Assembly: GCA_937941095.1 (NCBI GenBank)
Contig: CALDYJ010000108.1
Location: forward strand, 1-64,000
Source: an uncultured Saprospiraceae bacterium
GTDB taxonomy: Bacteria; Bacteroidota; Bacteroidia; Chitinophagales; Saprospiraceae
DNA: 64,000 nucleotides
Reading direction: 5' to 3'
Part shown: piece after piece, positions 1-64,000 of the stretch
Layout of the letters: each line of letters begins with the position of its first letter
Numbering within the stretch: the first letter of the stretch is position 1
Translations under genes and position numbers: made by a program
The notes under the pieces: model-generated
What the model was told of the DNA's origin: nothing
Seen by the model: the letters and a program-made list of their open reading frames with translations, nothing else
Database searches by the model: none

Positions 1-136
1 ATTAATAATAAATTTTATGCATGTGGTTATTTTATGTCCTTTTTTTTGTACAATGTTTATATTTACACACATAAAACAATGAATACCAATACTGTGTAGT
101 ATAAGAAACGAGTCCTTATGGGTCTACATAACAATC

Positions 137-169
137 AGCCGCTGTCCTTTAAGGATGGTGGCTTTTTTT
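137..169 (+). terminator. Rho-independent terminator
   Basis: The arms at 137-149 and 151-163 pair along about 12 positions (AGCCGCTGTCCTT against AAGGATGGTGGCT, with G-U wobbles), followed by seven T. This is a convincing plus-strand intrinsic terminator. No plus-strand gene precedes it in the window, so it probably ends a transcript entering from the left, or a short RNA starting within bases 1-136. Confidence 0.7.
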
Positions 170-476
170 ATGGAGAAAATTTCACATCCTAACTTATCTT
201 TAATTACTTTCTTACTCATTAAATCCTTTAGAGTAGCAATTCGTTGCATCAGGTCTTAATTTATAAGGCTCACTTTAGTTGAATGATTATTTTCCTTCCC
301 AATTTTTTCCACTTACAACATAATTTAAATGGCAAAAGCCGCAATAAGATTGTTCTATTGCAAGTTTTTAAAAAACTATAAAAATGGATGTGTTTACTCT
401 GAAAGGTGAGTAAATATACTATTTTGAACCGATTTTAAAGTATCAATTTCATTAACAGCACGTATAAAATCTTACC
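170..476. other. Gene-free stretch upstream of the methyltransferase
   Basis: There is no supportable gene here. The only structure noted is an inverted repeat, TTTACTC at 393-399 and GAGTAAA at 408-414, separated by 8 bases and lying about 65 bases before the next start codon. It could be an operator for the methyltransferase gene, but no matching TAnnTTTG promoter element was found beside it. Confidence 0.4.
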
Positions 477-2096
477 ATGCTTTCTAAAGAACAAAAAAGA
501 ATTTTACGAGCTGACCTTTTCCGTCATCTAGATGGAATCGTTAGTATCCCTATTGCTTATGCTTTGCACAGCAAGGGTATCCTTGAATATTTATCTCGTG
601 TAAAAGAAACTACACTTGATGAAACGTGTTTACACTTTCCTAAAATAAATAAGGGCTATCTCAATGTAGCTTTTAGAGTGCTTGCATCCCAAGCATGGTT
701 AGCTTATCAAGTAGATAATGAAAAAGGAACAATTGATGTTGCTATAAATGAAAGAAGCTTGACAGCTTTTAGTTTGTTTCCAAAATATAAAGACCTCATT
801 CATTTACTCCAGGTATCAGAAAAATACCACCGCAGAAGATTTGAAAAAGAACCTTTCGAATTGTTGTTTCAAATCATAAAAAAATTCGTCAATAAGTACG
901 ATATAGCCGAAGCAAAAAATGAACTTGAGCATGAAGTACAAGAACAAATTCTTAAGCATATCGAGGGCATGATCATAGGGCCAAGTGTTGTGGCTTTAGG
1001 GATGTCAGGAATGTTTCACAAATACTTTATGGAATCCTTTTTTAAAGCCGAAGAGTTTCATAAGGATGGTGCCTCTTTCGAAAAGCTATTAGACTTCTTT
1101 GTCTACTTGGAGTGGTTCGAAAAGAAAAATGAAACTTATAGATTTACTCCTAAAGGATTGTTTTATGCCAAAAGAGCAACTGCCTATGGAGTGACAGTCT
1201 CCTATCTGCCTTTATTTAGAAAAAGTCAGGAATTGCTTTTTGGAAATCCTTCTATCTTAAGAGATACACCCAAAGGATCGCCTGAACTTCATGTCGACAG
1301 AGAAATGAATGTTTGGGGTAGTGGAGGTGCACATGGCAGTTACTTTAAAAAAGTTGATGAGATCATTATTGCTTTATTCAACAAACCAATTGAAGAGCAA
1401 CCTAAAGGTATCGTAGACATGGGTTGTGGAAACGGAGCTTATCTACAACATCTATATGAAGTCATCGAGCAAAGAACTGCTCGAGGTCAAATGCTGGAAG
1501 AACATCCCTTGTTTTTAGTTGGTGCGGATTACAATCAAGCCGCCTTAAAAGTGACCAGATCAAATCTAATTTCTGCTAACATTTGGGCCAAAGTCATTTG
1601 GGGAGACATCGGTAGGCCAGATCTTTTAGCTGAAGATTTAAAAGTAAATTACAACATAGCTTTAGAAGACTTGCTTAATGTTAGAACCTTTCTAGACCAT
1701 AATAGAATATGGGAAACACCAAAAAATAGGATTGCTAATCGCAAGAGTAAATCTACTGGAGCTTTTGCGCATCGTGGCCAGCACCTCCTTAATAATGAGG
1801 TAGAAGACAATCTCCTCGAACACTTCCAGAAATGGGCCCCTTATGTAAAAAAGTTTGGCTTGCTAGTGATTGAACTTCATACCATAGCACCTGATTTAAC
1901 CGCCGCTAATTTGGGTCGGACTGCAGCTACCGCCTATGATGCTACCCATGGTTTTTCTGACCAATACATAGTAGAAGTGGAGGTCTTTAAAAAGCTTGCA
2001 GAAGAAGCAGGTTTATATCCCGATCCTAAACATTTTGCACGCTTTCCTGACTCAGAGCTTGCTACCGTCAGCATCAATTTATTGAAAGGAAAGTAA
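477..2096 (+). CDS. Class I SAM-dependent methyltransferase
   Basis: This 539-residue protein has a Rossmann-type SAM-binding motif I, VDMGCGNG, at residues 313-320, followed by an acidic motif (VGADYN) about 35 residues later, as in class I methyltransferases. The first 300 residues are helical and contain two winged-helix-like stretches (about 15-80 and 195-245, the second with RFTPKG). This resembles enzymes that carry an N-terminal dimerisation or substrate-lid region ahead of the catalytic domain, including some polyketide-tailoring methyltransferases. The substrate is not predictable. No biosynthetic genes lie beside it. It ends 18 bases from the 3' end of the convergent giant secreted protein. 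Confidence 0.75.
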   Translation: MLSKEQKRILRADLFRHLDGIVSIPIAYALHSKGILEYLSRVKETTLDETCLHFPKINKGYLNVAFRVLASQAWLAYQVDNEKGTIDVAINERSLTAFSLFPKYKDLIHLLQVSEKYHRRRFEKEPFELLFQIIKKFVNKYDIAEAKNELEHEVQEQILKHIEGMIIGPSVVALGMSGMFHKYFMESFFKAEEFHKDGASFEKLLDFFVYLEWFEKKNETYRFTPKGLFYAKRATAYGVTVSYLPLFRKSQELLFGNPSILRDTPKGSPELHVDREMNVWGSGGAHGSYFKKVDEIIIALFNKPIEEQPKGIVDMGCGNGAYLQHLYEVIEQRTARGQMLEEHPLFLVGADYNQAALKVTRSNLISANIWAKVIWGDIGRPDLLAEDLKVNYNIALEDLLNVRTFLDHNRIWETPKNRIANRKSKSTGAFAHRGQHLLNNEVEDNLLEHFQKWAPYVKKFGLLVIELHTIAPDLTAANLGRTAATAYDATHGFSDQYIVEVEVFKKLAEEAGLYPDPKHFARFPDSELATVSINLLKGK

Positions 2097-2114
2097 AGAC
2101 GCTTTTCTAATTCC

Positions 2115-5100
2115 TTACTTTTGAATCAATACTTTACCAGAAAATTCCTTTTCATCTTGTCTTTTTACTTTTATCAAATACAGCCCCGAACTCAGGTCGA
2201 AAGTATGAACCTCATTTGCCGATAAGGCTAGTTTTTCTAAAATCAACTTTCCAGCTTCATCATAAATTTTTAGCTCTTTCAAAAGATCAGGAGTTTTAAG
2301 GTAAAACAATCCTAAGCTGGGATTCGGAAATAGCTCAATAGCCCCTTCTGCTAATGAGGAGACTCCTACCATGCCCATTACTTCAAAGCTTTGTTCAAAG
2401 ATGCATCCGAGCGCATCCGTAATGGTGAGGGTATATTCACCAGGTGCTAGCTTCGTAATAAAAGTGCCTATTGCTCCATTGCTCCACTCATAAGTATAGG
2501 GAGGTGTGCCTCCCACAACTGATTGTATCTCTATGGAGCCGGTAGCTTGTCCAAGAATTGAAGGGATGATTTGAAAATCACTTATAGCTATTGCTCCATT
2601 GCTGATTGGAGTAACTATCGGCCCTAATACAAGCGTACAGCCTCTTGCATCAGTAATGCTCACACTGACCTCTTCTCCTTCTTCAAGTTCGATAGACTGA
2701 GTTAATTCGCCTGTGGACCAGAGGTACTCAAAAGGTCCGTCTCCAACTGGATTTGCGGTAAGCAAAAATGGACCTATAAGACATGGTTCCTCAAGCTCCA
2801 CTAAAATCTCAGCTTGCAATTGGTACAATTCTATTTCAAAAGATTCTGTGGTTTGACAGCCATTAGATGGATCCAATAATTCTATGGTATACACACCAGC
2901 TTCCGTTATCTCAACTTCATTATTGCTTGACTGAAATCCATTTGGCCCTGACCAATAAAATTCTGCAAAGTCTATGTTTGAATCAACAATGGCAATGATG
3001 GTATCCGTGTTACAATCCAAGTCTTGGCCAATGAGGGTAAGTTCAATAATCGGCAATTCAATGTCTGTATTGATTTCGATGATGATGTTATCACTTGCTG
3101 AGCAGCCTGTCAAAACATTTGTCACTGTCAAGGTGTAATTCCCTGGGACCTCCACTAAAGGGTTAAGTGTATTTTCTCCTTCTAGGATCTTGCCTGGAAT
3201 CATAACTGTCGGATCGGTCACAGTCCACAAGTACATAAATTCTTCTCCTTGTGAAGAAGCACTACCATCCAGTCTTGTTGTATCTGGGATAGTTGTACCT
3301 ATACAATCAATCACAAAAGGTCCAGCTGTTCCTGCATCCGCAATGGGCAGATCATCATTACAGGTAACTAAAACTTCATCTGTAGCCATGCAGCCATTCT
3401 GATTGTTTCTTACCTCCAAAGTATAGTTGCCACATTCAAAAACCGTGAGTAAAGGGGTAGTGCCGATTACCTCGCCTGCTTGATTTTTCCATTGGTAAGA
3501 AAAGTCAAGTACATCACCTTCTGTACCAATCAACGCTTCTTGAGATTGACAATTCAGTTCTTTATCTTCTCCTGCATCCGCTAGTGGAAGTTCAAAATCA
3601 CAAATTACTTCTATGGTGTCTGCCTGAAAACATCCGGTTTCTATGTCTAAAATATTCAAAGCATAAAGGCCGCATTCGTCTACCGTTAAACTAGAAGAAT
3701 CCTCCATCACAATCAACTCTCCCTTAGTCACATTAGTCCATAAATAAGTGTATTGATCACCCATTGAAAATTCACCTATTGGTTCTAAAGTAGCTCTGTC
3801 TTGTTCACAATTTATAAAGGCAAAATCTGGTAAATCTAAAACAGGTAGTTCTCCTTGACAAATGTACTTATACTTCAAGGAGTTGGTACATCCATTACCT
3901 TGATCGGTAACTATCAATTCATATTCTCCACAATCCTCGTCTGCTAAACTAATTAATGGGGTATTTGCTTCAAAGCCATTAGGTCCTGTCCAAGCGTAAG
4001 TCCAATTGGAAGATGAACCAAAATCGATGCCTATGGATTCTTGCGGAACTTCACAGAATAGGACATTACCATTTCCCAATGGTCCTAAAGGAGGCATGAT
4101 GTCTTCTTCTATAATAAATTCTACTTGAGTTTCACATCCATTTTCATCAGTCACATACACCGTTCCATTTCCTGGTGTTTGTACCATGATTGAAGAAGTG
4201 GTAGCCCCTTCATACCAAGCATACTGATAAACACCTGTTCCTCCTTGTACTGTGCAAATTAATGTCGCACTTGAGTTGTTGCAGTCAATGCTATTGGATA
4301 TACTTACTGTAGCAATAAGTTCCTCGGGTTGTAAGACTTCAACAGCAACAGTTTTTTCGCAATTATTTGCATCAACAATACCAAGACTGTATGTACCTGC
4401 TGAAAGGCTATTTATACTTTCAGTGTTTTGATCATTACTCCATTGATATTGAAATGGTGCAGTCCCTTCGATGATGTTTACTGTAATCGAACCATCCTCA
4501 GATTGATAACAGCTTAATGGAGATGCCGACAATTCAAAATCCAACAGGCAACCAAATTCACTTATTGTAACTAAGGAAGAGGTCATACAAGCATTGGCAT
4601 CAGTGAGTGTTAGAGAATAGGTGCCTGGCATCAAAGCTGTCAAATTAGGATTCGTACTTCCATTAGACCAAGCATATGCATAAGGCTCCGTCCCTCCATT
4701 TACAACTGTACTAATGGTGCCATCATTAAAGTTAGCCCCGCTTTCATTAGTTGAGCTTAGACTTAGTGTCAGTTCTTCAGGTTGCATAACTTCTACAGTC
4801 TGCACAACTATACAAGCATTGGCATCACTTAAGCTTAGGGTATAAATACCCGCTACTAAATTCGATAAGTTTTCTGTACTAGCACCATTACTCCAATTAA
4901 ATTCAAAAGGATGAGTTCCTCCTAGGACATTCGTTTGAATGCTAGCATCGTTATTCCCGAAACAATCTAAATTCGTACTTGCTATTTCTAAACTTGGCTC
5001 TTGTGCATTTATGACCTCAACACATGTTTCTGATGAGCAGCCACTCATAAAATTCGTGATGGTCAGACAATATGTTCCAGGAGCATTCACTTGAACAACA

Positions 5101-8100
5101 ATGTTGTCAGCACCCGATACGATGTTACCATTACTTGTGGACCAGAGCGCATAAAACGATCCGTCTGCATCATTAGACATTCCTGAAATAGAAATTGGAT
5201 TAGCACTGCAAGGAAGTACTTCAGGATTAACTATAGATAAATTAGGAACATCAATGTTTTCATTCACAAAAACACAGGCACTACTTAAACATCCATTATT
5301 TGGGTCTGTAACTTCTACACAATATTCGCCAGCTTCAGAAACATCCACCGCAAAAACATTTGAACTAAAACCTGAAGGGCCAGTCCAAGAAATCGAAGCA
5401 TTAGAAAAATCTGAAGGGATAGATAAGCCAACATTTGTTTCGATACAAGTTAAGTCTCCACTTTTGAGAATATCAAAATTAAGAACGTTCAAATCTTCTT
5501 CTACAAATACGGACTGCGTATTTGTGCACGCAGTTTCTACATCAGTCAAATTTAAAATGTATTCTCCGGGAGCATTAACAACAACGCTCATTCCTTGCAT
5601 ATAAAAACCATTTGGCCCTGTCCATTCAAAATTTAAATTCTGACTATTAGATGTTGAACTTGATGACAAAAGCACCTGGGCAACATTACAGCTAAGAACT
5701 TCAGGAGTAATTATATTAATTTGTGGGGCTTGGTTTTCAATGACTTCTGCTACAGCTGAACTCATGCAGCCATTAGATACATTTGTAATGCTTAGATTAT
5801 AAAGCCCTGCTGACGTAACAATAAGTTCTGCAGACGTTCCTAGCAAAGCAAATTGTTCATCCCTCCATTCATAGGTGTAGAGATTTCCAGATGATCCATC
5901 ATCAACAGTTCCGTCCAAAATAATTTCGTTTATCCCACAACCTAAGGCTGCATCTTGAGGAGTAATTTCCGCAATAGGAAGAACCTCGTTGACCAAAACT
6001 AATACTTCATCCATGGCAACACAATTATTCATCGGATCAACTCCGGTTAGCAGATAAGTTCCTGGAGCATTTACCTCCACAAAACTTTCGTCAGTTGATC
6101 CGACAAAGCTTCCATCTTGTGTCGTCCATTGATAGGTCAAACCAACTTCTGTTAAGCTTGAACCTAGAGTAAGTGAATTGACTTCACAGGTGAGTGTTGC
6201 GTCAGGACCAGCATCGACCACTGGAGTAGTTGTATCACTTATGATCGAAAAATCCCTTTCTAATGTGCAGCCATTTGCACCTGTAGCGATTAGGGTGTAA
6301 TTACCTGCCGTCGAAACTTCTAAAGTATTAGTGCTTGAAACAAGGTTTTGGTTTTGGTCTCGCCAATCAAAAGAGTCATCTATGCCAAAAGTATTTACCA
6401 TTAAAGAGGTATTGCTTGTTGCGCAATCTAAAATAGTATCTCCTTCTATGCCTACAATACTAGGAAGAACTTTGTCTTCAATTACTTCAACTGTCTCTGA
6501 GGCAGTACAACCTGAATCTAAGTTGGTGACTATTATTTCATATTCACCAGGAATACATATTTCGTTTGCATCAACAGGATTTTGCAAAATATCTATCCAC
6601 TCGTAACTAAGGTTATCCGAAGGATTATTTAACTCTATGTTTAAAGATGTACACTCATTATTACAGTCAAGTAGCAATGGTCCTTGAATATCAAATTGAG
6701 GAGCTTGACTATCATCTTCAATTATTATATCCAATGAACTTGTACAATCATTATTATCAGTTACCTGCACAGTATAAGTTCCAGCTTCCTGAATATTAAA
6801 CTCTTGCATGGAGACGGAACCTGTTGACCAAAGAATGGAGAATGGAGGATAGTCGCCTTGCACACTGATCATTGCTCCACCTGGACCTGAACAGTTTACA
6901 TTAAATTGTTCTTCGACATTTATTTCTATCTCATCAGGCTGATCGATGATAACCGTTGCTGTACCAGAATTATTACTGCCATCTGTTACGGTAACAGTAT
7001 AAGTGAAAGCTCCTAGGCCACTAATTGTAGTTCCTTCTTGGCCATCAGACCACTCAATAGTAATAGGAGAAATTTCATCCAAAATTTCTATGGTGGCGCT
7101 TCCATCAAAATATCCATAACACGAGGCATCAGTTTTCTCAACGACCATTATTCCAATAGGGCATTGTTGACCTGTTTTACAAGAGACATCCATTTTATAA
7201 ATCCTACCTGTCGACAATCCGGCTACGTACAGATTTCCCATATTGTCTTCACCAAATGAAGAAATGTTATACGTTGGGTATGAGCCAAAAACTTCTGTAT
7301 TTATTTGAAAATTCTCATCAAACCAAGTACCCCATAATCTACCAGAACAATAATCTGCATAAAAATAAACCCCAAGATCTGCTAAACCTCCAATTGGGCC
7401 TCTATAAACGTATCCTCCAGTTACGGAGCAATGCGTAAATCCTTCGTGATTGTACTCAGTAATTGGTGGTATATAAGTCCCATTACATCCATTGGTGTTG
7501 AACGGATTATTCCCTTCATAGCATTTCCACCCGTAGTTTTCTCCTCCGGTACTTAAAGCAGATTGAAAATCAATTTCTTCCCAATTACCTTGACCGACAT
7601 CGCCAATCCAAAGATCGCCAGTCCTTCTATCGAATGAAAACTTCCATGGATTTCTGAGTCCTATTGCCCAGATTTCATTTAAAGTGTTTCCATTGTTGAT
7701 GAAAGGGTTAGAATTTGGGACGCTATAAGGATTTCCATTATCTACATCTATTCGCAACATTTTACCCAGTAAAGTCTGTCTATTTTGCGCTCTATTTTCT
7801 GGATCATTTGCAGAACCTCCATCACCTAGACCAATGTATAAATAACCATCAGGACCAAACTTTAAACTCCCTCCATTGTGATTAACATAAGGTTGTTCAA
7901 TCTCCATGATTTGAAATTCAGTATTAGCATTAGACTGGTTAGGGTTATTACTATTTACAGAAAATCTTGAGATGATGCTATCGTCATCATTAGCTATGTA
8001 GTGCACATAAAAATAACCATTGGAAGAAAAATTTGGGTGAAAAGCAAGACCAAGAAGACCTTGTTCGCTTTGATTGCCTGCATTGTGTACTCTTCCATCA

Positions 8101-8336
8101 ATGTCTAAAAATGGGGTAGGCAGAACATTACCGTTTGCCGTGATGATTTTTATCCTTCCGCTTCTTTCAACAACAAACAATCGATCATCGCCTGCATGAG
8201 CGATATCAATAGGTGAAGAAAAACCAGCAGCATGACTAGAGAAACTTATCTCATAGGGCATTTGTCCAATTAAAGAAAAGGAAGTGAGCAATAAAAAAAA
8301 TAAGTATGGACTCGAATTGTAGAAGTATGTTCTCAT
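2115..8336 (-). CDS. Giant secreted PQQ-type sugar dehydrogenase with SprB repeats and T9SS sorting domain
   Basis: This 2073-residue protein starts with a signal peptide ending near SLIGQ. Residues about 30-385 match the glucose/sorbosone dehydrogenase beta-propeller family (hallmarks: DGRLFVVERSGRI-like blade, GLLGLAFHPNF, HNGGSLKFGPDGYLYIGLGDGG, GLRNPWKFSFD). About 20 repeats of 70-85 residues follow, each ending in a pattern such as GTYTVxVTDxxGC, typical of SprB/PKD-like adhesin repeats. The last 80 residues (LFPNPSLGLFYL...GLYLIKV) form a type A T9SS C-terminal sorting domain. The product is therefore predicted to be exported by the Sec and type IX systems and displayed on or released from the cell surface. 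The carbohydrate substrate is unknown. The gene stands alone, transcribed leftwards. Confidence 0.9.
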   Translation of the reverse strand: MRTYFYNSSPYLFFLLLTSFSLIGQMPYEISFSSHAAGFSSPIDIAHAGDDRLFVVERSGRIKIITANGNVLPTPFLDIDGRVHNAGNQSEQGLLGLAFHPNFSSNGYFYVHYIANDDDSIISRFSVNSNNPNQSNANTEFQIMEIEQPYVNHNGGSLKFGPDGYLYIGLGDGGSANDPENRAQNRQTLLGKMLRIDVDNGNPYSVPNSNPFINNGNTLNEIWAIGLRNPWKFSFDRRTGDLWIGDVGQGNWEEIDFQSALSTGGENYGWKCYEGNNPFNTNGCNGTYIPPITEYNHEGFTHCSVTGGYVYRGPIGGLADLGVYFYADYCSGRLWGTWFDENFQINTEVFGSYPTYNISSFGEDNMGNLYVAGLSTGRIYKMDVSCKTGQQCPIGIMVVEKTDASCYGYFDGSATIEILDEISPITIEWSDGQEGTTISGLGAFTYTVTVTDGSNNSGTATVIIDQPDEIEINVEEQFNVNCSGPGGAMISVQGDYPPFSILWSTGSVSMQEFNIQEAGTYTVQVTDNNDCTSSLDIIIEDDSQAPQFDIQGPLLLDCNNECTSLNIELNNPSDNLSYEWIDILQNPVDANEICIPGEYEIIVTNLDSGCTASETVEVIEDKVLPSIVGIEGDTILDCATSNTSLMVNTFGIDDSFDWRDQNQNLVSSTNTLEVSTAGNYTLIATGANGCTLERDFSIISDTTTPVVDAGPDATLTCEVNSLTLGSSLTEVGLTYQWTTQDGSFVGSTDESFVEVNAPGTYLLTGVDPMNNCVAMDEVLVLVNEVLPIAEITPQDAALGCGINEIILDGTVDDGSSGNLYTYEWRDEQFALLGTSAELIVTSAGLYNLSITNVSNGCMSSAVAEVIENQAPQINIITPEVLSCNVAQVLLSSSSTSNSQNLNFEWTGPNGFYMQGMSVVVNAPGEYILNLTDVETACTNTQSVFVEEDLNVLNFDILKSGDLTCIETNVGLSIPSDFSNASISWTGPSGFSSNVFAVDVSEAGEYCVEVTDPNNGCLSSACVFVNENIDVPNLSIVNPEVLPCSANPISISGMSNDADGSFYALWSTSNGNIVSGADNIVVQVNAPGTYCLTITNFMSGCSSETCVEVINAQEPSLEIASTNLDCFGNNDASIQTNVLGGTHPFEFNWSNGASTENLSNLVAGIYTLSLSDANACIVVQTVEVMQPEELTLSLSSTNESGANFNDGTISTVVNGGTEPYAYAWSNGSTNPNLTALMPGTYSLTLTDANACMTSSLVTISEFGCLLDFELSASPLSCYQSEDGSITVNIIEGTAPFQYQWSNDQNTESINSLSAGTYSLGIVDANNCEKTVAVEVLQPEELIATVSISNSIDCNNSSATLICTVQGGTGVYQYAWYEGATTSSIMVQTPGNGTVYVTDENGCETQVEFIIEEDIMPPLGPLGNGNVLFCEVPQESIGIDFGSSSNWTYAWTGPNGFEANTPLISLADEDCGEYELIVTDQGNGCTNSLKYKYICQGELPVLDLPDFAFINCEQDRATLEPIGEFSMGDQYTYLWTNVTKGELIVMEDSSSLTVDECGLYALNILDIETGCFQADTIEVICDFELPLADAGEDKELNCQSQEALIGTEGDVLDFSYQWKNQAGEVIGTTPLLTVFECGNYTLEVRNNQNGCMATDEVLVTCNDDLPIADAGTAGPFVIDCIGTTIPDTTRLDGSASSQGEEFMYLWTVTDPTVMIPGKILEGENTLNPLVEVPGNYTLTVTNVLTGCSASDNIIIEINTDIELPIIELTLIGQDLDCNTDTIIAIVDSNIDFAEFYWSGPNGFQSSNNEVEITEAGVYTIELLDPSNGCQTTESFEIELYQLQAEILVELEEPCLIGPFLLTANPVGDGPFEYLWSTGELTQSIELEEGEEVSVSITDARGCTLVLGPIVTPISNGAIAISDFQIIPSILGQATGSIEIQSVVGGTPPYTYEWSNGAIGTFITKLAPGEYTLTITDALGCIFEQSFEVMGMVGVSSLAEGAIELFPNPSLGLFYLKTPDLLKELKIYDEAGKLILEKLALSANEVHTFDLSSGLYLIKVKRQDEKEFSGKVLIQK

Positions 8337-8389
8337 AAGGCTAATTTATACGCTATGAATATAATACTTTCACATTCGAAAAAGCTGCA

Positions 8390-9256
8390 TCAATCGTTCC
8401 TTTTCCAGATTAACTCGAGAATTTCCTGATGTTCATCAATTATGCCAGCTACTTTAAGATTATAAATAATGCTGTCTACCATTTTATCACTTACCCAACC
8501 ATGAATGGCCCATTCAGTACTGTGAAACCATTTTTCAACATCTTCCAATTTTAACTTATGTGTTTCACTAACCAGCTTAATCGTATTTGGGTCATCCATA
8601 AATTGATCACATCTATCGTGAATGGTCCGCAGCATTCTTGTTATTTCATCAGGTTTTTCCTTTAAAACCTTATCGGTAGCGGCTATAACAAAGCAAGGCC
8701 ATGGCGTCAAATACTGGCCTAGCCTTTTTAACTGACCTGAATCTACGAATGGCTTAGTTGTATATTTTTCCCAATAAAAAACATCTGTTTCTAAATTACT
8801 TAAAGACTCTAAAGCACCTTCCAAATTCTTAATGACAACAAATTGTTCTTTACGAATACTTTCACCTTTACTATTAGCATCCACGATGGCCATCAAATGG
8901 GATCCGGATCCAAATCGACTGATTCCATATTTTTTATTGTAAATATTGTCGTAGGAATTAAGTGAATTTTTTGCTCCGGTGTGGACTCCCCACTTTAGAG
9001 GGGTCTTTACGTATTGTGAGATTATTTTGCTAGGGTTTCCGTTTATAATATCTGCTATGATTCCTTCTGTTAGCAAAATGCAAGCATCTACTTCATCATT
9101 TCTCAGAGCCTTAGTCATTTGACCGGTCCCCCCTTTAAATGTTGTCCACTCTAAATCAATACCTCTACTTTTAAACCAGCCTTCTTCTATTGCAAGATGA
9201 ATGGGTAAATTAAAATGTTCGGGTACTCCGCCTAATCGAATTTTTGTATTTTTCAT
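8390..9256 (-). CDS. Periplasmic-binding-protein-like small-molecule binding protein (NMT1/Ca3427-like)
   Basis: This 288-residue protein has the type 2 periplasmic-binding fold pattern: KIRLGGVPEHFNLPIHLAIEEGWF, then FKGGTGQMTKALRNDEVDA, then YGISRFGSGSHLMA. This resembles the NMT1/THI5-related and Ca3427-like families, which bind small ligands. Unlike transport binding proteins it has no signal peptide or lipobox; the domain begins at residue 5. No ABC permease or ATPase lies nearby. A cytoplasmic sensor, carrier or enzyme role is therefore as likely as transport. A TACCTTTG promoter element ends only 7 bases before the start codon. Confidence 0.7.
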   Translation of the reverse strand: MKNTKIRLGGVPEHFNLPIHLAIEEGWFKSRGIDLEWTTFKGGTGQMTKALRNDEVDACILLTEGIIADIINGNPSKIISQYVKTPLKWGVHTGAKNSLNSYDNIYNKKYGISRFGSGSHLMAIVDANSKGESIRKEQFVVIKNLEGALESLSNLETDVFYWEKYTTKPFVDSGQLKRLGQYLTPWPCFVIAATDKVLKEKPDEITRMLRTIHDRCDQFMDDPNTIKLVSETHKLKLEDVEKWFHSTEWAIHGWVSDKMVDSIIYNLKVAGIIDEHQEILELIWKRND

Positions 9257-9263
9257 TGGACGT

Positions 9264-9292
9264 CAAAGGTAATAATTGTTAGAAAAATCAAA
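9264..9292 (-). promoter_or_regulatory. Promoter of the binding-protein gene
   Basis: On the minus strand, TACCTTTG (9264-9271) fits the Bacteroidota -7 consensus TAnnTTTG, and TTTG (9289-9292) lies 17 bases upstream as the -33 element. Transcription would start at or within a few bases of the ATG at 9256, implying an almost leaderless message. Confidence 0.5.
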
Positions 9293-9323
9293 ACACTTCA
9301 TTCTTAAATACGTAGACTTTGTC

Positions 9324-9749
9324 ATGCAGCTATACATAATCAATGGTCCAAATTTAAACTTGCTAGGTAAGCGAGAGAAGGATATCTATGGCTCTATTTC
9401 TTTTGAGTCTTATTTAAAAGAGCTTAAAAAACATTTCCCAAAGCATAAGATCAAGTATTTCCAATCAAATCACGAAGGAGCAATAATTGACAAGCTTCAT
9501 GAAATCGGATTTAAAAAAGGTGGGGTAGTATTAAATGCTGGGGCTTATACCCACACCTCAATTGCTTTGGCTGATGCCATCGCAGCCATTACTGTTCCTG
9601 TGATTGAAGTTCATATTTCTAATACTGCTAAAAGAGAAGAATTTAGACATAAATCTTTCATATCGTCAAAAGTATTAGGAACCATCACTGGGCTTGGTCT
9701 TGATGGCTACCGTCTTGCAATAGAGCACTTAATTAATCTTGGAAAGTAA
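9324..9749 (+). CDS. aroQ: Type II 3-dehydroquinate dehydratase
   Basis: The protein catalyses the third step of the shikimate pathway, 3-dehydroquinate to 3-dehydroshikimate. It carries the family signature IINGPNLNLLGKRE at the N-terminus, FQSNHEGAIID, VLNAGAYTHTSIALADAI and VIEVHISN, followed by REEFRHKSF. The ATG at 9324 gives 141 residues, the usual size. A longer frame opens with TTG at 9276 but adds 16 residues ahead of the conserved first strand, so it was rejected. The 3' end overlaps rnpA by 21 bases in convergent orientation. No other aro genes are nearby. Confidence 0.93.
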   Translation: MQLYIINGPNLNLLGKREKDIYGSISFESYLKELKKHFPKHKIKYFQSNHEGAIIDKLHEIGFKKGGVVLNAGAYTHTSIALADAIAAITVPVIEVHISNTAKREEFRHKSFISSKVLGTITGLGLDGYRLAIEHLINLGK

Positions 9750-10118
9750 TAAATCGAGCGATTTAGCAATTGATTTGTTGATTTGTTGAAAGGACTCTTC
9801 CTTTTTAGATAGGTAGATGTACATCAATTGAAGCTCGATGTTTTTGCTTTGTATCGCTTCTTTCAAAACAGCTTTGTTAGTCCGATATGCTTCCCTTACC
9901 TGACGTTTGTATTGATTCCTATTTACAGCTTTAGGAACTGTTTTTTTAGGAACACTTACTGTCATTTTGAGTCCAGAACTTTCTTGGGGTTTAGGTTTTT
10001 CGATGTAGTAAACAACCCTTATCGGGTAACAGGAAAATGATTTGCCCTTTTGGAATAGACGATCTATTGCTTTCCTACTCTTGAGCTTTTCAGCTTTGCT
10101 TAAGGAAAACAAAGGCAT
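9729..10118 (-). CDS. rnpA: Ribonuclease P protein component
   Basis: This 129-residue basic protein matches RnpA, which supports the RNA subunit of RNase P in maturing tRNA 5' ends. Visible signatures are FSLSKAEKLKSRKAIDRLFQKGKSF at the start and the RNR-like core SVPKKTVPKAVNRNQYKRQVREAYR. It follows rpmH by 26 bases on the same strand, the standard rpmH-rnpA order, and shares its promoter. Its last 21 bases overlap the convergent aroQ. The usual neighbours yidC, yidD and dnaA are absent. Confidence 0.93.
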   Translation of the reverse strand: MPLFSLSKAEKLKSRKAIDRLFQKGKSFSCYPIRVVYYIEKPKPQESSGLKMTVSVPKKTVPKAVNRNQYKRQVREAYRTNKAVLKEAIQSKNIELQLMYIYLSKKEESFQQINKSIAKSLDLLLSKIN

Positions 10119-10144
10119 AGTAAAATTTTATCTAGAGAAAGTGA

Positions 10145-10300
10145 TTACTTAACGTACTTTTCGTCAGAAACAGTAAGCTTGTGTCTACCTTTAGCTCTTC
10201 TGTTTGCAAGAACTTTTCTTCCATTTTTGGTAGCCATTCTTGAACGGAACCCGTGTTTATTTACTCTTTTTCGCTTAGAAGGTTGAAATGTCCTTTTCAT
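10145..10300 (-). CDS. rpmH: 50S ribosomal protein L34
   Basis: This 51-codon gene encodes L34. The N-terminus [19 protein letters not shown] and the following [22 protein letters not shown] are the nearly invariant L34 sequence. The C-terminus is extended by about 7 residues (TVSDEKYVK), as in other Bacteroidota. The start is the ATG complementary to 10298-10300, about 35 bases downstream of a good promoter. Confidence 0.97.
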
Positions 10301-10334
10301 TGTTATTAATTTTGGCCGTTTTATAACGGGATCG

Positions 10335-10365
10335 CAAAGATAATGAACTTTATAATAAGTTCAAA
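10335..10365 (-). promoter_or_regulatory. Promoter of rpmH-rnpA
   Basis: On the minus strand, TTTG (10362-10365), a 19-base spacer and TATCTTTG (10335-10342) match the Bacteroidota housekeeping promoter exactly. The predicted start leaves a leader of about 30 bases before rpmH. Confidence 0.75.
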
Positions 10366-10449
10366 GATTTTTTATGGAAGGATTCTAAATCTAAAAAAGC
10401 CTTTATTTAGGGGCAAATTGATGATAAAATAGCATAAAAAGTGTCTAAT

Positions 10450-11070
10450 ATGTCTAAAAAAGCCTTAACCCACTTAAAAAAGCATTGTAAAACATTAAAA
10501 TCTGCCATAGATTCAGCAGGGAAGCTCGCGCCACCACAGCATTTTACGGGAGATGTTTATTATGACCTCCTTCGTTCGATAGCTTTTCAGCAATTACATG
10601 CATCTGCCGCAACAAAAATCTTTGATCGTTTTTTATTGCTCTTTGAAGAAGCTTATCCATATCCCGATCAAATTCTAGCCTTAGAAATTAGTGATTTAAG
10701 AGCAGTAGGTTTTTCAAATCAAAAGTCTAATTACATCAAGAACATCGCCCAATTCGCAGTTGAAAAAAACCTAAGCTTAATTAATTGGGACAAAATGGAT
10801 GATAGAGAAATTATAGAGTTCTTGTGCGTCATTAAAGGGGTAGGTGTCTGGACTGTAGAAATGGTGCTAATGTCGAGTCTACAAAGACCAGACGTGTTTC
10901 CTTTAGGAGATTATGGAATCCAACAGGCCATCATAAAATTGTTTGGGCTTGGTGAAATTAAAGGCGCTGCACTAAAGAAAAAAATGGTCGAAATCGCGGA
11001 ACCTTGGAAGCCATATAGAACACTTGCAAGTAGATACCTATGGTATTGGTTTGATCAAAACAAAAGCTAG
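10450..11070 (+). CDS. DNA-3-methyladenine glycosylase II (AlkA-like)
   Basis: This HhH-GPD base-excision DNA glycosylase of about 206 residues removes alkylated purines. Visible features are SIAFQQLHASAATKIFDRF in the first helical half, the helix-hairpin-helix IKGVGVWTVEMVLM, and the catalytic aspartate in PLGDYGIQQA. The C-terminal PWKPYRTLASRYLWYW is typical of the AlkA branch. It lacks the N-terminal beta domain of E. coli AlkA, as many short homologues do. The ATG at 10450 is preferred; a GTG three codons upstream at 10441 is an alternative. It stands between convergent and codirectional unrelated genes. Confidence 0.88.
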   Translation: MSKKALTHLKKHCKTLKSAIDSAGKLAPPQHFTGDVYYDLLRSIAFQQLHASAATKIFDRFLLLFEEAYPYPDQILALEISDLRAVGFSNQKSNYIKNIAQFAVEKNLSLINWDKMDDREIIEFLCVIKGVGVWTVEMVLMSSLQRPDVFPLGDYGIQQAIIKLFGLGEIKGAALKKKMVEIAEPWKPYRTLASRYLWYWFDQNKS

Positions 11071-11128
11071 CATCAAGTTTCTTAGATGAGTCTTTTTTAC
11101 TAATTTACGTCTAAAGGAAAAACATTTT

Positions 11129-12064
11129 ATGGATAGAGTGATCGGTAGATTCGAAGGTGCTGAAAAAGGGCCTCTTTTAATAGTCTTTGGAGCCATGCAT
11201 GGCAATGAACCTGCTGGGGTGAATGCGATGAAATTAATGTTCAAAATGTTGGAGGTAGAACCCATAACCAACCCCAGTTTTGTTTTCAAAGGTAAGCTCG
11301 TAGGCTTAATTGGAAACTTAGCAGCTTTTAAACTTGGAACAAGATTTATTGAAAAAGACCTTAACAGACAATTTACATCAGAAAACATCAATCGAGTAAA
11401 ATCCATACCTGCTGTAGAACTCCAAGCTGAAGACCTTGAATTAAAGGAATTAATAGCTCAAGTAGATAAAGAAATAAGTGCATATGATTATACTAGATTA
11501 GTTTTCTTAGATCTGCACACAACTACTGCTTTTGGCGGGATATTTACGATCACAGCAGAAGACGAAGAATCCGAAAGGATTGGCGTAGCACTACACGCTC
11601 CTGTAGTCAAGGGCCTCTTGAAAGGAATCAGTGGAACGACCCTTCATTATTTTACCGCTAAAAACTTTAATACCGAAATCTCCGCTGTCACTTTTGAATC
11701 CGGTCAGCATAACGAAGACCTATCTGTAAACAGAGCCATTGCCGCCATCACGAATTGTTTACGAACCTTGGAATGCATCAAACCAGAACACGTAGAAAAC
11801 AGACACGACTCTTTGCTAAATGAATTTTCAAAAGACCTCCCTAAGATTGCAGAACTAATTACTGTTCATCCAATTAAAGAAGGAGATGATTTTGTTATGA
11901 TGCCGGGTTATAAAAACTTTCAGACCATTAAAAAAGGAGAATTGTTAGCAAAAGATAACAATGGAGAAATTAGAGCGAGTGACTCGGGTTTAATCTTAAT
12001 GCCCCTGTATCAAAAAAAAGGCGAGGACGGTTTTTTTCTTATTAGAACATTAGAAGCTTTTTAG
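11129..12064 (+). CDS. Succinylglutamate desuccinylase/aspartoacylase family zinc hydrolase
   Basis: This 311-residue member of the M14-related AstE/AspA family cleaves an acyl group from an amino acid or related amide. The zinc-binding pair is visible in GAMHGNEPAG (His and Glu, near residues 23-28), the third ligand in FLDLHTT, and the substrate-binding RFIEKDLNRQF carries the conserved Arg and Asn-Arg. The exact substrate cannot be told from the sequence. The 3' end nearly abuts the convergent acidic protein gene. Confidence 0.8.
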   Translation: MDRVIGRFEGAEKGPLLIVFGAMHGNEPAGVNAMKLMFKMLEVEPITNPSFVFKGKLVGLIGNLAAFKLGTRFIEKDLNRQFTSENINRVKSIPAVELQAEDLELKELIAQVDKEISAYDYTRLVFLDLHTTTAFGGIFTITAEDEESERIGVALHAPVVKGLLKGISGTTLHYFTAKNFNTEISAVTFESGQHNEDLSVNRAIAAITNCLRTLECIKPEHVENRHDSLLNEFSKDLPKIAELITVHPIKEGDDFVMMPGYKNFQTIKKGELLAKDNNGEIRASDSGLILMPLYQKKGEDGFFLIRTLEAF

Positions 12065-12067
12065 CTT

Positions 12068-12529
12068 TTACTTAATTAGTAGATCTATTAGCGATTTCAT
12101 ACTTACAAAAATAATCTCTCTCCCTACTTGTGTGATCACTTCTTCTTCTTCATCGATACTTACTGCATCTTCAACAAAAGCCAACAAATCTTCTTGAGGG
12201 AAGTTATCAAAAAATGTCGTTAATCGATCTCTAAACTTTCCTTTTGTAGAAAGAAAAATTTCCCAATTTTCTTCTTCAGTTCTTTCAATTTCTTGAGGAG
12301 AAATATTAGGTAAGTCTTCAAAGTCATGCTTACATGCTTTTAAAATAACCATTGCTACATACAAAAGGTGATCTTTCTCAGGGATGGTCAGAATGTCAAA
12401 ATTTTCTGAAATTAACCAATGATAAATAGCTGCTTGTTCCTCTTCAATGATTTTATAATGCTCTTCTAGGGAGGATGATTCTTGAGCTAGTTGTTCCATT
12501 ATTTGTTCGATGGTTTTCTCTTTTACCAT
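12068..12529 (-). CDS. Acidic hypothetical protein
   Basis: Not recognised. The 153 residues are strongly acidic and predicted mostly helical, with no signal peptide or membrane segment, so it should be cytoplasmic. A run of glutamates (IDEEEEVI) lies near residue 128. It is 24 bases downstream of the PD40/OmpA gene on the same strand and probably cotranscribed. No catalytic motif is visible. Confidence 0.6.
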   Translation of the reverse strand: MVKEKTIEQIMEQLAQESSSLEEHYKIIEEEQAAIYHWLISENFDILTIPEKDHLLYVAMVILKACKHDFEDLPNISPQEIERTEEENWEIFLSTKGKFRDRLTTFFDNFPQEDLLAFVEDAVSIDEEEEVITQVGREIIFVSMKSLIDLLIK

Positions 12530-12553
12530 GCTTTGTTTTAGTTGCTATTTTTA

Positions 12554-15532
12554 TTAGTCAATGATTTCTAATATTTTCAATTCAACTCTTTGGTTTTGCT
12601 TTCTTCCTTGCAAAGAATCATTGGAAGCTAGCGGTTTAGTTTTTCCATAGCCTTTAGAATAAATTCTTTTTTGCCTCACCCCATTTTCTACGATATAGTT
12701 CATGACGACTTCGGCTCTTTCTTGAGAAAGTTCACTCGCAAATTCGTGAGAACACCATCCATTTGTATGTCCACCAATCTCGACAACAATCCTTTCGTTT
12801 TTAAACAGAAAATTAATGATTCTATCTAATTCTGCATAGGAAGCATTTTTTAAGGTGGCTTGATTAGCGTCAAAAAAGATATTGTTCATTGGAATTATTG
12901 CTCCAACTTTGAGTGGCACCAACATAACATCCTTCTCAACTTCTTTAAATGTTTTTACTTCATCTATTTCAGACTTTTCACTTTTCAACATTTGCTTTGG
13001 CGCTTGTGAAATTTCATTCTCAATTTTTTCTTGTATTAAAGCTTGTTGTTTTTCTTTTAAAGCAATCCTAGTTTCTCTTTCTAATTCTTGTTTGATCTCC
13101 GCTGCTAATTCATCTTTAATTTCATCTTCTAATTGACCTTCCATTCTAAACCAAAGGTCAGTTTGTAAATCTTCTTTTTCCGCTTCTGTTAAAACTACTT
13201 CTTCTTCTAATTCTTCTTCCCAATTATCAATGATTTGTTCCTTAACTTGTTCCTCTACAGCTTGCATTTCATCGTTTTTCAACTCAAGCTCTAATTCTTT
13301 CTTTACATCTTTTCTAATTTGGTCATAGTATTCATCGTAGAGCTCCATCTTAATTTGAGGCACCAACTCTTTGATCAATTCTTCTCTAACCTTTTTTATT
13401 TCCTCCACGGTGTATACAGGCTTATCTTCGCTTACGACATTTTCTTCTTCATTTACTGTTTCTTCTTCTACAACTTCTTCTTTTAACTCTTCACTTGGTT
13501 TATCTTCTTTATTGTAATGTTTATTGTATTTCTTTTTCATTTCAGCTAATGCTGAATCTTTTGATTTATTTGAAGTCCCTACGGGTTTCTTTGGCTTCGT
13601 TGATTTTGAACTTAAAGCTGTCTTTTGCTTTTTATTTGATTTTGGTGCCTTCTCTTGATCTTTGTTGTAATGAAGATTATACTTGTTCATAAGAGCCGCT
13701 AATTCTGCATTTTCTGTATTTTCTTTTTCGTCGTTTACGTTCTTAAACACTTCTTTATAGCCATCATCATTTTCTTCTTTTTTAGTTTTTTGTTTTTCGA
13801 GTAATATATTTGTCTTTTTTCTTTGCTTGTTTAGTTTTTGAATGTCTCCTTGAACCCTTTCAAGTTTAGCTTGCAGTTTTCTCAATTCCTGGCTCGTGGA
13901 ATACGAGTCATTGTCTTGATCTAATTCTTCAATTTCGTCATAGCTATTATTTATGTGATCACTTACCGGAAAGTAACCTTCTGCTTCAGCATAAAAACTA
14001 ACATCCTCTCCTGCTGGTACTACGTACTTAGAATCTCGGCCATTGTTTTGAGACACTTTTTTATTTTTATTAGCATTTAGCTCTTCAAAAAAAACGTCCG
14101 CCTCTACTGGTTTTCCAGTTTCCGCATCAATAAATTTTGTGGTTACAATTGTGACAGGTTCTGGCTTTGCAGCTTTAGGAAGTTTAACTCTGTATAGATC
14201 TGTATTGTTTATTGAACCTGCAGAAAAATAGGCATAATCTCCTGATGCAGGAATCGAAAAACTTAAGTCGTTGTATTTGGTATTTATTGGCTTTCCTAAA
14301 TTTTTTGGTTGAGACCAATTTTGCCAAGTTCCATCTAATCTTTTAGCTACAAAAATATCATAGCCCCCATAGCCCATGTGGCCATTACTTGAAAAATAAA
14401 TAGTCTTATTGTCGGAAGCAAGGAAGACACTGTTTTCTGAAGCGACTGTATTTATTTTTGATCCTAAATTTTTAGGTTTGCTCCAATCGTTTTTTCCTTT
14501 TTTAAAAGAAACATACAAATCTCTATCGCCAAAGCCGTTTTCTCGCTCAACCGCCATGAGCAATGTATTGCCATCGTTACTTAAATGATAGTTTACAAAT
14601 TTGCTGTTGTTGTAATGGTCTTCAATTTTTAACCTTTCTGGCTGGGTCCATGATCTTCCAGATTTTATACTTTTTGAAATAGCGTCCTTTTTTCCTCCCT
14701 TGTAATCATTAGCTAAGTATAATTTTTTTCCGGAAGGATCAATTGCTACAACAAAGTTGTGCTTTTCGTTATTGAGAGGAGAACCAATATTCAAGGCTTT
14801 GCTCCATTGCTTATCCTTACCTAAATAAGACACCCAAATGTCGTCTTTATCAGAGGTTCCTAAATTTTGAGGATGTTTTTTTCGAGCAAAATATAGAGTG
14901 TTTCCATCTGGACTGATCAGTGGCATTCGCTCTGAATAAGGAGAGTTGATCGCTTGGCTTAACTTTTCTATTTTACCAACAGCACTTTGATCAATTTTGA
15001 TTTGGTCAATTTTCAAATTTACCATTTCTCTAGAATCTGAAATTCCTATGGCATCAATTTGATTAGCACCAATTACATCTTTTGTTTTTAATTCAAGCTT
15101 CAGCTCTTTTACTTTGTAAGCAGTCTTAGGGATGCTTTTTCTAAAGACATCTGTTTTTTTTCCAGAAGACTTTGGATCAGCCTCTTCATATACTTTGTGT
15201 TTTTTTCCTTGAAGATCAATAAGTGTAATCTTACTAATTGCTCCTGGATTACCCATTTGGTAGATCAAAATTTGCTGAATGCTTCTAGCTTTTTTAAAAG
15301 ATACATGTATGTGCTCACCTGTATTGGCGCTTTCTTTAGCAGGTGTCCATGCCATGTAATCAAGTTGGTCATCAAAAAATCCATTGGGTACGCCTAAGGC
15401 TTGCTTAGCCGAATAATAATCATCTTGATATTCGCTTGAAACACTTACAACCTCATTTGCCCAATAAACCTTTTGGGCAAACCCTAAACAGGGTAGTAGG
15501 TACAAAAAACTAAGAATCCAAAAATGCTTCAT
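12554..15532 (-). CDS. PD40 beta-propeller and OmpA-domain outer-membrane protein
   Basis: This protein of about 992 residues has a signal peptide (MKHFWILSFLYLLPCLGFAQ). A jelly-roll-like N-terminal domain covers about residues 20-165. Several PD40/TolB-type repeats follow (SPDGNTLYFARK, DPSGKKLYLANDY, SSNGHMGYGGYDIFVAK), then a carboxypeptidase-like linker and a long charged coiled coil at about 540-870 rich in Glu and Lys. The C-terminal OmpA domain carries peptidoglycan-binding signatures (NNIFFDANQATL, VEIGGHTNGWCS, LSQERAEVV, GYGKTKPLASN). It probably anchors an envelope complex to peptidoglycan; PorE of the type IX system has related parts, but equivalence is not shown. The ATG at 15532 was chosen over a TTG five codons upstream. 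Confidence 0.85.
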   Translation of the reverse strand: MKHFWILSFLYLLPCLGFAQKVYWANEVVSVSSEYQDDYYSAKQALGVPNGFFDDQLDYMAWTPAKESANTGEHIHVSFKKARSIQQILIYQMGNPGAISKITLIDLQGKKHKVYEEADPKSSGKKTDVFRKSIPKTAYKVKELKLELKTKDVIGANQIDAIGISDSREMVNLKIDQIKIDQSAVGKIEKLSQAINSPYSERMPLISPDGNTLYFARKKHPQNLGTSDKDDIWVSYLGKDKQWSKALNIGSPLNNEKHNFVVAIDPSGKKLYLANDYKGGKKDAISKSIKSGRSWTQPERLKIEDHYNNSKFVNYHLSNDGNTLLMAVERENGFGDRDLYVSFKKGKNDWSKPKNLGSKINTVASENSVFLASDNKTIYFSSNGHMGYGGYDIFVAKRLDGTWQNWSQPKNLGKPINTKYNDLSFSIPASGDYAYFSAGSINNTDLYRVKLPKAAKPEPVTIVTTKFIDAETGKPVEADVFFEELNANKNKKVSQNNGRDSKYVVPAGEDVSFYAEAEGYFPVSDHINNSYDEIEELDQDNDSYSTSQELRKLQAKLERVQGDIQKLNKQRKKTNILLEKQKTKKEENDDGYKEVFKNVNDEKENTENAELAALMNKYNLHYNKDQEKAPKSNKKQKTALSSKSTKPKKPVGTSNKSKDSALAEMKKKYNKHYNKEDKPSEELKEEVVEEETVNEEENVVSEDKPVYTVEEIKKVREELIKELVPQIKMELYDEYYDQIRKDVKKELELELKNDEMQAVEEQVKEQIIDNWEEELEEEVVLTEAEKEDLQTDLWFRMEGQLEDEIKDELAAEIKQELERETRIALKEKQQALIQEKIENEISQAPKQMLKSEKSEIDEVKTFKEVEKDVMLVPLKVGAIIPMNNIFFDANQATLKNASYAELDRIINFLFKNERIVVEIGGHTNGWCSHEFASELSQERAEVVMNYIVENGVRQKRIYSKGYGKTKPLASNDSLQGRKQNQRVELKILEIID

Positions 15533-15543
15533 GCTGCTAGCTC

Positions 15544-16281
15544 TCAAGCTTTTAATCTGTTTAATAAATGTTCTTTTTTTCTTGTAGAAACTTCGATGAT
15601 GGTCCCATCAGAAAGTTCAACAAAATTATCTTTTCCTTTTGTAAAAGTTCTTATGTATTTCGTGTTCACTAAATGTGTTTTGTGTAACCTGACAAAGCCT
15701 TCTTTCCCTAAAATTTTATCATAGTGCTTTAAAGTCTTCGTCAACATTAAAAAACTACCATCATAAAAATATACATTGGTATAATTTCCTTGCGCCTCAC
15801 ACCTAACGATGTCTTCATAAGATACAAAAGTATAACCTTCCAAAGTTGCCAGTGCTATTTTTTTTAAGCTTCCATTTTTTATCAGATTTTTAAAATAATC
15901 TAATTCTAAAGCTCCTTGGCTATTTCCGAATCTGTTTTTAATTTCTTGGCCTGTTTTTATAAGGTCATCAATATCGATTGGCTTTATCAAATAACCATCA
16001 GCTTGATGCTTAAAAGCTTGCATTGCATTATCTTCTGATTCCGTAATTAGCACCATTGCACATAAGTCAGATTTATTTTCTTGCAATTGCTCTAACTCTT
16101 TTCTTTTCATCGAATCCATACAGGCAAAAATTAAATTTGCCTCACTTAAAGAACCTGATTGTTCTAATTCAGCTGAAGTCTCAAACAATTCTATATTAGT
16201 TAAAAAAGGTATGTATTCTTCACATAGACTTTTTAAAGATTTGGAACTCCTGAGGTTATTACCTACTATAACTGCTTGCAT
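15544..16281 (-). CDS. LytTR-family DNA-binding regulator with degenerate receiver
   Basis: Of the 245 residues, 1-120 follow the response-regulator receiver fold and 135-245 form a LytTR DNA-binding domain (FVSYEDIVRCEAQGNYTNVYF, RLHKTHLVN, LSDGTIIEVSTRKK). The receiver keeps the switch Thr80 and Lys100 (LIKPI) but lacks the acidic pocket: the usual Asp-Asp near position 8 is Asn8-Asn9, and the phospho-acceptor position in LIFAC is Cys54. Phosphorylation is therefore unlikely, and control may be by ligand, partner or abundance. It lies 11 bases upstream of the PD40/OmpA gene and 77 bases after the TonB receptor; a histidine kinase is two genes upstream. Confidence 0.88.
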   Translation of the reverse strand: MQAVIVGNNLRSSKSLKSLCEEYIPFLTNIELFETSAELEQSGSLSEANLIFACMDSMKRKELEQLQENKSDLCAMVLITESEDNAMQAFKHQADGYLIKPIDIDDLIKTGQEIKNRFGNSQGALELDYFKNLIKNGSLKKIALATLEGYTFVSYEDIVRCEAQGNYTNVYFYDGSFLMLTKTLKHYDKILGKEGFVRLHKTHLVNTKYIRTFTKGKDNFVELSDGTIIEVSTRKKEHLLNRLKA

Positions 16282-16309
16282 ATTTATCGCTTTCCTCTTT
16301 AAATTTACG

Positions 16310-16332
16310 AATGCATTTAAATTAAACGCATT
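16310..16332. promoter_or_regulatory. Palindrome upstream of the LytTR gene
   Basis: A near-perfect 23-base palindrome has arms AATGCATTTAA and TTAAACGCATT about a central A, with one mismatch. It lies about 30 bases upstream of the LytTR gene start in the 77-base gap after the TonB receptor gene. It is a candidate operator or autoregulatory site. Confidence 0.35.
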
Positions 16333-16358
16333 AACAAAGCAATTTAGGCGAATAATCT

Positions 16359-18986
16359 TTAAAATCTTGCATTCATGCTAACAATAAAGTTTCTACCAGC
16401 ACCAGGCAAAGCAGAGGCAAAGGGTCTATAAAATTTGTCTAAAATATTTTCTAAGCCTACATTCAACGTGAATTTTTCGCCTAGATTAAAGGATGAGTAA
16501 ACATTTAAAGTAGACCAAGCTAATGAACCTGTATATTGAACATTACCCTTATCATCGTAATCAAATGGGGTAAGGTATAAATTGTCCGCTGTGCCTTCTC
16601 TATCTATTGTTCCATCAGACTCAACATCACTTATGCTATAATCTTCTGGTTTTTTAGCTCCATGAAAACGATAAACTCCTTCGATGGAAAATTTCTTGTT
16701 TTTATATACAATCCCAATTTCTCCATTTGAAGGAGGAATGTGCGAAAAAGGAACAAGCGTATCTTGAACAAATTCATTTGAAAAAACTACTTCTCCTTTT
16801 ATTAAGTTAAAACCTCCTTTAATTATAAAGTGATTCTTTGAATTAAATTCAAAATTGGCGGAAAGCCCTCTGATGGTTGCAGTGTCCGCATTAACATTAA
16901 TTTGAGTATCATATGTATCCTCACCATCCTGAATGGTCGTGTCTCCATTTGGTAATGGACCGTCTCTTCTAACAATTGCATCTCTAAGAGCAGTATTAAA
17001 CACGGTTGTGCTTATTTTAAACTGTGTTCCTTTGTTTTCTTTTTTATTTAGTTCACCAAAAGATTTAGCAATTGTCAATTCAGAATTGATTGATCTTTCA
17101 GGCTTAAGATTTATATTTGGCACTGTTATCTTAAAATTCTTTTCTCTGATTCTTGCGAAGTCATCAATGTTTGGTGAGCGAAATGCTTTTGCAAGATTAG
17201 CCTTAAAGTGCCATTTGCTATCTGTTTTGTAGCCAAGTCCAATCCCCCAGGTTAGGTCACTATTGTTCCACTCCAATCCATTATAAAACTGTTCCGGCCA
17301 TTCTATTTGATTGTCTCTTGCATATTTAGCTTCAAGGAAAGTGTTTGTATACCTAAGCCCTCCTTCGAAGCTAAACTTGTTATCTTTACTTCTGTGTTTA
17401 TAAATGGCATAAGCTCCTAATGTATTCATCAAACTTACGTCATTGGGATATCTCGTTAGTCCTTCTCTAGTAATTCTATTTTCTCGAATATCAACATTTC
17501 TTACTTTAGACCTAACCGTATTAAAGGCAGCATCAAGGCCATAACTTATGTTTGATTTTTCCTCTTGATTAGTAAATTTGGTAAAATCTCCTGTGAATGT
17601 CCATACCGAAACATCCTCTTTCCCAACTTCTCTAATTTGATCAGAAAACTTTCTTTTGTTTCTTTCTTCATCAATTTCTTGATAAGACCCTATAATTGTC
17701 GCTCTATCATAAAAACCTGTAGGTGATAAAAACCTTCCTTTCAAAGAGGCAAGTAATCTTCTTTGGGGCCCATAATACCATTCTGCATATTTCAATTCAT
17801 CAGCCATGCTAATTGTATCCAGCAACTTATCGTACCTAGGCACATTAGAAGAAGTAGAGTACTGATAGTTAGCTACGAAATAAACATTCTCTGAAGTTTG
17901 CAATTTTACTTTTTGCATAAAGTCGGTCTGACTATATTCTGTAAATCGCTGTACATCGGCATCATTGTTTTCTATGATTTGATCTACTCCGATTCTATCT
18001 ACAAAAAATGGTCTTAAGCCAAATTCAGGATAATCATCAGGGCGATTATTTCCAGCTTTTAAATTTTGAAAATGTGTATAGGACAAACTTGTTAAGAATG
18101 CCCATTTCTTTTTACCGTAGTCAATATCAAAATGCCCCATTCCTTCTCGAGCGGCACTTGAAAATCTTCCTGTTACGTTTACCTTTTGGGTGTGGTCTTC
18201 GTCATCATTATAATTAATGGTTGGATCTTTGGATCTAAAATGCACTACTCCACCTAATGCATCACTGCCATAAAACAATGAGCCTGGACCGAAGATAACT
18301 TCCATTTGATCCAGCATTGCATTATCAACAGTAATTGCATTTTGTAGATGGCCATTTCTATAGATTGCATTATTTAATCTAACACCATCCACTACCAACA
18401 AAACTCTACTGGCTTCGAATCCTCTAATGATTGGACTGCCTCCTCCCATTTGTGTTTTCTGAACAACAATTCCTGCTATTTTTTCTAAAGCATCCGCTGA
18501 AGTAGAAGGGTTTTTTATGTCCATTTCTTTCCTGTCGATAGCAATAACATCATAAGGAATTTCTTCAATGGATTCATCTGCTCTGCCTATAGGTTTTCCA
18601 TAGACAACAATCTCTACATCCAATTCAGTTTCACTTTGCCTAAGTCTAACAATCTTGTTTGATAAGATGATTTGTTTAGTACTTAACTTTAAATCCTCGT
18701 AGCCTAAATACGAAATGTTTAAACTGTCTTTATATCCGATGCCTTTGATTTTAACGACACCAAACTGGTCAGAAATACCTGTGACGGAATAATCGTCGTT
18801 GTAGATTTGTGCACCTTCGAGAGGGCTAAAATCTTGCTCATCTACCACTTTTACCTCTACATCCAATACAGATTGTGCTTGCAAAGATCCATTAGGATTT
18901 ACAAAAGAAACAGTAACAATAAAAAGACAAAATGCCTTAATACCTCTAACACTGTATAAGAATCGCAAGAATAACCGGCAATACAC
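16359..18986 (-). CDS. TonB-dependent outer-membrane receptor (HmuR-like)
   Basis: This 875-residue receptor has a signal peptide ending near SLQAQ, a carboxypeptidase-regulatory-like domain at about 40-120, a plug at about 140-260 (QMGGGSPIIRGFEASRVLLVVDGVRLN) and a 22-strand-type barrel to the C-terminus, ending in F as needed for barrel assembly. The motif GPGSLFYGSDALGGVVHF and the long plug resemble the haem/haemoglobin receptor class. The substrate is inferred only; iron compounds are the first guess. It starts 8 bases after the histidine kinase gene, so kinase, receptor and downstream regulator may form one envelope-signalling transcript. Confidence 0.85.
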   Translation of the reverse strand: MYCRLFLRFLYSVRGIKAFCLFIVTVSFVNPNGSLQAQSVLDVEVKVVDEQDFSPLEGAQIYNDDYSVTGISDQFGVVKIKGIGYKDSLNISYLGYEDLKLSTKQIILSNKIVRLRQSETELDVEIVVYGKPIGRADESIEEIPYDVIAIDRKEMDIKNPSTSADALEKIAGIVVQKTQMGGGSPIIRGFEASRVLLVVDGVRLNNAIYRNGHLQNAITVDNAMLDQMEVIFGPGSLFYGSDALGGVVHFRSKDPTINYNDDEDHTQKVNVTGRFSSAAREGMGHFDIDYGKKKWAFLTSLSYTHFQNLKAGNNRPDDYPEFGLRPFFVDRIGVDQIIENNDADVQRFTEYSQTDFMQKVKLQTSENVYFVANYQYSTSSNVPRYDKLLDTISMADELKYAEWYYGPQRRLLASLKGRFLSPTGFYDRATIIGSYQEIDEERNKRKFSDQIREVGKEDVSVWTFTGDFTKFTNQEEKSNISYGLDAAFNTVRSKVRNVDIRENRITREGLTRYPNDVSLMNTLGAYAIYKHRSKDNKFSFEGGLRYTNTFLEAKYARDNQIEWPEQFYNGLEWNNSDLTWGIGLGYKTDSKWHFKANLAKAFRSPNIDDFARIREKNFKITVPNINLKPERSINSELTIAKSFGELNKKENKGTQFKISTTVFNTALRDAIVRRDGPLPNGDTTIQDGEDTYDTQINVNADTATIRGLSANFEFNSKNHFIIKGGFNLIKGEVVFSNEFVQDTLVPFSHIPPSNGEIGIVYKNKKFSIEGVYRFHGAKKPEDYSISDVESDGTIDREGTADNLYLTPFDYDDKGNVQYTGSLAWSTLNVYSSFNLGEKFTLNVGLENILDKFYRPFASALPGAGRNFIVSMNARF

Positions 18987-18994
18987 TATAAAAT

Positions 18995-20140
18995 CTATGC
19001 TTTAGGGAGTTTTATGGTGAAGGTTGTTCCCTCATTTAATATAGATTTTTTTACAAATATCTTGCCAAGGTGATAGGATTCTATTATACGTTTGGCCAAG
19101 GAAAGACCGAGGCCCCAGCCTCTTTTTTTAGTTGTGAAGCCAGGTTGAAAAACAGTTTTTAAATCTTTTGAAGGAATTCCCTTCCCTGTATCAGAAATGT
19201 CAATATTGACAAAATCTCCTTCTTCAAAAATTTGAGCTGATATTTGACCTACTCCTCCCATGGCATCTAAAGAATTTCTAAGCAAATTTTCTATAACCCA
19301 AGCGAAAAGTGGAGGGTTTACTTTTCCATGAAAATCGGGGGTCTCTTCTCCAGGAAATTCAAATACAACTTTTCTTGGAGCTCTCTTTTCCATGTATACT
19401 CTACACTTCTCCAGTTCTTCATTGATGTTGATTTTTTCAAGCTTTGGTTCTGATCCAATTTTAGAGAAGCGATCTGCAATTAAATTTAAGCGATCCACAT
19501 CATTTTCTAATTCATAAACCACATCCATTGTTTCTGCATCATCACCCTTGGTTAGTTTTAAATGCTCAAGCCATGCTATGATTGCAGATATAGGAGTTCC
19601 TAACTGATGCGCAGTTTCTTTTGCCATGCCAACCCACACCCTATTTTGTTCAGATTTTCTGGCAGAGCTAAAAGCTAAATACCCAACTCCAATAAATCCA
19701 AGCAGTAACAACATTTGGATGATTGGAAAATACTGAAGCAATGTAAGGAGCCTCGATTGTTTGTAATAAATGTACCTATGATATCCTGACCCTTCAATTG
19801 GAAGGACTCCACTTTTTTTAATAATCTCTAATTCTTTCTCCAAGTTAGCCCCTTCAGGGAAGTTATTAGACTCAGAAATCTGCCCCGTTTCGTTTACTAG
19901 TAATACCGGAATCTTAGTATTAAAGACAATCTCTTGCTCTAAGACGACTTCGTCTAGATTGTTTGTGTCTTCACGCATTAGATTCTTAACTGCCAATGCA
20001 AAAGTTTCGGCTTTTTTTCGTTCTCCTTCTTTTAATTTATTAGTTAGGTAGTTAGAATACAAGCCTGAAATAATCATGATGGCTACAGCTGCTATGCTTA
20101 AATAAATTTTCCACCTTGATTTTTGTTCATAAAGTTCCAT
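18995..20140 (-). CDS. Sensor histidine kinase
   Basis: This 381-residue membrane kinase has transmembrane helices at about 12-30 and 137-158 flanking a small periplasmic sensor region. The catalytic half has the H box AKETAHQLGTP with His178, the N box ENLLRNSLDA, the G1 box DTGKGIP and the G2 box GWGLGLSLAK. It starts one base after the DUF3089 gene and ends 8 bases before the TonB receptor. A cognate regulator with an intact phospho-acceptor is not in the cluster; the nearby LytTR regulator lacks the phosphorylation site. Confidence 0.9.
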   Translation of the reverse strand: MELYEQKSRWKIYLSIAAVAIMIISGLYSNYLTNKLKEGERKKAETFALAVKNLMREDTNNLDEVVLEQEIVFNTKIPVLLVNETGQISESNNFPEGANLEKELEIIKKSGVLPIEGSGYHRYIYYKQSRLLTLLQYFPIIQMLLLLGFIGVGYLAFSSARKSEQNRVWVGMAKETAHQLGTPISAIIAWLEHLKLTKGDDAETMDVVYELENDVDRLNLIADRFSKIGSEPKLEKININEELEKCRVYMEKRAPRKVVFEFPGEETPDFHGKVNPPLFAWVIENLLRNSLDAMGGVGQISAQIFEEGDFVNIDISDTGKGIPSKDLKTVFQPGFTTKKRGWGLGLSLAKRIIESYHLGKIFVKKSILNEGTTFTIKLPKA

Positions 20141-20141
20141 T

Positions 20142-21146
20142 CTACTTTAATGCTTTAAAAGTTTTGGCTCTTAATTTTGAATTATCTCTGATCGACAAAT
20201 AATAAAAGTTCATGTCTGCAATATGGTAATTATTTGTCCTTATCAAAAAACTCCCTGGAAATTTTGGCTTTTCGGTCCAAAGAATTCCTTTATATACTTG
20301 AGCACTAGCAAGACCTGGAAAATATCCATTTTTAAATTTTGCTAAGACACTCCCTTTATTACGAGATTTTGAAACTTTTACTTCATTTGTCTCCCAACTT
20401 ATTGGGTTTGTAACTGCAATATCTTCAGAATAAGGGTATTTTTTGGGAAAAGTTCCTTCTCTGTAAGTTCTCCAACTGCAAAAACATGCAGTTTGGTCTG
20501 CTTTTGTGCATTCAGGAATATTTATAAAGGCATCATTTTTTACAGGCATTCCAATTAAATAAGCCGCAACAAGCTGATTTAAAACGGATTTCTGATCAAA
20601 AAATTCTTTCAACAATCTTTCTGCATGGTTTGTACCTTGACTATGAGCGGCAACAACTATTGGCCTACCTTTGTTTTCGTATTTCAAGTAATACTCAAAA
20701 GCCCGTTTTACATCCTTGTAAGCAAAATCTAGGGCCTTCTTTCTGTGTGGTAAACCTTTTTTTGTTTTGTAAATGTCTAAGTGTGCTTGTCTGTAAAATG
20801 GCGCATAAACTCTTCCTGTCCCATTAAAAATACTTGCTTGATGAAGAATGGTAGACTTTAATGTTTGTTTGTTTAATTTTTGATCATTTATATCTGCATT
20901 CCAACCTTTTCTTTTTTTAGAATAAATAGTAGGATGAACAAAAAACACATCTGCATCTCCTAAGTCCTCTGTTTTTAAATCCTCAGCTGGCACTTGGTCA
21001 GAAGGGTCTTCTTTATCAGGATGGGCTGCCCAAAATTTCAGATCATCATAGCTTGGTGCTTCTTGTTCAGTTTGACCGTAACTAAAATAAAGGATGGTAA
21101 ACATAAATAAAAGAATAAATAAAATTCGGCTCAAGAGTATTTTCAT
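20142..21146 (-). CDS. DUF3089 alpha/beta-hydrolase-like secreted protein
   Basis: This protein of about 334 residues has a signal peptide (start MKILLSRILFILLF). The DUF3089 pattern is clear: DADVFFVHPTIYSKKRKGWNAD, VYAPFYRQAHL, FAYKDVKRAFEYYLK, then the nucleophile elbow PIVVAAHSQGTNHAERLL. It therefore probably hydrolyses an ester or similar bond in the periplasm, but no substrate is known. The second ATG at 21146 gives the better signal peptide; an ATG six codons upstream also exists. It overlaps the promoter zone of the divergent M20 peptidase. Confidence 0.8.
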   Translation of the reverse strand: MKILLSRILFILLFMFTILYFSYGQTEQEAPSYDDLKFWAAHPDKEDPSDQVPAEDLKTEDLGDADVFFVHPTIYSKKRKGWNADINDQKLNKQTLKSTILHQASIFNGTGRVYAPFYRQAHLDIYKTKKGLPHRKKALDFAYKDVKRAFEYYLKYENKGRPIVVAAHSQGTNHAERLLKEFFDQKSVLNQLVAAYLIGMPVKNDAFINIPECTKADQTACFCSWRTYREGTFPKKYPYSEDIAVTNPISWETNEVKVSKSRNKGSVLAKFKNGYFPGLASAQVYKGILWTEKPKFPGSFLIRTNNYHIADMNFYYLSIRDNSKLRAKTFKALK

Positions 21147-21188
21147 GTTTTGTACTTTGTGCATTATTTGTTTTACAATTCAGTATTA

Positions 21189-22649
21189 ATGAAGGTGTTT
21201 TTGAGGGTGTTTTTCTTTTTCCTTTTTGTTTTAATCGTAATTATAGCGTTTAACGTTATCACTTTTAAATCAAAACAGATTAAAAATATTAAACCGCTTG
21301 ATGCATTAGAAATTCCCCCTCAAGCCGTTGAAAGGTTTTCTTCTTTAATCAAACAAGCTACCGTCTCTAAAAGTACAGATTTTGACAGCCTTGCTTTTAA
21401 AGCTCAAGATAGCCTTCTACAAAATTTTTACCCTCTTATTTCAAAAAGACTTGAAAGGAAAACGATTAATGAGTTTAGCCTGGTATACAAATGGAAAGGG
21501 AAGGACTCTAATTTAAAACCAATTTTACTAATTGGCCACTTAGATGTAGTTCCTATTGCTTCACAAGATTTAGCCTTGTGGGAAAACCCTCCATTTAGTG
21601 GTTTAGTTAAAGATGGCGTCATATGGGGAAGAGGTACCTTGGATGACAAAATCAATGTCGTTGGTGCTCTAGAAGCAGTTAGTATGCTGCTGGAAGAAGA
21701 GTTTGTCCCAGCAAGAGACATTTACCTAGCTTTTGGCCATGATGAAGAAATCGGAGGTATTAAAGGAGCAAAGGCCATTGCTCAATATTTTAAGGACCAA
21801 GGCCTTTCTTTTGAATATGTTCTTGACGAAGGACTTGTCATTCTTGAAGAAGCTTTAAAAGGACTAAACAAACCTTTAGCCATGATTGGGGTAGCAGAGA
21901 AAGGTTTTACGACGCTTGAATTAAAGGTAAACCTAAAAGAAGGTGGGCATTCAGCAATGCCTCCAAAAGAGACTGCAATTGGTCTGCTTTGCAATGCCAT
22001 TAATAGACTCCAGACCAAACAATTTCCAGCAAAAATAGATGGCGCTGCCAAAGGGCTCTTTAGTTATGCTGGTCCAGAAATGAATTTGCTTTACAAAAGT
22101 CTTTTTGCCAATTTATGGCTTACTAAGCGCTTAGTAAAAAATCAACTACTAAATGATCCTACTGCTGCGTCTCTAGTAAGAACAACTACCGCTCCTACAA
22201 TTTTTAATAGTGGCCTCAAAGAGAATGTAATGCCTTCTGAAGCCACCGCTAAAATCAATTTTAGAATCATCCCTGGCGAATCTATTGAAAGCGTTTTAAA
22301 AAGAGTAAAAAAAATCATTAACCAGCCTTTAATCAAAGTTTCTTTGCTTGAAGACTTTTCTAGTAATCCTTCTAAAATTTCTTCCACAGAATCTTTTGGT
22401 TATAGGGTCTTACAAAGAACGGTACAACAGATTTTTCCTGAGGTAATAATTTCACCTGGCTTAGTCATTGCAGCAACAGATGCAAGACATTACGAAGAAG
22501 TATCTGACAACATTTATCGCTTCACTCCAATTGTAATTGATCGGTCAGATCTAAAAGGCATCCATGGAAATAACGAACACATTAGCGTTGATAATTTTGA
22601 AAATGCGCTGAGGTTTTACAAACAACTTTTAATCAACAGTTGCCAATAA
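21189..22649 (+). CDS. M20 family peptidase (carboxypeptidase S/PM20D1-like)
   Basis: This protein of about 486 residues has an N-terminal membrane segment (MKVFLRVFFFFLFVLIVIIAF) and a zinc aminoacylase/carboxypeptidase domain. Metal and catalytic motifs are GHLDVVP (His, Asp), GRGTLDDK (bridging Asp), GHDEEIGG (catalytic and metal Glu) and the late His in HGNNEHIS. The dimerisation domain sits in the middle (LKEGGHSAMPP). The length and the long N-terminal anchor fit the carboxypeptidase S/PM20D1 branch. The ATG at 21189 is preferred because the 13 extra residues before it overlap the divergent gene. Confidence 0.87.
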   Translation: MKVFLRVFFFFLFVLIVIIAFNVITFKSKQIKNIKPLDALEIPPQAVERFSSLIKQATVSKSTDFDSLAFKAQDSLLQNFYPLISKRLERKTINEFSLVYKWKGKDSNLKPILLIGHLDVVPIASQDLALWENPPFSGLVKDGVIWGRGTLDDKINVVGALEAVSMLLEEEFVPARDIYLAFGHDEEIGGIKGAKAIAQYFKDQGLSFEYVLDEGLVILEEALKGLNKPLAMIGVAEKGFTTLELKVNLKEGGHSAMPPKETAIGLLCNAINRLQTKQFPAKIDGAAKGLFSYAGPEMNLLYKSLFANLWLTKRLVKNQLLNDPTAASLVRTTTAPTIFNSGLKENVMPSEATAKINFRIIPGESIESVLKRVKKIINQPLIKVSLLEDFSSNPSKISSTESFGYRVLQRTVQQIFPEVIISPGLVIAATDARHYEEVSDNIYRFTPIVIDRSDLKGIHGNNEHISVDNFENALRFYKQLLINSCQ

Positions 22650-22650
22650 T

Positions 22651-23775
22651 TTATTTTTTGGTGTTTTTGAGGTTCCAATTACTTAAATCCGAATTGTTTA
22701 TCGCATCTTCTAATAAGGCTGGAAACTGATCTGGGCTACACGCAAAACTTTTTATACTCATGTTAGCTAGTTTTTTAGCCACTGATTCATCGTAGGAGGG
22801 AGTCCCTTTGTCAGATAAGGCAAGTAAGCAAATTACATTTACCCCACTTCTTTTAATGGCTTGAAATTTTTTCAACATATCGTATTCACTTGCCCCTTCA
22901 TACAGGTCAGAGATTACAAACAAGATGGTCTCCTTAGGAATAGAGATCATTTTTTCCACATAATTTAAGGCTCCTCCTATGTCTGTCCCGCCGCCTAATT
23001 GAGCTCCAAACAACAATTCTACGGGGTCATGTAAAAGCTCCGTCAAATCTAATTGAGCTGTATCAAAAACAACAAGTTGCGTCTTTATGGTTTGTACCGA
23101 CCCTAAAATGGAACCAAAAACACCTGAATAAACCAATGAGTCATTCATCGATTGACTTTGGTCTACGAGCAAAACTATATGCTTTAGCGCTTTTCCTTTT
23201 TTTCCAAAATCAATAAACACATCTGGTATAATAGTCTTTAATTCTTTATTGTAGTTTTTGAGATTTTTTAGAATGGTTCGGTGCCAATCAATTTCTTTTG
23301 GTTTTTTCCTTTTTCTTCTATTGTGCTTATTGAGGGCTCCGTAAATAGCATTCTTTGTTGGATACTTTAATTTTTTCTCTATTTCGTCAACTACTTTTTT
23401 AACAACCAGTCTTGCGGTCTCTTTGGTCTTTTCTGGGATTATTTTATTTAAAGACAAAATCGTATTCACCAAATTGATGTCAGGCTCAAAGGAATCCAAG
23501 AGTTCCGGCTCTAGTAAAAGCTCTTCCATTCCGAGATTTTCCATGGCGTCTTTCTGCATGACCTGGACAATTGATTTAGGAAAATATTTTCTAATATCCC
23601 CCAACCAACGATTTACATTTGGTGAAGAAGAACCTAATCCTCCTTGTTTATCAGAATCGTATAAAGCCTCCATTATAGCTTCCATTTCAACAAACTCTTC
23701 TTCAAGAGGAACTTTGTTTTCTTCATCTGAATCAGCTCCTAGTATGAGCTTCCATTTCTTTTTTCTTTCTTCCAT
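22651..23775 (-). CDS. VWA-domain protein (CoxE-like)
   Basis: This 374-residue cytoplasmic protein has a helical N-terminal half and a von Willebrand A domain from about residue 195. The metal-binding MIDAS is complete: DQSQS at 205-209, Thr264 in GGGTDIGG and Asp290 in VISDLYEG. Such CoxE-type proteins normally work with a MoxR-type AAA ATPase as protein-remodelling chaperone pairs, and are encoded beside it. Here no ATPase is adjacent: the upstream gene is divergent rodA and the downstream one is convergent M20 peptidase. Confidence 0.8.
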   Translation of the reverse strand: MEERKKKWKLILGADSDEENKVPLEEEFVEMEAIMEALYDSDKQGGLGSSSPNVNRWLGDIRKYFPKSIVQVMQKDAMENLGMEELLLEPELLDSFEPDINLVNTILSLNKIIPEKTKETARLVVKKVVDEIEKKLKYPTKNAIYGALNKHNRRKRKKPKEIDWHRTILKNLKNYNKELKTIIPDVFIDFGKKGKALKHIVLLVDQSQSMNDSLVYSGVFGSILGSVQTIKTQLVVFDTAQLDLTELLHDPVELLFGAQLGGGTDIGGALNYVEKMISIPKETILFVISDLYEGASEYDMLKKFQAIKRSGVNVICLLALSDKGTPSYDESVAKKLANMSIKSFACSPDQFPALLEDAINNSDLSNWNLKNTKK

Positions 23776-23797
23776 TTTGAATAGCCGAAATTTAAGA

Positions 23798-23826
23798 CAA
23801 ATATCTGTCGTTATTCAGATACCAAA
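23798..23826 (-). promoter_or_regulatory. Possible promoter of the VWA gene
   Basis: On the minus strand, GATATTTG (23798-23805, one mismatch to TAnnTTTG) is preceded by TTTG (23823-23826) at a 17-base spacing, about 22 bases upstream of the start codon. The match is weaker than at rpmH, recA or the sigma gene. Confidence 0.35.
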
Positions 23827-23888
23827 GATTTTTTTGGTTACTTGCAGACTATATCATAGCCAATTTTACCATTTAATCTTAATAAATA

Positions 23889-25307
23889 GTGAGCAGGAGG
23901 AATCCATCCATATTTGAAGGTTTAGATTGGGTAGCTTTTTCGCTATACCTAAGCTTAGCCTTAGTTGGTTGGTTAATGATCTATACTGTCGGCTATGGCT
24001 CTGGTTATTCTGAGAGTCGTTTTGACTTTTTATTTAAAACCTCAGTAGGTAAACAAAGTTTTTTTCTGTTTTTTTCATTGGTCATTATGTTCTTAGTCTT
24101 TGTAATGGAATGGAAATTTTGGAGAACTTTTGCTTTTCCTATTTATGGCTTTTGCATGTTTTTGCTTTTACTTGTTTTAGTTTTTGGAACAAGTATTAAG
24201 GGAGCTACTTCATGGTTTAGTTTGCCAGGAGGCTTCACTTTACAACCCTCAGAGTTTGCAAAGTTTGGTACTTGCATCGGTCTAGCTTCTTACCTCAGTA
24301 CCTATAGTACTGATTTAAGAAAACTAAATGCTCAATTTATTGCATTAGGTATTATCACTCTTCCCGTTAGTCTTATCTTGCTGCAACCAGATGCAGGGTC
24401 TGCATTAGTTTTCTTCTCGTTTTTCATCATTCTATTTAGACAAGGGCTTCCTGCGGCACCATATGTGATTGGGATCGTCTTGTTTGGATTATTTGTATGC
24501 ACATTAATTTTTTCTGCATCCATTACCTTACTCATTTTCCTTTTACTCCTCATTTTATTATTAGTATACAATTTAGCTTTCGTTGAGCTTTATCACCTTT
24601 TAACTTTTTTGTTAATTAGCATCTTGCTGGTATTGGCCTTGTTTGAAGGCTATGTTTTTGGTTCATTAATCTTTGCTTCTGTTTGTTTAATTGGTTTAAG
24701 TATTTACCATTGGTTAAATCGCCAACCCGAACTTGGAATAAACGCAGCGCTCAGTTCAATCATTGGGATAGCTTTTGTTGGTTCTATAAATTATGCTTTT
24801 TATAATATTCTCAAACCTCATCAACAAGACAGGTTGAATGTTTGGCTAAACCCAGACAAATGTGACCCTCAAGGTTCTTTATATAATGTATTACAATCTA
24901 AGTTAGCTATTGGATCAGGAGGTGTGGCTGGAAAAGGTTTCTTACAAGGGACTTTAACCAAGTTGAATTATGTCCCTGAGCAATCTACTGATTTTATATT
25001 TTGCACCATTGGTGAGGAACAAGGGCTTATAGGAAGTACTGCCATCATTTTACTATTTGCAATTTTTATTTTGCGATTAATTACAATGGCCGAAAGACAA
25101 AAAAGTGATTTTTCAAGAATATATATTTATGGCTTAGCTGGATTAATTTTTATGCACTTCTTTGTGAATATCGGTATGACGATGGGACTTGTTCCAATCA
25201 TAGGTATTCCTTTACCATTCATTTCATATGGAGGTTCTTCCATGCTCGGTTTTTCATTAATGGTAGCCATTGCTTTAAAAATGGACAGCAATAGATATAG
25301 CGTATAA
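23889..25307 (+). CDS. rodA: Rod-shape-determining SEDS glycosyltransferase RodA
   Basis: This 472-residue polytopic membrane protein of the SEDS family polymerises peptidoglycan glycan strands during elongation, with a class B PBP. Family signatures are visible: GATSWF...FTLQPSEFAKF, PDAGSALVF, LPEQSTDF-like (YVPEQSTDFIF) and the C-terminal IPLPFISYGGSS. The start is GTG at 23889, supported because the following residues (SRRNPSIFEGLDW) match the usual RodA N-terminus. It forms a tight operon with tgt (one base gap) and lptG. The pbp2, mreC and mreB genes are not in the window. Confidence 0.9.
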   Translation: MSRRNPSIFEGLDWVAFSLYLSLALVGWLMIYTVGYGSGYSESRFDFLFKTSVGKQSFFLFFSLVIMFLVFVMEWKFWRTFAFPIYGFCMFLLLLVLVFGTSIKGATSWFSLPGGFTLQPSEFAKFGTCIGLASYLSTYSTDLRKLNAQFIALGIITLPVSLILLQPDAGSALVFFSFFIILFRQGLPAAPYVIGIVLFGLFVCTLIFSASITLLIFLLLLILLLVYNLAFVELYHLLTFLLISILLVLALFEGYVFGSLIFASVCLIGLSIYHWLNRQPELGINAALSSIIGIAFVGSINYAFYNILKPHQQDRLNVWLNPDKCDPQGSLYNVLQSKLAIGSGGVAGKGFLQGTLTKLNYVPEQSTDFIFCTIGEEQGLIGSTAIILLFAIFILRLITMAERQKSDFSRIYIYGLAGLIFMHFFVNIGMTMGLVPIIGIPLPFISYGGSSMLGFSLMVAIALKMDSNRYSV

Positions 25308-25308
25308 T

Positions 25309-26439
25309 ATGAATTTTAAATTAAACATATCGGATCCCAATACTTCGGCAAGAACCGGTACTATTACAACGGATCATGGTGAAATCAAAACTCCTATTTT
25401 TATGCCAGTCGGCACACTTGGAACGGTTAAAGGGATTTTGCAAGCAGATCTTCACACTCAAGTTAAAGCCGAAATCATTTTAGGGAACACTTATCATTTA
25501 TATTTAAAACCTGGAACTGATATTTTAGAAGGAGCGGGTGGGCTTCATAAGTTTATGAATTGGACTAAACCAATTTTAACAGATAGTGGAGGGTATCAAG
25601 TTTATTCTTTAGGAGCGATGAGGTCAATTAAGGAAGAAGGTGTAACCTTCCGATCCCACATAGATGGATCTAAACATTTTTTCAGCCCTGAAAGAGCTAT
25701 TGATATACAAAAAAGCATTGGCGGGGACTTTATCATGGCATTTGATGAATGTACTCCTTACCCATGTGAATACAATTATGCTAAAAGGTCTCTCGGTTTA
25801 ACCCATCGATGGCTTAAGCGATGTATAAAGCATTTTAACAACAACAAACCCCTTTATGATTATAATCAAACACTGATTCCTATTGTGCAAGGCAGTGTAT
25901 ACTCAGATCTTAGGAAAGATTCTGCTAAATTTATTTCGGATCAAGACATGCCTGCAAATGCAATAGGTGGGCTTTCAGTTGGTGAACCTGCAGAAGAATT
26001 ATATGCAATGACAGCTGAGGTATGCAACATTTTACCCCAAAACAAGCCACGTTATCTGATGGGAGTAGGAACTCCAGACAATATATTAGAATGCATCAGC
26101 TTAGGAATTGATATGTTTGATTGTGTTTTGCCTAGTAGAAATGCTCGACATGGTTTAATATATACCAGAAATGGAATTATGAACATGAAGAATGCTAAGT
26201 GGAAATCTGATTATAGTCCTTTAGATGAAGGAGGTCCTTGTGATGTAAGTAACTTCTATAGCAAATCTTATGTTAGACATTTATTCCATTGTGGGGAATT
26301 ATTAGCTGGCCAAATTGCAAGTATCCACAATCTGAGTTTTTATTTATGGCTAGTGAATGAAGCAAGAGCTAAAATTGAATCCGGAGACTTTTTAACTTGG
26401 AAAAATAATATGACAAAAAAGCTTAAGACCCGTTTATAA
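25309..26439 (+). CDS. tgt: Queuine tRNA-ribosyltransferase
   Basis: This 376-residue enzyme exchanges guanine-34 for the queuosine precursor in tRNAs with GUN anticodons. The general acid is Asp92 (TDSGGYQVYS) and the nucleophile Asp271 (FDCVLPSRNARHG). The classical CxCxxC...H zinc site is incomplete: Cys311 and His340 remain, but the second and third ligands are Val313 and Phe316. This may be a lineage trait, since the rest is well conserved. It starts one base after rodA and abuts lptG without a gap. Confidence 0.92.
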   Translation: MNFKLNISDPNTSARTGTITTDHGEIKTPIFMPVGTLGTVKGILQADLHTQVKAEIILGNTYHLYLKPGTDILEGAGGLHKFMNWTKPILTDSGGYQVYSLGAMRSIKEEGVTFRSHIDGSKHFFSPERAIDIQKSIGGDFIMAFDECTPYPCEYNYAKRSLGLTHRWLKRCIKHFNNNKPLYDYNQTLIPIVQGSVYSDLRKDSAKFISDQDMPANAIGGLSVGEPAEELYAMTAEVCNILPQNKPRYLMGVGTPDNILECISLGIDMFDCVLPSRNARHGLIYTRNGIMNMKNAKWKSDYSPLDEGGPCDVSNFYSKSYVRHLFHCGELLAGQIASIHNLSFYLWLVNEARAKIESGDFLTWKNNMTKKLKTRL

Positions 26440-27528
26440 ATGTTGAAAAAATTAGATAGATATATCTTAAAAAAGTACTTAACTACTTTTTTGTTTACTG
26501 TTTTGATCGTAAGCATCATTGCCGTTGTCATTGATTTAAGTGACAAAGTGGAAAAGTTTATTGAAAAAGATTGCACGAAAACAGAAATCATTTTTGATTA
26601 CTACTTAAATTTTATTCCTTACATCAATAGTCTATTAATTCCTCTTTACGCCTTAATAGCTGTCATTTTCTTTACCTCTAGATTAGCAGCAAATTCTGAA
26701 TTTATATCAATTCTAAATGCCGGAGTGCCTTACAAAAGGATTATGCGCCCTTATTTAATTGCTGCCGGTTTAATCACAATAGTTCAGTTGATTGGTAATC
26801 ATTATTTCATTCCTAAGGCCAACAAAACCAGATTAGATTTTGAACATGCTTACATATGGACAACAAATGACAAAATGAAAAAGAGAGACATCCATATGTT
26901 TATCTCTCCTGACACAAAAATTTACATCCGCCTGTACAAAAAGAAAGAAAAATATGCTACAGATTTTAGAATGGAAACTTTTGAAAATGGAAATTTGTCA
27001 AAATACTTGAAAGCTAAAAAAGCTAAATGGATTGGCCCTCCAAATAATTGGCAATTGGTCGATTATGAAACTCGCACTTTCAATGGAATCAAGGAAACTT
27101 TTGTGGTAGGTAAAGGTGCAAAAATCGATACCGTTCTCGCGATAACACCTTCTGATTTTGTCAGGTATAAAAGACAAATGGAGATGATGTCCACCAAAGA
27201 GCTAACGGCATTTGTAAATCAAGAAAAAGCAAGAGGTCTTGGAAATACTAAAGGTTATGAGGTCGAAATATATCAAAGAACTGCCGAACCTATAACCACA
27301 ATTATCTTAACACTGATTGGTCTCGCTTTAGCTTCCAGAAAAGTAAGGGGTGGGCTAGGGCTCAATCTTGCCTTGGGATTAGCTATTGGAGCGATTTATT
27401 TCTTTTTACAAAAACTATCAGAGACCTTTTCTACAAATTTGGATCTTCCTGCTTTATTGAGTGTATGGACTCCGAATCTGTTTTTTGGCGCTATCGCAAT
27501 CTACCTTTTGTTTAAAGCTCAAAAATAA
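26440..27528 (+). CDS. lptG: LptF/LptG-family LPS export permease
   Basis: This 362-residue inner-membrane permease has two N-terminal transmembrane helices (KKYLTTFLFTVLIVSIIAVVI and a second near residue 60), a third near 105, a beta-jellyroll periplasmic region at about 130-270 and three C-terminal helices, as in LptF and LptG. With LptB it extracts lipopolysaccharide for transport to the outer membrane. Its ATG immediately follows the tgt stop. LptG rather than LptF is an assumption. A 38-base palindrome lies 46 bases after its stop. Confidence 0.85.
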   Translation: MLKKLDRYILKKYLTTFLFTVLIVSIIAVVIDLSDKVEKFIEKDCTKTEIIFDYYLNFIPYINSLLIPLYALIAVIFFTSRLAANSEFISILNAGVPYKRIMRPYLIAAGLITIVQLIGNHYFIPKANKTRLDFEHAYIWTTNDKMKKRDIHMFISPDTKIYIRLYKKKEKYATDFRMETFENGNLSKYLKAKKAKWIGPPNNWQLVDYETRTFNGIKETFVVGKGAKIDTVLAITPSDFVRYKRQMEMMSTKELTAFVNQEKARGLGNTKGYEVEIYQRTAEPITTIILTLIGLALASRKVRGGLGLNLALGLAIGAIYFFLQKLSETFSTNLDLPALLSVWTPNLFFGAIAIYLLFKAQK

Positions 27529-27574
27529 CGCATTTTCATAAGTGCTTGATTTTCAGTAGTACAAACCTAAACAG

Positions 27575-27612
27575 AGCAATGTTCTTTCAGTAATTACTGA
27601 AAGAACATTGCT
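27575..27612. repeat. Perfect 38-base palindrome
   Basis: The left arm AGCAATGTTCTTTCAGTAA (27575-27593) is followed directly by its exact reverse complement to 27612, giving 19 plus 19 bases without a mismatch. It lies after lptG and upstream of the sigma-factor gene. No T-run follows on either strand, so it is not a standard intrinsic terminator, although its RNA would form a strong hairpin and could still end the rodA-tgt-lptG transcript or protect its 3' end. Confidence 0.85.
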
Positions 27613-27697
27613 ATTAACACATATTCTTTTCAGCGTAAATTGCTATTTATCAAGGCTTTCTGCTGTTCTTTAGTGTTTTCCTTGGTTTTTCCTTCTT

Positions 27698-27729
27698 TTT
27701 TGTTTAACAAAACTTTGATTTTGTTTAAC
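27698..27729 (+). promoter_or_regulatory. Pair of 11-base direct repeats at the sigma-gene promoter
   Basis: TTTTGTTTAAC occurs at 27698-27708 and again at 27719-27729, exactly 21 bases apart, about two helical turns. The second copy lies in the spacer between the -33 and -7 elements of the sigma-factor promoter. This arrangement suits a dimeric regulator, but the regulator is unknown. Confidence 0.4.
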
Positions 27730-27744
27730 GAGTTCGTAACTTTG
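27714..27744 (+). promoter_or_regulatory. Promoter of the sigma-factor gene
   Basis: TTTG (27714-27717), a 19-base spacer and TAACTTTG (27737-27744) match the Bacteroidota primary promoter. The start codon is at 27762, so the leader is only about 12 bases. Confidence 0.7.
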
Positions 27745-27761
27745 GATTAAACCAAAGAATT

Positions 27762-28307
27762 ATGTCAACAATAGAATTCTATAACAAGTTTACTGCGCTA
27801 AATGCCATCATGCATTCATTTGCTTACAAGCTCACCAAAAACGTTGAAGACTCAAGAGACTTGTTTCAAGAAACAATGTTTAGAGCATTAAAAAACAAAG
27901 ACAAATTCAGAGCAGGAACCAACTTCAAAGCTTGGATGCTTACTATAATGAAAAACATTTTCATTAATGATTACAGAAAAAAAATGAAGGCTAACACCAT
28001 CATGGACTCTACCGATAACAATTACTACATTAATTCAGGCAAAAACAGCATTAATAACCTGGGAGAATCCAATATCATGTTTGATGAACTCACCAAAATG
28101 GTTGAAGAGCTATCTGATGACATCAAGATTCCGTTCCTAATGCATTACAAAGGCTACAAATACCAAGAAATTGCAGAGCATCTTGATTTGCCTTTAGGTA
28201 CAGTAAAAAGCCGAATATTTTTTGCCAGAAAGGAATTGAAATCAAAAATTGAAAAGCGCTATTCAAGTTTAAATGACGCAAGGGCTTTTGCTTTCTCCAA
28301 AAATTAA
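27762..28307 (+). CDS. ECF-type RNA polymerase sigma factor
   Basis: This 181-residue sigma-70 family protein has region 2 (AYKLTKNVEDSRDLFQETMFRALKNKDKFRAGTNFKAWMLTIMKNIFINDYRK) and region 4 (KMVEELSDDIKIPFLMHYKGYKYQEIAEHLDLPLGTVKSRIFFARKEL), joined by an Asn/Ser-rich linker, without region 3, as in ECF factors. No anti-sigma gene is adjacent, so it may be controlled at the promoter, where a pair of direct repeats is seen, or it may act as a constitutive alternative factor. It precedes mutY by 30 bases. Confidence 0.9.
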   Translation: MSTIEFYNKFTALNAIMHSFAYKLTKNVEDSRDLFQETMFRALKNKDKFRAGTNFKAWMLTIMKNIFINDYRKKMKANTIMDSTDNNYYINSGKNSINNLGESNIMFDELTKMVEELSDDIKIPFLMHYKGYKYQEIAEHLDLPLGTVKSRIFFARKELKSKIEKRYSSLNDARAFAFSKN

Positions 28308-28337
28308 TCTGCTCGAATTCATACCTTTAGATTCTTT

Positions 28338-29399
28338 ATGAAAAAATCTAAAGCATTTCATTCAGCCTTGCTCAATTGGTACAACCCAGCGGAGAGACCC
28401 CTTCCTTGGAAAGGAATAAAAAATCCTTACAAGATTTGGGTTAGTGAAATAATTCTTCAACAAACAAGAGCCGAACAAGCCATTCCATATTATCATAATT
28501 TCATAGCTGCTTTCCCTAATGTTGAAGCGCTTGCGAAGGCTCCCTTAGACAAGGTTCTAAAAACATGGGAAGGTTTGGGGTATTATTCAAGAGCTAGAAA
28601 TATGCACGCTGCTGCTTCCGATATAACAAGCAAGCACAAAGGTAAACTACCTGCTTCTTATTCACAATTACTTAACCTTAAAGGCATTGGGCCATATACA
28701 GCTGCAGCCATTGCTTCTTTTGCTTTTGACCTGCCGCACGCAGTGCTCGATGGGAATGTCTACAGAGTTTTATCAAGGTATTTTAACATTGCATCTCCAA
28801 TCAATGAATCAAAATCTAAAAAAGAATTTCTTAATTATTTAAACAAGGTATTCGCGCCAAAAAAAGCTGCTTTATTCAACCAAGCAATAATGGATTTTGG
28901 CGCCACCGTGTGCACACCCAAAAAACCATTTTGCAGCACTTGTCCATTTTCAAATGATTGCCTTGCCCTTAAATTAGGACAGGTAAATGAACTGCCTAAA
29001 AAAACGAAAAAGCACGTAAAAAAGGATCGTTATTTTCATTATCTATTGGTTCAAAACAAGGAAGAACTTTTAATTCAAAAAAGAACCGGTAAAGACATAT
29101 GGCAAGGTCTTTTTCAACTTCCTCTCATTGAAACTTCTCTTGATGCACACACTGATTACCTTGAAGCTTCTTTTCAGAAGCAGTTTAAAACCAAGACCCT
29201 TATAAAACTTTCAAAACTGGAAGAAAGGACAAGTGTTTTAAGTCACCAAAACATAAGAACTGTCTTTTGGCAAGCTGAATTAGACAGAAAACCAAAGCAT
29301 TCTTTAAGAGAAGCGCTTTGGATTAAGAAAAATGATTTGAGTACCTTTGCCTTTCCCAAAATGTTTGATTTGTTTTTCAAACAATTTTCATTAATTTAG
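28338..29399 (+). CDS. mutY: A/G-specific adenine DNA glycosylase
   Basis: This 353-residue enzyme removes adenine paired with 8-oxoguanine. It has the catalytic Glu in SEIILQQTRAEQ, the helix-hairpin-helix LKGIGPYTAAAIASFAF with the catalytic Asp in VLDGNVYRVLSRY, and the 4Fe-4S cluster Cys-X6-Cys-X2-Cys-X5-Cys (CTPKKPFCSTCPFSNDC). The C-terminal NUDIX-like domain that recognises 8-oxoguanine is present (VQNKEELLIQKRTGKDIWQGLFQLP). The order mutY-ssb-gldE-gldD is conserved in gliding Bacteroidota. Confidence 0.95.
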   Translation: MKKSKAFHSALLNWYNPAERPLPWKGIKNPYKIWVSEIILQQTRAEQAIPYYHNFIAAFPNVEALAKAPLDKVLKTWEGLGYYSRARNMHAAASDITSKHKGKLPASYSQLLNLKGIGPYTAAAIASFAFDLPHAVLDGNVYRVLSRYFNIASPINESKSKKEFLNYLNKVFAPKKAALFNQAIMDFGATVCTPKKPFCSTCPFSNDCLALKLGQVNELPKKTKKHVKKDRYFHYLLVQNKEELLIQKRTGKDIWQGLFQLPLIETSLDAHTDYLEASFQKQFKTKTLIKLSKLEERTSVLSHQNIRTVFWQAELDRKPKHSLREALWIKKNDLSTFAFPKMFDLFFKQFSLI

Positions 29400-29423
29400 A
29401 ATGATATAAATAGTAGAATTATT

Positions 29424-29861
29424 ATGGTTAATAAAGTGACATTGATCGGCAACTTAGGAAGAGATGTAGAAATGAGGCGTCTTGAAAATGGAAGTGCTGT
29501 GGCAAAATTTTCTGTAGCTACTAATGAATCCTATAAAGATAAAAATAACGAATGGCAAACTTTAACCGAGTGGCATGATGTTATTTGTTGGAGAGCATTA
29601 GCCGAACGAGCAGAGTCTCAATTGAGCAAGGGCAAGCTAGTTTACATTGAAGGAAAGCTCACTCATCGTAAATTTAAAGACAAAGAGGGCATAGATCGTT
29701 ATAAAACAGAAGTTGTTGCTGGGACTTTTAGATTACTAGAAAGAAGAGAGGCTCAAAATTTTGCAGATGGCCAAAGACAGGAAAACAATGCCGTTCCTAG
29801 TCCAAAAACCACTCAAAACGAGCTCAAACAAGCAGAAGATGGTGATGATCTTCCGTTTTAG
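29424..29861 (+). CDS. ssb: Single-stranded DNA-binding protein
   Basis: This 145-residue OB-fold protein coats single-stranded DNA during replication and repair. The N-terminus NKVTLIGNLGRDVEMRRLENGSAVAKFSVATNESY and the WHDVICW core are typical. A short disordered linker leads to the acidic tail DDLPF, the usual partner-docking tip. It sits 24 bases after mutY and 66 before gldE. Confidence 0.95.
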   Translation: MVNKVTLIGNLGRDVEMRRLENGSAVAKFSVATNESYKDKNNEWQTLTEWHDVICWRALAERAESQLSKGKLVYIEGKLTHRKFKDKEGIDRYKTEVVAGTFRLLERREAQNFADGQRQENNAVPSPKTTQNELKQAEDGDDLPF

Positions 29862-29927
29862 GCAAGATTTTAGCTGCAACTTAATTATAAACTAATTCGT
29901 TTTAGATTTTAACTAACATAGTGATAT

Positions 29928-31358
29928 TTGGAACCTGAACCCGATAGTCCGGATTTATTTTACTCCTGCATATTTGCATTTCTACCCTTAACTGTATTCA
30001 CAACAGCGACTACAGTACTTCTTTTCGTATTGATTTTCTTGATTTTTTGTTCTGCTGTGATTTCAAGTTCAGAAGTAGCCTATTTCTCCTTAGGTCCAGC
30101 TGACATCAAAGCTTTAAAAACCGAAGACAACGAGAAAACTTCCAAAAGAATCCTTTCTCTTTTAAGCAATCGAAAGTATTTACTTGCGACTATTTTAATT
30201 GGAAACAACTTGATCAATGTTGCCATTATTTTGGTTTCTGAAAATTTAGTGAATAAATTTTTTCCGGAAAGTTTTTTTACAAAAGCAGGAATGAGCCTTG
30301 CTAGTTTGCCTGTGCTCGATTTTTTTACTGCTGGTACTTGGTCTGGCTTCGTTGACATTATTATTACTGTTGGTCTTGTCACTTTTATTCTTGTTTTATT
30401 CGGAGAGGTAACGCCAAAAGTTTATGCTAAGATCAATAACATGAGCATAGCCAAAAAAACAAGTCGTTTATTGACCATCCTAGGTAGTTTGTTTTACCCT
30501 TTAAGTGGAGTGCTTGTGAACGGAACAGACTTTATAGAAAAAAGGCTTTTGTCTAAATCTAAAAACTCTACTACTTCGATGGAAGAGTTTGATGAAGCAA
30601 TAGCTTTAGCCGTTGGCGATGAAAAACTTGCTGAAGAAGATAAAGGCATACTAAAAGGCATCATAAAATTTGGAGATGTTCCTGTTAAACAAGTTATGAA
30701 ATCCCGGGTTGATGTTGTCGCTGTTGATTTTAGAGAAAAATACATCGATCTGTTACGAGTAATCAACGATTCTGGTTATTCTAGAATCCCGGTAATCGAT
30801 GAAGAATTTGACAATGTAACAGGGATCCTATACGTAAAAGACTTACTCGGTCATTTAGAAAAAGGAAATGAATTTGAATGGCAAGAACTGATTCGAACAA
30901 ATGTTTTTTATGTTCCTGAAGCTAAAAAGTTGGATGATCTTTTGAAAGAGTTTCAAACTCAAAAACAACATATGGCTATTGTTGTTGATGAATATGGTGG
31001 TTCTGCGGGCATCGTCACCTTAGAAGATGTCTTGGAAGAAATCATTGGTGACATCAAGGATGAGTTTGATCAGGATTCAGAAGTAGAATACAGAAAAGTA
31101 GATCATCGTAATTATGTTTTTGAAGGGAAAACATTACTGAATGATGTCTTCAGAATAATTGGTGCTACTGCTGAAAAATTTGATGGAATCAGAGGTGATG
31201 CCGATTCACTTGCAGGCTTGGTTCTTGAAATTGTAGGTACGATTCCAAAATCGGGAGAGGTCTTTGAATTTTCTGGATATAATTTTAAAATTGTCACTGT
31301 TAATAAAAAGCGAATAGAGCAGATTTTAATCACTTTACCAGACACTACTGATGAATAA
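29928..31358 (+). CDS. gldE: Gliding motility-associated protein GldE (CNNM/CorC-like)
   Basis: This 476-residue membrane protein has an N-terminal CNNM/DUF21 transmembrane domain (about 20-205), paired CBS domains (about 225-345, VKQVMKSRVDVVAV and AIVVDEYGGSAGIVTLEDVLEEI) and a C-terminal CorC/HlyC domain. In gliding Bacteroidota this paralogue is GldE, linked to gliding and type IX secretion with GldD. The start is TTG at 29928: the resulting MEPEPDSPD N-terminus resembles GldE proteins, and no ATG gives a better one. Its last 8 bases overlap gldD. Confidence 0.88.
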   Translation: MEPEPDSPDLFYSCIFAFLPLTVFTTATTVLLFVLIFLIFCSAVISSSEVAYFSLGPADIKALKTEDNEKTSKRILSLLSNRKYLLATILIGNNLINVAIILVSENLVNKFFPESFFTKAGMSLASLPVLDFFTAGTWSGFVDIIITVGLVTFILVLFGEVTPKVYAKINNMSIAKKTSRLLTILGSLFYPLSGVLVNGTDFIEKRLLSKSKNSTTSMEEFDEAIALAVGDEKLAEEDKGILKGIIKFGDVPVKQVMKSRVDVVAVDFREKYIDLLRVINDSGYSRIPVIDEEFDNVTGILYVKDLLGHLEKGNEFEWQELIRTNVFYVPEAKKLDDLLKEFQTQKQHMAIVVDEYGGSAGIVTLEDVLEEIIGDIKDEFDQDSEVEYRKVDHRNYVFEGKTLLNDVFRIIGATAEKFDGIRGDADSLAGLVLEIVGTIPKSGEVFEFSGYNFKIVTVNKKRIEQILITLPDTTDE

Positions 31359-31944
31359 ACTTCTCCTTGCTATTTCAATTATGTTCTTTTTTGCTTGTTC
31401 TGACAATGACATCTTATTAAGTCCTAAACCAAGAGCTTATCCTAAAATCGAATTCCCTGATCGCAAGCTAAGGGCATTCGATACAGATTTCTGTCCTTTT
31501 TCTTTTCAGTATCCTGACTACAACAAGTTAATTAAAGACACCCTTTTCTTTAACCGATTGCCCGAAAACGAATGTTGGTTTGATTTAAATTGTACTCACT
31601 TGAATTCCTTTTTGCATTGCAGTTATTACCCTATTGATGCTAGCAATACGCTTGACAAAATGATCACTGATGCTTTTACACTTTCTAACAAACACAACAT
31701 TAAAGCGAATTACATTGACGAGTTCCCTATCAAAAAAGAAGGTGATGTCTATGGATACATTTTTGACATTGAGGGAGACGTTGCATCGCCGTTTCAATTT
31801 TATTTAACGGATAGTACACAACATTTTTTACGTGGATCATTGTACATAAAAGCAAAAGCCAGACCTGATAGTCTGGCTCCTGTTTTTGATTTTTTAAAAG
31901 AAGACATCATGAAGATGATTGATACTTTTAAATGGGAAAAGTAA
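31351..31944 (+). CDS. gldD: Gliding motility lipoprotein GldD
   Basis: This 197-residue lipoprotein has its lipobox cysteine at residue 16 (MFFFAC). The sequence PKPRAYPKIEFPDRKLRAF, followed by PFSFQYP, ASPFQFYLTDSTQHFLRGSLYI and a C-terminal DSLAPVFDFLKEDI, matches GldD closely. GldD is required for gliding and proper type IX secretion in Flavobacterium, with an unresolved molecular role. It overlaps gldE by 8 bases, implying translational coupling. Confidence 0.93.
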   Translation: MNKLLLAISIMFFFACSDNDILLSPKPRAYPKIEFPDRKLRAFDTDFCPFSFQYPDYNKLIKDTLFFNRLPENECWFDLNCTHLNSFLHCSYYPIDASNTLDKMITDAFTLSNKHNIKANYIDEFPIKKEGDVYGYIFDIEGDVASPFQFYLTDSTQHFLRGSLYIKAKARPDSLAPVFDFLKEDIMKMIDTFKWEK

Positions 31945-31971
31945 CTCCCTTTTTATCATAAACGGAATGAA

Positions 31972-33051
31972 TTACTTCCCTGCTTTTACAGGCTTACCCG
32001 CTTCTTCTGCATTATCAGAAGGCATATCTTCTGCATTTTCTCTTTGACCGACACCTGTTATTTTTTGCTTAATCAAGCCTTCAACTTCTTTTGCGAGCTC
32101 AGGGTTGTCTAAGAAAAACTGTTTCGCTGCTTCTCTTCCTTGAGCAATTTTTGCTCCTCCATAGCTATACCAGGATCCACTTTTTTGCACGATCTCGTGC
32201 TCAACACCTATGTCTACTGTTTCGCCAGCTTTGGAAATTCCTTCTCCGTACATTATATCAAACTCTGCAATTCTAAATGGTGGCGCAAGTTTGTTTTTGA
32301 CAACTTTGACCTTCACATGATTGCCCATTACATTCCCTTCTTTGTCTTTTATTGCTGCTCCTGATCTTCTTATGTCTAATCTGATGGATGCATAAAACTT
32401 TAAAGCATTTCCTCCGGTAGTTGTTTCTGGATTACCGAACATTACCCCAATCTTTTCTCTTAGCTGATTGATGAACACACAACAACATCCAGTCTTTCCA
32501 ATCGCTCCAGTAAGTTTTCTCATGGCTTGAGACATCAGTCTAGCTTGGAGTCCCATTTTAGAATCTCCCATTTCTCCTTCTATCTCTGCTCTTGGAACTA
32601 ATGCTGCTACAGAATCAATTACGATGATGTCAATTGCACTCGACCTGATTAAATTTTCTGCAATTTCTAAAGCTTGTTCTCCATTGTCAGGCTGAGAAAT
32701 CAATAAATTTTCTGTGTCTACTCCTAATGCTTCAGCGTAAGAACGGTCAAATGCGTGTTCTGCATCTATGAACGCTGCTATACCTCCTTGTTTCTGGCAA
32801 GAAGCAATCGCGTGAATAGCGAGAGTTGTTTTACCAGAAGATTCTGGTCCATAAATTTCTATGACCCTCCCTCTAGGTAAGCCATTTATTCCTAAGGCTA
32901 TATCTAAGCCTAAAGAGCCTGTTGAAATAGATTCAACATCGATGATTTTTTTATCACCTAATTTCATTACAACACCTTTTCCGTAAGACTTTTCTAGCCT
33001 ATCTACGGTAAGCTTAAGTGCTTTTAGCTTTTCGTCTCTTTCTTTTGACAT
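31972..33051 (-). CDS. recA: Recombinase RecA
   Basis: This 359-residue protein is the strand-exchange ATPase. The Walker A motif GPESSGKTT, Walker [13 protein letters not shown], the MAW-like [14 protein letters not shown] region and [21 protein letters not shown] are present at family positions. The C-terminal tail is short and mixed in charge. It has its own promoter at 33112-33142 and a leader of about 55 bases. No LexA-type operator was recognised. Confidence 0.97.
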
Positions 33052-33111
33052 GAACTTTTAGTTTAATTTGATTTAAGATTTAGTTTTCAAACTTTTTGTT
33101 TTATATATACA

Positions 33112-33142
33112 CAAATATAAATAATTTGTTTCCTAATTCAAA
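33112..33142 (-). promoter_or_regulatory. Promoter of recA
   Basis: On the minus strand, TTTG (33139-33142), a 19-base spacer and TATATTTG (33112-33119) form a full Bacteroidota promoter 61 bases before the recA start. Confidence 0.7.
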
Positions 33143-33181
33143 TTAAATTTGTTACTAATGTTTAATTTTCTTACTTGACAT

Positions 33182-33224
33182 AAAAAAACCCACTGCTGAA
33201 TAACAGCAGTGGGCATTTTTTTTT
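33182..33224 (-). terminator. Bidirectional rho-independent terminator
   Basis: The stem CCCACTGCTG (33189-33198) and its exact complement (33204-33213) enclose an AATAA loop, flanked by seven A on the left and nine T on the right. On the minus strand it lies just after the 76-residue protein gene at 33237 and insulates recA from it. It would also stop plus-strand transcription. Confidence 0.9.
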
Positions 33225-33236
33225 GTTTATCAAAGA

Positions 33237-33467
33237 CTAAGCTATAACTGGTGATTGAGCACTATACTTCAATATCTTGTTCAAACAATTTGTTGAAGGG
33301 CTAAATGTCGCTTTTGGAAGTGCTTTGTAAGCTTCATAGATCTCTATGTACGCTTCTTTCAACATCCAATCTTCAGAAAGTGCCTTTTTTATAGCAGCTT
33401 TTTCGACAGTTGTAGATTCTTTGTAAACAAACCTTAAAAGGTCATTTTGTGTAAAGACTTGCTTCAT
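33237..33467 (-). CDS. Small conserved-looking hypothetical protein
   Basis: The 76 residues begin MKQVFTQNDLLRFVYKESTTVEKAAIKKAL and end in SPSTNCLNKILKYS. Similar short proteins (a TxNDLxRFxYxE start, helical middle, SPS...ILxYA end) are, from general knowledge, common in Bacteroidota, without assigned function. It is cytoplasmic and helical, reminiscent of the N-terminal part of anti-sigma-like proteins, but no metal motif is present. It is a single gene ended by a strong terminator. Confidence 0.7.
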   Translation of the reverse strand: MKQVFTQNDLLRFVYKESTTVEKAAIKKALSEDWMLKEAYIEIYEAYKALPKATFSPSTNCLNKILKYSAQSPVIA

Positions 33468-33543
33468 GCAGTGATATTTGGTTATAAATAATATACCCTA
33501 TAAACCACCTGCCATCTATTTTTATTGTCTAGGCAATTAAGTA

Positions 33544-33972
33544 TTATTCAACCCGGTGCCACTTTTGGGAGCGCCCTAAAGCTGAAATCCCTATATATCC
33601 CCTCAAAACAAGTGTATCATTTCCTTCCATCCAAATGCTACATTTGTATTCTTTTCCATTTTCAGGATCTAAAATTTTTCCATAACTCCAATAATCCTTA
33701 TAGACTTGAAGGTCTTTTAAAATTTGCATTCCTTTAATCTTTTGGCCTTTTTTCTCCCCTTTACAATTAGTACACTTCGTGTCTTCAGGCTCTAACAATA
33801 GCTTCATCACTGTTCCATAATACTTATTGTCTTCTTTTTTTATGATTTCAACATGGGATTTTGCTTCTCCTGTTACGTCATCTATTGTCTTCCACAATCC
33901 ACTTATGTCAGCTTGGCCATTTGCCGAAAGGCATAAAGAAAGAAACATCAAGATTAAAATTACTTTATTCAT
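33544..33972 (-). CDS. DUF2147 secreted protein
   Basis: The protein has about 142 residues with a signal peptide (MNKVILILMFLSLCLSANGQ). The mature part matches DUF2147: DISGLWKTIDDVTGEAKSHVEI, YYGTVMKLL, a CTNCKG pair and an ending in LGRSQKWHRV. These small beta-barrel-like periplasmic proteins have no firmly established function. The ATG at 33972 is preferred; a longer frame from 34011 would overlap rlmN and precede the signal peptide. Confidence 0.82.
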   Translation of the reverse strand: MNKVILILMFLSLCLSANGQADISGLWKTIDDVTGEAKSHVEIIKKEDNKYYGTVMKLLLEPEDTKCTNCKGEKKGQKIKGMQILKDLQVYKDYWSYGKILDPENGKEYKCSIWMEGNDTLVLRGYIGISALGRSQKWHRVE

Positions 33973-33976
33973 CTTA

Positions 33977-35065
33977 TTAATTTTTATTTGCAAGTTGACC
34001 ACATGCTGCATCTATGTCTTTACCTCTGCTTCTTCTCAGCGTAACCATGGTTCCCTTGTCTCTTAAACGTTTAGCAAAGATATTGATTTTATCTTCATCT
34101 GATTTTACATAAGATACATTGTCTATGGGATTGTATTCTATAATGTTAACCGTTACTGGAAAAATAGAACACAATTTGCTCAATTGATCTGCATCATCGA
34201 GACCGTCATTGAAATGTTGAAAAGCTATGTACTCGTAGCTTATTTTTGTATGATTAATTTGATGGAAATACTTTAGTGCCTCCATCAAGGACGCCAGGTC
34301 GTTTTGATCGTTGATTGGCATGATTTCACTTCTCTTAATATCATCAGCAGCATGCAACGACAATGCTAAATTTATCTTGAGGCCTTCTTCTGCTAACTTG
34401 TAAATCATTTTTGATATCCCTACTGTACTTACCGTTATTCTTCTCGGTGACATCCCTAATCCTTCTTCCGAACTTATTTTCCTTATGCTTCCGATCATGT
34501 TTTTGTAATTAAGCAAAGGTTCTCCCATGCCCATATAAACAATATTGGTTAAGCCAAAACCAAATACCTTTTGACATTCTCTGTCAACAGCAACCACCTG
34601 ATCATAAATTTCTGAGACTTCTAAATTGCGCATTCTTTTCATTTGACCGGTTGCACAAAATTTACAACTCAAGCTACAGCCTACTTGAGAACTGACGCAT
34701 ACCGTAAAGCGCTTATCTTTTTCAACTGGTATCAAGACTGACTCTATCAGGTTACCATCTTGGAGCTTAAACCTAAACTTAATTGTTCCATCTATGCTTC
34801 TCTGTATTTTGTCGGCAACTATCCCTTCTAGAAAAAAGACTTCTTCGAGTTGCGACCTAAAGGAAACAGAAAGATTGGTCATCTCTTCAAAAGAACAAGC
34901 GCCTTTTTTCCACAACCACTCATAAATTTGTTTAGCTCTAAATTTCTTTTGCCCGAGAGCTTCAACCTCTTTTATAAGTTCTTCTTTGTCTAATTTTCTA
35001 ATGTTAATCTTATCCAATCTATTCTTTATTTTTACTGTCCATCCAAATGGTAACTGGCCCATCAT
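33977..35065 (-). CDS. rlmN: Dual-specificity RNA methyltransferase RlmN
   Basis: This radical-SAM enzyme methylates C2 of A2503 in 23S rRNA and A37 in some tRNAs. The cluster motif CSLSCKFC (Cys-X3-Cys-X2-Cys), the motif MGMGEPLLNY and the catalytic C-terminal Cys in DAACGQL are visible. The annotated ATG lies inside the 3' end of dtd (47-base overlap). A TTG at 35017, right after the dtd stop, gives LDKINIRKLDKEEL, also a normal RlmN start, so the true start is unsettled. Confidence 0.93.
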   Translation of the reverse strand: MMGQLPFGWTVKIKNRLDKINIRKLDKEELIKEVEALGQKKFRAKQIYEWLWKKGACSFEEMTNLSVSFRSQLEEVFFLEGIVADKIQRSIDGTIKFRFKLQDGNLIESVLIPVEKDKRFTVCVSSQVGCSLSCKFCATGQMKRMRNLEVSEIYDQVVAVDRECQKVFGFGLTNIVYMGMGEPLLNYKNMIGSIRKISSEEGLGMSPRRITVSTVGISKMIYKLAEEGLKINLALSLHAADDIKRSEIMPINDQNDLASLMEALKYFHQINHTKISYEYIAFQHFNDGLDDADQLSKLCSIFPVTVNIIEYNPIDNVSYVKSDEDKINIFAKRLRDKGTMVTLRRSRGKDIDAACGQLANKN

Positions 35066-35471
35066 TTATTAAAGACACCTTCATGTCTGCTCCAAATATC
35101 CCTGTTCCAATTTTTTTACCAAGCTCATATTCCATTTGAGTTATAAAGGCTTCATACAAAGGTATTGCGATTTCTGGTTTTGCAGCACGAATATAGCTTG
35201 GCCGGTTCCCTTTTTTAGTACTCGCATGCAATGTGAACTGGCTAACAAGTAAAATTTCTCCATTTATATCTGAAACAGATTTATTCATGACCCCTTTCTC
35301 ATCATTGAATACCCTTAGTTTACATAGTTTTCTAGTAAGCCATTCTATGTCCTCTTTTTTGTCTTCATTAGTTATACCTAGTAAAACCAAGAGCCCTTTC
35401 TCTACACTTGACTTGATTTTACCTTCAATTTCTACTGAAGCCTCCTTTACTCTTTGTATCAGTACTCTCAT
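35019..35471 (-). CDS. dtd: D-aminoacyl-tRNA deacylase
   Basis: This 150-residue enzyme recycles D-aminoacyl-tRNA. Signatures are the N-terminal MRVLIQRVKEASV, the active-site SQFTLHASTKKGNRPSY and the cross-subunit motif, here NDGPVTIWMDS. It is followed by overlapping rlmN, and its 5' side faces the gene-free candidate origin region. Confidence 0.95.
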   Translation of the reverse strand: MRVLIQRVKEASVEIEGKIKSSVEKGLLVLLGITNEDKKEDIEWLTRKLCKLRVFNDEKGVMNKSVSDINGEILLVSQFTLHASTKKGNRPSYIRAAKPEIAIPLYEAFITQMEYELGKKIGTGIFGADMKVSLINDGPVTIWMDSKNKE

Positions 35472-35937
35472 CCTTAGTTATTAACATTGAAATGGTGAAT
35501 TAGTGTTTGTTTACCTTAGGTTTATCAACACTAATTTAAGTGTAATCAAATAACGAATGCTTATCCCCAGCTAAAAAGCAGGTAATGTTAATAAATTTGA
35601 GTTAAAGAGCTGTTAGTTTAGACTCAATAAGAAGAATAGATACTAACGTTGACTTATCAACACTCCTAAATGTTAAAATGTTGATAAATGGATTAGTTTT
35701 TTGACAATCAGTGTTTTAGTTGCACAATAGCTGTGTGGATAACTAGGGGTGCCCATGTTAGTAACTACAATCCAAACCTATTTGCCTCTTAATTTTCCAC
35801 TTACTAACACCACTGATGATGATGATAGATATTTATTTTTTAAAAAATCATAGTCATTATAGATATGACAGAAATGTGAATAAACTAAATAAACAAAATT
35901 TCAAAAAAATTATTACCATGTTGTAAATTGACATCAA
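35472..35937. other. oriC: Candidate chromosomal replication origin (DnaA-box cluster)
   Basis: This 466-base stretch lies between divergent dtd and ctaA. It has TTATCAACA at 35522-35530 and 35654-35662 on the plus strand and at 35679-35687 on the minus strand, the perfect DnaA box TTATCCACA at 35734-35742 (minus), and weaker matches TTATCCCCA (35561-35569) and TTATTAACA (35478-35486). A very AT-rich tract at about 35825-35870 could be the unwinding element. Two parS-like sites lie 4.3-4.7 kb away. The dnaA gene is not in the window, as is common when the origin and dnaA are separated. Confidence 0.6.
35654..35687. repeat. Inverted pair of DnaA-like boxes, intergenic copy
   Basis: TTATCAACACT on the left and its near mirror ATGTTGATAA on the right bracket an AT-rich core containing AATGTTA. 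A very similar 33-base unit lies at 36836-36868 inside ctaA. Confidence 0.6.
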
Positions 35938-37008
35938 ATGAAAAAGACTGAAAACGAGATTAATAAGCAAGTCAGGATTTGGCTCTTCATTGGAGTCGTC
36001 TTAGTATTCGTTCAAGTCATCATTGGAGGTGTTACAAGATTAACAGATTCGGGTTTGTCGATTACAGAGTGGGAAGTAATAGCCGGCACTTTACCTCCTC
36101 TCAATGAAAGTGATTGGAATGTAGCATTTGACAAATACAAAGTTTCAGCCTCAAAACAATTTGAAGCGCTTCATGCTGACATGAGCCTAAGCGATTTTAA
36201 GTTTATTTATTTTTGGGAATGGTTTCATCGTTTGTGGGCGAGAATGATGGGCTTTATTTTTGCTATCCCTTTCGTATATTTTTTAATTAAAAAATTCTTG
36301 CCTTCTTGGCTTTTAGCTAGACTTGGAGTTGTCATCTTACTTGCTGCCTCGGTTGCTGTCTTTGGATGGGTAATGGTTGCTAGTGGATTAAATGACGATA
36401 AGCGGACTTGGGTTAGTGCTTATAAATTATTGACGCATTTAATGTTGGCTACTTTTCTTTTCGGTTATTTATTTTGGACATGGTTGAAAGCAAGTTATCC
36501 TGAAAAAGCGCATAAGAGTAATTCTTCAATATTGAAAATTTCTTCTTGGATTATTATAGTCCTATTACTTCAAATTGCTTTTGGGGCATTAATGGCAGGA
36601 ATGAGAGCTGGACTCATCCATCCATATTTTCCAATGTTTATAAAGTTTGATTTATTGATCTCAAGTCTTTCACCGAGTGATGGTGGAGTTGCAGAAAACT
36701 TAATCAATTATGAAGAAGGAATTTTCATGAAAGGAGTAGTGCAAATATTACATAGAATTACAGCTTATTTGCTTAGTGGACTTATAATATGGGAATTTTT
36801 TAAAATTAAGAGGATTGGCGGCTCAGGACTACAAGTTATCAACACTACAATGTTAGTAATGTTGATAAGTCAGTTTACACTCGGAGTTTTGACCATTATA
36901 AATTGTTTTGGTAAGGTTCCATTACTTTATGGTGTGCTGCATCAAGCAGGAGCACTCATTCTTTTCGCGATTGTTTTAACTATGAACTATAAACTACGAA
37001 GGGTTTAA
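35938..37008 (+). CDS. ctaA: Heme A synthase (COX15/CtaA)
   Basis: This 356-residue, eight-helix membrane enzyme converts haem O to haem A for cytochrome oxidase. The N-terminal GGVTRLTDSGLSITEW, the haem-ligand histidines in WEWFHRLWAR, LLTHLML, LHRITAY and LHQAGAL, and the duplicated four-helix layout fit the long COX15-type family. It stands alone, without ctaB or oxidase genes. Its 3' end contains two DnaA-box-like sequences arranged as in the adjacent candidate origin. Confidence 0.93.
   Translation: MKKTENEINKQVRIWLFIGVVLVFVQVIIGGVTRLTDSGLSITEWEVIAGTLPPLNESDWNVAFDKYKVSASKQFEALHADMSLSDFKFIYFWEWFHRLWARMMGFIFAIPFVYFLIKKFLPSWLLARLGVVILLAASVAVFGWVMVASGLNDDKRTWVSAYKLLTHLMLATFLFGYLFWTWLKASYPEKAHKSNSSILKISSWIIIVLLLQIAFGALMAGMRAGLIHPYFPMFIKFDLLISSLSPSDGGVAENLINYEEGIFMKGVVQILHRITAYLLSGLIIWEFFKIKRIGGSGLQVINTTMLVMLISQFTLGVLTIINCFGKVPLLYGVLHQAGALILFAIVLTMNYKLRRV
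36836..36868. repeat. Inverted pair of DnaA-like boxes inside ctaA
   Basis: TTATCAACA (36836-36844) and its reverse complement (36860-36868) enclose an AATGTTAGTA-containing core. The 33-base unit closely resembles the one at 35654-35687. It encodes VINTTMLVMLI of CtaA in the coding frame. Confidence 0.55.
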
Positions 37009-37058
37009 TGTTTTTATGTTTATTTGTAAGATATTGTGCTAAAAGCTTCTAAAAGGAT

Positions 37059-37826
37059 ATGGAATATCAAATTAAAGAGGAGAGTAATTTTAAATACATT
37101 GAATCTAATGGACCTGGAGATAATATTCTTTTACTCCATGGATTATTTGGAGCCTTGAGTAATTTTCATGGTATCATAAAACACTTTTCTTCGAACTATA
37201 ATGTAGTGGTTCCTATTCTCCCAATTTTTGAAATGCCAATAAGAGAAGTCTCTTTAGAAGGCCTCTTAAACCATGTTAACGCTTTTGTGCAGTTTAAAGA
37301 GTACAAACAGGTACATGTAATGGGAAATTCCTTAGGAGGGCATCTAGCGCTCTTATATGCCCTTTTAGATCCATCCATGATAAGTTCGGTTGCTTTAACA
37401 GGGAGTTCTGGTCTTTTTGAATCCGGCATGGGTTCCACATTTCCAAAGAGAGGAGACTATGATTACATAAAAAAGAAAACAGGGGAGACTTTTTATGATC
37501 CTAATGTTGCTACTAAAGAATTAGTAGATGAAGTTTTTGACATTGTTAACGATCGCAATAAGGCGATAAGGATTATTTATACAGCTCGATCAGCAATCAA
37601 ACATAACCTCGGAGATAAACTACATCAGATCAAAGCACCAACCTTATTAATTTGGGGAAAGCAAGACATCATTACTCCGCCCTTTGTTGGTGAAAAATTT
37701 CACGAACTTATAGAACATTCAAGTTTACATTTGATGGACAAATGTGGTCATGCACCTATGATGGAAAGACCCGAAGAATTCAACAAACTTTTTGAAGATT
37801 TTCTTACTGAAAATAGTGCTTCTTAA
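37059..37826 (+). CDS. Alpha/beta hydrolase
   Basis: This 255-residue hydrolase has the fold's catalytic triad: Ser91 in GNSLGGH, an Asp in GKQDIITPP and His in CGHAPMMERPEEFN. The oxyanion HGLFG motif is at residues 27-31. It resembles the BioH/MhpC-type esterase group. The substrate is unknown, and it has no signal peptide. Its stop overlaps the convergent M1 peptidase by 4 bases. Confidence 0.82.
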   Translation: MEYQIKEESNFKYIESNGPGDNILLLHGLFGALSNFHGIIKHFSSNYNVVVPILPIFEMPIREVSLEGLLNHVNAFVQFKEYKQVHVMGNSLGGHLALLYALLDPSMISSVALTGSSGLFESGMGSTFPKRGDYDYIKKKTGETFYDPNVATKELVDEVFDIVNDRNKAIRIIYTARSAIKHNLGDKLHQIKAPTLLIWGKQDIITPPFVGEKFHELIEHSSLHLMDKCGHAPMMERPEEFNKLFEDFLTENSAS

Positions 37827-40141
37827 TTAAGCTTAGATTTTTTATTTTTCTTAGCTTTTTGCATTGGGTTTTGTGGTTTGAAATTATTTTCTTTAAACAT
37901 TTCGAATCTATTGATGTCTTGTTTTGGCGGATAATAATTATTTGATGTTTCCGTATCTGCAGTTTCCAAATAAGGATCTAATGTAATCTGAGCAACTTCT
38001 TTTTTGGTCACAAATACTTTTGTTATTGTTGCTGTATTCATTTTCCAAATTTCAGCTGGGATTCGGATAATTTCTTTCGATCCATCCATAAATTCAAACT
38101 CTATAATCAAAGGCATCACCAAGCCTCCAATATTTCTAAAGCTCAATTCATAATAATTTTTATTGGATGATTGGAGAAAAGCTTTTTCTTCCTCACTTAA
38201 TCCCTTTAGATAGTTCTTGTGTTTTTCTTCATCCATTGGAGTTAAATCTAGCTCGTCGTAAGTGGTATAAAAATCAACCAGAGATTTATCAATTTCATCC
38301 TGAGTTTTTTCTATTTCTTTTAAATTAATTTCACTAGTAATTGTTTTAGTAGAAACTTTTCTCGCCTCCTTTTTGGCTATTGCTTCATTTGCTAAATTGA
38401 CGTTTCCTAACTTTAAATGTTTGACATTTTCGATGGCAATATCAACATGATCTGTTGTGTAGAACCAACCTCTCCAAAACCAATCTAAATCTACGCTAGA
38501 AGCATCTTCCATGGTGCGAAAGAAATCTGCTGGTGAAGGGTGCTTAAACATCCAACGCTTCGAATAGGTTTTAAAGGCATGATCAAACAAATCTCTTCCC
38601 ATTATAGTTTCTCTTAATATGTTTAATGCAGTTGCTGGCTTTCCATATGCGTTGTTTCCAAATTGCCAGATGGATTCTGAATTGGTCATTATAGGAACGA
38701 TCCTGTTTTTATCTCCCTTCATGTAGTCAACAATTTTATAGGCAGGTCCTCTTCTGGAAGGATAGTTTCTTTCCCATTGTTGTTCTGCTAAATACTGAAC
38801 AAACGAGTTGAGTCCTTCATCCATCCAAGTCCATTGCCTCTCGTCTGAATTAACAATCATAGGAAAGTAATTATGACCGACTTCATGAATAATTACACCA
38901 ATCATTCCGTACTTAGTTCTTTTGGTATAAGTACCATCTGCTTCAGGTCTTCCAAAGTTGAAACAGATCATTGGGTATTCCATTCCAATTCTTTTTGAAT
39001 TTACCGACCAGGCTACAGGGTAAGGATAATCAAATGTATAATGCGAATACCACTTGATAGTGTGTGCTACTGCTTTAGTTGAATATCTTTCCCAAATGGG
39101 ATTCCCTTCTTTAGGGTACATTGACATTGCTAACACAGTGCTCCCGTCACTTTGTTTTACGCTCATTGCGTCCCAAATAAACTTTCTAGAACTAGCAAAG
39201 GCAAAATCTCTTACATTCTCAGCTTTAAATATCCAAGTAGATTTTCCATTAACTCGGTTATTTTCTCTTGACACTGCTTCCTTTTCGTTAGCTATAATTA
39301 TTGGCTGGTCAAATTCTTTTTTGGCTTGGTCAAATCGTTCTCTTTGTGTTTCAGTTAGAACCTCTTCTTCATTTTGTAAGACTCCAGTTGCAGAGACAAG
39401 ATGATCTTTAGGAACTGTTATTTCGACTTCGTAATTCCCAAAGTTTAAAGTGAATTCGCCTCTGCCTAAAAATTGTTTATGCTGCCATCCATCCACTTCA
39501 TTATAGACTACCATTCTTGGAAAGAATTGAGCAATGGTGTATAAGTAGTTATCGTCTTCGCTAAAATATTCGTAACCAGATCTACCTCCAATTTGCATCC
39601 TATCATTAATGTTGTACCAATACTTTATTGTAAACGAATAAGTAGAACCAGGCAAAAGATTCTTTTCAAGGTTTAATCTTAACATTGTCTTGTTGATGGT
39701 ATAGTCCAAGTTTTGACCAGCTTCTCCTTTGATAAAATCAATTTTGAATCCTCCGTCAAAAGAGGGCTCAAGTTTTTTTAAATCCTTGAGCGTCATTTTT
39801 TCTGATAGATTGTTGGTTTTCGCTTTATGCGTATCTGAATCAAGAGCCCTCATGTTTTGATCTAATTGAAGCCACAGGTATTCTAAGGCATCAGGAGAAT
39901 TGTTATGATAGGTAATCGTTTCTTCTCCAAATATTTTTTGTTCAACATCATCAAGTTCTACCTTGATTTTATAATCAGCTTGTTGCTGCCAGTAGGCGTG
40001 GCCTGGAGCACCAGAAGCATTTCGATAAACATTGGGAGTCGGGAGGTCCTGATCAAGTTGTTTAAATTTATCCGTTTGCGTAAAAGCAGAAAAGACCATT
40101 AATAACAAAGAGCTTAAAAGAAATAGTTTTGTTCTAATCAT
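37823..40141 (-). CDS. M1-family zinc metallopeptidase, secreted
   Basis: This 772-residue protein has a signal peptide ending near FSAFTQ. The N-terminal beta domain (about 55-330) leads to the gluzincin core: HEVGH at 419-423 and the third ligand Glu442 in WTWMDEGLNSF. The usual GxMEN exopeptidase motif appears as RIGMEYP, suggesting changed substrate preference. The C-terminus ends in a Lys/Asn-rich tail without a sorting domain. A TATCTTTG promoter element sits only five bases before the ATG, so the mRNA may be leaderless. Confidence 0.88.
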   Translation of the reverse strand: MIRTKLFLLSSLLLMVFSAFTQTDKFKQLDQDLPTPNVYRNASGAPGHAYWQQQADYKIKVELDDVEQKIFGEETITYHNNSPDALEYLWLQLDQNMRALDSDTHKAKTNNLSEKMTLKDLKKLEPSFDGGFKIDFIKGEAGQNLDYTINKTMLRLNLEKNLLPGSTYSFTIKYWYNINDRMQIGGRSGYEYFSEDDNYLYTIAQFFPRMVVYNEVDGWQHKQFLGRGEFTLNFGNYEVEITVPKDHLVSATGVLQNEEEVLTETQRERFDQAKKEFDQPIIIANEKEAVSRENNRVNGKSTWIFKAENVRDFAFASSRKFIWDAMSVKQSDGSTVLAMSMYPKEGNPIWERYSTKAVAHTIKWYSHYTFDYPYPVAWSVNSKRIGMEYPMICFNFGRPEADGTYTKRTKYGMIGVIIHEVGHNYFPMIVNSDERQWTWMDEGLNSFVQYLAEQQWERNYPSRRGPAYKIVDYMKGDKNRIVPIMTNSESIWQFGNNAYGKPATALNILRETIMGRDLFDHAFKTYSKRWMFKHPSPADFFRTMEDASSVDLDWFWRGWFYTTDHVDIAIENVKHLKLGNVNLANEAIAKKEARKVSTKTITSEINLKEIEKTQDEIDKSLVDFYTTYDELDLTPMDEEKHKNYLKGLSEEEKAFLQSSNKNYYELSFRNIGGLVMPLIIEFEFMDGSKEIIRIPAEIWKMNTATITKVFVTKKEVAQITLDPYLETADTETSNNYYPPKQDINRFEMFKENNFKPQNPMQKAKKNKKSKLN

Positions 40142-40146
40142 AAGTG

Positions 40147-40180
40147 CAAAGATAGCACAATGAGTTTAAGGAAAAACCAA
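40147..40180 (-). promoter_or_regulatory. Promoter of the M1 peptidase gene
   Basis: On the minus strand, TATCTTTG (40147-40154) is preceded at 23 bases by TTG (40178-40180). The -7 element ends 5 bases from the start codon at 40141, implying almost no 5' leader. Confidence 0.5.
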
Positions 40181-40189
40181 TTTAAAGAC

Positions 40190-40223
40190 AAAAAGGATTG
40201 TTCCACGTGGAACAATCCTTTTT
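40190..40223 (-). terminator. Terminator-like 34-base palindrome after thrC
   Basis: A perfect palindrome with arms AAAAAGGATTGTTCCAC and its complement lies 20 bases after the thrC stop. The minus-strand RNA would form a hairpin followed by five U, so it can end the thr operon transcript. Its centre is a complete parS-like sequence. Confidence 0.6.
40199..40214. promoter_or_regulatory. parS: parS-like ParB-binding site 1
   Basis: TGTTCCACGTGGAACA is a perfect 16-base palindrome fitting the broadly conserved parS consensus TGTTNCACGTGNAACA. It lies between thrC and the M1 peptidase, 4.3 kb from the candidate origin. Confidence 0.8.
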
Positions 40224-40242
40224 GAACTACAGGAATAAAGCT

Positions 40243-41553
40243 CTAATAATGATTCATTAACCAAGACTTAAAAGCGTCAAAATCTTTGGTTAGGAATTCG
40301 GCTGATTTCCTTTTATCAAGAAGGGTAGCAAGTTTATCTGGGATATGGATTTTTTTATCAAGAATAGTCTCAACAGCATCAATGAATTTAGCTGGGTGTG
40401 CAGTTTCTAATATAACACCTTGGCAGTCTTCATTGTATATTTGGTATTGACGATAAGCTAAATATGCGACTGCACCATGAGGGTCTATGGTGTAATCATA
40501 CCTTGAGTCTACTTCTTTAATTGCCGCTTTGGTATAACTGTCATTAAATCTTAAGCCAACGATGTGGTTTCTCATATTGTTCCACGTGGAACCATTTCCT
40601 GAGAATATGTTTTTTAATCTTCTAAAATTTGAAGGATCACCTACGTCCATCGCGTTAGATAAGGTCGCAACAGAAGGCTTCGAGGTATATTCTCCAGAAT
40701 CCAAGTATTGAGGAATAACGTCGTTCAAATTTGTAGCAGCAATAAATTTGTCAATCGGCAAGCCCATCATTTTTGCGAAAACTCCTGCTGTTAAGTTTCC
40801 AAAATTTCCACTTGGTATAGAAAAAACAACCTTTCTTTCTTTCGAAGGGAGCTGCTTAAAAGCTTCGAAGTAGTAAAAAGATTGGGGAATAAGTCTAGCT
40901 ATGTTTATAGAATTAGCTGAACTAAGCCTTAAATGATTGTTGACATCACTATCTAAAAATGCCTTTTTTACCAATGCTTGGCAATCATCAAAAGTCCCTT
41001 CAATCTCGAGTGCCGTAATGTTGTTTCCTAAAGTAGTGAGTTGCTTTTCTTGTATATCACTTACTTTGCCACTAGGGTATAAAATAATTACTTCAACGCC
41101 AGGAGTATTGTAAAAGCCTGAAGCAACGGCACCTCCAGTATCTCCTGAGGTAGCAACTAAGATGCTTAATCGCTTTGTTTCACCTTCATTAAAGTAAGCC
41201 ATTAGTTGAGACATGAATCGAGCGCCAAAATCCTTGAAAGCCATCGAAGGCCCATGAAACAATTCAAGGAGATGAGTATGATCATCAAAAGAAACAATAG
41301 GGGCAGGAAAATTAACCGAACGATCTATAATTTCAGAGAGCTTGTTTTCTGGAATGTATCCGTCAAAAAGATTTAAACATATTTGATATGAAAGTTCTTT
41401 GAAACTCAATCGATCTAAATCTTTATAAAAGGATTTAGATAGCTTAGGAATCGAAACAGGCATGTATAATCCATTGTCCTCTGGCAAGGATTTCATGACA
41501 GCTTGCTTTAAAGAAACAAGATTGTTTTTATTGTTTGTGCTATATAGTTTCAT
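40243..41553 (-). CDS. thrC: Threonine synthase
   Basis: This 436-residue PLP enzyme converts O-phosphohomoserine to threonine. The PLP lysine is in HGPSMAFKDFGARFM, the phosphate-binding loop in VATSGDTGGAVASGF, and the C-terminal domain has SGNFGNLTAG. It is the last gene of thrA-thrB-thrC, with its start overlapping the thrB stop by one base. A parS-like site lies within its coding sequence. Confidence 0.95.
   Translation of the reverse strand: MKLYSTNNKNNLVSLKQAVMKSLPEDNGLYMPVSIPKLSKSFYKDLDRLSFKELSYQICLNLFDGYIPENKLSEIIDRSVNFPAPIVSFDDHTHLLELFHGPSMAFKDFGARFMSQLMAYFNEGETKRLSILVATSGDTGGAVASGFYNTPGVEVIILYPSGKVSDIQEKQLTTLGNNITALEIEGTFDDCQALVKKAFLDSDVNNHLRLSSANSINIARLIPQSFYYFEAFKQLPSKERKVVFSIPSGNFGNLTAGVFAKMMGLPIDKFIAATNLNDVIPQYLDSGEYTSKPSVATLSNAMDVGDPSNFRRLKNIFSGNGSTWNNMRNHIVGLRFNDSYTKAAIKEVDSRYDYTIDPHGAVAYLAYRQYQIYNEDCQGVILETAHPAKFIDAVETILDKKIHIPDKLATLLDKRKSAEFLTKDFDAFKSWLMNHY
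40578..40593. promoter_or_regulatory. parS: parS-like ParB-binding site 2 (within thrC)
   Basis: TGTTCCACGTGGAACC matches site 1 except for the last base. It lies within thrC, where it encodes GSTWNN on the minus strand. Two such sites 364 bases apart fit a ParB loading zone. Confidence 0.75.
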
Positions 41554-42485
41554 TACACTAAATATGTGCCTCTTTGGTTTATACTACTAATAAACAATTC
41601 AGATTCAATTTTTAAACGAGAATATACCTTTGTCATTTCTACACCCACATTTTGAGCTGTTATTAAACTATCTGATAAAGCAAAAATAGATGGGCCTGCA
41701 CCTGAAATGCTGCAACCCAATGCGCCCGCATTCAATACCTTTTCTTGCAACTCAAAAAAACCTGGAATTAATTGTGCCCTTTGAGGCTCTATGATGACAT
41801 CTTGTAAAGAGCGTTTAATCAAACCAAAATTAGAATTGTACAATCCTAAAATCAGCCCCCCTAAATTTCCGTTTTGAGTAATGTGGTCATCAAGAGAAAC
41901 GACATCGCTTAAAATCTTTCTTGCATCTCTAGTCAAGATCTTTACATGAGGGTAAATTACAGTTGCATAAAGACCTTTTGGAACAGGGACTCTATGGACA
42001 TCTAATTCCTCATTGGAACGAATAAAAATTATTCCACCCAGCAGAGAAGGAGCAACATTGTCCGCATGATAGGCACCATCAGCAATTTGTTCTCCTAAAA
42101 CAGCAAAAGGTAAAAGCTCTCTTCTAGTCAAAGGTCTTTCAAGGAGTTCATTAATCGCCATAACTCCAGCTGCAGCACTCGCCGCACTAGAACCTAAGCC
42201 ACTACCAAAAGGCATCTTTTTATGGATCTCCATTTCGATACCAATCTTATCTTCTTTGAGAAATTCGAGAAGTTTTAAGGCAGCAAATCCAGCTGTGTTT
42301 TTTTCAACTTCAAGAGGCAGTTTGTTTTTACAGCCTGTTATTTTTGTAATTACCAAGCCTGGTTTATCAACCCTATTTACAATGATTTCATCTCCAGGAC
42401 CGTCAATTGCAAATCCTAAAATATCGTATCCACATGCTACATTTGCAACAGTTGCAGGAGCAAACACTTTTAAACCGGCTATCAT
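41553..42485 (-). CDS. thrB: Homoserine kinase
   Basis: This 310-residue GHMP kinase phosphorylates homoserine using ATP. The phosphate-binding loop PFGSGLGSSAASAAAG and the C-terminal SGAGPSIFAL motif are present. It lies 19 bases after thrA and overlaps the thrC start by one base. Confidence 0.95.
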   Translation of the reverse strand: MIAGLKVFAPATVANVACGYDILGFAIDGPGDEIIVNRVDKPGLVITKITGCKNKLPLEVEKNTAGFAALKLLEFLKEDKIGIEMEIHKKMPFGSGLGSSAASAAAGVMAINELLERPLTRRELLPFAVLGEQIADGAYHADNVAPSLLGGIIFIRSNEELDVHRVPVPKGLYATVIYPHVKILTRDARKILSDVVSLDDHITQNGNLGGLILGLYNSNFGLIKRSLQDVIIEPQRAQLIPGFFELQEKVLNAGALGCSISGAGPSIFALSDSLITAQNVGVEMTKVYSRLKIESELFISSINQRGTYLV

Positions 42486-42504
42486 GTATATTATTGATTA
42501 TCAG

Positions 42505-44961
42505 TTAGTTAGAAATAAGATTACCTATGGTTAGGACCTCCGCAAAAACTCCAGCAGCAGTAACTTCTGCACCAGCACCAGGACCTCTGATAACAAGCGG
42601 TCTCTCTTTATACCTCGCTGTTGTAAATGAGATCATATTGTCACTCCCGCTTAAAGAATAAAAAGCATGTTCTCTTCCAACTTCAAGAAGTTTTATTTCA
42701 GCTTTACCATTTTCTAAAACAGCAACCATCCTTAAAACTTTGTCATTGCTTGCAGCTTTTTTCTTTAAGTTTTCAAAGTAATCATTTTCATCTTTTAAAG
42801 TTGAAAATAGTTTTTCAACCGACTCAGCTTTTTGACAAGAAACAGGTAGGATGTTTTCAACAACAACATCTGCTGCTTCAATACTTAAACCAATTTCTCT
42901 AGCAAGGATAACAATTTTTCTCTTTACATCAATGCCATTTAAATCTGTTCTTGGATCCGGTTCTGTTAAGCCCAAACCATGAGCACTTTTTACAACATCG
43001 TAAAAACGGGCATCCCCATTAAAGTTATTAAAAATGTAAGATAGTGTCCCTGATAATACGGCTTCTAATTTTATAATTTGATCTCCGCTATTGATTAAAT
43101 CTCTCAAGGTTGAAATAACTGGGAGTCCAGCTCCAACATTTGTTTCATACATAAAATGAACACCTCTTTTTTGAGCGATGTTTTTAAGTCGATTGTATTG
43201 AAGAAAAGAAGAAGAAGTTGCAATCTTATTTGGTGTGCTTATGCTAATGGATGCATCTAAAATACTTTCATAAAAATTGGAAATATCCGGATTAGCCGTA
43301 TTGTCTAGAAATATTGAATTACTCAAATTTAGAAGTTTAATCTTTTCAACAAAAGCATTCATCTTCATAGGCTCATTTGATTCTTCCAGAAGTGGCTTCC
43401 AGTTATCCAGATTGATTCCTTCTTCTTCAAAAACCATTTTTTTACTATTGGCCAAACCAACTACTTTGACTTCGATTGAACGGTTCTCTTTTAGAAATTC
43501 AGATTGCTCTTTAATTTGGTTTATCAAAGTACTTCCTATCAAACCTACACCAACCATAAATAAATTGATTTCACGGGTATTAGATAAGAAGAATGCTTGG
43601 TGTAATACATTCAAGGCTTTCGTCTCATCTTTAGAATCTATGACTACGGAGACATTTAGCTCTGAAGAGCCTTGAGCAATAGCTACTATGTTGATACCAT
43701 TCTTACCTAGGGATTGAAACAGCCGACCAGCAATCCCTGGTTGAGAACGCATATGTTCCCCAATAACAGCAACCACAGATAAATCATTTTCTATTTTGAC
43801 ATCTTCTATGTAGCCTGAAAGTCTTTCGTACTCAAAGCTTTTGTCGACACAAGTTTTAGCCGTCATTGCATCTTCTGGCCTTACGGCAAAACTAATAGAA
43901 GATTCAGAAGATCCTTGAGTAATTAATATGACATTAATCTTTGCACTAGCTAAACTTGAAAATAATCTTGCCGCAATTCCTGGGACCCCAAAAAGCCCGC
44001 TCCCATGTAAGGTCAATAAAGAGATTGAATTAATAGAAGATATGCCTTTTACTGCTTTTCCATTACTGGTTTTCTTTGAGATTAAAGAACCGGCAAACTT
44101 TGGCTTAAAAGTATTCTTAATATAAATAGGGATGGATTTATTCATTGCTGGAACTAGGGTAGGAGGATAAATTACTTTCGCACCAAAATGAGACATCTCC
44201 ATTGCTTCAGCATAAGATAAAGCAGGAATGGTAAATGCTTTTTTAACTTTTCTAGGATCACAGGTTAAAACGCCATCAACATCAGTCCAGATTTCTATCT
44301 GTTCTGCTTCGAGCGCAGCTCCAAAGATGGAAGCGGTGTAATCCGAACCTCCTCTTCCTAATGTTGTTGTTAGTCCATTTTCAGATGATGCAACAAATCC
44401 AGTGACTATCTTCACGCCAGGAGTATTGCTATAGAAGTCTACTATCTTTTTATTGCTGGCTTCAAAGTTAACTTTAGCAGAACCAAAGGACTCGTCTGTC
44501 ACGATAACTTTTCTAGCATCTAGATACGTAGTGTTGATGCCCATCTCCTTTAAAGTATGGGCAATGATGTAAGCAGAATTTCGCTCACCAAAACTCAAAA
44601 CATAATCTCTTGATCTTGGAGTGGCTTCTTTCACCAGATAAATGCCATGCAATAAGTCTTTTAATACCTGATGGTTTTCTTGAAGATCAAGCAAAGCTCC
44701 TTTTAATGAACCATTATTTAATAAATGATTTGTGGCTTGCTTGTGGCGCTTACTAAAATCACTCAACAATTCTTCATAAGCCTTATTGCCAGAAGCAGCT
44801 GTAGCACTCATTTCTAGTAAGGCATCTGTAACTCCACCAAATGCGGAGAAAACAACAGTAAAATTTATTCCTTCCTCATAATATTCTTTTAGAATATTCG
44901 CTATTTGTTTAATTCGTTCTGGACTTGCAACAGAAGAACCTCCAAATTTTAGAACTCGCAT
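42505..44961 (-). CDS. thrA: Bifunctional aspartokinase/homoserine dehydrogenase
   Basis: This 818-residue fusion performs the first and third steps of threonine and methionine synthesis. The aspartokinase begins with KFGGSSVA and has GRGGSDYTA; two ACT domains (about 310-455) provide feedback sensing. The dehydrogenase starts near residue 465 (LFMVGVGLIGSTL), with the active-site region NVGAGLPVISTL and GTLSYIFN. It heads the thrA-thrB-thrC operon. No threonine attenuator leader peptide was recognised upstream. Confidence 0.96.
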   Translation of the reverse strand: MRVLKFGGSSVASPERIKQIANILKEYYEEGINFTVVFSAFGGVTDALLEMSATAASGNKAYEELLSDFSKRHKQATNHLLNNGSLKGALLDLQENHQVLKDLLHGIYLVKEATPRSRDYVLSFGERNSAYIIAHTLKEMGINTTYLDARKVIVTDESFGSAKVNFEASNKKIVDFYSNTPGVKIVTGFVASSENGLTTTLGRGGSDYTASIFGAALEAEQIEIWTDVDGVLTCDPRKVKKAFTIPALSYAEAMEMSHFGAKVIYPPTLVPAMNKSIPIYIKNTFKPKFAGSLISKKTSNGKAVKGISSINSISLLTLHGSGLFGVPGIAARLFSSLASAKINVILITQGSSESSISFAVRPEDAMTAKTCVDKSFEYERLSGYIEDVKIENDLSVVAVIGEHMRSQPGIAGRLFQSLGKNGINIVAIAQGSSELNVSVVIDSKDETKALNVLHQAFFLSNTREINLFMVGVGLIGSTLINQIKEQSEFLKENRSIEVKVVGLANSKKMVFEEEGINLDNWKPLLEESNEPMKMNAFVEKIKLLNLSNSIFLDNTANPDISNFYESILDASISISTPNKIATSSSFLQYNRLKNIAQKRGVHFMYETNVGAGLPVISTLRDLINSGDQIIKLEAVLSGTLSYIFNNFNGDARFYDVVKSAHGLGLTEPDPRTDLNGIDVKRKIVILAREIGLSIEAADVVVENILPVSCQKAESVEKLFSTLKDENDYFENLKKKAASNDKVLRMVAVLENGKAEIKLLEVGREHAFYSLSGSDNMISFTTARYKERPLVIRGPGAGAEVTAAGVFAEVLTIGNLISN

Positions 44962-45065
44962 ATGACTTTATTTTTTACGAACATGACTAATTTATCATGA
45001 ACATATATGTTTAAAGAACTTCTCTAATACGTATAAAAAATCAAGCCAATATAATTGGATGGTAA

Positions 45066-45266
45066 ACTGAAATTAAAGTGATTTTAACCAATGAAGAATG
45101 TAAGGAGGATCAAGCTTTGCATTTGATATGAGCAAACGAAAAAGACCTGCCGTATGGCAAGCCTTTTCACAATAATTTTATTAACCTTAAGACAATTGAT
45201 TCTTTTGTTGAAGAAAAGCTAGACGAGTTTCTCATCGATGTCGCCAAATCAAGCGTCTACTTATAA
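45066..45266 (+). pseudogene. Possible decayed short gene
   Basis: Read on the plus strand in one frame, this stretch gives a protein-like sequence around an internal TGA at 45129-45131. The downstream 44 codons (ANEKDLPYGKPF..., ...EEKLDEFLIDVAKSSVYL) end in TAA at 45264-45266. No ATG start is visible, and no family was recognised. It may be chance reading in AT-rich DNA. Confidence 0.2.
45138..45168 (-). terminator. Probable terminator of the lipoprotein array
   Basis: Arms at 45143-45151 and 45156-45164 pair fully on the minus strand if G-U pairs are allowed, with loop ATAC and a following run of five U. It lies 113 bases after the last lipoprotein gene. Confidence 0.5.
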
Positions 45267-45280
45267 ACATAGATTTACAA

Positions 45281-45892
45281 TCACATAGAATCATCAAAGA
45301 AAACAGGCGGACAGACGAAAATATATTTGACAACTAGCTTTAAAGTGTAACCTCCCCCAGAGCCAGAAACCCAAACAATGTCATAATGAACTGCTTGCAT
45401 TCTTCTTCCATTACATAGAGGGCTATGGGATGAAGCGAAGTTCATTATGTTAGTTGCAATAGCTTCTTGGTCTGCAACACTAAATACATCGTCATTCAAA
45501 CATTCAAAGGGCCATCCAAAAATAAAATTAAAATAAACCTCATCAGCATTTCCAAAATCGCTTGTTTGAGTTGAACATTCTACATCACAATCCGGAGCTG
45601 TCGTTGGTAATGAATAAGGACAATTTAAAAATCGTTCTATTAGCCCCTCATCATTTGGCCCAGCTCCATATAATTGATCAAGCATAAGATTAAAAAGGGT
45701 TGCACATGAAAAACTCTCTAATATATCATCACAAGGATCACCAGGGCCTAATGAGCTAATGGCTATCACCTCATTATTTATGGATTCATTTGTTGATTTT
45801 GGGGTGAAGTCCGATCTATCGTCGACTGTACATGAATAAATTAAGCACAAAGAAAAGGATAAAAAGAGTGTAAATTTTTTATATGGAATCAT
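45281..45892 (-). CDS. Cys-rich lipoprotein, array member 4
   Basis: This 203-residue protein has a lipoprotein signal (LIYSC). Not assigned to any known family. It shares with the three upstream neighbours the order GPGDPCDDI, LYG, GLIERFLNCP, TTAPDCDVEC, a Cys before DDVFSVADQEAI, and PLCNGRRMQAVHYDIVW, then a Cys near the end. It ends in DDSM, as members 2 and 3 end in DSM. The protein is probably anchored in the outer membrane, with disulfides. It is last in a four-gene same-strand run with 27-42 base gaps. Confidence 0.7.
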   Translation of the reverse strand: MIPYKKFTLFLSFSLCLIYSCTVDDRSDFTPKSTNESINNEVIAISSLGPGDPCDDILESFSCATLFNLMLDQLYGAGPNDEGLIERFLNCPYSLPTTAPDCDVECSTQTSDFGNADEVYFNFIFGWPFECLNDDVFSVADQEAIATNIMNFASSHSPLCNGRRMQAVHYDIVWVSGSGGGYTLKLVVKYIFVCPPVFFDDSM

Positions 45893-45934
45893 GATTGAAA
45901 ATTTTTAAAGATTCGGAATAAAAACATAATCGAT

Positions 45935-46585
45935 TTACATAGAATCTCCAATGTCAGGAGAAGGTAATGGAGTAGGGCCTGGACAAGGCATTCTATAAGC
46001 AATGCTCAAATCTAGCCTCGCGCATTCATCATCATGATGTACAATGTAATAATCAAATCCAATGTTGTAATGGACAGGCACCATTTTTACTTCACCACAA
46101 TAAGGAGCATTATCAACTGCAAATTGAACGACTTGGTCGATTACCTCTTGTTGTTCAGCAGCTGAAAATACACCATCACCACAAGGAAAATCTCCATCGG
46201 GACAATAGACATGAAATAAGCGATCAGCATCAAAGTAGTTTACGTATTGTGTTCCACAATCATTTGGACAAGCTTGAGTAACGACATTTGTTGGGCAGTT
46301 AATGACGTCTTCTATTAAGCCAGATTGGTTACTTAAAAAATCGCCAAACATTGCATTAAGATAATCTCTGTCTTCACCAGTACAAGTGAAGTCTTCAGGT
46401 TTAGGACAAGGATCTCCTGGTCCTGGACCAAATGAAACTTCATCATCAATGCTTGGCAAAGGAATAGATATAGAACTGTAAATTTGATTTTCTTTTACTT
46501 GAATCAAGTTCTCTTCATTTGAACAAGAATAAACAAGGAGCAAAGAAAAAAATAAAATGAAAGTAAGTTTACCATAGGTTATCAT
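45935..46585 (-). CDS. Cys-rich lipoprotein, array member 3
   Basis: This 216-residue protein has a lipobox (LVYSC) and the shared scaffold GPGDPC, FTC, MFGDF, GLIEDVINCP, ACPNDC, a Cys before GDGVFSAAEQQEVID, YCGEVKMVPVHYNIGF and a late Cys pair. It has a short Pro-rich end, then GDSM. Function unknown. The conserved EQ...FA...P.C...M..V.Y.I core shows it is a paralogue of its neighbours, although sequence between the motifs has diverged considerably. Confidence 0.7.
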   Translation of the reverse strand: MITYGKLTFILFFSLLLVYSCSNEENLIQVKENQIYSSISIPLPSIDDEVSFGPGPGDPCPKPEDFTCTGEDRDYLNAMFGDFLSNQSGLIEDVINCPTNVVTQACPNDCGTQYVNYFDADRLFHVYCPDGDFPCGDGVFSAAEQQEVIDQVVQFAVDNAPYCGEVKMVPVHYNIGFDYYIVHHDDECARLDLSIAYRMPCPGPTPLPSPDIGDSM

Positions 46586-46622
46586 ACGCTTTAAATTTTA
46601 ATAATTAAAAATAGATTTCTTC

Positions 46623-47231
46623 TTACATGGAGTCATCATCATTAGGTAATGGTATGGGGAAAAGACAGTTTTCGATGTATTTTATTTCAAAACTTAATTG
46701 CACACATCCGAAGTTGGTCCAAGAAATATTATAGCTTACAGGAATCATTTTACGGCCATTACACTCTGGAGCAAATCGATGAGCGAAACCAATGATGTGC
46801 TCTGCAAAAGCTTCTTGCTCTGAAACAGAAACTACTCCATCATCACAAGGCCAAAAATTTTCACAAAAGGAATAAAATAGAATTTCGGTGTCACCAAAAT
46901 CTTCTGTAACAGGATCACAAGTTCTTTCACACCCAGCTGTAGTAGGCTGAGCGTACGGACAATTTAAAAATGCCTCTAAGCTTCCTTGCTCATTATTGAG
47001 CGCTTGATTGAATCCAGTTCCTCCTCCAAACAGTTGCTCGAAAGTTTCTGAAAGCTCGCTTCCACAAGGAATGTCTTTTAAGATGTCGTCACATGGATCA
47101 TTTGGTCCTAAAGAAGCTACATCTTGAGCTGTCTCAATGGATGAAGATTCAAAATCATTTAGGTGATCCATTTTATGGATGCAAGAACTGAAAGCAAAAA
47201 AAATGACTGAAAATAAAATGTACTTATTCAT
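46623..47231 (-). CDS. Cys-rich lipoprotein, array member 2
   Basis: This 202-residue protein has a lipobox (AFSSC). The shared scaffold reads GPNDPCDDI, IPCG, LFGGG, SLEAFLNCPYAQPTTAGC, then CDDGVVSVSEQEAF and PECNGRKMIPVSYNISW. It ends DDDSM. Function unknown. It is more similar to member 4 in several motifs (DPCDDI, NCPY, CNGR), suggesting that these two derive from a later duplication. Confidence 0.7.
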   Translation of the reverse strand: MNKYILFSVIFFAFSSCIHKMDHLNDFESSSIETAQDVASLGPNDPCDDILKDIPCGSELSETFEQLFGGGTGFNQALNNEQGSLEAFLNCPYAQPTTAGCERTCDPVTEDFGDTEILFYSFCENFWPCDDGVVSVSEQEAFAEHIIGFAHRFAPECNGRKMIPVSYNISWTNFGCVQLSFEIKYIENCLFPIPLPNDDDSM

Positions 47232-47258
47232 AGCTATGAGATATTTAGAGGAATGAGA

Positions 47259-47882
47259 TTATTGAAAAAAGATAAAGTTTGGACAATAGTCGGTATAAGT
47301 GACTTCCATGTAAAGACCAAAACAAGGAGGTGACCCAATAGCAATTGGAAGTAATACACTATAAGTAATGTCGTAATTCACAGCTGTCATTCTTCGTTCA
47401 CCGCACATTGGAGCATTATCTCGAACATAGCTTTTAATGGCTGCCATGATCTCTGATTGAGTAGCAGCTGGGATAACACCTTCTTTATTGCAAAAAGGAG
47501 TATTCAAACAAAGGTCATATGGCAGATCTAATTCCACCGCTTCAAAAAACACAACTCTATTCGGACAATCATTACAAGGATCTGCTGTGGTGGGTTGAGA
47601 AAAAGGACAATTTAAATATTCCTCAATGACACCTGTAGTACTTTCATCTACAGGGTCTCCAAATAGAGCTTTTAAATTACCTTGATCACCACTTTGACAA
47701 GGTATGTCCTTTGGACCTGGGCAAAGTGGATCAGGGCCGAAAGAATTGAATTGGCTTACCTCTTGACTTGTATTCAAAACTACTTGCTCTTTGGGAATGA
47801 AGTTGTCATTATCAGAGCAAGCACATAAATAAAAGAATGCAAAAACAGCAAATAGAATACTGGGTTTTAAAATTCGTAACAT
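47259..47882 (-). CDS. Cys-rich lipoprotein, array member 1
   Basis: This 207-residue protein is first in the array, with lipid-attachment Cys in LCAC. The scaffold reads FGPDPLCPGP, IPCQ, LFGDP, GVIEEYLNCPFSQPTTADPCNDC, CNKEGVIPAATQSEIM and PMCGERRMTAVNYDITY. It differs at the C-terminus, ending FIFFQ without the DSM tail. Function unknown. It is divergent from a rhomboid protease gene 218 bases away. Confidence 0.7.
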   Translation of the reverse strand: MLRILKPSILFAVFAFFYLCACSDNDNFIPKEQVVLNTSQEVSQFNSFGPDPLCPGPKDIPCQSGDQGNLKALFGDPVDESTTGVIEEYLNCPFSQPTTADPCNDCPNRVVFFEAVELDLPYDLCLNTPFCNKEGVIPAATQSEIMAAIKSYVRDNAPMCGERRMTAVNYDITYSVLLPIAIGSPPCFGLYMEVTYTDYCPNFIFFQ

Positions 47883-48100
47883 AGTAATTTTGTTTATTTA
47901 TAAATTTAAGTTCCGGATCATTCAAAACGATTTACACTACTATAAAGAAGAAGGATAAACTTCGTGACAATTTGATCGTAAATTAATTTATAACATTCGG
48001 GGTGGACCAGTGCGCTTGTTTTAATAAGTGAAGTGAAAAATTAAACAAGTGGGCAGTTCCGACGAAAATGTGCATATTTACAGCAAAAAATTAGAATAAC

Positions 48101-48874
48101 ATGGTTTTTCCAATAGGTGATGATCAAGTAAAAGGAGGCTTTTATCCATACTTTAGCTATGCATTTATCGCCATCAATGTGATCATCTTTTGTATCCAGT
48201 TTTTTACTAGTCCACAAAATTTATTGATTTGTGAATACGGCTCAATACCAGCTGAGATTTTAAGAGGAGAAGACTATTACACTTTAGTCACTAGTACTTT
48301 TATGCATGGCAGTTGGATGCACCTAATCGGAAACATGGCTTTTCTTTGGGTTTTTGCTGACAACATAGAGGCCACCCTAGGAAGCTTTATCTTTGTGGTC
48401 TTCTATATGTTAGGAGGCTTTGCAGCAAGTTTCGCCCATATTTGGTTAGGTGCACTTGGTGCTGAAGAACTGATAAATTGTTGTAGAGTATGTGGAGATC
48501 CACCTTGTCTCGAAGGGATGAAAGCTTGCGCAAAAAGCATACCTTCAGTAGGAGCTTCGGGAGCGATTTCCGCGGTCTTAGGAGCCTATTTGGTGATGTT
48601 TCCAAAAGGGAAAGTAAAACTTTTGGTGCTTTACTTTATGAGATCTTTTCATGTTCCAGCACTTTTGTTTTTAGGATTCTGGATTGCCCAACAAATATTT
48701 AGTGGTGTTCAAGCATCTTTGCCTGGAGCTTCGAGTGGCGGGGTAGCCTGGTGGGCACACATTGGAGGCTTTGTGTTTGGAGTCCTGTTTGGAGTTTTCT
48801 TTAGAAACAACAAAAGGGTTAGTGTCGCTAGAACAGGCAAATCATTAGAAGGCCCTGGAAAACCTTTTGTTTAA
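48101..48874 (+). CDS. Rhomboid intramembrane serine protease
   Basis: This 257-residue protein has six or more membrane helices. The oxyanion Asn78 is in HLIGNMAFLW, the catalytic Ser153 in GASGAISAVLGAY and His220 in WWAHIGGFVFG, so the dyad is intact. An unusual loop at 126-143 contains five cysteines (NCCRVCGDPPCLEGMKAC) just before the serine helix, in a position where a metal site or disulfides could gate the active site. Substrates are unknown. Its 3' end overlaps the convergent O-antigen ligase gene by 4 bases. Confidence 0.88.
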   Translation: MVFPIGDDQVKGGFYPYFSYAFIAINVIIFCIQFFTSPQNLLICEYGSIPAEILRGEDYYTLVTSTFMHGSWMHLIGNMAFLWVFADNIEATLGSFIFVVFYMLGGFAASFAHIWLGALGAEELINCCRVCGDPPCLEGMKACAKSIPSVGASGAISAVLGAYLVMFPKGKVKLLVLYFMRSFHVPALLFLGFWIAQQIFSGVQASLPGASSGGVAWWAHIGGFVFGVLFGVFFRNNKRVSVARTGKSLEGPGKPFV

Positions 48875-50088
48875 TTAGTCTTTTTTAAGCTCGGATGGTT
48901 CAAGTGATTGATCATCAATAAAACGAAAAAAGCATGGATGCCTACACCTGTAGAATTTCCTATGGTGTTTTCTACTAAAAAGGACAGTACAATCGATATA
49001 AAGAAGACTAATAAGAACCTATCTTTCCAGTTTTTTTGATAAAGCAAAGGATAGAACAAAGCTGCTAAAAAGACAGCTAGTCCTATTAATCCACTTCCAG
49101 CCGCAACGCTGAGAAATTGATTGTGAGGCATTACTTTTTTATAAGCCTTAGGATAGTCTTTATCGTAAACGGCATAAACCTCCTTTTTCAAATCCCCAGG
49201 ACCAACACCAACTATTGGACTGGTTTTAAAAACATCGTAACCAATTTTTATTGATCTTAGACGCCCCGTATCAGATCGTTGATTATCGGTATTTCCTTTT
49301 AAGTAAGCCTGGACGTCATAGTTGAAGTAATTTATTTTGTTTTGAAAACTCGGGACGAAATTATAAACCAGCACAGGTATGCACATTAAAAAAAGTAGCC
49401 CCAAAAGACCAAACAAATATTTTTTTTCAAGAATGACATACCTTATCACAGCTACTAATAAACCTACATACAAAATCAACAAACCGCTCTTTACAGAAAG
49501 AATATGTAATGTGGTAAACAAGAATAGGCTCATAAATAAGATCACATACCTTTCAACATTCCATTTGATGATAGCTTTGCTCAAAACAATATTGAATCCA
49601 AGTAAAATTGAGATGGCTAAAAGTAAGCTGAATCTAACGTGATTTCGTGGAACGGGAATGTGCTTTCCTCTTTCAACCAATAAATTGAATTCTTCAAAAT
49701 TTGAATAGTAATTAAATAGGACAGCAATACAGGTTATGAATAGAAAAGCAATTAAAAAGTAGAATATCTTAAGAAGGTCTTTTTTGTTAAATCGAGGTAA
49801 AAAATAAAAGGCTAAAGGGAGTAACAAAAATGGAAGCTTGATTCTAATTCTTTCTAACCAATAAGGTAGGTTCTCAGAATTAAGAATACCCACAAAAGGA
49901 ATGAAAAATATTAAGCTGATTGACCAAAAAATCGGGCTTTTAAAACAAGATCTCCAGTTTTTAAGAACCGCTGGATTAAGACCAAATTTGAATTTAGGCT
50001 CAAATTTAAGATCAAAAATAGCCGTAGCCAATAAACCAATCATTGCTAAAGAGATCACATAGGCCGAAAAGACTAGTGAAAACAACAA
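48871..50088 (-). CDS. O-antigen ligase/polymerase-like membrane protein
   Basis: This 405-residue protein has about 10-12 membrane helices and the Wzy_C/WaaL pattern: a large periplasmic loop with SDTGRLRSIKIGYDVFKTSPIVGVGPGDLKKEV and the catalytic-site-associated MPHNQFLSVAAGSGLIGL. It may ligate or polymerise surface glycan. No glycosyltransferase cluster accompanies it. It is divergent from pheS. Confidence 0.8.
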   Translation of the reverse strand: MLFSLVFSAYVISLAMIGLLATAIFDLKFEPKFKFGLNPAVLKNWRSCFKSPIFWSISLIFFIPFVGILNSENLPYWLERIRIKLPFLLLPLAFYFLPRFNKKDLLKIFYFLIAFLFITCIAVLFNYYSNFEEFNLLVERGKHIPVPRNHVRFSLLLAISILLGFNIVLSKAIIKWNVERYVILFMSLFLFTTLHILSVKSGLLILYVGLLVAVIRYVILEKKYLFGLLGLLFLMCIPVLVYNFVPSFQNKINYFNYDVQAYLKGNTDNQRSDTGRLRSIKIGYDVFKTSPIVGVGPGDLKKEVYAVYDKDYPKAYKKVMPHNQFLSVAAGSGLIGLAVFLAALFYPLLYQKNWKDRFLLVFFISIVLSFLVENTIGNSTGVGIHAFFVLLMINHLNHPSLKKTN

Positions 50089-50176
50089 AACACAAGAAAA
50101 GAACAGCCCTAAGTGCTTTCTCTTTATTTTTTTAATGAATTGAGAAATAGTACAAGAATTAAAGGTTATAATGATT

Positions 50177-50184
50177 TAACTTTG
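50177..50184 (+). promoter_or_regulatory. -7 element of pheS-hisS
   Basis: TAACTTTG matches TAnnTTTG and lies 24 bases before the ATG at 50209. A good TTTG at the -33 position was not found. Its position within the upstream-extended reading frame supports the shorter pheS. Confidence 0.45.
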
Positions 50185-50208
50185 CCATCATATAAATATT
50201 GTAGAAAG

Positions 50209-51246
50209 ATGTCGTCAGAAATATTCAGTAAAGTAAACCAAATAAAGGAAGAAATTGAAAATGCCAATGTTTCGTCCTTGGAAGAGTTGGAGTTGTTCAG
50301 AATTAAGTACTTAGGGAGTAAAAACATACTTAAGCCTTTGTTTGGTGAAATCAAAAACATTGAAAACCAGCGGAAGAAAGAATTTGGACAATTGGTTAAT
50401 GAGGTTAAGCAGATTGCTGAGAACCAATTTAGTCAAGTAAAAGAGGGACTTGATCAAAAGAGCGAGGAACAAGAGTCTGTCGGTTTAGATTTAACTGCGC
50501 CAGGAGAACCAGAAAAAATTGGATCAAAACATCCAATCTCAATCACGATGAATAAGATCATCGGAATTTTTGAGCGCATAGGTTTTGTCGTAGAAGAAGA
50601 AAGAGAAATAGAAGATGACTGGCACAATTTTACGGCAATGAACACGCCTGAAGATCACCCTGCAAGAGATATGCAAGATACCTATTACTTGCTTAATGAC
50701 CCAAAGCACCTATTAAGAACACATACTTCATCTGTTCAGGCAAGGGTGATGAAAAACCAAAAACCACCGATCAGAATTATAGCTCCAGGCAGAGTTTATA
50801 GAAATGAAACCATTTCTGCAAGATCTCATTGTCAGTTTCACCAAGTCGAAGGATTGTATGTTGATGAAAATGTATCCTTTGCAGACATGAAACAAACCTT
50901 ACTTTATTTTGCTCAAGAAATGTACGGTAAGGACGTAAAAATTAGACTAAGGCCTTCTTTCTTTCCCTTTACAGAACCAAGCGCAGAGATGGATGTTTAT
51001 TGGGGATTGAAAAATGAAGATGATTATAGAATCACCAAAGGGACAGGCTGGTTAGAAATATTAGGTTGTGGAATGGTAGATCCGCAAGTCCTAGAAAATT
51101 GTGGCATTGATTCTAAAAAATATACAGGCTTCGCTTGGGGGATGGGCATAGAAAGACAAGCCATGCTTCTTTATGGAATAAATGACATTCGACTGTTTTT
51201 TGAAAATGATGTTCGTTTTTTAGAACAGTTTAAATCAGCGAGATAA
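50209..51246 (+). CDS. pheS: Phenylalanyl-tRNA synthetase alpha subunit
   Basis: This subunit of about 345 residues of the heterotetrameric synthetase has an N-terminal coiled-coil tRNA arm, then the class II catalytic core: motif 2 (RVYRNETISARSHCQFHQVEG) and motif 3 (GFAWGMGIERQAMLLYGI). The ATG at 50209 (MSSEIFSKVNQ) is chosen because the frame extending back to 50113 passes through a promoter element. hisS follows with a one-base overlap. pheT is elsewhere. Confidence 0.95.
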   Translation: MSSEIFSKVNQIKEEIENANVSSLEELELFRIKYLGSKNILKPLFGEIKNIENQRKKEFGQLVNEVKQIAENQFSQVKEGLDQKSEEQESVGLDLTAPGEPEKIGSKHPISITMNKIIGIFERIGFVVEEEREIEDDWHNFTAMNTPEDHPARDMQDTYYLLNDPKHLLRTHTSSVQARVMKNQKPPIRIIAPGRVYRNETISARSHCQFHQVEGLYVDENVSFADMKQTLLYFAQEMYGKDVKIRLRPSFFPFTEPSAEMDVYWGLKNEDDYRITKGTGWLEILGCGMVDPQVLENCGIDSKKYTGFAWGMGIERQAMLLYGINDIRLFFENDVRFLEQFKSAR

Positions 51247-52601
51247 TGAAGCCATCCATACCAAAAGGAACAAGAGACTTCGGGCCTAGCGAAGTTAGAA
51301 AGCGCATGCACATATTTGACTTGATGAAAAACGTCTTCATAAAGTATGCTTATAATCCGATTGAAACTCCAGTCATGGAAAGCCTCTCAACCTTAATGGG
51401 AAAATATGGAGAAGAAGGCGATAAGTTGCTATTTAAAGTTCTTAACAACGGAGATTTTTTAGCTAAAGCAAATGGAGAAGCTTTAGACGATAGGGATTCT
51501 AATAAAGTGATTACCAGTATTTCAAAAAGAGGTTTACGCTATGACTTAACTGTGCCTTTTGCTAGGTATGTGGTCATGCATCAAAATGAAATCACTTATC
51601 CATTTAAAAGATATCAGATTCAACCTGTTTGGAGAGCAGATCGTCCACAAAAAGGGAGGTACCAAGAATTTTATCAATGCGATGTTGATGTAGTTGGATC
51701 ATCTTCTTTAATGTACGAAGCAGAATTGGTGCAAATTTACGATGAAATTTTTGCTGCCTTAAACATCGATGTGGTGATAAAAGTCAATAACCGTAAAGTC
51801 TTAGCAGGAATTGCTGAATCGGTAGGCATTATGGATAAGTTTATCGAGATGACAACCTCTATAGATAAGTTAGATAAACTTGGGATGGAAGGAGTCAGGG
51901 AAGAGATGCTAAAGAAAGGACTTACTAACAATGATGTGGATAAGATTGTGGATATCCTCCAAATAAAAACACTTTCCGACCTTGAAGCAAAAATTAGCGG
52001 CTCAGAAATTGGTAAGCTTGGGATAGAAGAACTTAAATGCTTTCATGAATACTTAGATCAAAAAGAAACTACAAATAAAGTTGAGTTTGACATCACACTA
52101 GCCAGAGGATTGAATTATTATACGGGCTGTATTTTTGAAGTAGTCCACAGCAAAGAAGCTTATCCAGAATTGGTTATGGGTAGTTTAGGAGGAGGTGGAA
52201 GATATGATGATTTGACAGGAGTCTTCGGCTTAAAAAATGTATCAGGTGTTGGGGTTTCTTTTGGTGCTGCCAGGGTTTATGATGTGATGAACGAATTAAA
52301 TTTATTTCCTGCTTCAACAAATGTAGGGATCGAAGTTTTAATTATTGCCTTGAGTGAAAAAGCACATTTGTACGCATTCAAATGTCTAAACAAGTTAAGG
52401 GCGGCAGGAATTTCTTCAGACCTATATCCTTCTCCAGCTAAGATGAAAAAGCAAATGAAATATGCTAATGACAACAATGTTCCTAATGTCGTCATCATAG
52501 GAGGAGATGAAATGGAAAGTGGAAAACTTAGCTTCAAAAACATGCAAAGCGGAGAGCAAAGTGCTCAAAGCATAGATGAAATCATCAATTCCTTTGCCTA
52601 G
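51246..52601 (+). CDS. hisS: Histidyl-tRNA synthetase
   Basis: This 451-residue class II synthetase starts PKGTRDFGPSEVRKRMHIF, has motif 2 (YQIQPVWRADRPQKGRYQEFYQCDVDVVG), the histidine-specific RGLNYYTGCIFEV and a C-terminal anticodon-binding domain from about 355. Its ATG overlaps the pheS stop by one base, suggesting coupled translation. Confidence 0.96.
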   Translation: MKPSIPKGTRDFGPSEVRKRMHIFDLMKNVFIKYAYNPIETPVMESLSTLMGKYGEEGDKLLFKVLNNGDFLAKANGEALDDRDSNKVITSISKRGLRYDLTVPFARYVVMHQNEITYPFKRYQIQPVWRADRPQKGRYQEFYQCDVDVVGSSSLMYEAELVQIYDEIFAALNIDVVIKVNNRKVLAGIAESVGIMDKFIEMTTSIDKLDKLGMEGVREEMLKKGLTNNDVDKIVDILQIKTLSDLEAKISGSEIGKLGIEELKCFHEYLDQKETTNKVEFDITLARGLNYYTGCIFEVVHSKEAYPELVMGSLGGGGRYDDLTGVFGLKNVSGVGVSFGAARVYDVMNELNLFPASTNVGIEVLIIALSEKAHLYAFKCLNKLRAAGISSDLYPSPAKMKKQMKYANDNNVPNVVIIGGDEMESGKLSFKNMQSGEQSAQSIDEIINSFA

Positions 52602-52613
52602 ACAAGATCCAAA

Positions 52614-54785
52614 TTAAAAGCAGCTAATTTTCTTTAGAAATTTTTGCTTACCGCAAATGGCTTCAAACAAATAAATGCCATTAGGCAATGTAGGTAAATC
52701 AAATGATAGCCTAAAGTTTCCTTTATGGCTTGGTTCTATTTTTTCAGTGAATACTTTTTGTCCTATGGAATTGTAAATAGAAACGTGAATAGGTTTTAGA
52801 TCTTCCAGTTCTAAGGCACAAAAAAGTTTGTTTTGAAATGGGTTAGGAAATAAATTTATTGCATCACTTTTAATTTCTTTATTTGATGTGATGCATGTTC
52901 CTAGACTTTGATCCATCCATTCTATTCTTCTACTAATGTACATTTTCATGTATTCAACCTCTTCTTCGTGTGTTTGAAAAACGGCGGAATTAGGCCAAAC
53001 GTATTCTCCCAAAACTGACCAGCGTTGAAAATTTCTTGCGACTGCTGGTTGAATGAGAGCAGCTTTTTCATCTATAAAATTATAAATCGCATCCAGCGCT
53101 AATGGACCTTCTCTTAAGCTTGCCCACCGGCATTTTAATTGGTTTCTAAAATTTAAGTCATTGTACATTTTTTTAAACCAAAAAGGATTGGTTTGTCCAC
53201 AGGTAGGACTTTCAAACTGCCATCCCCATTCTGCTGCCCCATCGCAATAATCAGCATTGGCAAAACCGAGATTAAAATCCCAAACAGGGCCGGCATAAAT
53301 TTTACCACCATTACTATCTTTCTTTTTGTAATAGTATGAACTGATGCGATATGCATCAATGTCCTTTGCGAGCTCTTTGATGATCATGTGATCAATAAAG
53401 GAAGCGACATCAGCAAAGTCATCATACCTTTTTCCATCAAACATAAGAGAAGGTGCATTCAGTGCTCGTTCAAAACTATCAACATAGGATTTGATGTAAT
53501 CTCTTTGCGGGGTTTCAATTTTCGAAGCCTTTGGATAGACGTATTGAAAAGCCAAAGGATTTGATTCAAGCAACATGTTATAATTAGAAAACCAATCTGG
53601 TTGATCTTTATCTATTTTGAAAATGTATCCACCGGTTAATTCATCGCCTTCAATGTCCTCCGGATTTAAATTGGCTATGTCTACTCGATTTTTATCTCTT
53701 TTTATTTTTTCCATTAATACATAAATCCCCTCATAATTGTCGTTAATGAATAACTCAACGTATCTGGTTCTACTGTGATAACCATCTACGGTATTTGCAA
53801 GATGCATGGCTAATACATTTCTCATTAATGTTTTGTCAGAGTATGGCCCATGCAAAACCCAATCTTCTTCCCTAGGAAAATCTAAGAATGAAGTATCCAT
53901 GTCTTCGCCAAATTCATCTTTCATTTCAATGGCGAAACCATTCTTCGGAAAAATCAAAGAGGACTGTCCACGTCTTTTAATAGCAATACTTCCTTCGTAT
54001 TCATTGAAAGCATCTTCAGTTGAATTGAGGTTTCCGTTTCCATTCCAAATAATACCCATGCTCGCTATGATTTCTTCATCAGCCCCAATTTCTTGACCTG
54101 AAGTATAGACTTTGATAATAGGAATAGGTGTATTGAAATCGTCAATTGGAAGTGGCGGAGCAACAAACCAAAATGGAGTAGGTCTGTACTTAGTGCTATT
54201 GTCATTAATGCCTAAAGAGAGATAAAAATTTGAACTTAAATCAGAACTTGCTAAGCCTTCGAAATTGTGAATTTGAATGGAGAGTAAATTGTCTCCCTCT
54301 TTAAGTAAATCATTAATCGATGCTGCGTTCAATTGAAAAGCTTCTGGAACATTTCCGAATACTAAAGAAGCTTCATGTGCAACATTGGCCCATGCATCAA
54401 ATGCAGGAGGCTTACCATTTATGTTTGCCCTAAAAATTTCTACCCCATTTAAATAAGCTACAAAAGCATCATCGTAGTCCGCATGCAAAATCAATGCTTC
54501 AATCGCTTCCTTATTTATGATTTCAAATTTATGTCTTAAGTATAAAGAAGTGACAGGGTCTATAATGGTCGTATCATCATCATCGCCATAGCCAATTCCT
54601 CCTGGAGCTCTTAACCAAGAGGCATCATCATATTCAAAAGTATTCCAATCTGCATCAGGTTCTGAATTGCCTAAAAAATATGCCCAGACATCTGTGTTAA
54701 AAACAGCAGTTTCCCAGTGATCAGGCTGCGCAATTAAGTTACTGGAAAGCAAGACAAACAGAAAGAAAATTTTGTATCGAGTCAT
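52614..54785 (-). CDS. Secreted CotH-like protein with T9SS sorting domain
   Basis: This protein of about 723 residues has a signal peptide (MTRYKIFFLFVLLSSNLIAQ). A jelly-roll-like region at about 25-190 comes first. A CotH kinase-fold domain covers about 230-600 (FPKNGFAIEMKDEFGED, DWVLHGPYSDKTLMRNVLAMHLA, GIYVLMEKIKRDKNRVDI, VWDFNLGFAN). The last 75 residues (LFPNPFQNKLFCAL...LPNGIYLFEA) are a type A type IX sorting domain. CotH proteins elsewhere phosphorylate coat proteins or act at surfaces; the substrate here is unknown. The ATG at 54785 is preferred over one 34 codons upstream. Confidence 0.85.
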   Translation of the reverse strand: MTRYKIFFLFVLLSSNLIAQPDHWETAVFNTDVWAYFLGNSEPDADWNTFEYDDASWLRAPGGIGYGDDDDTTIIDPVTSLYLRHKFEIINKEAIEALILHADYDDAFVAYLNGVEIFRANINGKPPAFDAWANVAHEASLVFGNVPEAFQLNAASINDLLKEGDNLLSIQIHNFEGLASSDLSSNFYLSLGINDNSTKYRPTPFWFVAPPLPIDDFNTPIPIIKVYTSGQEIGADEEIIASMGIIWNGNGNLNSTEDAFNEYEGSIAIKRRGQSSLIFPKNGFAIEMKDEFGEDMDTSFLDFPREEDWVLHGPYSDKTLMRNVLAMHLANTVDGYHSRTRYVELFINDNYEGIYVLMEKIKRDKNRVDIANLNPEDIEGDELTGGYIFKIDKDQPDWFSNYNMLLESNPLAFQYVYPKASKIETPQRDYIKSYVDSFERALNAPSLMFDGKRYDDFADVASFIDHMIIKELAKDIDAYRISSYYYKKKDSNGGKIYAGPVWDFNLGFANADYCDGAAEWGWQFESPTCGQTNPFWFKKMYNDLNFRNQLKCRWASLREGPLALDAIYNFIDEKAALIQPAVARNFQRWSVLGEYVWPNSAVFQTHEEEVEYMKMYISRRIEWMDQSLGTCITSNKEIKSDAINLFPNPFQNKLFCALELEDLKPIHVSIYNSIGQKVFTEKIEPSHKGNFRLSFDLPTLPNGIYLFEAICGKQKFLKKISCF

Positions 54786-55181
54786 TTCTAAAGGTATACA
54801 TTTTGGCACAGTCAAAATCCCAAAATTGAGGAAAATCTTACTAGCCAGAGAAAAGAAAAAATAAAAGATATTTAACAAAAAAAACATTAACCAATTGTAT
54901 CATAAATTCAAAATCTGTTTGTTTCTTTGCTGCAGATAAGTACAAAATCAAGCATGTTTGATTGTTAATTTGTTAATAGACAGACACTTATGTAGTACTT
55001 ATAAACACAAAATGAACAAACATTATAATCCAATTTAATATGTCAAATTATCGTCTTTTAATGCACTCACTCATTGACTTTTAGTCTAGACATTCCAAAC
55101 TTGCAGTGCATCTCTAAATAAATCCATCAAAATTTCACGAAACACTAAATAATAAGGACCTCGTCCTTTGACAAAAATATT

Positions 55182-56132
55182 ATGTTTAAAAATAAAACAC
55201 TTTTTTGTTTATTACTTATTAGTCTAATTGTGCTTGCAAATTCTTTTGCGGCAGAGCCGCCTATAAAATTTAAAAAGAAAGCATATAAGGTTCCTTCTTA
55301 TGCAGGAAATGTTGTTTTAGAAAGATTGACAGATTTAAACTTAGAAGTAAACATTAAACTTACAGGAAAAGTAAAATCTACCATAAAAGAATATACCGTA
55401 CTTGGGAGAAAAAGCGCAGAAGATATTTTGGGAAAAACAACAAGGTACTTTCCAGCTTTTGATTATTACAACGATGATTACGGTGTACCAAACGAACTTA
55501 AGTGCTTAATGATCATTGAATCTAGTTTGGACCCGATGGTAGTTTCTTCTTCGGGAGCTAGAGGTTTATGGCAGTTGATGCCTTCAACAGCAAGATCATA
55601 TGGTTTACAAATAAATGATTACGTCGACGAAAGATGTGATCCTTACAAATCTACTGAAGCAGCGCTAAAACATTTAAGCCATTTGTATGAGGAGTTTGAA
55701 AATTGGACTTTGGCCATCGCTGCTTATAATTGTGGAAGCAAACGAGTAAAACAGGCCATTAAAAAAAGTAAGTCAAAGAATTTTTGGAAACTTAAAAAGC
55801 ATTTGCCTAAACAAACTCAAGACTACATCAATAAATTCATTGCAGCCAATTATGTAGTGAACTATTACATGTTTTATGATTTGAGACCAAAGTATCCAGA
55901 TTATACTTATCAATTGACAGAACCTATCGTTGTTTTCAAATTTGACAAACTTCGGAAGATCGCCCTTAGAGAAGAAATTGATTTAGAAGTCTTATTTGAA
56001 CTTAATCCGTCTTATGTCAAAGGGATAGTTCCTTTAAATGATGAAGGAAACATAGTCATTCTCCCTAAAGTTGGCGGTAAAATCAAAAAGCAAACTGCTA
56101 GCTTACAGCCAGGTTTGAAAGGCAAATTTTAA
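55182..56132 (+). CDS. Lytic transglycosylase, single SLT domain
   Basis: This 316-residue protein with a signal peptide (ILVANSFA-type) cleaves peptidoglycan glycan strands, producing anhydromuramyl ends. The catalytic Glu is in LMIIESSLDP, followed by SGARGLWQLMPSTARSYGL and the AAYNCGSKRVKQAI motif. A degenerate LysM-like stretch may lie at the end (IDLEVLFELNPSYVKGIVPL). It is a close tandem paralogue of the next gene but shorter. It sits 102 bases upstream of it. Confidence 0.87.
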   Translation: MFKNKTLFCLLLISLIVLANSFAAEPPIKFKKKAYKVPSYAGNVVLERLTDLNLEVNIKLTGKVKSTIKEYTVLGRKSAEDILGKTTRYFPAFDYYNDDYGVPNELKCLMIIESSLDPMVVSSSGARGLWQLMPSTARSYGLQINDYVDERCDPYKSTEAALKHLSHLYEEFENWTLAIAAYNCGSKRVKQAIKKSKSKNFWKLKKHLPKQTQDYINKFIAANYVVNYYMFYDLRPKYPDYTYQLTEPIVVFKFDKLRKIALREEIDLEVLFELNPSYVKGIVPLNDEGNIVILPKVGGKIKKQTASLQPGLKGKF

Positions 56133-56192
56133 GCTTTTATCCTTTTGTCAGCTTAGTTTTCATTAAATACTTCATATTAAAATCTTTTTTAA

Positions 56193-56227
56193 TATTTTTG
56201 TGTACTCTATAATAAATTATAGAGGGA
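56193..56227 (+). promoter_or_regulatory. Promoter element, leader hairpin and GAGGG site of the second transglycosylase
   Basis: TATTTTTG (56193-56200) fits the -7 consensus. TCTATAAT (56206-56213) and ATTATAGA (56216-56223) can pair around AA, and the right arm runs into a GAGGG purine stretch at 56222-56226, an unusually good ribosome-binding site 7 bases before the start codon. The hairpin could limit access to it. Confidence 0.4.
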
Positions 56228-56233
56228 CACTTT

Positions 56234-57634
56234 ATGAAGGTTTTCATATCACTGATCGTATTTTTCTTTGCATTTAATACTTATGCAAATTCTATAGAAC
56301 ATTTTTCTGAAGCGGAAGCAAAAGAAAGGGTTAAGACTATGCCCTTAATGTTTAAAGCTAAATATGATCAAATTGTAAATTCATATTTAGAGACATATTT
56401 TGTGAGAGCGAGGCCGAAAGCAGCTAGAATTATTGGTAATACATCCATGTACTTTCCAATCTTTGAAAAATACATTGCGGAAAAGAATCTACCAAAAGAT
56501 TTAAGATTTCTTCCAATTTTAGAATCTGCTTTAAACCCTAATGCAGTCTCTAGATCTAATGCAGTAGGTTTATGGCAATTCATGGAAAGGACAGGAAATG
56601 AATACGGCTTAGTAAATAACTTTTTAGTAGACGAAAGGAAAGATCCACATAAGTCGACCAAAGCAGCACTTACCTACCTAGAGAAACTATACAATAAATA
56701 CGGAGATTGGTCATTAGCCATCGCCGCATATAATGGAGGCCCAGGTACAGTAAACCGCGCCATTAAAAGAGGGAAGAGTAAAAACTTCTGGAGGATCAAA
56801 AAATACCTTCCCAAAGAAACTAGAAATTACATTCCAGCATTTACTGCAGCCGCCTATTTGTTCAACTATTATGAACTACATGGCATAAGCCCTGTGTATC
56901 CAGAAATGCAAGTTCAAATGACGGACTATTTAAAAGTTTACGAAGAACTCAACTTTGATAAAATTTATGAACTTACTGGAATCCCAATTGCAACGATTCA
57001 ATTTTTGAATCCATCTTACAAGCAAAATAAAATTCACAAAAGTTACAATGGTAATTTTTTAATCTTACCGAAATGGGCGATAGAAGTAATGAAGATAAGC
57101 TTACCGAGCCCAGATAATCCGATAGTTCATACAAGTGGAGTGTTAAAGCGATTTGATAATATTAACTACCTTAATACAAGTTATACTGTCCAAACAACGG
57201 ACAACATATTCTCAGTTGCAAATATTTTCAAATGTCATCCTTACCATATAAAATTGTGGAACAATTTGAGAAGAGACTATTTAAAGCCCGGGGAAAAGTT
57301 GAGGGTTTATATGGAAACAAGCACAATAGGGCCTAGTCATCAAAAAAAAAGTCAGCACAGAATAACAAACAGTTTACCGCAAAAGGAGATTAAGCCGCTT
57401 AAAAAAATTGTAATCAACAAAAAGCCCATCCAAAAAAACTTTGTTTATCACGTTATCAAAAAGGGAGAAAGCATCTTAGAAATATGTGAAAAATACGATG
57501 GTGTTTCACTACAAGACATCCTCAATCTAAACGACGATTTAAACAAAAGAAAAAGCTTGTTACCAGGAAGAAAAATTAAAATCAGAATTGCAGAAGAATC
57601 TTACATCGCCAACTTAAATCCTAAAGCGAATTAA
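56234..57634 (+). CDS. MltD-like lytic transglycosylase with LysM domains
   Basis: This 466-residue protein has a signal peptide (SLIVFFFAFNTYANS). The SLT domain has the catalytic Glu in LPILESALNP, then NAVGLWQFMERTGNEYGL and IAAYNGGPGTVNRAIK. Two LysM-like peptidoglycan-binding repeats follow (YTVQTTDNIFSVANIFKC... about 315-365 and YHVIKKGESILEICEKYDG about 400-450). It resembles MltD. Its 3' end overlaps murQ by 14 bases in convergent orientation, linking glycan cleavage with recycling of its products. Confidence 0.9.
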   Translation: MKVFISLIVFFFAFNTYANSIEHFSEAEAKERVKTMPLMFKAKYDQIVNSYLETYFVRARPKAARIIGNTSMYFPIFEKYIAEKNLPKDLRFLPILESALNPNAVSRSNAVGLWQFMERTGNEYGLVNNFLVDERKDPHKSTKAALTYLEKLYNKYGDWSLAIAAYNGGPGTVNRAIKRGKSKNFWRIKKYLPKETRNYIPAFTAAAYLFNYYELHGISPVYPEMQVQMTDYLKVYEELNFDKIYELTGIPIATIQFLNPSYKQNKIHKSYNGNFLILPKWAIEVMKISLPSPDNPIVHTSGVLKRFDNINYLNTSYTVQTTDNIFSVANIFKCHPYHIKLWNNLRRDYLKPGEKLRVYMETSTIGPSHQKKSQHRITNSLPQKEIKPLKKIVINKKPIQKNFVYHVIKKGESILEICEKYDGVSLQDILNLNDDLNKRKSLLPGRKIKIRIAEESYIANLNPKAN

Positions 57635-58424
57635 AATCGCTTTCTAATACAGCCCTAACTGAACCGTGTTTTAGCAATGCTTTTAATGCGAGATCGTAAT
57701 CAACTTTTTTGAGCTCCGCGATCATTTTTGCACCTCTATCAAGTAACTTTTTATTGCTAAGTTTCATGTCAATCATTTTATTGTCTAGGACATGGCCCAA
57801 CTTAATCATGACAACAGTGCTCAGCATATTTAAAACCATTTTTTGAGCAGTACCAGCTTTCATTCTTGTACTTCCAGCAATAAATTCTGGACCAACAAGG
57901 AGTTCAATGTTGAGATCGCAAACTTCATTTAATAAGCTTTCAGCATTGGAAGTAAGTGCTGCTGTGAAGATGTTTTCACTTTGACATTTTCTTAATCCTT
58001 CTACTACATAAGTTGTACTACCAGAGGCGCTTATTCCAAGCACGACATCAGCGCTGGAGATGTGGTGTTTTTGCAAATCTTCCCAAGCCAAATTGGTATC
58101 GTCTTCAGCTTGTTCCACCGAATTTCTTATGGCTGCATCCCCACCAGCAATTAAGGCGATGACTCTATCATTACTTACGCCAAAAGTCGGAGGACATTCT
58201 GAAGCATCTAGGACGCCTAATCTTCCACTGGTTCCAGCACCTAAATAAAATAAACGGCCACCACTATTCATTTTTTCAAAGACAACATCTACGAGTTCAG
58301 AAATTTTTGGGAGTACATTTCTAACAGCAAGCGCTACTTTATGGTCCTCTTGATTGATGGCTTCTACGAGTTGAGCAGTCTCCATTTTATCAAGGTTTCT
58401 GTATAATGAATCTTGTTCTGTCAT
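57621..58424 (-). CDS. murQ: N-acetylmuramic acid 6-phosphate etherase
   Basis: This SIS-domain enzyme of about 267 residues cleaves the lactyl ether of MurNAc-6-phosphate in cell-wall recycling. Conserved features are INQEDHKVALAV, FYLGAGTSGRLGVLDASECPPTFG with the catalytic Glu, the second Glu in VEQAEDDTNLAW, and GPEFIAGSTRMKAGTAQKM. The ATG at 58424 (MTEQDSLYRNLD) is the family-like start; an ATG 11 codons upstream overlaps the divergent gene's 5' region. Confidence 0.93.
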   Translation of the reverse strand: MTEQDSLYRNLDKMETAQLVEAINQEDHKVALAVRNVLPKISELVDVVFEKMNSGGRLFYLGAGTSGRLGVLDASECPPTFGVSNDRVIALIAGGDAAIRNSVEQAEDDTNLAWEDLQKHHISSADVVLGISASGSTTYVVEGLRKCQSENIFTAALTSNAESLLNEVCDLNIELLVGPEFIAGSTRMKAGTAQKMVLNMLSTVVMIKLGHVLDNKMIDMKLSNKKLLDRGAKMIAELKKVDYDLALKALLKHGSVRAVLESDFNSL

Positions 58425-58507
58425 TTTATTCATGTTTTTTATTACGTAAGAAGGCATTTGAAGTTTTTATCTTTCAAATCTTCTTATTTTACAAGCAAAT
58501 ACTTTTT

Positions 58508-59563
58508 ATGAATACCATTAAAGGTCCTGCTATATTTTTAGCACAGTTTGTTGGAGCAGAAGCTCCTTTTGATACGCTCGATAACATTTGTCATTGGGCA
58601 GCAAGTCATGCTTACAAAGGGATTCAAATTCCAACATGGGAAAGCAGTTTGATTGATCTAGATTTAGCAGCTACCAGCAAAACCTATTGTGATGAATTGA
58701 AAGGCAAAGTAGCCAAGTATGGATTAGAGATTTCTGAATTGTCGACACACCTACAAGGTCAATTGGTTGCAGTCAACCCTGCCTACGATGTGATGTTTGA
58801 TGGTTTTGCACCACAAGCATTTAGAAATAATCCGACTGCAAGAACCTTATGGGCTAAAGAGCAGGTGCTCAAAGCAATTAAAGCAAGTAAAAACTTAGGT
58901 CTAGATTGTCACGCTACCTTTTCGGGAGCTTTAATATGGCATACCATGTATCCATGGCCACAAAGACCGGATGGTTTAGTAGAAGCAGGTTTTAAAGAAT
59001 TGGCTAAAAGATGGTTGCCATTATTAAATAAATGTGAAGAACTTGGAGTTGACTTATGCTATGAAATACATCCAGGAGAAGACCTTCACGATGGGGTAAC
59101 TTTTGAAAGATTTTTAGAAGCGACCAATAATCATAATCGAGTAAAAATATTATACGACCCAAGCCATTTCATTTTACAACAATTAGACTACTTAGCATAC
59201 TTAGACATCTATCATGAACACATAAAAATGTTTCATGTCAAGGACGCTGAGTTCAGACCGAATGGTAGATCTGGTGTGTATGGAGGTTATCAAAACTGGA
59301 TTGACCGGCCAGGAAGATTCCGCTCCTTAGGAGATGGTCAAATTGATTTCAAAAGCATCTTTAGCAAACTGGCCCAATACGATTTTGATGGTTGGGCAGT
59401 CCTCGAATGGGAATGCTGCATTAAAGACTCAGAACAAGGAGCCATAGAAGGGGCAAAGTTCATACAAGATCATATTATTGAAGTGACCAAAAGAGCATTC
59501 GATGACTTTGCTTCAGGCGGATCAAATGAAGCACTAAATAAGCAAATCATTGGTTTGGTTTAA
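58508..59563 (+). CDS. Sugar phosphate isomerase/epimerase-like TIM barrel
   Basis: This protein of about 351 residues is from the xylose-isomerase-like AP endonuclease 2 superfamily. Metal-binding residues are likely in CYEIHPGEDLHDG (Glu and His), LYDPSHFIL (Asp, His), FHVKDAEFRPNG and the late VLEWECC (Glu). The ATG at 58508 is chosen because the 34 upstream codons overlap murQ and lack the barrel's first strand. The sugar substrate is unknown. It may isomerise or epimerise a sugar, consistent with the adjacent murQ. Confidence 0.82.
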   Translation: MNTIKGPAIFLAQFVGAEAPFDTLDNICHWAASHAYKGIQIPTWESSLIDLDLAATSKTYCDELKGKVAKYGLEISELSTHLQGQLVAVNPAYDVMFDGFAPQAFRNNPTARTLWAKEQVLKAIKASKNLGLDCHATFSGALIWHTMYPWPQRPDGLVEAGFKELAKRWLPLLNKCEELGVDLCYEIHPGEDLHDGVTFERFLEATNNHNRVKILYDPSHFILQQLDYLAYLDIYHEHIKMFHVKDAEFRPNGRSGVYGGYQNWIDRPGRFRSLGDGQIDFKSIFSKLAQYDFDGWAVLEWECCIKDSEQGAIEGAKFIQDHIIEVTKRAFDDFASGGSNEALNKQIIGLV

Positions 59564-60095
59564 AAGACATATCGCCTTGGTCATTTTAATCATCAGTCTG
59601 TTTGAAACTCATGCGCAGACTTATGATTCTTTTCAGGCTTATTTAAGCTCTTTTGACATCAGCTGCCATTTGCCGAAAGGTAAAGGGGTGAAAGTCTTGA
59701 GAAAGGATAGCACCAATTTTTTAAAACATCAATTTGGCCTCAGCTTAAAAAAGGAAAAAGTAGAAATTCGCTTTGAATTTGTGGAAGAACCTAAAGAGCA
59801 CGACTACTACATTCCAAACTTTCAAAATGCAAGGCGATTGGTAAATTATGCAAGAAATTCTGATGAATCAGTGATGAGCATGTTTTACCTAGGAACAAAA
59901 GAATTAGCTTTTTCCAATGCGGATTGGGGTTCTCAAGGCTTTTTTGTGCCTAAAATGGAATTTTCTGAAGCCAATCACTGCCAGATGATCAGCTTATACA
60001 AAGAAGGAATCGGGCACATGTTCATCTATATGCTGTTTAATGACCCCAACAACCCTTATTTAGAAAACAGCTTAAATTTCTTTTCTTATAAATAA
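59550..60095 (+). CDS. Hypothetical secreted protein
   Basis: Not recognised. This 181-residue protein has a signal peptide (IALVILIISLFETHAQ). The only workable start is TTG at 59550, overlapping the previous gene by 14 bases, which places the signal peptide correctly. The mature protein is moderately basic and beta-rich with two cysteines, without transmembrane segments. It is probably cotranscribed with the TIM-barrel gene. Confidence 0.6.
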   Translation: MVWFKRHIALVILIISLFETHAQTYDSFQAYLSSFDISCHLPKGKGVKVLRKDSTNFLKHQFGLSLKKEKVEIRFEFVEEPKEHDYYIPNFQNARRLVNYARNSDESVMSMFYLGTKELAFSNADWGSQGFFVPKMEFSEANHCQMISLYKEGIGHMFIYMLFNDPNNPYLENSLNFFSYK

Positions 60096-60122
60096 TCTTT
60101 ATAAGTCTGCCTAACTTATTCG

Positions 60123-60130
60123 TAACTTTG
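60123..60130 (+). promoter_or_regulatory. -7 element of odhB
   Basis: TAACTTTG lies 56 bases before the odhB start. No clear TTTG lies at the expected -33 distance. Confidence 0.4.
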
Positions 60131-60185
60131 CCTCCATTAATAGAGTTTATTAGTAGATTATACACATAAAACCTAAGAAAGGATT

Positions 60186-61439
60186 ATGAGCATAGTAGAA
60201 ATGAAAGTACCTACCATCGGAGAATCAGTTACAGAAGTAACCTTATCCCAATGGCTTATTGATAATGGATCATTTGTCAAACTAGATGATCCTATTTGTG
60301 AATTTGAATCTGATAAGGCAACTTTAGAGTTTCCAGCTGAAGCATCAGGTAAATTGACCTGGGTAGCAGCAGAAGGAGACGACCTAGAGATTGGGGCCTT
60401 AGTGGCGAAAATAGATACCAGCGTAAAAGCGCCAGCAGGTTCAGAAACACCAAAGACGGAAGCTCCAGCTAAAAAGGAAACAGTAGAGGCTGCTCCACAA
60501 ATGGCTGCAGTAGAGAATGGAAAAGATTCTTATGCTGCGGGACATCCTTCGCCAGCCGCTTCTAAAATATTAGCGGAAGCTAATTTGGATGCTAAATCAG
60601 TGAAGGGAACAGGGAAAGATGGAAGGATTACAAAAGAAGACGCACTAAAGGCTGCAGCAAGTACCGCTAATAAAACAGCAACTTCAAAAACTACAGCTAC
60701 ACCTTCTGCAACAAGCGCTGAAGGACAAACAGCATTCAGCAGAAGCAGTAATAGAAAGAAGATGAGTAGAATGAGAAGAACAATTGCTTCTCGTTTGGTT
60801 TCTGCTAAGAATGAAACAGCTATGCTTACCACTTTTAATGAAGTGGATTTAAGTGAAGTAATGGCTTTACGTAAAAAATATCAAGAGCAATTTGTAGAGC
60901 GATATGGAGTTAAACTTGGGTTCATGTCTATTTTCGCCAAAGCCTGTGCAAAGACTTTAATTGAAATGCCAGATGTCAATGCTTTCATTGATGATAAAGA
61001 ACTTATCTATCATGACTACGCTGACATCTCTTTTGCCATCTCAACACCGACGGGTTTAGTCGTACCACCTATTCATAATTGCGAATCATTACACTTTGCA
61101 GATATTGAGCTAAAGCTTAAGGCATTAGCAAAAAAGGCAAGAGAAGGTTCATTGAGCTTAGAAGAAATGACGGGAGGAACCTTTACCATTACTAATGGAG
61201 GTGTCTTTGGTTCTATGTTAAGTACACCAATCATAAATAAACCCCAATCTGCAATCTTAGGAATGCACAACATCATACAAAGACCTGTTGCCGTAAATGG
61301 AGAGGTTGTTATTAGACCAATGATGTATCTAGCACTTTCTTATGACCATAGAGTCATAGATGGAAGTACATCAGTTACCTTTTTGAAAACAGTGAAAGAA
61401 TTATTAGAAGACCCTTATAAAATGTTCTTGAACATTTAA
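60186..61439 (+). CDS. odhB: 2-oxoglutarate dehydrogenase E2 (dihydrolipoyl succinyltransferase)
   Basis: This 417-residue E2 subunit of the TCA-cycle complex has a lipoyl domain (Lys44 in [13 protein letters not shown]), an Ala/Thr/Lys-rich linker, a peripheral subunit-binding domain ([16 protein letters not shown]...[16 protein letters not shown]) and a catalytic domain with SYDHRVIDG (active-site His and Asp). E1 and E3 genes are not adjacent, so the complex is assembled from separately encoded parts. A promoter element lies upstream. Confidence 0.93.
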
Positions 61440-61464
61440 TATTGAATAAAAGGAATATCAAACG

Positions 61465-61980
61465 ATGACCATATCCGAATTTTTTGAAGTAACAGGCGAT
61501 AATCCAGCAATAGTATTTGCCTTTTTTGGCTTTGTTATTTTTTCTGCAATTTTAGCTGGCATCCTTGGTAAAGGAGAAGGAAACGAATCCCCTTGGAAGT
61601 ATCTTTATTCTGCTTTAATCTACCTCGTCGCTATCCCAGGTATCTTTTCAGTAGCTTTTAACATCTACTTGTTTTTATTCGAAAGAAAAAGTGTATTAGA
61701 TACAAACATTTACACCCAAATACTTCCCATCCTCGCGATGGTAGCTACCTTTTTTATCATTAGAGCCAATGTCTCACTGGATAGGATTCCAGGTTTTGGA
61801 AAACTCTCTGGACTATTGATGATGATATTTGCTACAATGTCTTTTATGTGGTTCCTAGATAAGATTAGAATCTTTGTATTCACCTTTATGCCTTTTCAAT
61901 ATTTGGTGATTATCTTTTTGGTGCTCTTTGTAGTCCTTTATTTTGGCTGGAGAAAAATTGCCAAAGTAGAGAAAGCTTAG
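61465..61980 (+). CDS. Four-helix membrane protein of unknown function
   Basis: Not recognised. The 171 residues contain four hydrophobic segments (about 17-35, 48-70, 85-99 and 110-165, the last probably two helices), with short polar loops and a positively charged C-terminus. It is a likely inner-membrane protein, 25 bases downstream of odhB and probably cotranscribed. No catalytic motif is visible. Confidence 0.65.
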   Translation: MTISEFFEVTGDNPAIVFAFFGFVIFSAILAGILGKGEGNESPWKYLYSALIYLVAIPGIFSVAFNIYLFLFERKSVLDTNIYTQILPILAMVATFFIIRANVSLDRIPGFGKLSGLLMMIFATMSFMWFLDKIRIFVFTFMPFQYLVIIFLVLFVVLYFGWRKIAKVEKA

Positions 61981-62346
61981 GAATGGTTTTAGTCAATAGT
62001 TGTTCATCGATAGTCTTTCGAAAAATTAGAAATAGAATTTACCTTTAGGAACAATTAATTCCAATACCACAAACTGGCCTTATTTAAGAGGCGTAGAAAA
62101 TTACGAGGCGGGAGGGGATAGAGCGAAAACTGTATGAACTAGTAAAATGAAAAAGAAAGTAAAACAATTAAGTAAGCTAGGAAAACAAAAAGAGTGATAA
62201 AGTTAAAAGTGAGTTTTTTCGGTCGAGCACAGGGGTGAGATAATTTTAAAGCCGAGTAAATACAGCCTTGGGTTTTTGCTACTTTTGGGCTAAGCCAAAA
62301 GTAGAAACATAAATCACTATAAAATGACGTGCATCAGCACCAGAAC
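61981..62346. other. Gene-free stretch with stem-loop element
   Basis: This 366-base stretch has no supported gene. It contains a purine-rich segment (GAGGCGGGAGGGGATAGAGCG at about 62105-62125), an A-rich segment without a long frame, and a strong stem-loop at 62279-62304. The unlike composition and small hairpin suggest an old intergenic repeat or remnant. Confidence 0.4.
62279..62304. repeat. Inverted repeat (10-base arms)
   Basis: CTACTTTTGG (62279-62288) and CCAAAAGTAG (62295-62304) pair perfectly around a six-base loop. Short palindromes with ACTTTTGG arms are widely seen as dispersed intergenic elements. It may also act as a transcript end for the flanking convergent genes. Confidence 0.7.
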
Positions 62347-62796
62347 TTACAAAGCTTCAACGTCTTTAAGAATATAGATAAGCCTATTGATGTCGCTATC
62401 GTTTAGTTCTAAGATCCCTTTAATGGTCACAGCTTCAGCAGTAAAATCTATGGGTTCTTTAGCCTCAACTTCCATTACCGTCTCAACACCTGCTCCTCCA
62501 CAGAAAAAACACATATTGTAAGGGAAAGCTGAGAAAACAAATTCGGTATGGCTCTTATAGCCTTCCGTTGGGATGATATAGCCTTTGACAATGATTTCTT
62601 TTCCAGCTAAAGCTTTGACATCATCGCTAAAAACAGGAATGTCTACTTTGAAGCCCATTAATTCATCGTACTGCTTTCGGAATGTTATTTTTGACAATGT
62701 TTTCCATGAATTTACACCCGCATCGTCCTGAGCAGAAATACTTGAGGATAAAAACACCCCGAAACACAATAAAACCCAATAAAAACCTTTTGTCAT
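62347..62796 (-). CDS. Secreted DUF3299-like protein
   Basis: This protein of about 149 residues has a signal peptide (MTKGFYWVLLCFGVFLSSSISAQ). The mature part reads SWKTLSKITF, PVFSDDVKALAGKEIIVKGYIIP, FVFSAFPYNMCFFCGGAGVETVMEV and IKGILELNDSDINRLIYILKDVEAL, which resembles DUF3299-type proteins with a Cys-containing loop (CFFCGG). A metal-binding or redox role is possible but unproven. The ATG at 62796 is preferred for the signal peptide. Confidence 0.7.
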   Translation of the reverse strand: MTKGFYWVLLCFGVFLSSSISAQDDAGVNSWKTLSKITFRKQYDELMGFKVDIPVFSDDVKALAGKEIIVKGYIIPTEGYKSHTEFVFSAFPYNMCFFCGGAGVETVMEVEAKEPIDFTAEAVTIKGILELNDSDINRLIYILKDVEAL

Positions 62797-62948
62797 AATT
62801 AATATCCTTGATATAAGCACAAATTAAGAAGTTTAATCTTGATTTACTTTTAAAGGGATGTTAAAAACAAAATATACCGCTCTATTGGACATTATTTGGC
62901 AATAGCTGACCTAAAAATTAAAAATTAGGTATCATCCTTGCCATAAAC

Positions 62949-62956
62949 TATATTTG
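62949..62956 (+). promoter_or_regulatory. -7 element of the HD-domain gene
   Basis: TATATTTG fits the -7 consensus and lies 24 bases before the start codon. A -33 TTTG is not evident at normal spacing. Confidence 0.4.
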
Positions 62957-62980
62957 TTATAAGAACCCTATACGCCTAAA

Positions 62981-64000
62981 ATGCACGGAATGCAAATACA
63001 GAATGCGGTCTTGGATAAAATCGAAAAATACATCATCCAATATTTTGAGGAAAAGATGCCTCAAAAATATGTCTACCATGACCTGCAGCATACCCTCAAT
63101 GTCGTAGAAGGCGTAAAAGAATTAGCCACTCCTTACAAAATCAACGAGAAAGAATTAGAATTGCTATTGATCGCTGCTTGGTTTCATGATACAGGATACG
63201 TAGAAGGTCCAGAAGATCATGAACAAAGATCATGTCTCGTAGCCACTGCATTTTTAAAAGAAAGTTCTTATGATGCTCAAGACATCAAGATTGTTTGCGA
63301 GTGCATCATGGCAACCAAGTTGCCTCAAGACCCAGATAATTTACTTGAAAAGATAATCTGTGATGCAGACCTGAGCCATTTAGGCAAATCAAATTATTGG
63401 GATCGTTGCGGAAGAGTTAGGCAAGAAATTTCATTCCTAAAAAATGAAATGATGTCTGAACAAGATTGGGTCAATTTTGAACTGAATTTCATAGAAAATC
63501 ACGAGTACCATACGGCTGTTGCCAAAGAGCTTTATGAAAAAAGAAAGCAAAAACACATCAGACTTTTGCTTAAGCAAAAAATAAGGTTAGCTCCAACAGA
63601 TGGTCAACCGATTGATGCAGCAGACATCTTTGGTGAAAAAAGTAAGAAGCTAAAAAAACACTCTACAGAGGTTGCCACTAAGCTGATGAATGATGAGGAA
63701 GTTGAAATCAAAGACGTCAGATTAGGAAGAGGTGTAGAGACGATGTACAGGACTACTTATCGAACACACGTTAACCTGAGTTCTATCGCTGATAACAAGG
63801 CAAACATCATGTTGAGTATCAATGCAATTATTATTTCGATTACCATTTCGACCTTGGTACCTAGTTTTGATACAAACCCAAAGTTGATCATCCCGACCAT
63901 TGTCCTTTTAGTTGTCTGTTTGATTGCTATTATTTTTGCGACCTTATCAACAAGGCCAAAAATTACTGAAGGCAAGTTTACAAGAGAAGACATCGAACAG
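62981..64000 (+). CDS. HD-domain protein fused to Pycsar-effector-type membrane domain (partial)
   Basis: The frame runs from ATG at 62981 to the window edge (340 codons) without a stop, so it is partial. The first part is an HD phosphohydrolase fold: His37, His69-Asp70 (AAWFHDTGY), His80-Glu81 and a late Asp in CDADLSHLG. After about residue 250 a second domain matches the Pycsar-effector-like two-helix type (YRTHVNLSSIADNKANIMLSINAIIISITISTLVP, then a second hydrophobic helix IIPTIVLLVVCLIAIIFATLSTRP). Such fusions are seen in Bacteroidota and suggest a nucleotide-controlled membrane effector. No cyclase gene is visible on the left. Confidence 0.8.
   Translation, partial: MHGMQIQNAVLDKIEKYIIQYFEEKMPQKYVYHDLQHTLNVVEGVKELATPYKINEKELELLLIAAWFHDTGYVEGPEDHEQRSCLVATAFLKESSYDAQDIKIVCECIMATKLPQDPDNLLEKIICDADLSHLGKSNYWDRCGRVRQEISFLKNEMMSEQDWVNFELNFIENHEYHTAVAKELYEKRKQKHIRLLLKQKIRLAPTDGQPIDAADIFGEKSKKLKKHSTEVATKLMNDEEVEIKDVRLGRGVETMYRTTYRTHVNLSSIADNKANIMLSINAIIISITISTLVPSFDTNPKLIIPTIVLLVVCLIAIIFATLSTRPKITEGKFTREDIEQ

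Follow-up and report, generated by a model that had tools for sequence, protein, structure and literature searches.

A candidate replication origin between dtd and ctaA in a Saprospiraceae genome, with DnaA boxes inside the ctaA gene

The gap between dtd and ctaA described here is very probably the oriC, the site where a Saprospiraceae bacterium begins to replicate its chromosome. The first-pass annotation of this DNA had proposed an origin at the same place, an interpretation now supported by the densest cluster of strict DnaA boxes in the assembly, an exact pair of parS sites, skew minima in two relatives and a conserved sequence module at 67 of 71 loci. Boxes, module, AT-rich tract, parS sites, conservation across the family, a skew switch in relatives and an excess of boxes in ctaA can all be read from the sequence. 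The candidate passes all sequence-based tests for an oriC that were feasible, the skew being ambiguous in one relative (G020) and the minimum of its own contig lying off the gap. The open-access literature that we searched yielded no description of a Saprospiraceae oriC.

Results

A local cluster of DnaA boxes

We analysed bases 1–64000 (the window) of a 69,987-bp contig (C108) from a fragmented, 86% complete MAG whose 199 contigs total 4.26 Mb. The nearest named relatives of its ctaA come from Saprospiraceae MAGs. The gap is flanked by dtd, the gene for D-Tyr-tRNA deacylase, and on the opposite side by ctaA, and contains the following boxes.

35472–35937, no strand: intergenic gap of 466 bp between dtd (minus strand) and ctaA (plus strand); proposed half of oriC that would bear the DNA unwinding element
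35478–35486, plus strand: weak DnaA box TTATTAACA
35522–35530, plus strand: DnaA box TTATCAACA
35561–35569, plus strand: weak DnaA box TTATCCCCA
35586–35594, minus strand: weak DnaA box TTATTAACA
35654–35662, plus strand: DnaA box TTATCAACA, forming an inverted pair with the box at 35679
35679–35687, minus strand: DnaA box TTATCAACA, forming an inverted pair with the box at 35654
35734–35742, minus strand: consensus DnaA box TTATCCACA
35875–35883, minus strand: weak DnaA box TTATTCACA

The three TTATCAACA sites, the perfect TTATCCACA and the two weaker boxes that had been reported earlier are all present, spanning 265 bp from 35478 to 35742; the weak boxes at 35561 and 35875 are additional. 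Under the strict pattern TTATC[CA]ACA the gap holds four boxes, whereas Markov sequence with the gap's dinucleotide composition averages 0.03, and none of 20,000 such simulations reached four. Seven loose boxes compare with 0.1 expected, and none of 200 simulated 64-kb windows exceeded two loose boxes per 466 bp. A scan for one-mismatch boxes across the entire window found no enrichment (81 versus 84.5 expected); the signal is therefore a local cluster. No loose-box cluster of comparable size occurs elsewhere in the 64 kb.

The same holds for the genome. The first-pass annotation had seen no comparable cluster by eye and had suggested counting boxes per 500 bases. When all 195 strict sites of the 4.26-Mb assembly were listed, the gap was indeed their densest cluster, with four, and no second 500-bp stretch held as many, the runner-up having three.

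The three strict boxes of this runner-up lie within 66 bp at G000:C47:34788-34853, just upstream of nrdB/nrdA (ribonucleotide reductase). The nrd promoter of E. coli is under DnaA control, and this stretch is likely a DnaA-controlled nrd promoter in the present Bacteroidota genome. As a rival origin cluster it is accounted for as the region preceding nrdB/nrdA.

A conserved module beside AT-rich DNA

Comparison of the regions upstream of ctaA revealed a conserved element that the first-pass list lacked, as it did the boxes inside ctaA. It lies between the boxes of that first-pass list and an AT-rich tract, and is the likely unwinding site.

35793–35828, plus strand: conserved candidate unwinding module, 36 bp, ungapped
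35793–35801, plus strand: module box1, TTTTCCACT, with two mismatches
35801–35809, plus strand: degenerate module box2, TTACTAACA, overlapping box1 and followed by a CCA spacer
35813–35827, plus strand: module triplets CTG ATG ATG ATG ATA (other strand, 3'-GAC TAC TAC TAC TAT-5')
35816–35937, no strand: AT-rich tract (81% AT) overlapping the module triplets; candidate DNA unwinding element

A 36-position profile finds the module in 67/71 Saprospiraceae loci, upstream of ctaA and on the same strand as that gene, mostly at a distance of 75–410 bp, and scores the copy in the window at 42.9 bits, the best of 298 null chunks reaching 6.4. Training the profile on these very regions, 19 of the 71 having been selected for carrying the core or a core variant, somewhat inflates both the score and the fraction; the separation from controls is large despite this inflation. 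Four Saprospiraceae-like ctaA loci (L093, L120, L122 and L126) have no module; these may have an origin that has moved or a different copy of ctaA.

The consensus opens with box1, TTATC[CT]ACA, at positions 1–9, and continues with a degenerate box2 at positions 9–17 that reads A[AT]A[CT]TAACA or takes a form such as TTTCCACA. Three C/G-rich bases, CT[AG] ATG ATG A and AT-rich DNA follow. All 66 rows of the profile share ACA at 15–17, T at 22 and A at 24. Read on the opposite strand, the consensus triplets are 3'-GA(T/C) TAC TAC-5', each with a central A; repeated 3'-GAT-5' trios are absent from the module, only the first triplet coming near. The window's copy runs TTTTCCACT TACTAACACCA CTG ATG ATG ATG ATA over 35793–35827, with an 11-bp spacer after box1.

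The exact core of the module has one match in its own genome. Among 30 loci with the core pattern that we inspected, the 21 with ctaA carry the core upstream of that gene, and the other nine are without box or AT-rich tract. Across Bacteroidia the core pattern occurs at 32 places, versus about eight for a reversed control, and in the 20 of these loci that were read, box and AT-rich context were found only in the two from Saprospiraceae. In G082, a complete relative, the exact core-pattern match is a chance match without boxes, and the true module sits at ctaA, with CTAATAATAATAAGG. It is ctaA and not dtd that is the conserved neighbour: module and AT-rich tract remain in relatives where dtd is not adjacent.

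The arrangement recalls the basal unwinding system (BUS) of Bacillus subtilis oriC and its relatives, in which box, spacer and NAN triplets follow one another (PMC8287927). Expressed as a rule (a DnaA box with at most two mismatches, a spacer of at most 16 bp and at least three NAN triplets), this order is found in the window as TTTTCCACT with two mismatches, a spacer of 11 and five triplets. Alone the rule lacks specificity: 12 sites in the 64-kb window have at least five triplets. The evidence for the module is its conservation.

A very AT-rich tract beside the boxes had also been claimed. At 81% AT, 35816–35937 bears this out, only 0.12% of 120-bp windows being as AT-rich, and relatives too are AT-rich at the corresponding place. 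The most AT-rich 100-bp stretch of the whole window (85% AT) is found just upstream of recA, within 33031–33150, and is richer than this tract.

DnaA boxes within ctaA

Further DnaA boxes lie inside the coding sequence of ctaA itself.

35938–37008, plus strand: ctaA, COX15/CtaA haem A synthase (PF02628, E=7e-74); proposed spacer gene of a split origin
36836–36844, plus strand: DnaA box TTATCAACA inside ctaA, in codons for VINT
36860–36868, minus strand: DnaA box TTATCAACA inside ctaA, in codons for MLI

In a profile of box density around ctaA at 38 named loci, density is 2.5/kb at −500 to −250 versus 0.04/kb in the far background, drops almost to zero in the first 500 bases of ctaA and rises to a second peak of about 1/kb at +500 to +1250, partly inside the gene. 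In the window this second region consists of only the two boxes inside ctaA. The 56 distinct Saprospiraceae ctaA genes together contain 44 strict boxes, whereas synonymous codon shuffling within each gene predicts 4.9 and gave a maximum of 13 in 2000 trials, a nine-fold excess. Just 3/44 fall in the first 500 nt, and 27/56 genes have no box at all. The boxes recur at few codon sites, for example MLI and VDN, and the 44 are not independent events since the genes are kin; site and strand differ between genera. The reversed box pattern does not occur in the 56 genes, and no DnaA box was found in 22 Flavobacteriaceae ctaA genes, whose proteins are related. Coding constraint as the cause of the boxes is thus ruled out by the synonymous shuffling and the Flavobacteriaceae control.

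These boxes suggest a split origin with ctaA in the spacer place that is usual for dnaA, which in this genome lies on another contig (G000:C199:6489-6974). That the origin is split by ctaA is probable. We give an even chance to the further proposal that the codons of this haem A synthase gene hold the second half, dnaA's place having been taken, and that initiation constrains the choice of synonymous codons. A working second half is a proposal, and a role in regulation or titration is about as likely. The boxes could act in titration or regulation, as datA or DARS do, or could merely be tolerated near oriC, either of which is compatible with an origin in the gap; to this reading, which accords with the variation in number and position between genera and with the 27 genes that have none, we assign a little under an even chance, given that the boxes stand nine-fold above synonymous shuffles and are concentrated in the 3' part of the gene and just after it, with almost none in its first 500 nt.

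parS sites and GC skew

The sites near the gap that had been called parS-like are stronger than claimed: both are exact.

40199–40214, no strand: parS TGTTCCACGTGGAACA, between an M1 peptidase gene and thrC
40578–40593, no strand: parS TGTTCCACGTGGAACC, within thrC

The pattern GTTNCACGTGNAAC has just two matches in the entire assembly, at 40200 and 40579 of the window's contig, and this pair 4.3–4.7 kb from the gap constitutes the assembly's sole exact parS sites. The exact parS core is present in 27/41 genomes of relatives, usually once or twice in each, and in many of them parS and ctaA share a contig. Phage records gave no match. Elsewhere in the window, at 45281–46585, neighbouring genes on the minus strand, each of about 200 aa, specify two similar lipoprotein-like products with a common GPGDPC motif, a probable tandem duplication.

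Cumulative GC skew, which had been put forward as a check on the origin, agrees with the gap in part. The contig itself is too short and noisy for skew analysis and has a shallow minimum at 47,065, 11 kb from the gap. We therefore turned to relatives. G082 is complete in one contig of 7,507,556 bp and was sampled coarsely (eighty 20-kb samples) and finely (contiguous sequence from 2.23 to 2.47 Mb). Its skew is mostly negative up to 2.28 Mb, is mostly positive once 2.35 Mb is reached and switches back near 5.9 Mb, and the sampled minimum falls between 2.26 and 2.35 Mb. The fine minimum, at 2,349,196, is 463 bp upstream of ctaA (2,347,714–2,348,733, minus strand), with parS 15 kb away. Its dnaA is at G082:C1:427-912, 2.35 Mb from the skew minimum; the record begins at dnaA, and hence its base 1 is not the origin. 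In G022, over a 200-kb stretch, the minimum lies 173 bp upstream of ctaA. The minimum in G020, within 200 kb, is 76 kb from ctaA and does not fit. This displacement possibly reflects rearrangement, for instance a recent inversion. At L307 (G020:C49:300000-319999), dtd, ctaA, the module and three parS sites occur together. Skew thus supports the locus in one complete genome and one partial one, the third being ambiguous.

An origin in the neighbourhood and not in the gap, for example nearer parS or at the 47-kb minimum of the window, would accommodate both that minimum and the 76-kb shift in G020, but is very unlikely given that the fine minima of both G082 and G022 are less than 0.5 kb upstream of ctaA, that box cluster and module are both inside the gap and that the window has no other loose-box cluster of comparable size. 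Also very unlikely is that the boxes serve DnaA as a transcriptional regulator at the dtd and ctaA promoters with the origin elsewhere: DnaA boxes do occur at promoters, and the second-best cluster of this genome precedes nrdB/nrdA, similar to the E. coli nrd promoter, yet the skew switches at the ctaA locus in G082 and again in G022, the only exact parS pair of the assembly is beside the gap, module and AT-rich tract are kept where dtd is not a neighbour, and boxes are also found inside and after ctaA.

Discussion

For an origin in the dtd/ctaA gap, what is known of DnaA lets us infer binding, unwinding, initiation and looping between two parts. DnaA would bind the box array at 35478–35742 and the tandem pair at 35793–35809, and the pair would guide it onto one strand of the triplets at 35813–35827. 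DnaA would then open the AT-rich tract at 35816–35937, where the helicase would be loaded and from which two forks would leave; ParB on the parS sites 4.3–4.7 kb away would subsequently separate the new origins. A second DnaA-binding part would be formed by the boxes towards the 3' end of ctaA and, in many relatives, by others immediately behind the gene.

The module provides a sequence signature by which the origin could be located in most Saprospiraceae genomes, and growth rates could then be estimated from read depth. Its triplet pattern broadens the range of DnaA-trio sequences available for testing. Moreover, the boxes in ctaA permit a clean test, in which the gene is recoded synonymously and replication initiation is followed.

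The proposed origin shares features with several known systems. As in the continuous oriC of E. coli, boxes in both orientations are clustered beside an AT-rich tract, and the origin does not adjoin dnaA. The oriC of E. coli is GATC-rich, whereas the gap has no GATC.

The module resembles the BUS in the order of its parts: one DnaA box or a pair, next triplets whose central A is on the strand opposite TTATCCACA, and finally AT-rich DNA. Its 11-bp spacer from box1 in the window is within the reported peak of 10–13 bp (PMC8287927). It differs in that box2 is degenerate and overlaps box1 by one base, and in that its triplets are 3'-GA(T/C) TAC TAC-5' and not repeated 3'-GAT-5'; unlike in B. subtilis, dnaA is elsewhere in the Saprospiraceae genome. 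The strand relation is the same as that of the Clostridioides difficile trio 5'-CACCTACTACTATTACTACTATGA-3' (PMC7561715).

In split origins elsewhere the spacer gene is usually dnaA (PMC4285127). As in B. subtilis, Helicobacter pylori and C. difficile, whose origins are bipartite, the proposed origin would have two box regions with one gene between them and an unwinding element in one of the two parts (PMC4285127, PMC7561715). Unlike in those origins, the spacer would be ctaA in place of the usual dnaA, with many boxes of the second part inside its coding sequence.
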